Shown here in pieces: positions 1 through 41,355 of a stretch of 41,355 bases of DNA. Source of the DNA: Pyrinomonadaceae bacterium (GTDB lineage: Bacteria; Acidobacteriota; Blastocatellia; Pyrinomonadales; Pyrinomonadaceae); contig JACCUI010000283.1 in assembly GCA_013811945.1 (NCBI GenBank), positions 1-41,355 on the forward strand. The letters run 5' to 3'. The position numbers and the translations under genes were made by a program. Under the pieces are notes generated by a model, which did no database searches, had not been told where the DNA came from, and worked only from the letters and a program-made list of their open reading frames with translations. Position 1 is the stretch's first letter, and each line of letters begins with the position of its first letter.

Positions 1-1
1 C

Positions 2-2101
2 GAAGCAGTCGTCGAAAACCTGGACATTAAGCGTCAGCTCTACCAGCGAGTTGAACAACACAGACGGCCGGGTTCAATCGTTGCTTCAAATACCAGCGGT
101 ATTCCAATCCGCCTCCTTGCCGAAGGTTGTACGGACGATTTCCGCGCCCACTTTCTCGGCGTCCACTTTTTCAACCCGCCGCGTTACCTGCATCTGGTCG
201 AACTGATTAGGACCGAATGGACCAAACCGGAAATCTCGTGCTTTCTGTTTGGCTTTCTCGATCAACGTCTGGGCAAAGGCGTGGTGCCGGCGAAGGACCG
301 TCCTAATTTCATCGCCAATCGCATCGGCACCTTCGGGGCTTTGCTCACCATCAAGACGATGCTCGAGGATGGCTACTCGATTGAGGAAGTCGACAAGTTG
401 ACCGGACCCGCCGTGGGGCGTCCCAAGACGGCGACTTTCCGAACTTTTGATCTCGTCGGCCTCGACGTCTTTTCTCACGTCATCAAGAACCTTTACGAAG
501 CCCTTCCTGATGATGACCAACGCGAGATGTTTGTCGCGCCGGAGTTTTTAAACCAGATGCTGAAGCGCGGGATTCTCGGCAATAAGACCAAGGGCGGCTT
601 TTACAAGAAGCAGAAAGGCGAAGGCGACAAACAGGAAATATGGACTTTGGAAACCGCTTCGCTCGAGTATCGGCCATCGCAGAAGGTCAAACTCCCGGCG
701 TTGGAGATGACGAAGAACATCGAGGAGACGCGGGAGCGGATCAAGACCCTTGTTTGGAGTAAGGATCGCGCCGGCGCATTTCTGTGGAAGACACTGTCTG
801 GAACGTTGCGCTACGCAGCCACCCGCATTCCGGAGATCGCCGACACGGTTGTTGAAGTCGATCGAGGGATGCGATGGGGTTTCAACTGGGAGCTGGGGCC
901 GTTTGAAGTTTGGGACGCGATCGGACTGGAGAAGTCCACCGCGCGAATGAAGGCCGAGGGTCAGGCCGTACCGGCGAACGTTGAGTCCATGCTCGCCGCC
1001 GGCGCCAGTTCGTTTTACAAGGAAGAGAACGGCCAGCAGTCCTATTTCGACTTTGCCTCAAAGCATTACCTGCCCCTCGCCGATCCTCCGGGCGTGATCA
1101 TCTTGAAGTCTCTAAAAGAACGCAGTGCGGTTATTAAGAAGAATTCGGGCGCTTCATTGATTGATATCGGCGACGGCGTCGCCTGTCTCGAGTTTCATTC
1201 GAAGATGAACGCCATAGGCGGCGACACGCTGCAGATGGTCAAACAGTCCCTCGCGGAAGTGGAAAAGAATTTCGTCGGGCTGGTGGTGGGCAATCAGGGC
1301 GCGAACTTCTGCGTGGGCGCAAACCTGATGCTGATGCTGATGGAAGCGCAGGAAGAGAATTGGGAAGAGTTGGACTTGATGGGACGAGTCTTCCAGAGCT
1401 CGACCATGAGTTTGCGGTATTCGCCGAAGCCGGTGGTAGTGGCGCCTTTCAACCTCGTCTTTGGCGGGGGCTGCGAGATGGTGCTACATGCCGACCGGGT
1501 GCGGGCCGCGGCGGAAACTTACATTGGACTGGTGGAAGTTGGGGTCGGAATCATTCCGGCGGGCGGTGGGACGAAAGAGATGCTGGTAAGGGTTCTCGAC
1601 TCGATTCCGAAAAATGTGGACGATGCGGATCCATTCCCATTTGTGAAGCGGGCGTTTGAGACAATCGCGCTCGCTAAAGTTGCAACTTCGGCGCAAGAAG
1701 CTCGCACTTACGGCTTCCTCGGAGTTGACGATGCCATTTCCATGAATAGTGATCGCCTTATTGCCGATGCGAAGCAGGAAGTCCTCGCCCTCGCGGCCAC
1801 CGGTTACGTGCAGCCGCAACAGCGCACAGACATTCTTGCCTTGGGAATGCCCGCGTTGGCTACGCTGAAGCTGGGTATTCATCAGATGAAGCGCGGCGGC
1901 TATATTTCGGATCACGATGCCTTGATCGGAGAGAAACTGGCGCGCATTCTTACAGGAGGGGATTTAAACCATCCCACTCAAGTCTCCGAGCAATACCTTC
2001 TCGATCTTGAGCGAGAAGCATTTCTCTCACTCGTGGGCGAACGCAAGACACAGGAGCGGATTGGGCATATGTTGAAGACAGGAAAACCGCTCCGGAACTA
2101 G
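2..2101 (+). CDS. fadN: 3-hydroxyacyl-CoA dehydrogenase / enoyl-CoA hydratase fusion, FadN type (5' partial)
   Basis: Bifunctional beta-oxidation enzyme that hydrates enoyl-CoA and oxidises 3-hydroxyacyl-CoA with NAD. The frame is open from base 2, so the N-terminal Rossmann part lies outside the window and 699 residues remain. The fragment begins in the dehydrogenase core: GVHFFNPPRY carries the catalytic His region and KDRPNFIANRIG marks the start of the C-terminal dehydrogenase domain. A crotonase domain follows from about residue 380, with GANFCVGANL, GGGCEM (first catalytic Glu) and GLVEVGVGIIPAGGG (second catalytic Glu and oxyanion loop). The dehydrogenase-then-hydratase order matches Bacillus FadN, not E. 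coli FadB, where the order is reversed. The next genes are thiolase and acyl-CoA dehydrogenase, the same order as the B. subtilis fadNAE operon. Both catalytic sites look intact. Confidence 0.93.
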   Translation, partial: EAVVENLDIKRQLYQRVEQHRRPGSIVASNTSGIPIRLLAEGCTDDFRAHFLGVHFFNPPRYLHLVELIRTEWTKPEISCFLFGFLDQRLGKGVVPAKDRPNFIANRIGTFGALLTIKTMLEDGYSIEEVDKLTGPAVGRPKTATFRTFDLVGLDVFSHVIKNLYEALPDDDQREMFVAPEFLNQMLKRGILGNKTKGGFYKKQKGEGDKQEIWTLETASLEYRPSQKVKLPALEMTKNIEETRERIKTLVWSKDRAGAFLWKTLSGTLRYAATRIPEIADTVVEVDRGMRWGFNWELGPFEVWDAIGLEKSTARMKAEGQAVPANVESMLAAGASSFYKEENGQQSYFDFASKHYLPLADPPGVIILKSLKERSAVIKKNSGASLIDIGDGVACLEFHSKMNAIGGDTLQMVKQSLAEVEKNFVGLVVGNQGANFCVGANLMLMLMEAQEENWEELDLMGRVFQSSTMSLRYSPKPVVVAPFNLVFGGGCEMVLHADRVRAAAETYIGLVEVGVGIIPAGGGTKEMLVRVLDSIPKNVDDADPFPFVKRAFETIALAKVATSAQEARTYGFLGVDDAISMNSDRLIADAKQEVLALAATGYVQPQQRTDILALGMPALATLKLGIHQMKRGGYISDHDALIGEKLARILTGGDLNHPTQVSEQYLLDLEREAFLSLVGERKTQERIGHMLKTGKPLRN

Positions 2102-2132
2102 TTGTTTGTCGATCAAGGGTTTAAGCAAAAAG

Positions 2133-2206
2133 AAACGATCCACGAAATGACGCTAATCAGCACAAAGGAATTTTAGTAAAGTTTCGTGTGAATTCGCGGA
2201 TCGTTT
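2133..2206. repeat. Palindromic element, family B (ACGATCCACGAAAT), copy 1
   Basis: Imperfect inverted repeat: the left arm begins AAACGATCCACGAAAT and the right arm ends TTCGCGGATCGTTT. It lies in the 167-bp gap between fadN and fadA. Three more copies occur at 17325, 33393 and 37259. The RNA could fold into a long hairpin that shapes expression between the two fad genes. Confidence 0.8.
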
Positions 2207-2268
2207 GCTGAAACGTTAGATTCAGCACTGACCTTGGACGTTAGGACCTTGGACATTGGATTAAAGTT

Positions 2269-3450
2269 ATGAGAGACGCAGTAATCGTATCAGCAGTGCG
2301 CACGGCGGTTGGTAAAGCACCCAGGGGCACGTTGAGAGACACACGCCCGGATGAAATGGGAGCCGCTGTAATTAAGGAAGCCATGGCCCGAGTTCCCGGC
2401 CTCGACATGGAGGAAATTGAAGACGTAATCATGGGTTGCGCCATGCCTGAAGCGGAGCAGGGGATGAATGTAGCTCGCGCGGCGGCGATTCGCGCCGGTC
2501 TCCCGGTGGGAACCAGCGCCATGACGATTAATCGCTTCTGCTCTTCCGGGTTGCAGTCGATCGCCATTGCCTCCGATAAGATCCGCACCGGTGGCGCCGA
2601 AGTGGCCATCGCAGGCGGCCTCGAAACGATGTCGATGATCCCGATGGGCGGGCACATCATTCGTCCCAATCCTTATCTCGTTGAACACTATCCGGATTTC
2701 TATCTGAACATGGGTCTGGCAACCGAAAACGTGGCGCGCAAGTACAACGTCACTCGCGAGGAACAGGACGCATTTGCTTTACGTTCGCATCAGCGGGCTG
2801 CCGCCGCACTCGAGGCTGATAAGTTTAAGGACGAAACCGTACCCATGACTGTCTCTTTCGAAGAACTTGGTGAGCAGGGACGAAAGCAACGACGCGAAGT
2901 TGTCTTCGATAAAGACGAAGGTGTCAGGCGTGACGGCAGCTTGGAAGCTCTTGCCAAGTTGAAGCCGGCATTCCATGTCAAAGGAACCATCACCGCGGGC
3001 AATGCTTCCCAGATGTCTGATGGCGCGGCTGCGGCCGTGGTCATGAGTGATGATCGCGCTCAGAGTCTGGGCCTGAAACCGATGGCCCGCTTTGTTGCCT
3101 ATGCAACTGCCGGCTGTCCGCCTGAGGAGATGGGCATCGGACCGGTATTCGCTATCCCGAAAGTACTAAAACTCGCGGGGCTGACCCTAGATCAGATTGA
3201 CGTGATCGAGTTGAATGAGGCTTTTGCCGCACAGTCTCTCGCGGTAATTAAAACGCTGGGTCTCGACATCGAGAAAGTAAACGTCAACGGGGGTGCAATT
3301 GCCCTGGGTCATCCGCTCGGGTGCACCGGAGCAAAACTGACTGCGTCGATTCTCCGCGAGCTGGAACGCCGCAACGGGCGTTATGGCATGGTCACGATGT
3401 GTGTTGGCGGCGGCATGGGCGCGGCGGGAATTTTTGAAAGACTGGCGTAA
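2269..3450 (+). CDS. fadA: Acetyl-CoA acyltransferase (thiolase), FadA type
   Basis: Thiolase that cleaves 3-ketoacyl-CoA to acetyl-CoA and a shortened acyl-CoA, the last step of the beta-oxidation cycle. The 393-residue length is typical. [10 protein letters not shown] holds the nucleophilic Cys (about residue 90), [16 protein letters not shown] holds the catalytic His, and [10 protein letters not shown] near the C-terminus holds the second acid/base Cys. The start is the ATG of [12 protein letters not shown], the usual thiolase opening. It lies 167 bp after fadN on the same strand, separated by a palindromic element. Partner of fadN in a trifunctional-like system. Confidence 0.95.
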
Positions 3451-3481
3451 GAGTCCTGGAGCTACATACCCATTCAGGTAC

Positions 3482-3847
3482 ATGTATAAGAAGTCGACTA
3501 AGTACGCTGCGAGACATCCGGAAGTTGTGAAACGGGCTGCCGGCTTTCCACAAACCGACCAATTGGTTCAGCAACGTCGCAAGGCAACGCCTGGTAATCC
3601 CATTGTTCCGACCACTGAATCATGCATTTACTGTGGAAGGCAACTACCCAAGCGAGTGCGCGCGTTGCAGGACCAAATAAGAGAGATTAATGGCGAGCTT
3701 CAGTTTGTTCGAAGTCTGCTGACCATAAGCCAACAGAGGAAGCTATTGGATTTTCATAAATACTTCACCACCAAAAGACCTCTCAGGCTCGAAAACGTCG
3801 ACGAAAGAGACGCAAACCCAAATTATGACCGCCGCAGAAGTGTTTGA
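3482..3847 (+). CDS. Unknown small basic protein with one CxxC
   Basis: I do not recognise this 121-residue protein. The ATG at 3482 (MYKKSTKYAARH) is preferred because an upstream in-frame start would overlap the end of fadA by nearly 70 bp. It is rich in Lys and Arg, has a single CIYCGRQLP motif near residue 43 that resembles half a zinc ribbon, then a helical stretch (VRALQDQIREINGELQFVRS) that could form a short coiled coil. It overlaps the following nucleotidyltransferase-like gene by 23 bp in another frame, so the two are probably co-translated. A two-gene toxin-antitoxin-like unit is one possibility, but nothing in this protein proves it. Confidence 0.5.
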   Translation: MYKKSTKYAARHPEVVKRAAGFPQTDQLVQQRRKATPGNPIVPTTESCIYCGRQLPKRVRALQDQIREINGELQFVRSLLTISQQRKLLDFHKYFTTKRPLRLENVDERDANPNYDRRRSV

Positions 3848-4346
3848 ATCTATAACCGGCAGCGGTAGTAGTGACTTTGCTACTCTCGTGAGCATTTTGA
3901 GTCGCCGCGGTGCGTGGTGCCTGATTGGCGGGCTCGCGGTAAATTGTTACGTCGAGCCTGTCTACACGCTTGACGCCGACGTTGTCGTAATCGCTCCAGA
4001 ATTGCCCGTGATCAAAGATGAATTGATCAAAGTGGGATTCTCAGTCGAAGAGTTTCCTCATTCTCTAAATGCAAGGATGGCAAAAAGCGATCTACGTATT
4101 CAGTTTAGTCTCGACCTTCGTTACCAGGATTTCGTGAACGATACGACAATCCGGGAAGTTCTAGGCCAGCATGTTCCAGTTGCTTCATTGGCAAATGTAG
4201 TTCGTGGAAAAATTTGGGCCTGGAGCGATGAAAGACGCAGGGTTAGCAAGCGCAAGAAAGACGAACTCGACTTGGTACGAATTTTGGAAACCTACCCTGA
4301 ATTATCGGATTTCATGCCGGATGAGATTAGCAGGCAGTTGGAATAG
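3825..4346 (+). CDS. Nucleotidyltransferase-like protein (AbiEii/MNT-like fold)
   Basis: A 173-residue protein with the hallmark start of minimal nucleotidyltransferases: LIGGLAVNCYVEP followed by a TLDADVVV strand carrying a D-x-D pair (about residues 31-53). Proteins of this type include AbiEii-like toxins and uncharacterised nucleotidyltransferases that modify RNA or protein. A Lys/Arg-rich segment (DERRRVSKRKKDELD) precedes a C-terminal helical part. It overlaps the preceding small gene by 23 bp and ends 34 bp before fadE, so the pair sits inside an otherwise conserved fad gene order. Function is inferred from fold motifs only, and substrate is unknown. It could also be a degenerate, non-catalytic family member. 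Confidence 0.6.
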   Translation: MTAAEVFESITGSGSSDFATLVSILSRRGAWCLIGGLAVNCYVEPVYTLDADVVVIAPELPVIKDELIKVGFSVEEFPHSLNARMAKSDLRIQFSLDLRYQDFVNDTTIREVLGQHVPVASLANVVRGKIWAWSDERRRVSKRKKDELDLVRILETYPELSDFMPDEISRQLE

Positions 4347-4380
4347 AATTGATTTAGGTCCCATGTGAAAGGATAAGAAT

Positions 4381-6165
4381 ATGTCAGCCGTAGTTGAAGA
4401 GAAAAAGCTAGTCAAGGGTGGCGCTTTCTTGATCGAGGAGCTCACCCCTCAGGAAGTCTTCACCCCTGAAGACTTCAATGAAGAGCACCGAATGATTGCC
4501 GAAACGACGCGGCAGTTTATCGACAACGAAGTCGTTCCCCACACCGCTCAACTCGAGAAACACGATTGGAAACTATCGCGCGAGCTCATTAAGAAAGCGG
4601 CTGACCTTGGCCTAATTGGTGCAAGTATTCCGGAAGAGTACGGAGGGCTGGGTCTCGATCAGACCAGCGGCGCACTCATCGGGGAAAACATCGGCCGCTC
4701 GGCCTCGTTTGCCACCACCCTCGGAGCGGAAAGCGGTATTGGGCTCCTCCCACTCGTCTACTTCGGCACCGACGCAGCGAAAGAAAAGTATCTGGCGAAG
4801 ATAGCCGCGGGGGAATTAGTCACAGCCTATGCTCTCACGGAGGCGGGTTCGGGTTCCGACGCCATGGCCGCGAAAGCGACCGCGCGTCTAAGTGAGGACG
4901 GCACACACTACGTCATCAATGGCGAGAAGATGTGGATTACCAACGGTGGCTTTGCCGATATCTTCGTCGTTTTTGCCAAAGTTGACGGCGATAAGTTCAG
5001 CGCATTTATCGTGGAGAGACAGACTGGCCTCACGTCGGGCGCGGAAGAGCACAAGATGGGAATCAAAGGCTCTAGCACAACCGCTCTGGTCCTTTCCAAT
5101 GTCAGGACACCGGTCGAGAACCTTCTCGGCGAAGTTGGCAAGGGTCATAAGATCGCCTTCAACATCTTGAACATCGGCCGCTTCAAACTCGGCGCCATGT
5201 GTGTAGGCGGCATGAAGCTCATGGTGCAGGAGTCGCTCCGCTATGCCAACGAGCGGCACCAGTTTGGTAAATCCATTTCCTCGTTCGGCGCCATCAAGGC
5301 GAAACTTGCCGAGCAGTGCATTCGCACCTGGGTTGGCGAGGCAATGACCTACCGCACACTCGGGATGATCGAGGCCGGTATTGGCGCGGTGGACAATAAA
5401 GACATGGACGCTCGGCTGCGGGCCATTGAGGAGTATGCGTCGGAGTGTTCGATCATCAAGGTTGCGCTTTCGGAATACTGCGACTTTGTGGCCGACGAGA
5501 TGGTCCAGATCTTCGGCGGTTATGGCTACTCAGCTGACTATCCGGCTGAGCGTGCTTACCGCGATTCGCGCATCAATCGCATCTTCGAAGGTACGAACGA
5601 GATCAACCGCCTCTTGATTCCAGGTCGTCTAATGAAGAGTGCGCTGAGCGGCAACCTGCCCTTGCTGCCGGCAGCGCAGGCGCTGATGGACGAAATACTT
5701 TCTCCTCAGATGTCGGGGCTCGACGATGACGAGCAGGTATTGGCGGCTGAGCAGAAGCTGACTCAGAACGCCAAAAAGGTGGCGCTGATGACGCTTGGCA
5801 CCGCAGCGCAAAAGTACATGACAAAGTTGGCGGACCAGCAGGAAGTCCTGATGGGTATTGCAGACATCATCCTGGACACCTACGCGATGGAGTCGGCCAT
5901 TCTGCGTACGCAAAAGCTTGCTGCCTCCCAGGGTGAAGAGGCTGCAGCCAGGTACATCGACATCACCCGTGTCTTCTGCAACGACGCTGTCGAACGCATC
6001 GAAGCGCGGGCCAAGAACACCCTGGCGGCAATGTCTGAAGGCGATGAGCTGCGCACCCTCCTTGCTGCTTTGCGCCGCTTTACCAAGCTGACACCCATGA
6101 ATACAGTGGTGGCGCGCCAGCGCATCGCGGACGTTGTGATTCTGGCGAACAAGTACGTGTACTAG
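4381..6165 (+). CDS. fadE: Acyl-CoA dehydrogenase, FadE type
   Basis: FAD enzyme that makes trans-2-enoyl-CoA from acyl-CoA and passes electrons to ETF. At 594 residues it has the length of the Bacillus FadE class: a typical dehydrogenase core plus about 170 extra C-terminal residues. Visible motifs are AYALTEAGSGSDA (FAD contact), WITNGGFADIFVVFAKV, YANERHQFGKSI, QIFGGYGYSADYPAER and IFEGTNEINRL, where the Glu of EGT is the catalytic base position. An AAGGAT ribosome site lies just before the ATG. With fadN and fadA it completes the fadNAE order, although two unrelated small genes intervene. Confidence 0.95.
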   Translation: MSAVVEEKKLVKGGAFLIEELTPQEVFTPEDFNEEHRMIAETTRQFIDNEVVPHTAQLEKHDWKLSRELIKKAADLGLIGASIPEEYGGLGLDQTSGALIGENIGRSASFATTLGAESGIGLLPLVYFGTDAAKEKYLAKIAAGELVTAYALTEAGSGSDAMAAKATARLSEDGTHYVINGEKMWITNGGFADIFVVFAKVDGDKFSAFIVERQTGLTSGAEEHKMGIKGSSTTALVLSNVRTPVENLLGEVGKGHKIAFNILNIGRFKLGAMCVGGMKLMVQESLRYANERHQFGKSISSFGAIKAKLAEQCIRTWVGEAMTYRTLGMIEAGIGAVDNKDMDARLRAIEEYASECSIIKVALSEYCDFVADEMVQIFGGYGYSADYPAERAYRDSRINRIFEGTNEINRLLIPGRLMKSALSGNLPLLPAAQALMDEILSPQMSGLDDDEQVLAAEQKLTQNAKKVALMTLGTAAQKYMTKLADQQEVLMGIADIILDTYAMESAILRTQKLAASQGEEAAARYIDITRVFCNDAVERIEARAKNTLAAMSEGDELRTLLAALRRFTKLTPMNTVVARQRIADVVILANKYVY

Positions 6166-6245
6166 AATTTGAGATCTCAGATTTCAGATCTGAGATCTCT
6201 GATTTCATACAATTTCATATCTCCAGATTTGAGATCTCGGATTCT
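6166..6245. repeat. AGATCT-rich palindromic repeat tract
   Basis: Nested short palindromes built on GAGATCTCAGAT and AGATCTGAGATCTC, starting just after the fadE stop codon. The same unit recurs at 6453-6479 and 38205-38236. The tract can fold on itself and may act as a 3'-end stabiliser. It is also dense in GATC. Confidence 0.7.
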
Positions 6246-6256
6246 CTCTGATCAAA

Positions 6257-6430
6257 TTGAGAGCAGAGAGTATATCTCGCCAACTGCGCGGATGGTGCTC
6301 TTCACTACAGAATTCTGACATTCGAGGTCAGCGGTATCTAACCGACAAGACCAGGCACGCCACAAAAGAAGCGCGCGAGCGAGAAGAGTTCCTGAAAGAA
6401 TTGGAGGAGATCAAGGCTCGTCGAGGTTAG
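6257..6430 (+). CDS. Possible 57-aa charged ORF, TTG start
   Basis: Open frame from a TTG inside the fadE-hydrolase gap, flanked on both sides by AGATCT repeats. Its second half is strongly charged and helical (KEAREREEFLKELEEIKARRG, ending in a stop). There is no ATG and no clear ribosome site, so it may be the tail of a decayed gene and not an active one. Nothing else was recognised in the 353-bp gap 6166-6518. Confidence 0.25.
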   Translation: MRAESISRQLRGWCSSLQNSDIRGQRYLTDKTRHATKEAREREEFLKELEEIKARRG

Positions 6431-6452
6431 GTATTTACGGAGTGGCGCAGTA

Positions 6453-6479
6453 TTTGAGATCTCAGATCTCAGATCTCCA
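6453..6479. repeat. AGATCT-rich palindromic repeat, second copy
   Basis: TTTGAGATCTCAGATCTCAG followed by ATCTCC, the same unit as the tract after fadE. It stands 40 bp before the hydrolase start codon. Confidence 0.65.
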
Positions 6480-6518
6480 ATCAAAAGCGGAAAGCATTCG
6501 GCAACCGGCAATCACTTG

Positions 6519-7481
6519 ATGCGCATCGTCCCCATCTCGCTTCCCACCCCCTTCTACATCGGTCCCGTGAACGTATATCTGATCGCCGAAGATCCCCTGA
6601 CCTTGATCGATACCGGTCCAAAAACAAAGGAAGCCAATGGGGCTCTGCGTGAAGGACTCAGACATGAGCGCGTCCGCGTTTCTGACATTCGCCGCATTGT
6701 CCTGACGCATGCACATGAAGACCACTGTGGCTTGGCACGCTCGCTGCGCGATGAAGCGAAAGATGCGGAAGTGCTGGTACACAACTGGGAAACGGGGCAT
6801 CGCATGGGCCGCCTTGAAGACGCTATGCACCGAGATCTACTCGCGCGCGCCGGCGTGCCCGATAGCGAGATCGAAGCGATGCGGAGGATGTACGAGGGGA
6901 TGCGCCGCTATGCCGACTCCTTTGAGGATCACGAGTACGGCGAGTTGCGCGACGAAGCCGAACTGGAGTTTACCAATGGCGCATTGCGAATCATTCACAC
7001 CCCAGGTCACACTCCGGGTTCTTGTTCCTTTGTGCGCGAAGCGGATCGGACGGTGATTGCCGGCGACTGCGTGCTGAAGCGCATTACCCCCAATCCCGTT
7101 CTCTCCCCAGATCCCATCGATCCTTCAAAACGTTTTCCCTCGCTCGCTGAATACCTCGTAAGCCTGGCGCGCTTGCGCACCTTCGCTCCGACTCTCGTAC
7201 TTGGCGGCCACGGTGCGCCGGTGAATGACTACGAAGAGCTTTTCAATCGCTACCTGCGCGCAATACGCGAGCGGCAGGCCGAAGTAATTCGTCTCGTCCC
7301 CAAAGCCGGAACCTCCGCCTGGGATGTGTCGCGGGCTATGTTTCCGGAAACCGACGACGTACATCGTTTTCTCGCTGTATCGGAAGCTGTAGCCCATCTC
7401 GATCTCGCTCATTCGGAAGGCAAGCTCGCAGTCGAGATGAGCAGTGGGAAAGAGGTTTACCGGCAGCTTTCCGCTGGCTAG
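6519..7481 (+). CDS. Metallo-beta-lactamase-fold hydrolase
   Basis: Cytosolic MBL-fold hydrolase of 320 residues, of the glyoxalase II / LACTB2-like class that hydrolyses thioesters or other esters, or RNA in some members. The zinc site is complete: HAHEDHCG (HxHxDH, about residue 66), HTPGHTPGS with the next His, AGDCVL with the bridging Asp, and GGHGAPV with the last His. A helical C-terminal domain follows, common to the LACTB2-like branch. The ATG at 6519 directly follows an in-frame TTG and is the likelier start. The position after the fad genes fits an acyl-thioester hydrolase, but substrate cannot be read from sequence. Confidence 0.85.
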   Translation: MRIVPISLPTPFYIGPVNVYLIAEDPLTLIDTGPKTKEANGALREGLRHERVRVSDIRRIVLTHAHEDHCGLARSLRDEAKDAEVLVHNWETGHRMGRLEDAMHRDLLARAGVPDSEIEAMRRMYEGMRRYADSFEDHEYGELRDEAELEFTNGALRIIHTPGHTPGSCSFVREADRTVIAGDCVLKRITPNPVLSPDPIDPSKRFPSLAEYLVSLARLRTFAPTLVLGGHGAPVNDYEELFNRYLRAIRERQAEVIRLVPKAGTSAWDVSRAMFPETDDVHRFLAVSEAVAHLDLAHSEGKLAVEMSSGKEVYRQLSAG

Positions 7482-7634
7482 GAGGCAGTTCGAGATCAAC
7501 TTCGGCCCCAGTTTTGAAAGAAATTGTTTACCTTAGCGAGATAATCTTGCTATTGATATAAGCGCAGTAGCTTGAAAGAATTCCGGTGATTAATCCCCAT
7601 CATCTTGTGTACTTGCGACTGCAAGGATGCTCGT

Positions 7635-7949
7635 ATGAAATATACAATCATAAGCTTGGTGATCTTCATCTTAGGAATATCACAAGCCGTCAAGACACAA
7701 ACCAAGTATTTCGGTAGGTTGCAAAGCGACTCAACGGCCGACAAATCCTATTTGAGTATTAATGTTTCTATCGAAGAAAGAAAGAAATCATCTCCTCGGC
7801 TATCAAGCGCTCAAGCCTACGTAGGCAAGGTATCTTGGGAGCCTGCTCGAAGAGAAATGCAGGTAATGCTGATAGAACCGATCAATAGTTCATCGTATCT
7901 TGTTTGCCGATGCCACGTTGTTGTCGCACTTGCGCTTTCTGATCCATGA
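7635..7949 (+). CDS. Small secreted protein, unknown
   Basis: A 104-residue protein starting at the ATG at 7635 (MKYTIISLVIFILGISQA), which gives a typical signal peptide of about 20 residues with cleavage near SQA-VKT. The mature part is about 85 residues, polar, and ends with CRCHVVVALALSDP. No family is recognised. It is more AT-rich than the hydrolase upstream. Confidence 0.45.
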   Translation: MKYTIISLVIFILGISQAVKTQTKYFGRLQSDSTADKSYLSINVSIEERKKSSPRLSSAQAYVGKVSWEPARREMQVMLIEPINSSSYLVCRCHVVVALALSDP

Positions 7950-7955
7950 CCTGCT

Positions 7956-8004
7956 AAAGGGGCTCGCACCGCGAGCTTAGCGAGCGGGGCAGTAGCCCCA
8001 CTTT
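7956..8004. terminator. GC-rich hairpin downstream of the small secreted protein
   Basis: Outer stem AAAGGGGCT pairs with AGCCCCACTTT with few mismatches, and an inner GCGAGC/GCGAGC direct repeat lies in the loop. It starts 7 bp after a stop codon. No U run follows, so a terminator role is tentative. The rest of the gap to 8185 holds two copies of a CTGGGGTGGCT motif and no recognisable gene. Confidence 0.4.
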
Positions 8005-8185
8005 AAGGAGGTTCGGCAAAACCGTGGATGGCTGGGGTGGCTGTTCGAGCCGTCTGCAGAGTCTGGGGTGGCTTGGGGAGTTCTTCCTAACAGTCGGGCA
8101 ACTGCCCCGAAGAGTTACTCAAATCGGCCCCACATTTTTGGAAACAATCCCGTCTGCGATGGCAGCCGATTCTGTACTTTGAATT

Positions 8186-9145
8186 ATGAAAAACCAATCA
8201 ATCAAATTACTATGCGCCGCATTCGCAGTTGTCTTGTCATCCAGTGTTCACGCCGTAGCGCAATCACAATACAGTTGGCTTGATGACAAGCCGTTGCCGA
8301 GTTGGAGCGAGCGAAGCCGGGAGATCCTGCAAACCAAAAAAATAGCGCAATCCGAATTGGCGCGATGCCGCACCGTCATTCGTCCGGCGACGCTTCCGGT
8401 TGATCGTCTTTTGACAAAGTACAATTGGACGCTCGTCGGCGACGCGCAGGTTTTTGGCAAGACCATTGCCGTTACCGTCGCCCAGGGATTTGACGGAATG
8501 TGCCGCCCGCTCGGATTTCAAGCTCTTGTGTTTGTAGGAAACCTTGTGGCGGGAACATTATCGCCAGGACCGATGGACTCGCGCACCGACGGTTCGCTGA
8601 TAAACGTCAAACTGCTCTCGGAAACGAGTCTCGTCGCCGATTACATTCGTTATAAAGGAACGGACGCGCTGTGCTGCCCGTCGAAAATAAACAGAGTTAC
8701 GTTCAAAATCGAACGAGACGGACGAAACTGGCTTTTGAAGCCGGATTTTATAACAGAAGCCGCTTACAGTATCAGCGCAGCTAAGGAAACTTCGGATGCG
8801 GCGGCTTTGACCGAAACAGTTTGGCGTTGGGAGAGTTTGCAAACTCCGGTTGAAAAAATAACCGTTCCAAATCCCGCCAATTACACGCTCGAGTTAACCG
8901 CCGACGGAAAGGCGCGAATTTTAGCCGACTGCAATCGCGGTAACGGGACTTATAAACTTGACGGACAATCGCTCAGGTTTTCCGCCTTCGCCACGACGCG
9001 CATGGCTTGTGCGCCGGGTTCGCTGGATAGCCGTTTTCTGCAAAGCCTCGACGCGGCGCGAATTTACAAAATCGAAGGCGATGCTTTGTATATTGACCTT
9101 GTTGCCGATTCCGGCACGATGAAATTCGTCACAGCTAATGGTTAG
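8186..9145 (+). CDS. Exported META-domain (HslJ-like) protein
   Basis: A 319-residue protein with an N-terminal signal peptide (MKNQSIKLLCAAFAVVLSSS, cleavage near VHA-VAQ). The C-terminal 100 residues match the META/HslJ fold: YTLELTADGKARILADCNRG, NGTYKLDGQSLRFSAFATTRMACAPG and a closing strand block SGTMKF. META domains are found in envelope stress or antibiotic-tolerance proteins such as HslJ. The middle region (about 60-200) is rich in beta strands with several Cys. Role in this organism is unknown. Base usage is more AT-rich than the surrounding fad and aro genes. Confidence 0.7.
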   Translation: MKNQSIKLLCAAFAVVLSSSVHAVAQSQYSWLDDKPLPSWSERSREILQTKKIAQSELARCRTVIRPATLPVDRLLTKYNWTLVGDAQVFGKTIAVTVAQGFDGMCRPLGFQALVFVGNLVAGTLSPGPMDSRTDGSLINVKLLSETSLVADYIRYKGTDALCCPSKINRVTFKIERDGRNWLLKPDFITEAAYSISAAKETSDAAALTETVWRWESLQTPVEKITVPNPANYTLELTADGKARILADCNRGNGTYKLDGQSLRFSAFATTRMACAPGSLDSRFLQSLDAARIYKIEGDALYIDLVADSGTMKFVTANG

Positions 9146-9195
9146 ATTCGAAACGAGAAGGTAAAATCAAAATAGAAAAGCAATCGAATACGGTA

Positions 9196-9834
9196 ATGCT
9201 TACGTTTATGTCTTTAATAGCCGTAAGCGGTTGGTTTGCGTTGGGACTGCAATTTTACCTCGTGCTCGTCAATCCAGATCTCGGTGGCTTAACGCCTGTC
9301 CAAAGAACGGTCAAGTTTTTTAGCTACTTCACAATTTTGTCGAACTTGCTTGTCACGCTGAGTCTAACGATTTGTTTGCTGATGCCGCAATCCGGTTTGC
9401 GCAAGTTTTTTTCACGACCGACCGTAAAATCAGCTATCGCGGCTTATATTACGATAGTTGGAATTGTGTATAGTTTGGTGCTGCGCCAACTGTGGAAGCC
9501 CGAAGATTTTCAATTGGTTGCCGATGTGATGCTCCACGATGGTATTCCGATAATGTATGTTTTGTATTGGTTTATCTTTGTGCCGAAAGGCGAACTGAAC
9601 TGGAAAACTCCAATCTCGTGGCTGATTTTTCCTTTGATTTACCTGCCATACACTTTGATTCGCGGTGCTGTGTCCAACCAATATCCGTACCCCTTTGTTG
9701 ATGTCAGCCAGCATGGATTTCCCACTGTGTTGTTTAATAGCGTGATGCTGCTTGTCGGGTTCTTTGTGATGGGCGAAATCTTTGTGGGAATTGATAAATT
9801 GATGAGCCAAACTTCAATTCAGAACGCCAGTTGA
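9196..9834 (+). CDS. Pr6Pr-type integral membrane protein
   Basis: A 212-residue protein with about six membrane segments, no large soluble part, and the features of the bacterial Pr6Pr (FAR-17a/AIG1-like) family: an early YFTILSN motif after TM1, a His in LHDGIPIMYVLYW, a middle WLIFPLIYLPYTLIRG motif, and YPYPFVDV before the last segment. Biochemical function of bacterial members is not established, though eukaryotic AIG1/ADTRP relatives hydrolyse fatty-acid esters of hydroxy fatty acids. It starts 50 bp after the META-domain gene and may share its transcript. Strongly AT-rich compared with neighbours. Confidence 0.7.
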   Translation: MLTFMSLIAVSGWFALGLQFYLVLVNPDLGGLTPVQRTVKFFSYFTILSNLLVTLSLTICLLMPQSGLRKFFSRPTVKSAIAAYITIVGIVYSLVLRQLWKPEDFQLVADVMLHDGIPIMYVLYWFIFVPKGELNWKTPISWLIFPLIYLPYTLIRGAVSNQYPYPFVDVSQHGFPTVLFNSVMLLVGFFVMGEIFVGIDKLMSQTSIQNAS

Positions 9835-10074
9835 CAGAGGCAGCAGGTGCGACTTCTGTTCTCACACGACGAGATGGGAAGGGGGAGATGGAGTGACGCG
9901 GGAAGGTCGACATAAGGAAAGATACTCCGAATAGAACTGATTTGGCCGACGTCTCCCCGTCTCCGTTTCACCCCGTCTATTCGTCTCCTCGCCTCACCAT
10001 CTCCTCGTCATTTTGGGAACTAAAGGCCACTTGCCGCGTGTAAGCGGCTAAAATCTTTCCGGAGGATTGCGTTC

Positions 10075-11136
10075 ATGACAATTAGAAGCGTGTTTTCTCT
10101 CGTGATCTCCCTATTCTTAGCAGCTTGTGTCGCGTTAGCTCAGCAGACTCCCCCTGCACCCGTGGCGCCGCCCGCGCCAGCCGAGCCTTTTGGCCAGTCG
10201 TTTTCCATGTTCATTGGCGGCGGCAGTTTGCTCGGCGTTCATGCGGAGGACATTATCAAGGAGAATATGGGTCGCTACGGTCTGCGCGAAGCGCGAGGTG
10301 TGGGTATCACAAGCGTCGTTAAAGACAGCCCGGCTGAAAAGGCCGGCCTGAAGAAGGACGATGTGATTCTGCGATTCGACGGCGAGAGCGTCACCAGTAC
10401 ACGGAAATTGACCCGGCTGGTATCGGAAGTTGCTCCAGACCAGACAGTTCGACTCGGGCTCAGCCGGGGAGCCGCGGAACAGGAAGTTGCCGTGACGATC
10501 GGCAAACGCAAGGACTCCATGGACGCGCTGAATAACTTGCAGGGATTGGGTGGCAAGCTGGAAGGACTAGAGGGCCTGGTGCCCCCGGAAGCGAGGGTCT
10601 GGAAGTGGGAAGGACCCGACTCAGGCAACGACGGTTTCGCGTTTGCCTTCGGCAACAATCGACGCATCGGCGTCAGCACGACGCAGTTGACGAAACAACT
10701 TGCTGAATTCTTTGGCGTTGCGGATGGAAAAGGAGTGCTGGTGGCTTCTGTCGGAGATGACAGTCCGGCCGCCAAAGCCGGAATCAGAGCGGGAGACGTA
10801 ATTACCGCAGTGGATGGCGAGAAGATTGAAGACACCGGCGATCTTACACGCGCGCTCGGCAAGAAGAAGGAAGGTGACGTTACGCTCACAATCGTTCGGG
10901 ACAAGAATCAGCGCAGCATCACTGTCACTCCCAAAGCGGCCAGTCCGTCCACAGGTCCTCCGGGAACGGCCCCGCAAGTAGGGCGTCGAGTGATTATTCC
11001 GCGCATCAACCTGCCGACAATTCCGCCTATCAACATAATGATTCCGCGCATTGATCTCCCTACGATCCCTGAAATTCACGTCAATATTGAGGGAGTGCCC
11101 AGAGGGCGCAGAAAAACGATCTCGCCACCCATCTAG
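10075..11136 (+). CDS. Exported twin-PDZ protein without protease domain
   Basis: A 353-residue secreted or periplasmic protein: signal peptide (MTIRSVFSLVISLFLAACVA, cleavage near ALA-QQT), a Pro/Ala linker, PDZ domain 1 (about 70-145; SPAEKAGLKKDDVILRFDGE) and PDZ domain 2 (about 205-295; SPAAKAGIRAGDVITAVDGE). The PDZ pattern is that of HtrA/DegP proteases, but no trypsin-like His/Asp/Ser domain is present. The tail is an unusual series of Pro-Ile repeats (IPRINLPTIPPIN). A GGAGGA ribosome site precedes the ATG. Likely an adaptor or binding protein of the envelope. Confidence 0.8.
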   Translation: MTIRSVFSLVISLFLAACVALAQQTPPAPVAPPAPAEPFGQSFSMFIGGGSLLGVHAEDIIKENMGRYGLREARGVGITSVVKDSPAEKAGLKKDDVILRFDGESVTSTRKLTRLVSEVAPDQTVRLGLSRGAAEQEVAVTIGKRKDSMDALNNLQGLGGKLEGLEGLVPPEARVWKWEGPDSGNDGFAFAFGNNRRIGVSTTQLTKQLAEFFGVADGKGVLVASVGDDSPAAKAGIRAGDVITAVDGEKIEDTGDLTRALGKKKEGDVTLTIVRDKNQRSITVTPKAASPSTGPPGTAPQVGRRVIIPRINLPTIPPINIMIPRIDLPTIPEIHVNIEGVPRGRRKTISPPI

Positions 11137-11158
11137 ATCGAACGCAGCAGGTCGATCT

Positions 11159-11234
11159 GTCAGAACCGCGAGCGGTAGCGACCGGGTTGTATACTCCATG
11201 TTGAGACCGGGTCGCTACCGCTTCCCGTTCTGAC
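11159..11234. repeat. Inverted repeat, family A (GCGGTAGCGACC core), copy 1
   Basis: Two 28-bp arms beginning GTCAGAAC and carrying AGCGGTAGCGACC, in opposite orientation around a 20-bp spacer. It lies between the convergent PDZ and TPR-tail genes and could serve both as a bidirectional transcript end. The core is shared with copies at 23566, 31886, 37062, 40031 and 40102. Confidence 0.8.
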
Positions 11235-11240
11235 AAGCAC

Positions 11241-13127
11241 CTAAGGCTGGCTCAGTTTCTTCTTACCTTCAACTGCATCGTTGTAAGTGGTTCCGCGCGC
11301 ATCACAAATCTTGATCGCCTCGTCAAAATCTTTCGCGGCCTCGCCCGCGTTGTCCATGAAAGAGTGGATCCGGCCCATCGCTTCGTGAGCACGGCAGAGG
11401 AGTGGACGGTTCGATTCAGCTGAGGCAGCCTGCACGGCAAAGCGATAGTTCCCGAGGGCACGATTCAATCGCTCTGCCTGAACGTTCTCGTCCGTCGCAT
11501 CGGCCGCGGCCAGACTGGCGGTTTGCGCCAGGGCGAAAAAGATGCGCGGCTCGCGGGGATAGTCAGTCAACAACTCCTTCAGACGCGTCTCCGCATTGGG
11601 GTAGTCCTTCAGACGAAGGACGTCTTCGATCTCCGAAAGCTTCTTGACGAGCGACGCAGCTCTTGCGGCCCCGGCCTCGGAATATACCACCGGAGCTTCC
11701 GCCTCAGCTTTTCTCGCTGCGAGTCGCGCTTCTCGGGCTGCCCGCGCGCGCTCACGGGCCTCAACATTCTCAGTGAGGCGCTTACTTTCGCGAACCGGAT
11801 CGAAAGAAGTGATCATGTCCACGAAAAAGTTGGCCACATCAAAACCGCTGCTCTCGATACCTTTCAACTGAGCGGCAAAAAAGAAAGCGAGCAGTGCGCC
11901 ATGCTCATAGTCGGCGGCGAGCTTGGCCACGGCGTCGTCCTGAACAGCGCTCACCGCAGCGCGAGTTTCCTGGACGATTGCAGCGCGCGACGCCTCGTCC
12001 TGGGCCCGATCCAGTTTGCCGCGAACTTCGCGGCCAAGAGTCTCAAGCCTTCTTAATTCCTCAAACCTCGCGTCGGCCGCAGCGACGAGGGACCGCGAGA
12101 CTACGATAAATATATCGGGTGTGACTGTGGCACCTGTTTTCTCGCGCTCGCTGATGATCTGTTTGATTTGGTCTCGCCGACCGGCGATCTCCCGGTTGAA
12201 TCGCAACATCAGCGGGTCAATTACATACTGAAGATAGGCCCGCCTCAATTCTGAGGATACCGGATCCGTTCCTTCGGGAACGATGGCGTAATACTCATCG
12301 CCAATTACGCGGAAGTTAATCGCTCCCGGCGCTGCCAGAAGATCCGGCACGATAAAAAATCGCCGCACATGCTCGCGCATCCTGTAGGTCCGGGCAGGGT
12401 TCTTCTTCTTTCCGCTCGCCGGGGCCTTCACAAGCACGCGCTCAGACGAAGTCGTGATCGGCCGCGTGTGCAGATAGGTGAGTACCGAGCGAATCAGTTC
12501 CGCTGCCGGCGGTTTTAGCCGGTCACCTTCGGCCTGGTAGGCGCGTGTGTATGAAACGAGCCGTTCATCTATTCCGGAGCGGCGATAAAACTCTTGCACG
12601 AGGGGCGCGAAGTCGAGCACTTCCAATATTCCGCCGGGAAGGTCATCGGATCTTTCAGGTGCGTCAAGCGTGGGTGGTGGACCGAGGGCGAGGGCGAGGG
12701 AAACATAACGTGCTGCCTGATCGGCGGCGGTGGCGGGCGCAGGGAGTTTGGTGCGTTCATAAAAGGCATTCAGCCGGCTGCGAAGATCCGGATCGAGGGT
12801 CGCGAGGCCCTTTCTTACCTGACTGCGGAAAGCTGACGGCTGTCTGCCATTCGCGACCGGATCGAAGCCCGCGGCCTCGAGGGCAGCCATCACGATGATC
12901 AGTCTCGGTTCAGCCTGAAACTCTACCCCATACTCAGCCAGATCGAAGCCCGCGGCTGGTCGCTGAGGCTGTGGTCCCGACGGGCGGGAAGCCGGAGTGG
13001 GAGTTGATGTCACCCCCACAGATCGGGTAGGAGGCGGTGTGGTCTGCGAATAGGCGATACCGCTCGCCACTAACGTTGTGGTAAAGGTGATAACGACAGT
13101 AAGTATTAAAGCTAAGTATTCCTTCAT
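11241..13127 (-). CDS. Exported protein with TPR-like C-terminus
   Basis: A 628-residue protein when started at the ATG at 13127, which gives a clear signal peptide (MKEYLALILTVVITFTTTLV...AYSQ); a longer reading adds 41 unlikely residues. The mature N-terminus is Pro/Thr-rich (about 30-65). The middle is a helical region I cannot assign. The last 130 residues (PNAETRLKELLTDYPREPRI, then GEAAKDFDEAIKICDA) have the spacing of tetratricopeptide repeats, preceded by a long Ala/Arg/Glu coiled stretch (ENVEARERARAAREARLAAR). Probably an envelope scaffold protein. It is the last gene of a minus-strand run after the STAS and DUF2062 genes. Confidence 0.7.
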   Translation of the reverse strand: MKEYLALILTVVITFTTTLVASGIAYSQTTPPPTRSVGVTSTPTPASRPSGPQPQRPAAGFDLAEYGVEFQAEPRLIIVMAALEAAGFDPVANGRQPSAFRSQVRKGLATLDPDLRSRLNAFYERTKLPAPATAADQAARYVSLALALGPPPTLDAPERSDDLPGGILEVLDFAPLVQEFYRRSGIDERLVSYTRAYQAEGDRLKPPAAELIRSVLTYLHTRPITTSSERVLVKAPASGKKKNPARTYRMREHVRRFFIVPDLLAAPGAINFRVIGDEYYAIVPEGTDPVSSELRRAYLQYVIDPLMLRFNREIAGRRDQIKQIISEREKTGATVTPDIFIVVSRSLVAAADARFEELRRLETLGREVRGKLDRAQDEASRAAIVQETRAAVSAVQDDAVAKLAADYEHGALLAFFFAAQLKGIESSGFDVANFFVDMITSFDPVRESKRLTENVEARERARAAREARLAARKAEAEAPVVYSEAGAARAASLVKKLSEIEDVLRLKDYPNAETRLKELLTDYPREPRIFFALAQTASLAAADATDENVQAERLNRALGNYRFAVQAASAESNRPLLCRAHEAMGRIHSFMDNAGEAAKDFDEAIKICDARGTTYNDAVEGKKKLSQP

Positions 13128-13268
13128 ATAACTAAGAGTTTTCAACCACGACCCCAACGAGAATTTAAGGCTTGGAAACAATAGGGAGATGCGATTGCCG
13201 AGCCCACAGATGCCAGAGCCATTCCCAACCCAACCTGCAAATTTGCTCACCTTGAATGGTCTACCGTT

Positions 13269-13742
13269 CTAAGGCGACTCTTGCCTTCGCTTACGATGCT
13301 GGCGCAACAGCCACAATGTTAATGGATATGCCAGAAGGGAACAAATTATCGAAAGCATACTGGCACCCAGGGCGAAGGGCTCGACCACGTACCAACTGTG
13401 GACAACCACCTGGTGGTAATAGTTACTGCTAAAGAGGCGAGGATTCTTTATTAACTCAACTCCCTCAGCAGGGATGCTCACAGGGCGTCCGAGCACAAAG
13501 GCCCCGAGCGCGTATGACACCACAATAATCGGCACCATGGTCAGGAACGGATTATTGAGAAAAGTTCCTGCGTAGATGGCGATCTTATTGAAGCGGAACA
13601 GGAACGCGACCAGGGTAGCGGCAATCGTGTGCAGCCCGAGGAAAGGAGAGAAGGCGATGAAAACACCGATCGAAAAAGCAAGTGCTGTGCGCTCGGGTGG
13701 ATCGTCGATAGCGAGCAGACGGCGAAGCGTGGCGGGAAACAT
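13269..13742 (-). CDS. DUF2062 membrane protein
   Basis: A 157-residue inner-membrane protein of the DUF2062 family. The ATG at 13742 (MFPATLRRLLAIDDPP) is preferred over an upstream TTG. SIGVFIAFSPFLGLHTIAA and FNKIAIYAGTFLNNPFLTMV are the diagnostic hydrophobic blocks, with a third membrane segment near the C-terminus and a basic tail (RQHRKRRQESP). Function of the family is unknown. It lies 65 bp after the second STAS gene on the same strand. Confidence 0.8.
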   Translation of the reverse strand: MFPATLRRLLAIDDPPERTALAFSIGVFIAFSPFLGLHTIAATLVAFLFRFNKIAIYAGTFLNNPFLTMVPIIVVSYALGAFVLGRPVSIPAEGVELIKNPRLFSSNYYHQVVVHSWYVVEPFALGASMLSIICSLLAYPLTLWLLRQHRKRRQESP

Positions 13743-13776
13743 AAAAAGTTTCGAGTCTCGAGTTGCAACGGTCAAA

Positions 13777-13804
13777 CCCGAAATTCGGAACCCGAAACTC
13801 GGAA
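13777..13804. repeat. Tandem CCCGAAAyTCGGAA repeat
   Basis: Two adjacent 14-bp units, CCCGAAATTCGGAA and CCCGAAACTCGGAA, each itself palindromic. They lie in the short gap between a STAS gene and the DUF2062 gene and can form a hairpin in the transcript. Confidence 0.55.
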
Positions 13805-13807
13805 CTC

Positions 13808-14155
13808 TTATTTGAAGCTATTCAAAGCCTCAGCTTCGTTATCGTAGGCGTCGAACACGGTCAGGAGTTTGGTGATCACAAGTAGATCCTGGATCTTATC
13901 GGTGAGGTTCAATAACTTAACCTGGCCACCCTGGCGACTGATTGTGGTGTAATTCGCGATCAGTTCGCCGATGCCGCTCGAATCCATGTACTTAACGCCC
14001 CCCAGATTGAGCAAAACCTTTTTCTTCCCCTCCTCGGCCAGCCGGCGCGTCGTATCGCGCAAAGCTATGCTGCCTTCACCCATTCTCACGGGCCCGTTCA
14101 AGTCGAGGATGGTGACGTCCCCTGCTTGTCGTTCCTTCAACTCAAGCTCTGCCAT
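13808..14155 (-). CDS. Anti-sigma factor antagonist, STAS domain (paralogue 2)
   Basis: A single-domain STAS protein of 115 residues, the SpoIIAA/RsbV type. [12 protein letters not shown] (about residue 58) is the phosphorylation loop, with the Ser targeted by an RsbW-like kinase. The unphosphorylated form frees a sigma factor by binding the anti-sigma factor. It is highly similar to the STAS gene 64 bp upstream and starts with the same MAEL. A GGAG ribosome site precedes the ATG. No PP2C phosphatase, which would reset this switch, is found in the window. Confidence 0.88.
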   Translation of the reverse strand: MAELELKERQAGDVTILDLNGPVRMGEGSIALRDTTRRLAEEGKKKVLLNLGGVKYMDSSGIGELIANYTTISRQGGQVKLLNLTDKIQDLLVITKLLTVFDAYDNEAEALNSFK

Positions 14156-14219
14156 GACTCAAATCTCCATTAACCGCCAGTAGATTCTGAAATGCTGATC
14201 GAGATCTCATTAGACCCAA

Positions 14220-14567
14220 TTATTTGAATCCGTTGAGGGCTTCGGACTCGCTCTCGTATACGTCAAAGACTGTGAGTAGTTTCGTAATAGTCAGCAGGTC
14301 CTGGAGTTTTTGGGTGAGGTTGAGCAGCTTCAATTGGCCACCATCTTTTTCGATAGCCGTGTAGCTGGAAACCAGTTCGCCGATGCCACTCGAATCGATG
14401 TAACCTACGCCCGCGAGGTTCAACAAGATCTTCTTCTTGCCTTCCTCGAGCATGCGACGGATTGCCGTTCGCAGAGCCACGCTGCCTTCGCCTATAGTTA
14501 TTTTTCCCTTCATATCAAGAACGGTCACATCTCCGGCTTGACGTTCGGCAATGTTCAACTCAGCCAT
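14220..14567 (-). CDS. Anti-sigma factor antagonist, STAS domain (paralogue 1)
   Basis: A 115-residue STAS protein with [12 protein letters not shown] around the phosphorylatable Ser. It shares most residues with its downstream neighbour, including the ends MAEL and EALN.FK, so the pair arose by tandem duplication. An AAGGAG ribosome site precedes the ATG. It follows the RsbW-like gene by 14 bp, the usual antagonist/kinase pairing in partner-switch regulation of sigma factors or of other outputs. Confidence 0.88.
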
Positions 14568-14581
14568 GTTACGGGATCTCC

Positions 14582-15067
14582 TTATATCGGATTAGCTCGT
14601 CTCTTGATCATGCGCACCGTGGTGCCACCGTCAGGGGAACTCGACCAATCGACTTCGTCAAAGAAGTTCCGCATAAAAAAGATACCGCGCCCGGAACTCT
14701 TTAGAATGTTTTCTTCTTTGGTCGGATCTGAAATGGTGTCTGGATTGAACCCTGGTCCCTGGTCGTGAACGCTGATTTCAAGAGAATCGAGGGAACACTT
14801 TACATTGATCTCGACGAGTTTTGTTTCGTCGAGCTTGTTTCCGTGAATCACCGCGTTTGCCATGGCCTCGCGGACAGCCATATCGATTCCAAACGCGTCT
14901 TCCTCACCAATGCCCGCGCGTGTGACAAGTCCGGCAACTGCGGTGGCAGCTTCATCAATAGCCTCAACACGGCTGGGCAACGCGAGTTCTGTCGTCTCTA
15001 CAGTCACTGGTGAAAAGCTGGCCTGCCAAGAGCCACTCGACGCTGACCTTGGGGGTGCTGGAACCAC
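14582..15067 (-). CDS. RsbW-like anti-sigma factor / serine kinase
   Basis: A GHKL-fold ATPase of 161 residues. The N box is [12 protein letters not shown] (about residue 68), the G1 box is [11 protein letters not shown], and the G2 box is [14 protein letters not shown]. Such proteins bind a sigma factor or response protein and phosphorylate a STAS antagonist, here surely one or both downstream STAS proteins. The start is a GTG at 15067, the first possible start after an in-frame stop. The N-terminal 30 residues are Ser/Pro-rich and outside the fold. The sigma factor it would control is not in the window. Confidence 0.85.
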
Positions 15068-15370
15068 AAGAGCTATCGGAAGTCCGAGGATTTAACACGC
15101 TGGCCACCCGGATGTCAAGAAAACGCCCGGAAGTGGTCGCGGGACATATTTTGGTGATCTGACAGTGCTCGACCGCACGAGCTGATGGTTGATACTAGCC
15201 CCGCACTTAGGAGACGATGTCCAAAACTCTTGAATTCCACAGCCGGGCGTGAATATCCTAATTCGCCCGACCACACAACACTGAGACGAGTTTCCCAAGA
15301 TGCGAATCTCCTCGCCTTGAAGGGTCACAGCTGAAGGTTGAGTGCTAAGGCATCTGGTAAGATTGGCGCG
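15068..15370. other. Intergenic region between divergent rsbW-like gene and aroA
   Basis: About 300 bp separating divergent genes, so promoters for both should lie here. I see no strong consensus promoter pair, no terminator and no convincing ORF: a 78-codon minus-strand frame has atypical composition and no family match. Confidence 0.5.
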
Positions 15371-16672
15371 ATGAAAATCACCCCGGCTCGCCGGATAAAC
15401 GGGCGAGTTCAGCTCCCCGGCGACAAGTCCATCTCACATCGAGCAGCGATTATTGCCGCCCTCGCAAACGGCACATCACGGATCACAAACTATTCTCCGA
15501 GCGAGGATTGTGCCGCCACACTTTCCTGTTTACGCAATCTCGGAGTCTCAATTCAATCAGAAGGCGGCAGCGTGATTGTGGGTGGCGCCGGCAAGTCCGG
15601 CTTGCGCGTCGCGAACGAGGCGCTCTTTTGCGGCAACAGTGGCTCGACGATGCGGATGCTTGCCGGGGTCCTTGCGGGGCAAGACTTCTCTTCGACTTTG
15701 ACCGGAGATGATTCCCTAAGCTCGCGTCCCATGCAAAGGATCATCGAGCCTCTGCAGTTGATGGGCGCAGAGATCGGATCGGAAAACGGAAAGCCACCTC
15801 TCACGATTAAGGGCCGGAATCCACTGAAACCCATTCGCTACGAGTTGCCGGTCGCCAGTGCCCAGGTGAAGTCGTGTGTGCTGCTGGCTGGGCTCAACGC
15901 CCAGGGACGCACCGAAGTAATTGAACGAGAGGAAACGCGTGACCACTCGGAACGAATGCTGAAATGGTTTGACGTGCCGCTGGAATGGAGTGTCGACGGT
16001 GCGATTTCGATCGATGGACCACGGACTTTTGCCGCCCGCGACGTTACCGTTCCGGGCGACATCTCATCCGCTGCCTTTCTGATGGCAGCCGCCGCCTTAC
16101 TGCCGGAATCGAGACTGGACGCCGAGGGTGTTGGACTCAATCCGACTCGCACGATGTTTGTGTCGATGCTGCGCTCCCTGGGAGTGGCTATCGAAGTTAC
16201 TGATGAGCGGGAAGAATCTTACGAGCCGGTGGGGCGTGTTGGGGTGAAAGGAAAGCTAAGGGCCGACCCTCCGTCTCCGGTGGATTCGACCCTCGTGCGT
16301 GGTAATTTGATCGCCCAATTGATTGATGAATTGCCGCTCCTCGCCGTGGTGGGAACACAGATGCCGGGAGGGATCGAGATTCGCGACGCGGCCGAGCTAA
16401 GACGCAAGGAGAGCGACCGCATTGACGCCACTGTGAGGAACCTGCGGGCGATGGGAGCGGAAGTCCAAGAGTTTGAAGACGGGCTGGCCGTAAACGGTCG
16501 GACGCAATTGCGTGGTGCGATGCTCGACTCTTATGGCGACCATCGCATCGCCATGGCTTTCGCGGTGGCTGCGCTTACTGCCGCAGGTGATTCCGAGATC
16601 GCGGGAGCGGAGTGCGTAGGCGTCTCGTTTCCCGATTTTTTCCGGCTCCTGGAATCCCTCGTCGAAAGGTGA
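15371..16672 (+). CDS. aroA: 3-phosphoshikimate 1-carboxyvinyltransferase (EPSP synthase)
   Basis: Shikimate-pathway enzyme joining shikimate-3-phosphate and PEP; 433 residues from the ATG at 15371 (MKITPARRINGRVQLPGDKS). An upstream in-frame start adds 11 unlikely residues. Conserved parts are GDKSISHR, GNSGSTMRMLAG, RPMQRIIEPL, SAQVKS, ETRDHSERML, NPTRTM and DGDHRIAMAF-like GDHRIAMAF. The set GDKS, SAQVK, RDHSE and NPTR is the pattern described for class II (CP4-like) enzymes, which are less sensitive to glyphosate than the E. coli class. It is followed by aroK at 119 bp, and a second aromatic operon lies at 33.5-36 kb. Confidence 0.95.
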   Translation: MKITPARRINGRVQLPGDKSISHRAAIIAALANGTSRITNYSPSEDCAATLSCLRNLGVSIQSEGGSVIVGGAGKSGLRVANEALFCGNSGSTMRMLAGVLAGQDFSSTLTGDDSLSSRPMQRIIEPLQLMGAEIGSENGKPPLTIKGRNPLKPIRYELPVASAQVKSCVLLAGLNAQGRTEVIEREETRDHSERMLKWFDVPLEWSVDGAISIDGPRTFAARDVTVPGDISSAAFLMAAAALLPESRLDAEGVGLNPTRTMFVSMLRSLGVAIEVTDEREESYEPVGRVGVKGKLRADPPSPVDSTLVRGNLIAQLIDELPLLAVVGTQMPGGIEIRDAAELRRKESDRIDATVRNLRAMGAEVQEFEDGLAVNGRTQLRGAMLDSYGDHRIAMAFAVAALTAAGDSEIAGAECVGVSFPDFFRLLESLVER

Positions 16673-16791
16673 GGGTAAGCTTCTGTTGCCATCCAGATTG
16701 AGACGTGGTACTGACCTCATCCATAGCGCATCTGAATCCAGGCGGGAACGGCCGGTGGGACAGTAGTGATGAGAAATATGAGAAATGACAA

Positions 16792-17319
16792 ATGGAAGAT
16801 GCTCTGATCGTCGTCACCGGCTTTATGGGCTCCGGCAAAAGCACCGTGGCGCGCGCCCTCGCGCTCCGGCTCGATTCGCAAATGGTCGATCTTGACGAGG
16901 AGATCCTCAAACAAGAAGGACGCTCAGCAAAGCATCTCATTGAGGAACAGGGCGAACCCGCGTTCCGTGAGATCGAAACCCGGGTGCTTCGCGATGTGCT
17001 CCATAATAATGCGGCGGGAGTTATCGCACTGGGCGGCGGCGCTTGGACCATGCCCGGAAATCGCGATTTGATCGTTTCAACAGGCTGCAAGAGTGTCTGG
17101 CTTGACGCACCATTTAGTCTTTGTTGGAAGAGGATCGTCGCCGGCATCCTGGATGGCAAAGACGGGCGGCCCCTCGCCCGGAACGAACAGGAAGCGCTCA
17201 CTCTCTACGCCGAGAGGCGGGCCGCTTATGCCTCTGCGGATTTGCATTTGGAAGTAACAGGATACAAGACTGCGGATGACTTGGCGCTGGAAATCGTTAA
17301 AGCCTTACTAGAGTGCTGA
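16792..17319 (+). CDS. aroK: Shikimate kinase
   Basis: Phosphorylates shikimate at the 3-hydroxyl with ATP, directly supplying the AroA substrate. The 175-residue protein has a P-loop at GFMGSGKSTVARALA (residues 9-23), DLDEEI with the shikimate-contacting Asp, FREIETRVLRDV with the conserved Arg, GGGAW for substrate binding, and a C-terminal lid Arg region near GRPLAR. The ATG at 16792 has a weak ribosome site. Same strand and 119 bp after aroA, so an aroA-aroK unit is likely. Confidence 0.93.
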   Translation: MEDALIVVTGFMGSGKSTVARALALRLDSQMVDLDEEILKQEGRSAKHLIEEQGEPAFREIETRVLRDVLHNNAAGVIALGGGAWTMPGNRDLIVSTGCKSVWLDAPFSLCWKRIVAGILDGKDGRPLARNEQEALTLYAERRAAYASADLHLEVTGYKTADDLALEIVKALLEC

Positions 17320-17324
17320 AAAAC

Positions 17325-17397
17325 AAACACGATCCACAAAATCACACGAAATTGCTGCCTTAATTCGAGTTGCTTCGTGATTTCGTGGATCGTTTTT
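17325..17397. repeat. Palindromic element, family B, copy 2
   Basis: Left arm ACGATCCACAAAATCACACG, right arm TTCGTGATTTCGTGGATCGT, ending in a run of five T. It begins 6 bp after the aroK stop codon, so this copy could double as an intrinsic terminator of aroA-aroK. Confidence 0.82.
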
Positions 17398-17409
17398 AGG
17401 GTCCATGCT

Positions 17410-18414
17410 ATGGTCCAGAATCGACAGGAGGCCACAGATCAGAGCCGCCACGACGATAAAAGCCTGATCGTGGCCCCGGTGGGTGATGGCCGCCCACTTC
17501 TCATCTTCATCGGCCTAAGTTTAATACTCTCAGGGGCCTTCGCCTTATTCCTATCCATAAACCAGCAGTTCCTGCCCCACGACGTGCAGTTCCTGGGAAT
17601 GACCGCGGAACAACTCTGCGGCATTAACAATTGCCGCGTGGTCCACTTCATGTTCCACGATCGAGTCGCCTTTGGCGGAGCGCTCATCTCGATTGGCGCG
17701 CTTTACATGTGGCTCGCGGAATTTCCCCTGCGCCTAGGCCAGGCGTGGGCCTGGTGGCTTTTCGTCCTAAGCGGGGTCTCTGGATTTGGCAGTTTCCTCG
17801 CCTACCTGGGGTACGGGTATCTCGACACCTGGCACGGCGTCGGTACCCTCCTCCTCCTACCCCTCTTCATCTTTGGCTTGGCTCGCTCACGATCGCTGCT
17901 CCTACCACCGACGGGTCTGCGCTTTCTCGTCCGTCCGGGGATCAACGTCTCCTGGGATCAACCTATGGAATTGGACGAGCCCTCCTGCTGGCCACGGCCG
18001 TAGGGATGATTCTTGGCGGTCTGACGGTGTGACTGTCGGCATGACCCGCGTGTTTGTGCCACAGGATCTCGAATTCATGGGTTTGCAGCCGGCTGAGCTA
18101 GCGCTCGCCTCGTGCCTTTGATTGCTCACGACCGTGCCGGCTTTGGCGGCGCCATCTGCACTACCGGGATTACGGTCTTCTTCTGTGTCTGGTGCGCGCG
18201 CGCTTCGCGAAGTCTCTGGGAGGTGCTTTGTTTCTCGGGCCTGGTGGGTTTTGCTGCAGCTATAGGGGTTCATCCAGTAGTGGGCTACACGAACCTGTTT
18301 CACCTGGCTCCGGCTATCCTGGGAGCGATTATTTTTGTCCTCGGTCTGGCTCTTTGTTACCCGGCAATGCACCTGCGGGCGGAGCGCGGGAGAAACAGAT
18401 CGGAGGCTGAGTAG
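17410..18414 (+). pseudogene. Decayed multi-pass membrane protein gene with three frame changes
   Basis: Intact reading runs from the ATG at 17410 to about 17945, then continues in three successive other frames. YGIGRALLLATAVGMILGGL is read from about 17965, VFVPQDLEFMGLQPAEL from about 18050, and LIAHDRAGFGGA onward to a stop at 18414. Each step is a minus-one change, as if one base were lost each time. The joined protein would have about 330 residues and 8-9 membrane segments in two similar halves: FLGMTAEQL...HDRVAFGGALIS and FMGLQPAEL...HDRAGFGGAICT. The family is not recognised. Real decay or base-calling loss cannot be told apart from sequence alone, but neighbouring long genes are intact. 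Confidence 0.7.
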
Positions 18415-18440
18415 TCTTTTGAATAATCGGTGATAACAGC

Positions 18441-18514
18441 GGAAATGGGTAAAAGGGGTAATTGGGAAAGAGTCATTTCTTACCTGGCACCCCTTTTCCG
18501 AATTCACCATTTCC
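18441..18514. repeat. Inverted repeat after the decayed membrane gene
   Basis: GGAAATGG at the left and CCATTTCC at the right bound a 74-bp segment, with AAAAGGGG and CCCCTTTT as inner arms. It may act as a transcript-end hairpin ahead of the metal-transport genes. Confidence 0.55.
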
Positions 18515-18581
18515 ATTTTCCTTCCCTGCCTCATGCTATGATTTCTTGAAGTTAAGTTCTACCCTCTCGATGAATCAATAA

Positions 18582-19823
18582 ATGCTGTATCTCTCGCAAG
18601 TATTGAGTCGCCCTATACGCGACCTTGAAGGCGACAGTGTGGCTATCGTTAAAGACGTGATCGTCCGGCTTGGTGAGGAAGATCATCCCGCTTTGATAGG
18701 CGTGGTAGCATGCTATCGCCGCCGGGATTTTTTTGTTTCTCGCTGGCGAATTACAGAGTTCAACGAGCACGGAGTCCGTCTCAATTCAGACATTCTAGAT
18801 CTGCGTCCGTTTGTGCGCCGCGATGGTGAGGTTCTCCTCGCCCGCAACGTGCTCGACAAGCAATTGATCGATGTGGATGGCAAGCGCGTGGTAAGAGTCA
18901 ACGATGTGCAGATCATTCACGCGGCCGGCGAGTGGCGAGTCACGGGAGCAGATGTAAGTTTGCGAGGACTTTGGAGGCGGCTCGCGCCAGCCGGCTTGAT
19001 GGGTACTAGAAAGCCTGTGGAAGTCATCGACTGGTCTAACGTGGGCTACCTCGCGACCGATGAAGCTACGGTTAGGCTGAAGACTTCCAGCGATAAGCTT
19101 GCGCGCTTGCATCCGGTGGAGATCGCGCGACTGGCGGAAGCGCTCTCCTATCACCATGGTTCGGAAGTGGTTGAATCCCTCGACGATGAGACGGCCGCTG
19201 AAACGCTCGAGGAGATGCCGGCGGAACGGCAGGCTCAAATCCTGGGAGACATGGACGAGGAGCGCGCGGCCGACATTCTGGAATGGATGTCGCCTGACGA
19301 AGCGGCTGACGTGCTTGGTGATTTACCAGAAGATAAGGCCGAAGAGCTACTCGGTCTGATGGAGGACGAAGAGCAGGCTGAGGTTGCCGAACTCCTGCCT
19401 TACGAAGACGATACTGCGGGCGGTCTGATGACCACGGAGTTTGTTTCCCTCCCCCGTGAGTTGACTGTCGGTGAAGCACTCGCCCGCTTGCGTGAGATGG
19501 CGGAAACGCCAAACATGATCTACTACCTCTATGTGGTAGAGGGTGAAGGTTCCTGGCAACTTTCCGGAGTGATCGCCCTCAGGAGTTTGATTCTCGCTGA
19601 TCCGGCGGTTCCGCTCGATGAAGTGATGCGTAGCGAGTTTCAGAAGGCGCACCCGGATGAGCCGGCTAACGAAGTAGCTCACCGGATAGCCGAATACAAT
19701 CTTCTTGCCTTGCCCGTGGTGGATGAGTCAGGAGAGATCCTCGGGATCATCACCGTTGACGACGCAATGGAAATACTCTTGCCCAAAGACTGGCGGCAGA
19801 GACTACCCAGAATATTTGGTTAG
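18582..19823 (+). CDS. PRC-barrel / MgtE N-domain / CBS protein, soluble
   Basis: A 413-residue protein without membrane segments. Two PRC-barrel-like stretches come first (about 1-75 and 80-150; LARNVLDKQLIDVDGKRVV). An MgtE N-domain superhelix follows (about 165-265; repeated units such as MSPDEAADVLGDLPEDKAEE), then LLPYEDDTAGGLMTTEFVSL leading into a pair of CBS domains (about 280-410; VVDESGEILGIITVDDAMEIL). In MgtE these cytosolic domains sense Mg2+ and gate the channel, but the MgtE membrane domain is missing here. The next gene, 42 bp away, encodes a transporter, so this is probably its detached sensor. Confidence 0.85.
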   Translation: MLYLSQVLSRPIRDLEGDSVAIVKDVIVRLGEEDHPALIGVVACYRRRDFFVSRWRITEFNEHGVRLNSDILDLRPFVRRDGEVLLARNVLDKQLIDVDGKRVVRVNDVQIIHAAGEWRVTGADVSLRGLWRRLAPAGLMGTRKPVEVIDWSNVGYLATDEATVRLKTSSDKLARLHPVEIARLAEALSYHHGSEVVESLDDETAAETLEEMPAERQAQILGDMDEERAADILEWMSPDEAADVLGDLPEDKAEELLGLMEDEEQAEVAELLPYEDDTAGGLMTTEFVSLPRELTVGEALARLREMAETPNMIYYLYVVEGEGSWQLSGVIALRSLILADPAVPLDEVMRSEFQKAHPDEPANEVAHRIAEYNLLALPVVDESGEILGIITVDDAMEILLPKDWRQRLPRIFG

Positions 19824-19865
19824 CAATCTGCCCATTCGAAGAACTATGAACGATGGAGAATCCAA

Positions 19866-21182
19866 GTGGCGGAAAAGGGCAAAGCATTGCAAGCCGTGGG
19901 ACAGCGCTTGTTACGGCGCGGCAGTCGCGGCGCGCGCGCGGCGGCGCGACACAAAAGGTTACTGGGATATCTGGCTGTTCTGGGACCGGGAATGATCACT
20001 GCCAATGCCGGCAATGATGCCGGGGGCATCGCTACTTTTGCCTCCGTCGGAGCCGAACACGGTTATCGCCTACTCTGGATTCTCATTCCTATCACAATCA
20101 GCCTGGGCTTAGTTCAGGAAATGTGTGCGCGCATGGGCGCAGTGACGGGAAAAGGTCTTGCCGATCTGATTCGAGAGCGCTTCGGCGTTAGATGGACTGC
20201 GTTAGTAATGCTCGCCCTCTTGATCGCCAACGGTGGGGTTACCGTTTCCGAGTTCGTGGGGATCGCCGCCGCTACGGAACTGTTTGGTATTCCGCGGTTC
20301 ATCTCCGTGCCAATTGCGGCAATCAGTATTTGGTGGCTGATTGTAAAGGGCTCGTACAAACGCGTTGAGCGCGTATTTCTGTTGATGACTTTGGTGTTCC
20401 TGGGTTATGTGGTGTCGGCATTTTTGGCTGGTCCAGAATGGCGAACGGTCGCAGGTGAATTGGTGAGGCCGAGATTCAGTTTGGATGGAGCGTACTTGTT
20501 TACCGTGGTGGCCATTGTGGGTACCACGATCTCGCCCTACATGCAGGTATATGTTCAGTCTTCAGTGGTCGAAAAGGGCGTGACCTCAGAAGATTATCGA
20601 CGCACCAGAATCGACGTTTGGGTCGGAACGGTCTTCGCGATTCTGATCGCCTTCTTCATTGTGGTCTCGACTTCCGCCACACTTCACAAGCATGGTATCC
20701 AGATCAACAGCGCTGCCGACGCAGCGCGAGCGCTCAGACCCCTGGCCGGAAACTATGCGGAGGCGTTGTTCGGCATCGGCTTATTTGGGGCTTCTATGCT
20801 CGCGGCCGGCGTTCTGCCGTTGGCCACCGCCTACTCGGTGAGCGAAGCGCTCGGCTTTGAGAAGGGAGTGTCACGTAGCTTTCGCGAGGCGCCCACTTTC
20901 ATCGGCATCTTCACTTTTCTTGTGGCGGTCGGCGCCGCAATCGCGGTGATTCCCAATCTGCCGCTAATCCAGGTGCTGCTGGTCACCCAGGTGATCAACG
21001 GTTTGCTGTTACCGGTCATCCTGTTTGCGATCCTGCGTTTGATCAATAATCGCGAAATAATGGGGACGCATGTTAATGGGCCTGCCTACAACATTGGGGC
21101 TTGGCTAACCGCTGTTATCGTAACTTTGCTATCCCTTCTGTTGGTGCTGGTGACTCTTTTCCCGCAACTTTTCCGCTCTTGA
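19866..21182 (+). CDS. Nramp-superfamily metal transporter, atypical
   Basis: A 438-residue transporter with about 11 membrane segments of the Nramp fold. TM1 reads GPGMITANAGNDAGGIATF in place of the canonical DPGN motif, and TM6 reads GTTISPYMQVYVQSS where MntH has an MPH motif, so the soft metal-ligand Met is absent. This resembles the non-canonical branch of the superfamily rather than manganese-selective MntH. The start is a GTG at 19866. Pairing with an MgtE-type sensor protein just upstream suggests magnesium or another hard divalent ion. Substrate is inferred, not shown. Confidence 0.8.
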   Translation: MAEKGKALQAVGQRLLRRGSRGARAAARHKRLLGYLAVLGPGMITANAGNDAGGIATFASVGAEHGYRLLWILIPITISLGLVQEMCARMGAVTGKGLADLIRERFGVRWTALVMLALLIANGGVTVSEFVGIAAATELFGIPRFISVPIAAISIWWLIVKGSYKRVERVFLLMTLVFLGYVVSAFLAGPEWRTVAGELVRPRFSLDGAYLFTVVAIVGTTISPYMQVYVQSSVVEKGVTSEDYRRTRIDVWVGTVFAILIAFFIVVSTSATLHKHGIQINSAADAARALRPLAGNYAEALFGIGLFGASMLAAGVLPLATAYSVSEALGFEKGVSRSFREAPTFIGIFTFLVAVGAAIAVIPNLPLIQVLLVTQVINGLLLPVILFAILRLINNREIMGTHVNGPAYNIGAWLTAVIVTLLSLLLVLVTLFPQLFRS

Positions 21183-21288
21183 CCGCCCGGAGGAATGCTG
21201 AGAACTACTCCTCGCCAACGAGCCCAAACGGTGATAAAAGAATAGCCGTTATAAAGCTATCGGTTTTTCAACTCTCGCTAGCCGAACT

Positions 21289-22743
21289 TTGCATCACGTG
21301 AATCGGTCTACTTCCAAAAACAAACTCATACTCTTTGTAGTCACGGCAACCTTGGCTTTGCTGGGCCTTTTTCTTGTCAAGCGTTTTGAAGAACGTCTGA
21401 GCGAATTCTTGCGGGATCGAATGGGCGGGCTCGCTTCCCGGGCAGATACCGTTGTGGATGTTTTGCTGCTCGTTCTACTTGGGATTCTGGCCTACCTTTT
21501 TGTACGAGCTCTCAATAATTTCATCTTCGGACTGGTCTTTCGATTACGGAAAGGGTTTGAAGCGCCCACGTTGGTCCGGAACATTTTCTCGATCGTCGCA
21601 TTTACTGCCTTATTCCTACTTATCTTCTCTTCCTTATTCGAGGACGTTAACCTCGGTGCGCTCTTCACGACCTCGGCAATCTTTGGCGTAATTCTGGGAC
21701 TCGCCCTGCAAGACACGTTGGGAAATTTCTTTGCGGGAATATCCCTACAGGCGGATCGACCATTTCAGGTGGGTGATGTGATCACAGTCGGTCAGAAGCA
21801 CACCGGGGTCGTCGAGGAAATCACCTGGCGGGCGGTGAAGATCAGGACGTTTCAAAATCACATAATAGAGATCAATAACAGCACTGCAGCCAAAGAGCCT
21901 CTCGAGGTTTGCGCTCGTGACAACTTGAACGCTCGTTTGATTTTTTTTAACACCCTCTACACTGACTCTCCGGCCAAGACTATCCACGTGGTGAGGGAGG
22001 CGGTGCGCGAAGCGGACAACGTTTCCCAAATGATTACTCCAATCGTGCGCATCAGAGATCTTGGCGAAAGCGGCGTGGACTACGAGCTCAAGTACTGGTT
22101 GGAAGACTACGCGAAGTACAACGACACCGACGCGCTCGTTCGGCAGCGGATCTGGTATGCATTCCGGCGCGCCGGGCTCAACTTTGCTTACCCAACCAGG
22201 ACCCTGCATGTCGAGAGATCACCCAAGATTGGGGTTCAAAACGGTGAAGGAGGGATAATCGTTGACCGGCTCTCAGCGGTTGATATCTTTGCTCCGCTGT
22301 CCGTTGAGGAAACGTCCATGCTCGCCCAGGCTGCCGTAAGTCACGTATTTGCTCCCGGTGAAACTGTGATACGCGCAGGTGATCCAGGCTCGTCGATGTT
22401 CGTTGTCCACAACGGACGGGTGTGCGTGCAGATCAATGACAAGGGAAAACTTCGTACAGTTGCCACTCTCAATGAAGGCGACTTCTTTGGGGAGATGGCG
22501 CTTTTGACTGGCGAGCCCAGGACGGCCAACGTAGTTGCCATGGAGGAGACTGAGGTGTTGGAGATTGGCCACAAAGCGATGAAGGGCGTCTTTGAAACAA
22601 ATCCGGGTCTGGTCGAATCGTTAAGCTACATTATTGTGGAGAGACGACAAGCACTCGCAGCCAGGGCCGATACCCTTGATACCGGCAATGAAGGGCCCGC
22701 CGGGATTCTCTCGGCCATAAAACGGTTTTTCGGGCTGAAGTAA
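21289..22743 (+). CDS. MscS-type channel with cyclic-nucleotide-binding domain
   Basis: A 484-residue channel of the bCNG type. Three or so membrane segments come first; the pore helix region is ALFTTSAIFGVILGLALQDT, followed by LGNFFAGISLQADRPFQVGD, the MscS beta domain. The C-terminal 150 residues form a cyclic-nucleotide-binding fold (RLSAVDIFAPLSVEE, then GDFFGEMALLTGEPRTANV), whose FGE and PRTA residues contact the cyclic phosphate. Such channels respond to cAMP more than to tension. Start codon is TTG at 21289 or GTG at 21298; neither has a strong ribosome site. Same strand as the metal transporter, 106 bp downstream. Confidence 0.87.
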   Translation: MHHVNRSTSKNKLILFVVTATLALLGLFLVKRFEERLSEFLRDRMGGLASRADTVVDVLLLVLLGILAYLFVRALNNFIFGLVFRLRKGFEAPTLVRNIFSIVAFTALFLLIFSSLFEDVNLGALFTTSAIFGVILGLALQDTLGNFFAGISLQADRPFQVGDVITVGQKHTGVVEEITWRAVKIRTFQNHIIEINNSTAAKEPLEVCARDNLNARLIFFNTLYTDSPAKTIHVVREAVREADNVSQMITPIVRIRDLGESGVDYELKYWLEDYAKYNDTDALVRQRIWYAFRRAGLNFAYPTRTLHVERSPKIGVQNGEGGIIVDRLSAVDIFAPLSVEETSMLAQAAVSHVFAPGETVIRAGDPGSSMFVVHNGRVCVQINDKGKLRTVATLNEGDFFGEMALLTGEPRTANVVAMEETEVLEIGHKAMKGVFETNPGLVESLSYIIVERRQALAARADTLDTGNEGPAGILSAIKRFFGLK

Positions 22744-22984
22744 CTTGCCCCGGTCATAATCCGCTATTTCTGGGCCCCGACTTTCTTCAAGACCCGGCAC
22801 AATTCGCACAGGTCCGAGGTGTCCAAGGGCCTCCCGAGCACTTTGCCAGAGTTGACACAAGAAGACTCAACCTTTATTATCGCAACACGCTCAGCGGCAG
22901 CGAACCTTTGAAATTAAAGGTCGAACCAGCGAATCGGGATTTGGCAGCGGGCGTATTCAAGTAATTGAAGGAGGAGAATTTCAG

Positions 22985-23518
22985 ATGAGTATCGTTAGAT
23001 ATGACCCATTCCGCGACTTACGCAGTCTTCAGGAGGAGGTGAACCGCCTTTTCTCCACTAACCTAACCCGAGGGTTCGGGGAGGAAGGAATCGGCAGGGG
23101 GGCCTGGAATCCTAGCGTCGACATCTACGAGAACAAAGATCAAATCGTGCTCGAAGCGGAACTGCCGGGTATGAACAGGGATGATTTCGAGCTCACAGTC
23201 GAAAATAACGTCATAACTCTTCGCGGCGAGCGTCAGTTTGAGAAGAAGGACGAAACTGACAACTACCATCGAGTGGAGCGCTCTTACGGCTCATTCACCC
23301 GTTCCTTCACCCTGCCGCAGACCGTTTCCACAGAGGGGGCAACTGCCGAATATCGCAACGGTGTGTTGCGTGTGACATTGCCTAAGCGACAGGAAACCAA
23401 GGCGCGTCGTATTGAGATTGGTGGGGAAGGAGCGGTCACCGGTAGCAAGACGATCGAAGCAAAAGCTGAGAAACCGAACTCCGCGGAGAAATCAAAGGAG
23501 ATGGCTGGCGGACTTTAA
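22985..23518 (+). CDS. Small heat shock protein, Hsp20 family
   Basis: ATP-independent holdase of 177 residues. An N-terminal arm (MSIVRYDPFRDLRSLQEEVN) precedes the alpha-crystallin domain (about 40-140; VDIYENKDQIVLEAELPG to NGVLRVTLPKR), ending with the conserved A-x-x-x-G-V-L-like block. The C-terminal tail is long and Lys/Glu/Ala-rich, beyond the usual IxI anchor (RRIEIGG). A strong ribosome site GAAGGAGGAG precedes the ATG. It opens a same-strand chaperone island. No CIRCE element or clear sigma32 promoter was seen in the 240 bp before it. Confidence 0.93.
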   Translation: MSIVRYDPFRDLRSLQEEVNRLFSTNLTRGFGEEGIGRGAWNPSVDIYENKDQIVLEAELPGMNRDDFELTVENNVITLRGERQFEKKDETDNYHRVERSYGSFTRSFTLPQTVSTEGATAEYRNGVLRVTLPKRQETKARRIEIGGEGAVTGSKTIEAKAEKPNSAEKSKEMAGGL

Positions 23519-23565
23519 GCTGCCTACCACCGTGTTAGATCAGAAGCGTAGCAGCCACGTTTGCT

Positions 23566-23736
23566 ACAGAACCGAGAGCGTAGCGATCGCATTCAAGCAA
23601 GGCAGTATTCACAGCAGTATTTGAGAGGCATGTCGCGCAGTGATCGGACGGGCAAAGAGTTGCTTAGGGTCTAAGTAATCAACGCCACTTGATCGCTAAG
23701 CTGGTTGAGTGCGGTCGCAACCGCTTTCGGTTCTGT
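23566..23736. repeat. MITE-like inverted repeat, family A, copy 2
   Basis: Arms ACAGAACCGAGAGCGTAGCG and, in reverse, ACAGAACCGAAAGCGGTTGC enclose about 120 bp. This copy is the most diverged of the family. It occupies most of the 351-bp gap between hsp20 and clpB; nothing else is recognised in that gap except the possible promoter next to clpB. Confidence 0.65.
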
Positions 23737-23837
23737 AAGAAGGGCGCTGATCTCAGTCGTGAATGAAGTCGATTACACTAGTTGTCCGATTCTATCTCTT
23801 TGAGTGACACGACCTTAACTAACATTTAACCCAAACG

Positions 23838-23865
23838 TTGCGACAGTAGTCAGTTAGCCTAGAAT
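23838..23865 (+). promoter_or_regulatory. Possible promoter just upstream of clpB
   Basis: TTGCGA and TAGAAT are separated by 16 bp, and the second hexamer ends only 4 bp before the clpB ATG. There is no Shine-Dalgarno sequence in front of that ATG. If real, the transcript would be nearly leaderless. Matches are modest, so this is tentative. Confidence 0.25.
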
Positions 23866-23869
23866 CGGC

Positions 23870-26464
23870 ATGCGCTTGGATAAATTTACATTACGAGCCC
23901 AGGAAGCGATTCAAGCAGCCATCGAGTTGGCTGAGCGCAACCAGAACCAGCAGGTCGAGCCGGAGCATTTGCTAGCGGCGATGCTGGAGCAACCTGAAGG
24001 TATTGTGCGCCCGCTACTGGGAAAGTTGGCCGTTAACGTGCCGGTTGTGCTCAACGATCTGCAGGCCGCAAACGGTCGCTTCCCTCAAGTCCAGGGAGGA
24101 CAGCAATATTTCAGTCCCAGACTGAGTCAAGTGTTCACCGCCTCACAAAAGCTGGCGGAGAACATGAAGGACGAGTTTGTTTCTACCGAACATCTCCTTC
24201 TTTCCATCAATGATGAGAAGGAGGGCGAGTCGGGAAAGATCCTGCGCCAGCACGGCGTCAAGCGTGATGACCTAGTGAAGGTCATCGAGCAGACCCGCGG
24301 CGGGTCCCGAATTACGGAGCAGAACGCGGAAGAGAATTACCAGGCACTTTCCAAATATGCCCGCGATCTTACTGACCTGGCCCGCAAGGGGAAACTCGAT
24401 CCTGTTATTGGCCGGGACGACGAGATTCGGCGGACCATCCAGGTCCTTTCGCGGCGCACTAAAAACAATCCCGTTCTAATTGGCGAGCCGGGCGTAGGCA
24501 AGACTGCGATTGTAGAGGGCCTGGCCCAAAGAATCGTCTCGGGCGATGTTCCCGAAACGCTTCGTAACAAACGCCTGGTAGGCCTTGACCTCGGCTCGAT
24601 GCTTGCCGGGGCCAAGTACCGGGGTGAGTTTGAAGATCGCTTGAAGGCAGTCCTCAAGGAGATCGAGAATGCGCAGGGTCACATAATCCTGTTCATTGAT
24701 GAACTGCATACGTTGGTCGGAGCGGGCGCTGCCGAAGGTGCAATCGACGCCTCCAATATGCTAAAGCCGGCACTGGCTCGTGGGGAGCTACGCTGTGTAG
24801 GTGCCACCACTCTCAACGAATACAAGAAGTACATCGAGAAAGACGCCGCTCTGGAGCGGCGTTTCCAGCAGATCTATGTCGGCGAGCCTACCGTGGAAGA
24901 CACGATTGCCATTTTGCGCGGTCTGAAAGAACGCTACGAAGTGCACCACGGCGTGCGGATAAAAGACTCCGCTATCGTAGCCGCGGCGACGCTTTCGAAT
25001 CGGTACATCACCGATCGCTTTCTTCCGGACAAGGCAATTGACTTGATTGATGAGGCGGCTTCGCGGCTGCGCATCGAGATCGATTCGCTTCCTCAGGAGA
25101 TTGATCAACTTGAACGGGAGACCATTCAGCTTGAAATCGAGCGGCAAGCTCTGCAGCGCGAAGAGGATCAAAAGTCGAAAGCGCGTCTGAAGGAGATCGA
25201 ACAGCGTATTGCTGATCTCAGGGAAGCATCTTCCGGCATGAAAGCGAAGTGGCAGTCGGAAAAAGAGGCGATCGAACATATGCGTACCGCTAAAGCTGAG
25301 CTGGAGCAATTAAGGCTTCAGCTCGATCAGGCCCGCAATGCTGGCGACCTCGGGCGCGCTTCTGAGCTTCAGTACGGGAAAATTCCGGAGCTCGACCAAA
25401 GGCTGGCAGCGGAGCAAGAGAAGCTCGCGAATTTTCAAAGCGATGGTGTCATGCTCAAGGAGGAAGTCGACGAGGAGGACGTCGCCGAAGTCGTGGCTAA
25501 GTGGACGAGAATACCGGTTTCTAAGATGCTCGAAGGTGAGATGGAGAAGCTGGTCAGCATGGAAGAGCGTCTCCGCCGGCGGGTGATCGGCCAGGACGAG
25601 GCACTCACGGCAGTCGCTAATGCTGTGCGGCGGGCGCGAGCCGGTCTCCAGGATCCGAATCGCCCCGTCGGCTCATTTATTTTTCTTGGTCCCACCGGAG
25701 TGGGCAAGACTGAGACCGCCCGCGCTCTGGCAGAGTTTCTCTTCGACGACGAGCGCTCCATGATTCGCCTGGACATGTCTGAATATATGGAGAAGCACGC
25801 GGTGGCCCGAATGATTGGGGCGCCGCCCGGCTATGTCGGCTACGAAGAAGGTGGGCAGCTGACTGAGGCTGTACGCCGCCGGCCTTATTCAGTTGTTCTA
25901 TTTGATGAGATAGAGAAGGCTCATCAGGATGTTTTTAATGTGCTATTACAAATCCTCGATGATGGCCGTCTGACTGATTCCAAGGGGCGCACGGTGGATT
26001 TCAAAAACACCGTATTGATCATGACTTCGAATCTTGGGTCGCGCGAGATCCAGGCCGCCGAAGGTGATGAGAAGCAAGCGCGAGAAGCAGTGCTCGAGGA
26101 GCTGCGGCTGAATTTCAAACCAGAGTTTCTAAATCGTATTGACGATATTGTGGTATTCCGTCAGCTGTCGCAAAAGGAGATTGCTCAGATAATAGATGTT
26201 CAGCTCGACCGGCTGCTCCAGATGCTCAAGGACAGGAACATCACAATCTCTCTGGACGGACCAGCCCGAGGACTCCTGGCGCGCGAAGGCTATGATCCGG
26301 CTTATGGTGCGCGGCCGTTAAAGCGCGCCATTCAGACTCTGATTCAGAATCCACTGGCCGCGAAGATTCTGCGCGGGGAGATCCTCCCGGGACAGGTAGT
26401 GAGAGTGTCAGTCGACGGCAACAACATGACTTTCAGTACCCAGACGGCAACGGCAGTGGCGTAA
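23870..26464 (+). CDS. clpB: ClpB disaggregase
   Basis: Hexameric AAA+ chaperone that pulls polypeptides out of aggregates, usually with DnaK/DnaJ/GrpE. All 864 residues expected are present: N domain (1-145), D1 with Walker [10 protein letters not shown] (about 205) and Walker B FIDELHTL, the coiled-coil M domain (about 400-520; long Glu/Arg/Lys heptads), D2 with Walker [10 protein letters not shown] (about 607) and Walker [11 protein letters not shown]2 lacks a ClpP-binding tripeptide loop, as expected for ClpB. It begins with ATG at 23870 and [17 protein letters not shown], the usual opening. It is followed 14 bp later by a second hsp20. Confidence 0.97.
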
Positions 26465-26478
26465 AGGGGGAAACGGAC

Positions 26479-26925
26479 GTGTCCAAGCAATGGAACCCCT
26501 TGCAGGACTTGATGCTCTTGCAGGATCGGATGAATCGGCTCTTTGAAGACGCGACGGAGCGGCGCGGGCGGGTCGATGCTGAGACGAATGACGATCCTGA
26601 AACCGGGGAGTGGTATCCTGCGGCTGACGTTTACGACCGCGATGGGGAATATTTGATAGTGATAGATTTGCCTGGTGCTGACCGTTCTGCCCTGGAAATT
26701 ACTATTGACGATAACCGATTAACCATCAAGGGAACGCGCGCCGTTGCCGAGACCTCAACGTCTCGAACAGAACGGCCCGCAGGCCGTTTTTTACGCACCT
26801 TCAGCGTGCCGGGCTCAGTCGATCAAAAAAGCATTCACGCTGCGTACAAGGACGGCGTACTGGAAGTCCGCCTTCCGAAACGTAAGGAAGAAGCGGCGAA
26901 GCGGGTTGAGATCAAAGTATCTTGA
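26479..26925 (+). CDS. Small heat shock protein, Hsp20 family (second copy)
   Basis: A 148-residue Hsp20 starting at a GTG (MSKQWNPLQDLMLLQDRMNR). The alpha-crystallin domain runs from about 45 to 140 (YPAADVYDRDGEYLIVIDLP to DGVLEVRLPKRKEE). It is diverged from the first Hsp20 and shorter, so the two may make mixed or separate oligomers. It lies 14 bp after clpB and 51 bp before grpE, a tight arrangement that points to one transcript. Holdase and disaggregase genes side by side suggest a joint function in rescue of aggregates. Confidence 0.93.
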   Translation: MSKQWNPLQDLMLLQDRMNRLFEDATERRGRVDAETNDDPETGEWYPAADVYDRDGEYLIVIDLPGADRSALEITIDDNRLTIKGTRAVAETSTSRTERPAGRFLRTFSVPGSVDQKSIHAAYKDGVLEVRLPKRKEEAAKRVEIKVS

Positions 26926-26976
26926 CTGGGAAACCAGCACGAAGAAGGGAACCATTGGGAGGAGAGCAACAACACC

Positions 26977-27636
26977 ATGGATTTTTATAAGCCAAGGGCC
27001 CGAAATTCCGAGCTAGATGAGAATGCGGAAAGCGAGATTCGGGTAACCGATCGCCGCCGCAGTTTCCTGGAGGACGACGCAAACTCCGGGGCCGTCGCAC
27101 CTGCCGACAGCCCCGATCTAAAACCCACCTATGTGGCCGACCTTGAGGCGCGGACGGAAGCCGCCGAGAAGTTGACGCAAGAAGTGCAGTCGCGTTTTGA
27201 ACAGCTGCGTTCTCAACTCCAACGAGAGACGGATGACACTCGCCAACGCTTGAACCGGGCAGCCGATGACCGCGCGGAGCGGGGAAAGACGGATTTCATT
27301 GCTGGTTTACTCCCGGTGCTGGATAACCTTCAACGAGCGACCGAAGCTGCCGAGTCGGGCAGCACGCCGGAACAGATTGTCGAGGGTGTGCGCAGGACCG
27401 CAGCGAGTTTTGAAAGTGCGCTTGCCGCCGCTGGTGTCGAACCCCTCAAGTCTGTGGGGCAGGAATTCGACCCTGAGTTACACGACGCGGTGGAAACTGT
27501 TCCGGTGAAGGCTGGGGAAGAAGGGAAAGTCGTGGCGGAATATACTCGTGGCTATCGAATTGGCGACCGTTTGCTGCGCCCTGCGCGCGTAAAGGTCGGA
27601 CGAAGTTCCCACAGGATGAGAACAGCCGGCGAATGA
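26977..27636 (+). CDS. grpE: GrpE nucleotide exchange factor
   Basis: Exchange factor for DnaK, 219 residues. The N-terminal 50 residues are disordered and acidic. A long coiled-coil helix follows (about 50-105; LEARTEAAEKLTQEVQSRFE), then the four-helix part with FIAGLLPVLDNLQRA, and the C-terminal beta domain with DPELHDAVETVP and GYRIGDRLLRPARVKVG, all diagnostic. An ATG with GGAGGAG upstream starts it. No dnaK or dnaJ lies in the window, so its partner must be encoded elsewhere. Confidence 0.95.
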   Translation: MDFYKPRARNSELDENAESEIRVTDRRRSFLEDDANSGAVAPADSPDLKPTYVADLEARTEAAEKLTQEVQSRFEQLRSQLQRETDDTRQRLNRAADDRAERGKTDFIAGLLPVLDNLQRATEAAESGSTPEQIVEGVRRTAASFESALAAAGVEPLKSVGQEFDPELHDAVETVPVKAGEEGKVVAEYTRGYRIGDRLLRPARVKVGRSSHRMRTAGE

Positions 27637-27644
27637 GGGAGTGA

Positions 27645-29315
<1,671 letters not shown>

Positions 29316-29522
29316 GAACTACTTTTGTTCAAGACTGGGCTCTGACGACGCTGATGGCAGAAGATTTGCAAGCAGTTCCCACAGGTAAAAGTTGTTGCAT
29401 CGAAACGCAACGGCGCCTATGCTCAGAACATCTAACCCGCGACTTTATCGATGGGTTTGAGGGCTCAAGTCAAAAATTGCTGACACGAATAACCGTACGA
29501 AGGCTTTTGAGGTAGTACAGAA

Positions 29523-31808
29523 ATGGCAGATCTAGGGGCATATAAGGACAAGTTTGGTGAAAGCGGCCAGCGCATACTTGAGTACGCCATGAGCGAGTCG
29601 CGCCAGCGGGATCAGAACTACGTGGCGGTTGAGCACATCTTGCAGGCTCTCGTGCATGAAGAGCCGGATATGTTCAACTCCGCGATGCGCGAGCTATCTC
29701 TCGATCCGATCGTGGTCAAGATTGCTATTGACCAGCGACTGGAAACCACGCGCCAACAACACGTCGGAAAGGGGTTCCGCATTGCCCCGGATACTACAGA
29801 CCTCTTCAAACGCGCCATGGAGCGAGCGCGTACCCAGGGTCGCAAGACCATCGAAGCCACAGACATTTTTGAAGCACTCACAAACTACGACAGTCTCTTC
29901 CTGGACGTGCTCAGAAACATGGGGGCCAACACCGACGCCGTCGCGCAGAACGTTCGCGCGCAAGTGCAAAAACGGGAACAGGAGGAAGAGCAGTTTCGCA
30001 AGAAGTTTGAACTCCCGCCTTATCTCAAGCACTTTGGCGTTTCCCTAAATCGACTGGCGCGGGCTGACAAGATCCCTCCCACCATCGGTCGTGAAAAAGA
30101 GATCCAGCAGATTGTCGAAATCCTGTGCCATCGTGAGCGGGCCAATTCGCCCATGCTCGTGGGTGAGCCGGGCGTCGGCAAGACGGCGGTAATCGAGGGT
30201 CTCGCGCGCACCATCGAATTGGAGCCGGAGAAAGTACCCGCTCGCTTGCGTGGCGCGCACGTAGTGCAACTGCAGATGGGCGGCCTCGTCGCCGGCACGA
30301 TGCTCCGTGGCATGTTCGAAGAAAGAATCAAGGGCATCATCGATGAAGCAAAAGAGCACTCCAATCTAATCCTCTTCATTGACGAAGCTCACACCATCAT
30401 CGGGGCTGGCGCGGCGCTGGGCACTTCCTCCGATGCGGCCAACATGTTTAAGTCGGCGTTGGCGCGCGGCGACATGCGCATCATTGGTGCCACGACGATT
30501 TCGGAATACAAAGAATATATTGCCGATGATGAGGCCCTGGCCCGTCGTTTCCGATTAGTGAAAGTGGTTGAGCCCACGATAAGTGAAACGCGCGAGATTC
30601 TGCTTGGGCTGCGTCCGCGTCTGGAACGCAACTACTCCGTCAAGATTTCAGACGACGCCATCAACATCGCGTTAGAGATGGCGCCCAAGTACATTCGCAA
30701 CCTCCATCTTCCAGACAAGGCCATCGGCTGGCTCGATACGGCTGCCGTTAAAGTCGAAATCAACGAGCCGCAGACGATGATCGTTAAACCTGAACACGTT
30801 ATCGACGTGATCTCTCAGGAGTCGCGTATTCCCCGCGATATGATCTTTCGTGACACTGGCGAACGTTTTGCCATGACGGAAGCCCTCCTCGGTAATCGAG
30901 TGATTGGCCAGAAAGCCGCCATCAAGGCTGTGGCCCAGCGGCTGAGATTGAACAAAGGGCCCTTGAAGGAATCGCACTACAAACCCGATGGCGTGTTGCT
31001 GTTTCTCGGTCCTACCGGCGTGGGAAAAACCGAACTCGCCAAGGCGGTCGCTGAATTCATGTTCGGCGACGAAGAGAAAATGGTTCGCATTGACATGTCT
31101 GAATACAGCGATGGTACGGTCAGCATCGAAAAGCTGATCGGGATGCCTCGCGGTATAGTCGGTTCCGAACGCGGCGGCATTCTGACCGAACAACTGCGCG
31201 AGAATCCTTACACGGTGCTCCTGTTGGATGAGGTGGAGAAAGCTTCCCCGTACTTGATGAACCTGTTTCTGCAGGCCTTCGACGAAGGCTGGTTAACGGA
31301 TGGGCGCGGTAAGAAGGTTTACCTCTCCGACGCTATTGTGATTATGACCTCGAATCTGGGTTCGGACAGCTTCAAGAGGTTCGAGAAACCTCTGGGTTTC
31401 GGTACGAAGACAGCTTCAGATTTCCGCGTAGTAAACAAAGAGGTGATGAAGGCTGCTGAGGCACGCTTCTCGCCGGAATTTCGCAATCGTATCGATGAGA
31501 TCATTGTCTTCGCCCCGCTAACGATGGACGAGGTGCGCCAGATTGCCAAGCTCTATATGGACAAATTGGGGCGGCAGATGGAACGCCAGGGTAAGTCGGT
31601 CGAGGTCAACGAGGCTGCCCTTAACCTGCTGACCGAAAAGGGTTACAACACCGCTTATGGCGCCCGCTTCTTAAAGCGCCACATTGACGAAAAAGTGAAG
31701 CTGCCGATTACGGCCATGTGGAAGACGGCCTCGAATTTCCTGGTCGACGTGGAAGAGGGCGAGACGGTTGTCAAACCGGCTGCTGCCAGCAAGCCTGAGT
31801 TGAACTAA
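29523..31808 (+). CDS. ClpA/ClpC-like AAA+ unfoldase
   Basis: A 761-residue Hsp100 protein. It has a Clp N domain (1-145), D1 with Walker [10 protein letters not shown] (about 213) and FIDEAHTIIG, and D2 with Walker [10 protein letters not shown] (about 495) and LLDEVEKA. The D1-D2 junction is short, so neither a ClpB-length M domain nor a ClpC coiled coil is present; this is closer to ClpA. After MTSNLG in D2 the segment EKPLGFGTK holds LGF (residues 624-626), in the place of the ClpP-docking tripeptide of ClpA/ClpC/ClpX. It is therefore likely to feed ClpP, although no clpP is in the window. It follows groEL by 207 bp on the same strand. Confidence 0.88.
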   Translation: MADLGAYKDKFGESGQRILEYAMSESRQRDQNYVAVEHILQALVHEEPDMFNSAMRELSLDPIVVKIAIDQRLETTRQQHVGKGFRIAPDTTDLFKRAMERARTQGRKTIEATDIFEALTNYDSLFLDVLRNMGANTDAVAQNVRAQVQKREQEEEQFRKKFELPPYLKHFGVSLNRLARADKIPPTIGREKEIQQIVEILCHRERANSPMLVGEPGVGKTAVIEGLARTIELEPEKVPARLRGAHVVQLQMGGLVAGTMLRGMFEERIKGIIDEAKEHSNLILFIDEAHTIIGAGAALGTSSDAANMFKSALARGDMRIIGATTISEYKEYIADDEALARRFRLVKVVEPTISETREILLGLRPRLERNYSVKISDDAINIALEMAPKYIRNLHLPDKAIGWLDTAAVKVEINEPQTMIVKPEHVIDVISQESRIPRDMIFRDTGERFAMTEALLGNRVIGQKAAIKAVAQRLRLNKGPLKESHYKPDGVLLFLGPTGVGKTELAKAVAEFMFGDEEKMVRIDMSEYSDGTVSIEKLIGMPRGIVGSERGGILTEQLRENPYTVLLLDEVEKASPYLMNLFLQAFDEGWLTDGRGKKVYLSDAIVIMTSNLGSDSFKRFEKPLGFGTKTASDFRVVNKEVMKAAEARFSPEFRNRIDEIIVFAPLTMDEVRQIAKLYMDKLGRQMERQGKSVEVNEAALNLLTEKGYNTAYGARFLKRHIDEKVKLPITAMWKTASNFLVDVEEGETVVKPAAASKPELN

Positions 31809-31831
31809 GTTGAACGGTTGTGAGAGCTGAG

Positions 31832-31866
31832 AGGGTTTCAATGATTCACTTCATTGAGACCCTTTC
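31832..31866 (+). terminator. Intrinsic terminator of the chaperone island
   Basis: Stem AGGGTTTCAATGA pairs with TCATTGAGACCCT with one mismatch, loop TTCACT, followed by a T-rich CTTTCCCTTCGTTT. It starts 23 bp after the stop codon of the ClpA/C-like gene and would end the island transcript. Confidence 0.75.
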
Positions 31867-31885
31867 CCTTCGTTTAAATCTTGTA

Positions 31886-32078
31886 GTGCCACTCAACTAC
31901 GGAACCGCGAGCGCTAGCAACCGGATCCTAGATCCAACCCGCATTTTTTTTGGACTAGATTTTAGCATCATAAGAACAGGTGCAGTGTTGAGCGTAAGTC
32001 TCGGTCGCGAACCATCACCCCAAGCGGGCTACCCGCTTGGGGTGCCAGGTCCGCTCGCGGTTCCTTAGTGGAGTGACA
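31886..32078. repeat. MITE, family A, copy 3, carrying a nested hairpin
   Basis: Terminal arms beginning GTGCCACTC and GGAACCGCGAGCG face each other. The interior is homologous, in opposite orientation, to the interior of the copy at 37062 (shared AACCCGCAT, ATAAGAACAG and CAGTGTTGAG blocks). The right part holds an extra perfect hairpin (32016-32044) that is absent from the other copy. It fills most of the 429-bp gap 31809-32237; no gene is seen there. Confidence 0.82.
32016..32044. repeat. Nested palindrome inside the MITE
   Basis: CACCCCAAGCGGG and its exact reverse complement CCCGCTTGGGGTG, separated by three bases. It interrupts one arm of the surrounding family A element, so it was inserted after that element. 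Confidence 0.7.
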
Positions 32079-32237
32079 TCGTCGACTGCATCAGTACCTA
32101 TGCAATTCTCCTCACCTTAATGAAGGTTAGCGTAGTTTAGGGGTCGATGGTTTCCGTCAAACCGCGTTCATCCTGCGCTGTCATGGGGCTCTGTGGTAAA
32201 TTCGGTCCAACAGTGAAGGTTCGCAGTGAGATTCAAA

Positions 32238-33059
32238 ATGAAGACTTCAAAAAAGTTATATCACTTTCTCATGCTACTAGCGCTGGGTTGTTCTGGAGCG
32301 GTTGCTGCTCAGGCGCAGGACAACAAGCCGGGACCGCCTGCTTCGCCTGAGAAGGCGGAGGGGATCATCAAGCGGGGGATTGAGGCCGTCGGCGGCAGCG
32401 CGTACCTAAAGGTGCAAAGCGTTATCGGCCGCGGGTTTTATACGGCTTATCAGGATGGCATGTCACAATTGCCGACCAGGTTCCTCGATTACATAGTTTA
32501 TCCAGACAAGGAACGGACGGAATTTACCACCGCCGGAGTGCGTGTGGTGCAAACCAACGCGGGCAGCACCGGCTGGGTTTATGACGGCGCTACCAAAAGC
32601 TTGAACGATCAGAAGCCGGCGCAGATCGAGGACTTCAAACGAAGCATGCGCACCAGCATCGATAATGTTTTGCGCGGCTGGTGGCGTAGCGAGAGTGCTA
32701 CTCTTAGTTATGTTGGCCGCCGCGAGGCCGGGCTGGCAAAGCGCAACGAGGCTGTGCGGCTCACTTACCCGGACGGATTCTGGATTGAATACGAATTTGG
32801 GGCAAAAGATGGACTGCCCGCGAGAGTAATCTACAAACGCAACCGCAAGCTAGCCGACTCCGATGAGACTGAAGAGATAACTGAAGAGGATAGGCTCGCC
32901 AAGCCCATTAGCACTAACGGAGTAACTGCGGCCTTCGTCGTCGATCATTTCATCAACAGCAAACAAACGAGTCGCATCAACTACGAGTCAATCGAATTCA
33001 ATCGCCCACTGGCCGCTTCACTCTTCGCCAAACCCGAGAACGCTAAATCGGTGAAGTAA
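32238..33059 (+). CDS. Exported LolA-like / outer-membrane lipoprotein-sorting-type protein
   Basis: A 273-residue protein with a signal peptide (MKTSKKLYHFLMLLALGCSG, cleavage near AQA-QDN). The mature part starts AEGIIKRGIEAVGGSAYLKV, typical of a family of secreted proteins in Acidobacteriota and relatives with an incomplete LolA-like beta fold that may bind lipids. RRSAF or lipobox Cys are lacking at the expected spot, so it is likely soluble. The ATG at 32238 is preferred to an upstream in-frame start that would break the signal peptide. Function is unproven. Confidence 0.65.
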   Translation: MKTSKKLYHFLMLLALGCSGAVAAQAQDNKPGPPASPEKAEGIIKRGIEAVGGSAYLKVQSVIGRGFYTAYQDGMSQLPTRFLDYIVYPDKERTEFTTAGVRVVQTNAGSTGWVYDGATKSLNDQKPAQIEDFKRSMRTSIDNVLRGWWRSESATLSYVGRREAGLAKRNEAVRLTYPDGFWIEYEFGAKDGLPARVIYKRNRKLADSDETEEITEEDRLAKPISTNGVTAAFVVDHFINSKQTSRINYESIEFNRPLAASLFAKPENAKSVK

Positions 33060-33160
33060 CCTCAGCACCTCGATTCCGTATCCTAATTGCCCAGGGCGTA
33101 ATTTCCTGATAGGAAAGGTAGTTTCATGTTCTTGTGAGTACTATTTGTTAACACACAACC

Positions 33161-33338
33161 CAGTCCCGTAGGGATGGAATGTTTATAGAATTGTGACCCG
33201 AAGTTATAGCGCCAGCTCCTGAGGAGCGAAATGTCTTACCGAGTTGCGTCGCAAGCCCAACATATGTCGCTCCTCCGGAGCTTCCGAGATCCTTTGGTAC
33301 CAACGGGTCTATAAACATTGGGTCCCTAGAGGGGACTG
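33161..33338. repeat. MITE-like element with CAGTCCC ends
   Basis: A 178-bp segment bounded by CAGTCCCGTAGGGATGGAAT and its diverged inverted copy, with ATGTTTATAGA next to each end. The interior holds two more palindromes, GCTCCTGAGGAGC and GCTCCTCCGGAGC. I know similar sequences as dispersed intergenic repeats in other soil bacteria, but the transposase family is not evident. It lies between convergent genes. Confidence 0.7.
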
Positions 33339-33392
33339 TAAAGCAAAGGACTTCAGAGTCCAGGCACACTGGCAGAGGTGCTGACGAACAAG

Positions 33393-33457
33393 ACACGATC
33401 CACCAAACCTCACGAAATGCTTTAGTTCGAGTCATTTCGTGTGGTTTCGCGGATCGC
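33393..33457. repeat. Palindromic element, family B, copy 3
   Basis: Left arm ACACGATCCACCAAACCTCA, right arm CGTGTGGTTTCGCGGATCG. It is the shortest copy of the family and lies 43 bp past the aroF stop codon on the opposite side of a convergent gap (33060-33499). Nothing else but the CAGTCCC element is recognised there. Confidence 0.78.
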
Positions 33458-33499
33458 CTCACTGCATCCATTACCGCTTACCAACTTTTCATCAACCCG

Positions 33500-34516
33500 C
33501 TAGGCGGCCTTCGCAGCTCTCGGATACTCTTTTCCCAGGCCTTTCATTAACTCTGCGAATCCGGGTAGATCCAGTGACTGCGGTCCATCGGATAGTGCGC
33601 GTTCCGGACACGGATGCACTTCGATAATCAATCCATCCGCGCCTGCGGCCGCCGCGGCTTTAGACATCGGTGGCACCAGGCTCCGCAAACCTGTTCCATG
33701 CGAGGGATCTGCCAGCACCGGCAGATGAGACAACTCCTTCACCAAAGCGATGGCGGACAAATCCAGTGTGTTTCGGGTAGCTGTTTCGAACGTCTTGATT
33801 CCTCGCTCGCAAAGAACAACATTCGCGTTTCCGCCCGCCAATAGATACTCCGCCGCCAACAGCCACTCTTTGACTGTTGCTGATGGTCCGCGCTTCAGTA
33901 GGATTGGTCTCCCAACGGTGGCGAGCTTTCTGAGGAGCGAGAAGTTCTGCATGTTGCGAGCCCCCACCTGCAACATGTCAGCATACTCCGCCACGATCTC
34001 AACATCCGTTTCGCTCATTACTTCAGTCACGATCGGGAGGCCAGTCTCCGCACTCGCATCTCGCAGGAGATGTAACGCTTCGGCTCCGAGGCCTTGGAAA
34101 TCGTACGGGGACGTCCGGGGTTTGTACGCGCCGCCGCGCAGCAGGTTACCGCCCGCAGCTTTCACCGCCCTGGCCGTGTCCATCAACTGCTCGCCTGATT
34201 CGACGGAGCAGGGACCAGCAATAACGACCAGGTCGCCGCCTCCAATTTTGACCCCGCCGACGTCAACGATCGTGTAACGCTGTCGCAGCTGTCGACTTAC
34301 GAGCTTGAAAGGGTGGGTGATCTGGATCACTTCCTGTACCCCGGGGGCTGCTCGTAGCGCTTCAATTTCTGCTCTGCGGCCGTTGCTGCCGACGGCACCA
34401 ATTACGGTCCTTTCGGCGCCCTGGATGACGTGTGCTTGATAGCCGCATTCTTTGATTCTCTCAATTACGTGGTTGACCTCTTCTTCAGTAGCGATTGTGG
34501 ACATGTTAACGATCAT
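33500..34516 (-). CDS. aroF: 3-deoxy-7-phosphoheptulonate (DAHP) synthase, type I beta
   Basis: First committed enzyme of the shikimate pathway, joining PEP and erythrose-4-phosphate; 338 residues from the ATG at 34516, which overlaps the end of pheA by 11 bp. An N-terminal ferredoxin-like domain (about 1-70; [18 protein letters not shown]) precedes the barrel with [51 protein letters not shown] and DPSHGTG. In Thermotoga the equivalent N-domain binds Tyr and Phe for feedback inhibition. Third gene of the leader-controlled operon. The metal-site Cys, His, Glu and Asp positions appear present. Confidence 0.95.
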
Positions 34517-35156
34517 GATTAATATCCTTTGGTTGCTGGTCTGGAACGTGATTAGTGTCAAACTTTGACTTTTCGATCTGTTGCCCATTCGATTTATCCT
34601 GCCCGGACAGCAGGAGGAATCTCGTGAAATTCTCCGGACGGTCTTCGAGGCCTTCTCTAAGAATCGATCCTCCGTAAACTTCTGCAGCGCGCCTTCCGGC
34701 TATGGCGGCGCGGGTGCGGTCGCCGACCTGGACTATTCGAGCCACGCTTCCGGCGGTGTCTTCCGTTTCGATTCTTCTGATATGGGTATGCGCGGCAAAG
34801 AATCGCCCACATTGTGCGAGGGCCGCTGGGTGAGATTCAACCGCTGAGATCTGTTCGAACACAGCGCCCGAACATCCGATTAGGAGCTGCCGAATCTGTA
34901 TAGCCACTTCCCCGACGATGCCCAACGAGCTTTTGTTAAGCAGGTCGACCGCAGGTTGAATTGCTCCGATGAGGCTGTTTTCCACCGGCACCAGAACGTA
35001 GTCCGCCAGCCCTTCATCAACACTTCTGAAAAGCGCCTCAAAGGTGCGGCGCGGCACGAGCTGGATCTCAGGTCCGAGCAACTTGAGCGCAGCATCCTCG
35101 CTAAACGCTCCTTGCTCGCCTTGAAAAGCTACCCTCTGGGTACGCGAACTGCTCAC
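34506..35156 (-). CDS. pheA: Prephenate dehydratase, lacking an ACT domain
   Basis: Converts prephenate to phenylpyruvate, the phenylalanine branch. Only 216 residues are present. The catalytic PDT domain is complete: [47 protein letters not shown], and ENFTRFLLL with the catalytic Thr-Arg-Phe. It stops about 20 residues later, whereas usual PheA/PDT proteins have a Phe-binding ACT domain of about 80 residues. The last 30 residues are polar and unlike ACT. Start is GTG at 35156, overlapping the aroQ stop by 4 bp (GTGA). Allosteric control by Phe at this enzyme is therefore unlikely. Confidence 0.93.
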
Positions 35157-35518
35157 AGCAAAACCTCGTGTGGCCCGACCAAAGGTGCGAGGGCGTCGCC
35201 TTTAATTGCTACTCTGCTTGCTGCATTGTCTGTTCCCACTCTTTCTTCTTCGCCCACCAACATTTTCGTTTCCATGTCCCTTGACTCGCGGATGATGCGC
35301 CTGAAAATTTTGTTCACGGCGCGCCCGTTGAGCGGGCCGGCGTTGGCGTTTTGAAGATCCCTGAGCACTGCACGCTCACGTTCCGGATCGCAGCAAGGCA
35401 ATCCGGCGGCCCTCTTCAAAGCACCGACCTTCATTGCGAGTCGTGCGCGGCGATTCACGAGTCGCAGTAGCTCTCGGTCGAGCTCGTCTATTTCTGTGCG
35501 CCAGTATTCGATGTTCAT
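35153..35518 (-). CDS. aroQ: Chorismate mutase, AroQ class
   Basis: Rearranges chorismate to prephenate, supplying the next enzyme. A 121-residue, mainly helical protein: EIDELDRELLRLVNRRARLA (with the active-site Arg and the helix-1 pattern of AroQ), VGALKRAAG with the conserved Lys, DPERERAVLRDL, and a last helix IFRRIIRESRDME containing the Glu/Ser region. The C-terminal 35 residues lie beyond the usual 90-residue domain. It is the first structural gene after the leader, starting 292 bp past the leader-peptide stop codon. Confidence 0.9.
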   Translation of the reverse strand: MNIEYWRTEIDELDRELLRLVNRRARLAMKVGALKRAAGLPCCDPERERAVLRDLQNANAGPLNGRAVNKIFRRIIRESRDMETKMLVGEEERVGTDNAASRVAIKGDALAPLVGPHEVLL

Positions 35519-35564
35519 AATCGTTCCTTTTCAGCAGTAGTTAGCATTCTCAAACGCCACTTAA

Positions 35565-35693
35565 CCGCAGATTACAGATTTAGCAGTTAAGCAGCTGAGA
35601 TGGGATTCTGAAGCACTTTCTCCAAAAAAACGTTCGTAAAGCATGGAAGATGTTCAACCCAACTGACTTTCACCAAATCCGCGTAATCTGCGG
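35565..35693. repeat. Inverted repeat (CCGCAGATTACrsrGATTT) in the aroQ leader
   Basis: Arms CCGCAGATTACAGATTT and, in reverse, CCGCAGATTACGCGGATTT surround about 93 bp. It lies between the attenuator terminator and the aroQ start, within the transcribed leader, and probably represents another dispersed element that entered the operon leader. Confidence 0.65.
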
Positions 35694-35732
35694 ATAGTTC
35701 CTGTTTTCTAAAGCTTCCTTGCCGTTTGGCAG

Positions 35733-35780
35733 AAAAAAAGCCAGCCGCGACTGGTTCCCCTCTGGGAGTCGCGGCTGGCT
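35733..35780 (-). terminator. Intrinsic terminator of the Phe/Tyr attenuator
   Basis: Read on the minus strand: AGCCAGCCGCGACT and AGTCGCGGCTGGCT form a perfect 14-bp GC-rich stem with a 14-base loop, directly followed by seven U. It lies 30 bp after the leader-peptide stop codon and about 215 bp before aroQ, exactly where an attenuator terminator belongs. Confidence 0.9.
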
Positions 35781-35872
35781 CATTTGAAAAGCTTTGATGC
35801 TTAGATATTTCAGGTCTTCAGCACTTCACGCTCACAATTTGCCGGCCCGCTCCTCCCATTGGAGAAGAAGCG
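35781..35872 (-). promoter_or_regulatory. Attenuator pairing segments (stall hairpin and antiterminator)
   Basis: On the minus strand, CTTCTCC over the Phe17-Phe18-Ser19 codons pairs with GGAGGAG across an AATG tetraloop (1:2 hairpin, 35850-35867). The segment GGGAGGAGCGGGCCGGC (35841-35857) can instead pair imperfectly with the terminator's left arm and following CCC, giving an antiterminator. A ribosome stalled at the Phe codons would hide segment 1, favour the antiterminator and allow transcription of aroQ-pheA-aroF. Structures were read by eye, not folded. Confidence 0.75.
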
Positions 35873-35917
35873 GTACGTAAAAGCGAAGTAAGTAAGTGAG
35901 CAAGTGCTATCGATCAT
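35810..35917 (-). CDS. Aromatic-amino-acid operon leader peptide
   Basis: A 35-residue ORF from the ATG at 35917 to a TGA at 35812. Residues 10-18 contain Tyr10, Phe11, Phe13, Tyr15, Phe17 and Phe18, six aromatic residues in nine, and no Trp. The codons lie just before and inside a hairpin that competes with the antiterminator. It plays the role of the pheA or pheST leader peptides of enteric bacteria, though the sequence is unrelated. The Shine-Dalgarno is weak, with only GGAA about 18 bases before the ATG. It lies about 79 bases after the predicted transcription start and before a terminator, with chorismate mutase, prephenate dehydratase and DAHP synthase downstream. Confidence 0.82.
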   Translation of the reverse strand: MIDSTCSLTYFAFTYRFFSNGRSGPANCEREVLKT

Positions 35918-36002
35918 TTGATTTTTCAGTTTCGTTCCAGCACCCGCGCGTGGGGGCCGGATTCTCGTTGAGGTTTCAACGCTCGCATCCGAAGCGAGGC
36001 TT

Positions 36003-36032
36003 ACTATAGGCAGGGAGCGAAAGGAGTGTCAA
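36003..36032 (-). promoter_or_regulatory. Sigma70-type promoter of the aroQ-pheA-aroF operon
   Basis: On the minus strand TTGACA (36032-36027) and TATAGT (36008-36003) are separated by 18 bp. The -35 hexamer is perfect and the -10 has one or two changes from consensus. Transcription would begin near 35996 and run through the leader peptide and attenuator. Confidence 0.75.
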
Positions 36033-36123
36033 GCCTTTTGTTGGTACTGGGTCAGCTTGCACAACCAGCTGCGTGGTACTCGACGACAGATCCGAGGACG
36101 GCGACCGGCGTCAACTCAACTAA

Positions 36124-36400
36124 CACCGGAGGCGCGGCAGAGGGTAGCCAGGGCCAGCGGCTTTGCGCGGAGCCCCTGGATCAAGTCCCGCAAACCCGAA
36201 CCGCGCCCTGAAAGGGCGTAGCGAGCATCACCAACATGGCGCTCGGGGTATCAATCGCGCTGAGTTTCATCACCTCCAGATATTCAGGCTTTTGCGAGGT
36301 TCTTTACGCCCCCTTCAAGGCGGGACGTGTTATTGACGTTAGCCCGGGGCGGCGCGCCAAGCGCTTGCCCCTGGTTACCTTCTGCCGCGCCTCCGGCGCT
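36124..36400. repeat. Large inverted-repeat element abutting a broken peptidase gene
   Basis: The left end CACCGGAGGCGCGGCAGA and the right end TCTGCCGCGCCTCCGGCG face each other; the arms extend for about 45 bp with GGTAGCCAGGG and its partner. The interior has CCTGAAAGGG and CCCCTTCAAGG blocks and no ORF of note. It ends about 60 bp before the first recognisable codon of an S9 peptidase remnant, so it may have replaced the 5' part of that gene. The stretch 36033-36461 contains nothing else I can name. Confidence 0.7.
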
Positions 36401-36461
36401 AGGAGAGTTTCTCTGATGTCCTTGGCTGGGTCCGATTGTCCTTTCCACGGTCCAGAGGTGC

Positions 36462-37056
36462 AGGAAACGCAATCTCGGTGTGGGCGATGCATGGGACGTC
36501 GTTTCGGCAGTGGATTATTTAATCGCCAAGGGCTGGGTCGATAAGAGCCGAGTGGCATGTATGGGCTGGAGTCAAGTGGTTACATTTCTGCCTTTCTGAC
36601 GGCCTCTTCCGATCGCTTTGTAGCATTCTCGGTTGGTGCCGGTATCTCCGATTGGGCGACTTACTACTACAACACCGACATCACACCTTTCACGATTAAC
36701 TACTTGGGCAATAATCCGGTCGAGGATCCGCAGATTTATCAGAAAACCTCTCCGGTCTCTTACATCAAGAACGCGCGAACCCCAACGCTGATTCAGCATG
36801 GTGAACTTGATCGGCGCGTACCCATCGCAACGCCTACCAACTCCGGCAGGCTTTGGAGGATAAAGGCGTTAAGGTCGAAATGATCGTCTACAAGGGATTC
36901 GGGCACGGCATCAATAAGCCAAAAGCTATGCGCGCGGTTATGCAACACAATCTGGAATGGTTTAACCACTATCTCTGGAAGGATCCGCTTTCAGATTTCA
37001 CCACTCCCGAGTTGCCGAAGAAGGAAACCAAAGAGACTAAGAAAAAAGCAGGCTGA
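36462..37056 (+). pseudogene. S9-family (prolyl oligopeptidase) peptidase remnant
   Basis: C-terminal catalytic part of an alpha/beta-hydrolase peptidase. NLGVGDAWDVVSAVDYLIAK then GWVDKSRVACMGWSQ leads to the nucleophile elbow, where one G is lost at about 36576, so GGYISAFLTASSDRF is read in the next frame. A second one-base loss near 36830 lies inside RVPIANAYQL, before DKGVKVEMIVYKGFGHGINK with the catalytic His. ARTPTLIQHGELDRRVP contains the catalytic Asp. The N-terminal propeller is absent; the gene is cut at the inverted-repeat element. With the elbow out of frame the product cannot be active. Confidence 0.8.
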
Positions 37057-37061
37057 CACGA

Positions 37062-37207
37062 TGTCACTCTACGGAACCGCGAGCGGTAGCGACCGGGGCA
37101 TACACTCAACACTGTTCCTGTTCTTATAATACTAAGATCCATTACAAGATGCGGGTTGAGCCCAGGATCCGGTCGCAACCGCTCGCGGTTCCGTAGTGGA
37201 GTGGCAC
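37062..37207. repeat. MITE, family A, copy 4 (cleanest copy)
   Basis: TGTCACTCTACGGAACCGCG at the left and, in reverse, GTGCCACTCCACTACGGAAC at the right; both continue into CGAGCGGTwGCGACCGG. About 70 bp of interior match the copy at 31886 in reverse. It starts 6 bp after the S9 remnant stop codon. Confidence 0.85.
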
Positions 37208-37258
37208 TACAAAACTTCATCAGGTGATTTGGTCTGCTTGAGTAATTTCGACCGACCC

Positions 37259-37332
37259 AAACGATCCACGAAATTACACCAAACCGGCACGAAGTCTTGT
37301 TAGTGTTCATTTCGTGGGAGTTCGTGGATCGT
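37259..37332. repeat. Palindromic element, family B, copy 4
   Basis: Left arm ACGATCCACGAAATTACACC, right arm ATTTCGTGGGAGTTCGTGGA followed by TCGT. It lies 52 bp after the family A element, so two families are stacked in the 419-bp gap 37057-37475 ahead of the Bax-inhibitor gene. Confidence 0.82.
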
Positions 37333-37475
37333 GTCTAACGCTGGGGTAAGTGCCTGACCGCTCAACTTGGGACACAGCTCCTCTTTAGAGCCTCCTCTGC
37401 AGCCGCGGAATATTGGGGAAGAAGGTATAATGAGGACAGTCATTTTAGGAGTGTTACTGAATCAGGGAGGGAAAA

Positions 37476-38183
37476 ATGAGCTGGAACCAATCTTCATTTA
37501 CTTCGGCGCCGGTTGCGGACGTGCGCGACGAACGTGTCGGCGCTTTTCTGAGTCGGGTGTACGGTTGGATGTTCGCCGGTTTGCTGATCACTGCCGTAAC
37601 CGCTTTCACGGTGTCGGCATCACCCGCGCTCATCGAAACGCTATTTAACCGCATCGTGTTTTGGGCTCTGATCATCGCTCAACTCGGTCTCGTAATTTAC
37701 CTCTCAGCACGCGTCGACAAGGTCTCACCGACGATCGCGGCCGGTCTGTTCATCCTGTACTCCGGGCTTACGGGAGTCACTTCCTCTGTAATCCTGCTGA
37801 GTTATACCGGTGCATCAATCACCTCGACCTTCATCGTTACCGCCGGAATGTTCGGGGCCACAGCGGTATTCGGCACCGTCACTAAGAGAAGTCTCGCTGG
37901 GGTGGGCCAATTCATGTTCATGGGTTTAATCGGGCTCATCCTCGCCTCGATTGTCGGCATCTTCTGGCAAAACAGCGCCTTGCAGTTCGTGATATCGGTC
38001 GTCGGCGTTTTGGTTTTCACCGGTCTTACGGCCTGGGACGCCCAACGCCTAAAGCAAATGGCTGTGACGCTGCCGGACGGCCGAGTGGGTGCGTACGCGG
38101 TGGTTGGCGCCCTGTCTCTCTACCTGGATTTCATCAACCTGTTCTTCTTTTTGTTGCGTTTCACGGGAAGTCGCCGCGACTAG
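37476..38183 (+). CDS. Bax inhibitor-1 / YccA family membrane protein
   Basis: A 235-residue protein with seven membrane segments of the BI-1/TMBIM family, related to E. coli YbhL/YccA and the pH-gated calcium leak BsYetJ. The N-terminal RVGAFLSRVYGWMFAGLLIT, the middle GVTSSVILLSYTGASITSTF, and the C-terminal TAWDAQRLKQM with SLYLDFINLFFFLLR are diagnostic; the two Asp of the di-aspartyl pH sensor are in these last segments. A GGAGGG ribosome site lies 8 bp before the ATG. YccA also interacts with FtsH in E. coli, but no link is seen here. Confidence 0.93.
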   Translation: MSWNQSSFTSAPVADVRDERVGAFLSRVYGWMFAGLLITAVTAFTVSASPALIETLFNRIVFWALIIAQLGLVIYLSARVDKVSPTIAAGLFILYSGLTGVTSSVILLSYTGASITSTFIVTAGMFGATAVFGTVTKRSLAGVGQFMFMGLIGLILASIVGIFWQNSALQFVISVVGVLVFTGLTAWDAQRLKQMAVTLPDGRVGAYAVVGALSLYLDFINLFFFLLRFTGSRRD

Positions 38184-38204
38184 AACAGCCTTAGTCGGAC
38201 ATTC

Positions 38205-38236
38205 GGATCTGAGATCTCAATCTGAGATCTCAAATC
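38205..38236. repeat. AGATCT-rich palindromic repeat, third copy
   Basis: TCTGAGATCTCAATCTGAGA then TCTCAAATCCG, the same unit as at 6166 and 6453, again just downstream of a stop codon. The remainder of the gap to 38466 holds a 78-codon minus-strand frame with a TTG start, which I do not call a gene. Confidence 0.65.
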
Positions 38237-38466
38237 CGTGTTCTCGCCTTGGCTCTAAGAGCGCGCCCCGCAGTTTGCAATCGCAAAACAATTTGCACGA
38301 AACTTCTCGTCCGCGGGAAATAATTTCCACGAACTCCCCATCTGCGGTGTTAATCAAGGGGTAGATATCCTCTAGTTTGCGAGCACGCAGGTAGAAAGAG
38401 CACCTACCAGGCAAGGAAGCCTGACGCGGCTGATTAAAGAAGGCCCCCCTCAAGAGTCAATCTACC

Positions 38467-39984
38467 ATGAGAACAACTCTAGTAATTGTCATTACGCTTC
38501 TCGCTACGCTAGCAATCACACGGGAGACTGCGGCGCAACAGCAATCCGCCAAGACCATGTCGACTCCGTCGCTCGTGCTCTCGCCCTGCAATGTCGAGGG
38601 AACCTCCGAGAAAGTTAAGTGTGGAACTCACGAGGTCTATGAGAACCGTACCTCCAAAAAGGGACGCAAGATCAGCTTGAAAATTGTTGTGTTTCCAGCG
38701 ACGGGCAAACAACGCGAGCCAGATCCGTTCGTCTACGTTCCGGGTGGACCGGGTTCTTCGGCTACAGAAGATGCTCCTTATGTTGCCCCGCAGTTTGCAA
38801 AGATCCGTGAGCATCGAGATTTGTTGTTCGTGGACCAGAGGGGAACGGGCGGCTCTCACCCGCTCAACTGCGAGTTTTTCAATGATGCCAATATCCAGAG
38901 TTACTTCGGATATTTCTTTCCCCTTGAGGACGTGCGTAAGTGTCGACAACAATTAGAGCAGAAGGCTGATTTGACACTCTATACCACGCCGATTGCCATG
39001 GACGATCTGGATGAAGTGAGAGCGGCTTTGGGCTATGAGCGCCTCAACCTTTTCGGCTCGTCTTACGGAACGCGCGCTTCCCTCGTCTATCTAAAACAGC
39101 ATCCGGAACACGTCCGCACGGTGACGCTGCAAGGGGTCGCGCCCACCAACCAGTACATGCCGCTGGCGTTTGCGCAGCACATGGAGCGGGCGCTGCAAGG
39201 GGTCCTGTCGGAATGCGGCGCTGATGAAGCGTGTAATCGAGCGTTTCCAGGCCTTCGCGCGGAAACCAAAGCCGTGCTTGGGCGCTTGATTCAGGGACCG
39301 GTCGAAGTGGAGGTGCGAAAGAATTTCGACCGAGGAGGTAATGCTCCGAGTTTAGCTCCGTCCCCTGAGGAACGCGTGAAAGTAAAACTCTCTCGTGACT
39401 TGGCGGTGGAAGCGGTTCGTTACATGTTGTATCACCCCGGCGGTGCAAGCCGGGCGCCTCTCGTTCTTCACCAGGCAGCGCAAGGTAACTTTGTCCCCCT
39501 TGCCGAGAACGCCTTAAGCTATCGCCGGAACTTGGTGGGGTCCGGCGCCAACGGGATGTATCTCTCTGTTACCTGTGCCGAGGACCTTCCCTGGATAAAG
39601 GCAGGCGAGGGAGAACGCCTGGCCGCCAACACTTTTCTCGGCGACTATCGTTTGCGTCAACAGCGAGAGGCGTGTGCGCTCTGGCCACGCGCAACCGTAC
39701 CTAGCGACTACAGCGAGCCGGTGCGCGGTTATGCTCCGGTCTTGATTCTGACTGGCGAGTGGGATCCGGTAACGCCACCGTCAAATGGAGATGCTACTGC
39801 TCGACACCTTCCCAATAGTCTGCATGTCGTAGTTCCACACGGAGCCCACGGATTTGGCGGCCTGGAAGGCATCGACTGCATTGAACGGTTGAACACTGAG
39901 TTTGTCGAAAAGGGGACCGTGAAGGGACTCGACACTTCGTGCGTGAAGAACATTCGCCGCAAAGGGTTCAATGTGAAACTATAA
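38467..39984 (+). CDS. Exported alpha/beta hydrolase, S33 / TAP-like peptidase
   Basis: A 505-residue secreted hydrolase of the tripeptidyl aminopeptidase/proline iminopeptidase group. Signal peptide MRTTLVIVITLLATLAITRE (cleavage near TAA-QQQ). The oxyanion loop is VYVPGGPGSSA, then DLLFVDQRGTGGSHPL. The nucleophile is Ser in LFGSSYGTRASLVYL (GxSxG, about residue 199). The acid Asp is in ILTGEWDPVTPP and the His in PHGAHGFGG, followed by a TAP-like C-terminal segment with paired Cys. All three catalytic residues are present. It probably trims peptides in the periplasm or outside the cell. Confidence 0.9.
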   Translation: MRTTLVIVITLLATLAITRETAAQQQSAKTMSTPSLVLSPCNVEGTSEKVKCGTHEVYENRTSKKGRKISLKIVVFPATGKQREPDPFVYVPGGPGSSATEDAPYVAPQFAKIREHRDLLFVDQRGTGGSHPLNCEFFNDANIQSYFGYFFPLEDVRKCRQQLEQKADLTLYTTPIAMDDLDEVRAALGYERLNLFGSSYGTRASLVYLKQHPEHVRTVTLQGVAPTNQYMPLAFAQHMERALQGVLSECGADEACNRAFPGLRAETKAVLGRLIQGPVEVEVRKNFDRGGNAPSLAPSPEERVKVKLSRDLAVEAVRYMLYHPGGASRAPLVLHQAAQGNFVPLAENALSYRRNLVGSGANGMYLSVTCAEDLPWIKAGEGERLAANTFLGDYRLRQQREACALWPRATVPSDYSEPVRGYAPVLILTGEWDPVTPPSNGDATARHLPNSLHVVVPHGAHGFGGLEGIDCIERLNTEFVEKGTVKGLDTSCVKNIRRKGFNVKL

Positions 39985-40030
39985 GCAGGAGGCAGGGCAG
40001 AAGGCAGGACCAGGTGGGGCAGGAGCAGGA

Positions 40031-40080
40031 GCTACGTGGGTTTGTCAGAACGGGTGAGCGGTAGCGACCCGGTCTCAACA
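40031..40080. repeat. Direct repeat unit 1 with family A core
   Basis: GCTACGTGG followed by TTGTCAGAACGGGTGAGCGG and TAGCGACCCGGTCTCAACA. A second near-identical unit lies at 40102. The GCGGTAGCGACC core ties it to the family A inverted repeats, but here the two units are in the same orientation. Confidence 0.75.
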
Positions 40081-40101
40081 GGGAGCATATGACGAGAAGG
40101 G

Positions 40102-40152
40102 GCTACGTGGTGCTTGTCAGAACGGGTGAGCGGTAGCGACCCGGTCTCAACA
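40102..40152. repeat. Direct repeat unit 2 with family A core
   Basis: Same 34-bp block as unit 1 (TGTCAGAACGGGTGAGCGGT through GGTCTCAACA) with 21 bp between units. It ends 12 bp before the start codon of the next gene, so it could affect that gene's translation start. Confidence 0.75.
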
Positions 40153-40164
40153 CGAGAACCAATC

Positions 40165-40767
40165 ATGAATAAGCTAATCAGGATTGCCTTAGCGTTGGCG
40201 GTTGGCTGCACCGGGAGCATCGTTTCTCTCGGGCAACCCCAGACGACCCAGGGCAAAGATCACAAGGTCAAAGTCAAAGGCGATCGAGTTGTCCTGCGAG
40301 ACAAATCGAAGCCGGTGAGGCGCGCTTTGGAAGAACAATACGCGAAGATTGCAGAAGCCACTCGCGAGAAAGACCTCGTCGCTTTGCTCGCATTGCGCAC
40401 CCCTGACTTCACGGTAAAGACGGCGAAAGGTGAAATCTGGTCATACGAGCAATCGGCGGATTACGCTAAACGTGGATTTGAGCAGGTGCAGTCGATCGTG
40501 AGCTTAAGCTTCACCATTGGGGTAATTAACGTTTCCGGAAACGAAGCGGCGGCCGTCATTCATCAATAGTCTCGAATGCAGATGATGAAAGGAAAGCTGC
40601 GCCGAGTTGAAACGAGCGCAGTGCAACGCGAGACGTGGATCAATACGCCGGAAGGTTGGCGGCTGAAGTTGATTGACGATGTCCATCCCGGCCCTTGGTT
40701 CGTCGAGGGCAAGCGCGTGGACCCGAGCAAGCCTTACGATCCAGACGCGCCGGCTTATGAGCCGTAA
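40165..40767 (+). pseudogene. Exported SnoaL/DUF4440-like protein gene with in-frame amber codon
   Basis: From the ATG at 40165 (MNKLIRIALALAVGCTGSIV, a signal peptide) the frame reads 134 residues to a TAG at 40567, then continues in the same frame to a stop at 40767. LEEQYAKIAEATREKDLVAL and ALRTPDFTVKTAKGEIWSYE are typical of the start of the NTF2-like cone; after the amber, KGKLRRVETSAVQRETWINT and GWRLKLIDDV complete its last strands. One base change (for example GAG to TAG) explains the break. The truncated product would lack the final sheet. Readthrough is possible but unsupported. Confidence 0.7.
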
Positions 40768-40809
40768 GTAGCGCAGACACCAATCGGCAATTGGAAATCG
40801 GCAATGTTC

Positions 40810-41355
40810 CTAGTTCGGGCAGGCGGCGCCAAAGCGGGCCCAGTCTTGAAACTTCTGAGCAAATTCACCGTGGGTCATCGGCGGCAGAGTGCGGCCCTCA
40901 CCCGGGTCCCAACCCCATAACACCAGTTTGTCTCCGGTAACGTGTTCGACGATCTGAGCGACGGTCTTGTTGTTGTTCTGTTTCGGATCCTTAATCTGGC
41001 GACAAATCTGTCCAGGCGTCCGGCCCTCCCAGATCATCGGCATGGCAGCGGGCGGTAGATGCCAATTAGGTGCTCCCGGCGGCATGTTCGGTCCGGCAAC
41101 GTTCTGTTCCTGATGACAGGCGCTGCACTTTTGGCCGTACTTGCCTTTCCCGTCAATTTCCCGGCGCACGTTTTGCACATGCACTCGTAAGTCATCGCCC
41201 TGGCGGGGAAAGTCGCCGGTCGCATGGCAATTCAAACAGCGCGGGTGTTTTAGAACTGGAATCACTGCCAGAAAAGCCTCGCGCGCGCGCGCGTCGTTTT
41301 TCTGTGCGGCAGGTTCGCTATTGCCGACATGCCAAACGTCGATGGCCCATGCGTA
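40810..41355 (-). CDS. Dihaem cytochrome c-type protein (5' partial)
   Basis: The frame is open to the window edge, so only the C-terminal 181 residues are seen. Two haem-attachment motifs, CLNCH and CSACH, are spaced about 40 residues apart (HPRCLNCHATGDFPRQGDDL and GQKCSACHQEQNVAGPN). The rest (PPGAPNWHLPP, TPGQICRQIKDPKQNNNKTV, HVTGDKLVLWGWDPGEGR) matches proteins often labelled isoquinoline 1-oxidoreductase subunit, a name by homology with little direct evidence. It should be exported for haem attachment. A GTG at 41265 in frame is not the true start, since homologous-looking sequence continues upstream. Confidence 0.82.
   Translation of the reverse strand, partial: YAWAIDVWHVGNSEPAAQKNDARAREAFLAVIPVLKHPRCLNCHATGDFPRQGDDLRVHVQNVRREIDGKGKYGQKCSACHQEQNVAGPNMPPGAPNWHLPPAAMPMIWEGRTPGQICRQIKDPKQNNNKTVAQIVEHVTGDKLVLWGWDPGEGRTLPPMTHGEFAQKFQDWARFGAACPN

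Follow-up and report, generated by a model that had tools for sequence, protein, structure and literature searches.

A predicted phenylalanine/tyrosine leader-peptide attenuator upstream of aroQ-pheA-aroF in a Blastocatellia genome and its recurrence among Acidobacteriota

The operon aroQ-pheA-aroF of a Pyrinomonadaceae bacterium is very probably controlled by a ribosome-mediated transcription attenuator of the trp/phe type, which would respond to the supply of charged Phe-tRNA and charged Tyr-tRNA together. The putative attenuator lies in a 41,355-nt stretch of DNA (hereafter, the window) from a genome (G000) that is 67% complete and comprises 300 contigs. Its host, termed 'Acidobacteriota-like' in a preliminary description, belongs to the Acidobacteriota, class Blastocatellia, since it shares this class with genomes encoding the FMO bacteriochlorophyll protein FmoA (G045, G049, and G053), which we take to be Chloracidobacterium.

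All features of the locus are on the minus strand, in the order leader and terminator, then aroQ-pheA-aroF. Domain matches identified aroQ (35153-35518) as an AroQ-type chorismate mutase (CM_2) and pheA (34506-35156) as a prephenate dehydratase (PDT) without the ACT regulatory domain, while aroF (33500-34588; the start may be 34516) encodes a Bacillus subtilis-like, type-Ibeta DAHP synthase with an FXD (ferredoxin-like) domain. In most prephenate dehydratases, Phe feedback is conferred by the ACT domain; the PDT of the window stops approximately 30 residues past the PDT domain. The biochemistry of these genes matches the leader, in that CM_2, PDT, and DAHP synthase make Phe, in keeping with the earlier claim that the regulated genes use or make the amino acids that are sensed. 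Tyr would also be an operon product, via phenylalanine hydroxylase (PAH) or linked tyrA in relatives. A search of genome contigs with the PDT as query recovered distant PDTs only, close relatives being absent.

The leader is preceded by a promoter, TTGACA-N18-TATAGT (36003-36032), which matches 11 of 12 consensus positions and is thus as near to consensus as initially described. Its -10 box is located 85 nt upstream of the ATG of a 35-codon open reading frame (MIDSTCSLTYFAFTYRFFSNGRSGPANCEREVLKT; ATG 35917 to TGA 35810), such that the transcript would not be leaderless, and no Shine-Dalgarno sequence is visible ahead of the ATG. Tyr or Phe occupies codons 10, 11, 13, 15, 17, and 18 (35864-35890), exactly the positions that had been reported. 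Segment 1 (CCGCUUCUUCU, 35863-35873) overlaps the Tyr15-Phe18 codons and, in the minimum free energy (MFE) fold, forms a hairpin with GGGAGGAGCGG (35857-35847), so that the hairpin proposed across the sensing codons was recovered. Segment 2 (GGGAGGAGCGGGCCGGC, 35841-35857) pairs either with segment 1, as an anti-antiterminator, or with segment 3 (35764-35780), as an antiterminator, the latter segment consisting of the 5′ arm of the terminator (35780-35767) plus a CCC used in the antiterminator. The third of these mutually exclusive pairings, 3:4, is an intrinsic terminator (35733-35780; -34 kcal/mol) with 14 perfect pairs, a 14-nt loop, and seven U, its stem-loop being AGCCAGCCGCGACT-14 nt-AGTCGCGGCTGGCT (35780-35739), followed by U. 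Both the perfect 14-bp stem and the seven U had been described, and these stand apart from the small correction that the first U pairs within the stem.

The alternative pairing with the left arm of the terminator, likewise proposed beforehand, held up well: the duplex 35857-35841 : 35779-35764 reached -26.6 kcal/mol versus -16.9 kcal/mol in shuffles, none of 200 being as good. Across 35917 to 35733, the stretch that had been suggested for folding, the leader gave a more favorable structure than any of 200 shuffles (z = -5.5). The MFE fold also contains an outer stem around hairpin 1:2 (35820-35908), in which the start of the reading frame (AGCACUUGCUCAC, 35908-35896) pairs with its end, GUGAGC at 35835-35830 and AGUGCU at 35825-35820; letters complementary for this stem were also found in three further loci (L002-L004). 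Codons 10-18 overlap segment 1, and segment 2 begins 3 nt past codon 19, a spacing that would allow a stalled ribosome to mask segment 1 and free segment 2. Spacing between sensing codons and segments was similar at other loci.

We also considered whether the terminator is a dispersed repeat, which was ruled out by its single copy in the genome. Separately, the terminator starts 263 nt upstream of aroQ in the window, as compared to 115-120 nt in the closest relatives, with approximately 145 extra bp (35700-35560) between terminator and aroQ. Inverted CCGCAGATTACGCGGATTT / AAATCTGTAATCTGCGG near the ends of this extra region gives it the look of a small inserted repeat element, and a similar motif was present upstream of the leader in L008.

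Under the attenuation model, the ribosome would pass through the Phe/Tyr codons when both charged tRNAs are plentiful; segment 2 would then be covered or folded back on segment 1, segment 3 would pair with segment 4, and RNA polymerase would stop ahead of aroQ. When either Phe-tRNA or Tyr-tRNA is short, the ribosome would stall at codons 10-18 and cover segment 1, segment 2 would pair with the 5′ arm of the terminator, and transcription would enter the operon. Translation of the leader reading frame, stalling at uncharged tRNA, and the change in read-through are what we infer from the arrangement of these elements.

To place the leader in a comparative setting, PDT loci were gathered from the family (119 genomes, 68 with PDT), and from the class and phylum (119 genomes), and the DNA upstream of PDT was scanned for a terminator preceded by a small reading frame with a high density of Phe/Tyr. 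A strict filter (6 or more Phe/Tyr within 10 residues, plus reading frame and terminator) was passed by 41 of 162 PDT loci, as against 0/162 on the reverse-complement strand and one on reversed sequence, and Phe/Tyr ranked first among the 190 amino-acid pairs in the same scan. Nine loci were added by a looser scan (L007, L019, L020, L024, L027, L028, L040, L059, and L113), with which every sampled member of families f2 and f6 has such a leader. Outside the class, leaders were found in two f22 members and in f27 and f21, the last two with mostly Phe-only leaders. Phe/Tyr codons totaled 385 in the leader frame versus 115 and 123 in the other frames at loci that had been chosen on the leader frame, such that the strand, reversed-sequence, and pair-rank comparisons are the unbiased control.

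In the window's own clade, the promoter (TTGACA-N17/18-TATAGT) recurred in 12 leader loci, and the leader core YFAFTYR together with the terminator recurred across the genus and in neighboring genera. A lack of conserved aromatic codons or stems in related leaders had been named as grounds for refutation, and the comparison gave the opposite result: clustered Phe/Tyr codons, antiterminator, and terminator were kept in all 30 family operons with the same short PDT. Other families had the same design in unrelated sequences, and the peptides of different clades had Phe/Tyr density and geometry in common and nothing else (e.g., MKTLSFTFGFFWFYFGKTAEG and MFVDDRSRFYFYFYFPPSRG), the Phe/Tyr codons being in frame in each. 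The pN/pS of the leader reading frame was 0.60, without a strong dN/dS signal because F and Y interchange among the replacements. This value and the frame-specific Phe/Tyr enrichment both lean toward the leader reading frame being translated.

Several individual loci departed from this pattern. In L006, the same promoter was directly upstream of aroQ, with neither leader nor terminator, an apparent clean loss of the attenuator. L015 retained a leader remnant (FYCYFAFIYRFSFGEG) with a terminator roughly 600-770 nt upstream of pheA; no in-frame ATG, GTG, or TTG follows the preceding stop, pointing either to an attenuator in decay or to translation from an unusual start codon. A candidate aromatic-rich leader (GFYFTYYYIF) with a terminator was also seen upstream of PDT in an Anaerolineae MAG of the Chloroflexota (L031, WFQU01000105.1). 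Further, PDT was not detectable in 28 of 69 good-quality family genomes (G003, G011, G014, G017, and others), with HisG also missing from G003 and G017, a pattern suggesting either that auxotrophy for Phe (and His) is widespread or that an unknown route exists.

The switch itself was compared across loci. The complement of the terminator 5′ arm started 29-51 nt past the start of the Phe/Tyr stretch in most loci. Antiterminator duplexes had a median z of -2.0 relative to shuffles, with p ≤ 0.05 in 31 of 52 loci, and in several (L009, L086, and L025) they were no stronger than the shuffles. Stems varied little in the window's own clade, which limited covariation there. In a second clade of the family (L029 and L076-L095), segment 2, the terminator 5′ arm, and the 3′ arm changed together, as the triplets ACGGCT/AGCCGT/ACGGCT, GCGGCT/AGCCGC/GCGGCT, GCGGCC/GGCCGC/GCGGCC, and ACGGCC/GGCCGT/ACGGCC. 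This three-way covariation left 2:3 paired in 95.5% and 3:4 in 100% of cases. Double-changed cells numbered 7 (2:3) and 9 (3:4) and none of 500 shuffles was as high, figures that are not probabilities because they rest on hand-placed hexamers in related sequences; the safer yardstick is provided by slid pairings, which were paired in 18-38% (2:3) and 18-67% (3:4).

With the leader masked as by a stalled ribosome, the antiterminator pairing predicted for a transcript that has yet to reach segment 4 rose from 0.44 to 0.59, with 17 loci clearly up and one down. At equilibrium, the finished terminator won in nearly all loci regardless of masking, so that the switch would have to be kinetic, as in known attenuators. 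This modeled preference would be expected of a kinetic switch and is not proof of one.

The best explanation for a leader that mixes Phe with Tyr is that the operon supplies both amino acids. Among the 22 family genomes searched, tyrA (prephenate/arogenate dehydrogenase, PF02153) was above the curated cut-off in five and PAH was present in 18. Genomes without tyrA but with PAH and a Phe/Tyr leader included G012, G088, G035, G063, G101, and G112, all 94-100% complete. PAH is an accepted route to Tyr in bacteria lacking tyrA (PMC7311316), and most family genomes probably make Tyr from Phe. Where tyrA adjoins pheA (G132, G133, G081, and G039), it lies inside the attenuated operon and the leader also has Tyr; in 14 tyrA loci, we found no separate attenuator directly before tyrA. 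The connection is a tendency, since f6 and f22 have Tyr-rich Phe/Tyr leaders although tyrA sits elsewhere; here, the feeding of Tyr synthesis by chorismate mutase and DAHP synthase may suffice. Because the window's genome is incomplete, absence of tyrA or PAH from it means little.

These distributions bear on whether the same attenuator might instead sense essentially Phe alone, with Tyr codons as tolerated filler. Phe is the committed product of the operon, and leaders with F only do exist in f27 and f21, but those genomes mostly have tyrA, whereas genomes of the family with Phe/Tyr leaders are mostly tyrA-less with PAH. Given further that Tyr codons are in nearly all Blastocatellia leaders, and in the leaders of the four genomes in which tyrA adjoins pheA, we consider sensing of Phe alone to be unlikely.

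The peptide comparisons address a different possibility, namely that free Phe or Tyr arrests the ribosome on the nascent leader peptide, in the manner of TnaC, with the aromatics acting in the exit tunnel and not through A-site codons. Conservation of the YFAFTYR core at the peptide level in the window's clade would agree with such arrest. However, sister-clade leaders maintain Phe/Tyr density without a common peptide motif, and the free exchange of Tyr and Phe suits codon counting, making arrest by the nascent peptide highly improbable. We give even less credence to an attenuator sensed by RNA or protein alone (a riboswitch, T-box, or RNA-binding repressor) to which the reading frame is incidental. 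The strong structure of the leader and its outer stem are features that such a device could have, but the Rfam scan returned no family at the gathering threshold in the window and, for the leader itself, neither a T-box nor an amino-acid leader among hits at E ≤ 10, the Phe/Tyr enrichment is specific to frame and strand, and the clades are without common RNA sequence. Finally, short reading frames and promoter-like sites are common (1.8 promoters expected in 3.5 kb), but an accidental meeting of promoter, small reading frame, and terminator can be set aside almost entirely, being refuted by conservation in relatives and by the 0/162 controls.

Attenuation by Phe and Tyr codons also showed a pattern with respect to the ACT domain, which was called from length together with the ESRP motif, Pfam being applied to the window alone. 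The attenuator was present in all 30 family operons with an ACT-less PDT, as compared to 9 of 34 with an ACT-bearing PDT (25 without), a difference that goes back to few independent events, the tree placing approximately two ACT losses and several attenuator losses in the family. One locus cut by its contig (L060) was assigned to the ACT-bearing group on account of its ESRP motif. A statistical link between attenuator and ACT loss across independent events was explored and dropped, as independent pairs gave no significance. Additionally, a leader was not found near pheA for three Chloracidobacterium-type PDTs lacking ACT. We regard the association as a pattern and not as a law.

Leaders of related design were present upstream of other operons in the class. 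Trp-rich leaders with terminators occurred upstream of trpE in 8 of 39 class loci (L239-L242, L245, L232, L284, and L286), including those of Chloracidobacterium-type genomes (MHVRSFTFSGYWYWWSLNGK...), where they are rich in Phe, Tyr, and Trp. His-rich leaders (MQLSSLNIHLHHHHHVHHTRVM) occurred upstream of hisG in 2 of 35 class loci, L247 and L259, again with terminators (e.g., MKFFAGNQIHHHHHAEHRVN). The reverse strand yielded none in either case, and in the window's own genome neither trpE nor hisG showed such a leader. These Trp- and His-rich leaders suggest that several amino acids are under leader-peptide attenuation in the class. Among relatives of the window, five loci (L008, L009, L011, L012, and L013) have only 10-11 nt between the end of the -10 box and the leader ATG, so that their transcripts should begin at the ATG or no more than a few nt away from it. 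Such a start is not new in kind, since trpL of Sinorhizobium meliloti is leaderless (PMC7298713).

Taken together, we tentatively propose a broader scenario, which may be right but which we rate somewhat short of probable. Attenuation would have become what chiefly controls the pheA branch in this family, with two inputs because Tyr comes from Phe hydroxylation, and PDT would then be free to lose ACT; attenuation would be general in the class, with Trp and His leaders as well, and in some species would start on leaderless mRNA.

In the literature searched, attenuators in Acidobacteriota had almost no assigned function (PMC2965389), leader genes in Acidobacteria were treated for reinitiation distance only (PMC4833913), and no earlier description linked attenuation and a leader peptide to an amino-acid operon in Acidobacteria. 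The preliminary impression that such a leader is undescribed in the phylum is consistent with that literature, outside of which lies the 2010 survey of Lopatovskaya, which may list cases. The mechanism itself is a classical one, and the novelty lies in the phylum, the dual Phe/Tyr input, and the scale. Attenuation here would represent a widespread and repeatedly re-sequenced form of regulation in a phylum that is among the most common in soil. It offers natural evidence on how switches evolve, with codon content and geometry retained through complete changes of peptides and stems. Two ideas also become testable, namely that leader codon content tracks pathway topology (Phe plus Tyr where Tyr derives from Phe) and that attenuation can act as a stand-in for allosteric feedback.

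Leader-peptide attenuation is textbook biology, known mainly from Proteobacteria and from some Actinobacteria and Firmicutes. The enterobacterial pheA attenuator, with its Phe-only leader PheL, resembles that of the window in having a Phe-rich leader reading frame, exclusive 1:2, 2:3, and 3:4 pairings, and a terminator before pheA. The attenuator of the window differs in that it mixes Phe with Tyr and matches no Rfam model, and its operon begins with a separate aroQ, has an ACT-less PDT, and includes DAHP synthase. The Escherichia coli pheST attenuator similarly pairs an aromatic leader peptide, PheM, with an attenuator, but controls phenylalanyl-tRNA synthetase and not biosynthesis. The trpLE(G) attenuator of S. 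meliloti (PMC7298713) is likewise ribosome-dependent and has its 5′ end at the leader ATG, as predicted for five relatives of the window; unlike the window, which is not itself leaderless, it senses Trp and belongs to the Alphaproteobacteria. Lastly, leader-peptide attenuators of Actinobacteria and Firmicutes (PMC1262725 and PMC2965389) follow the same principle outside of the Proteobacteria, in other phyla and mostly for other amino acids.
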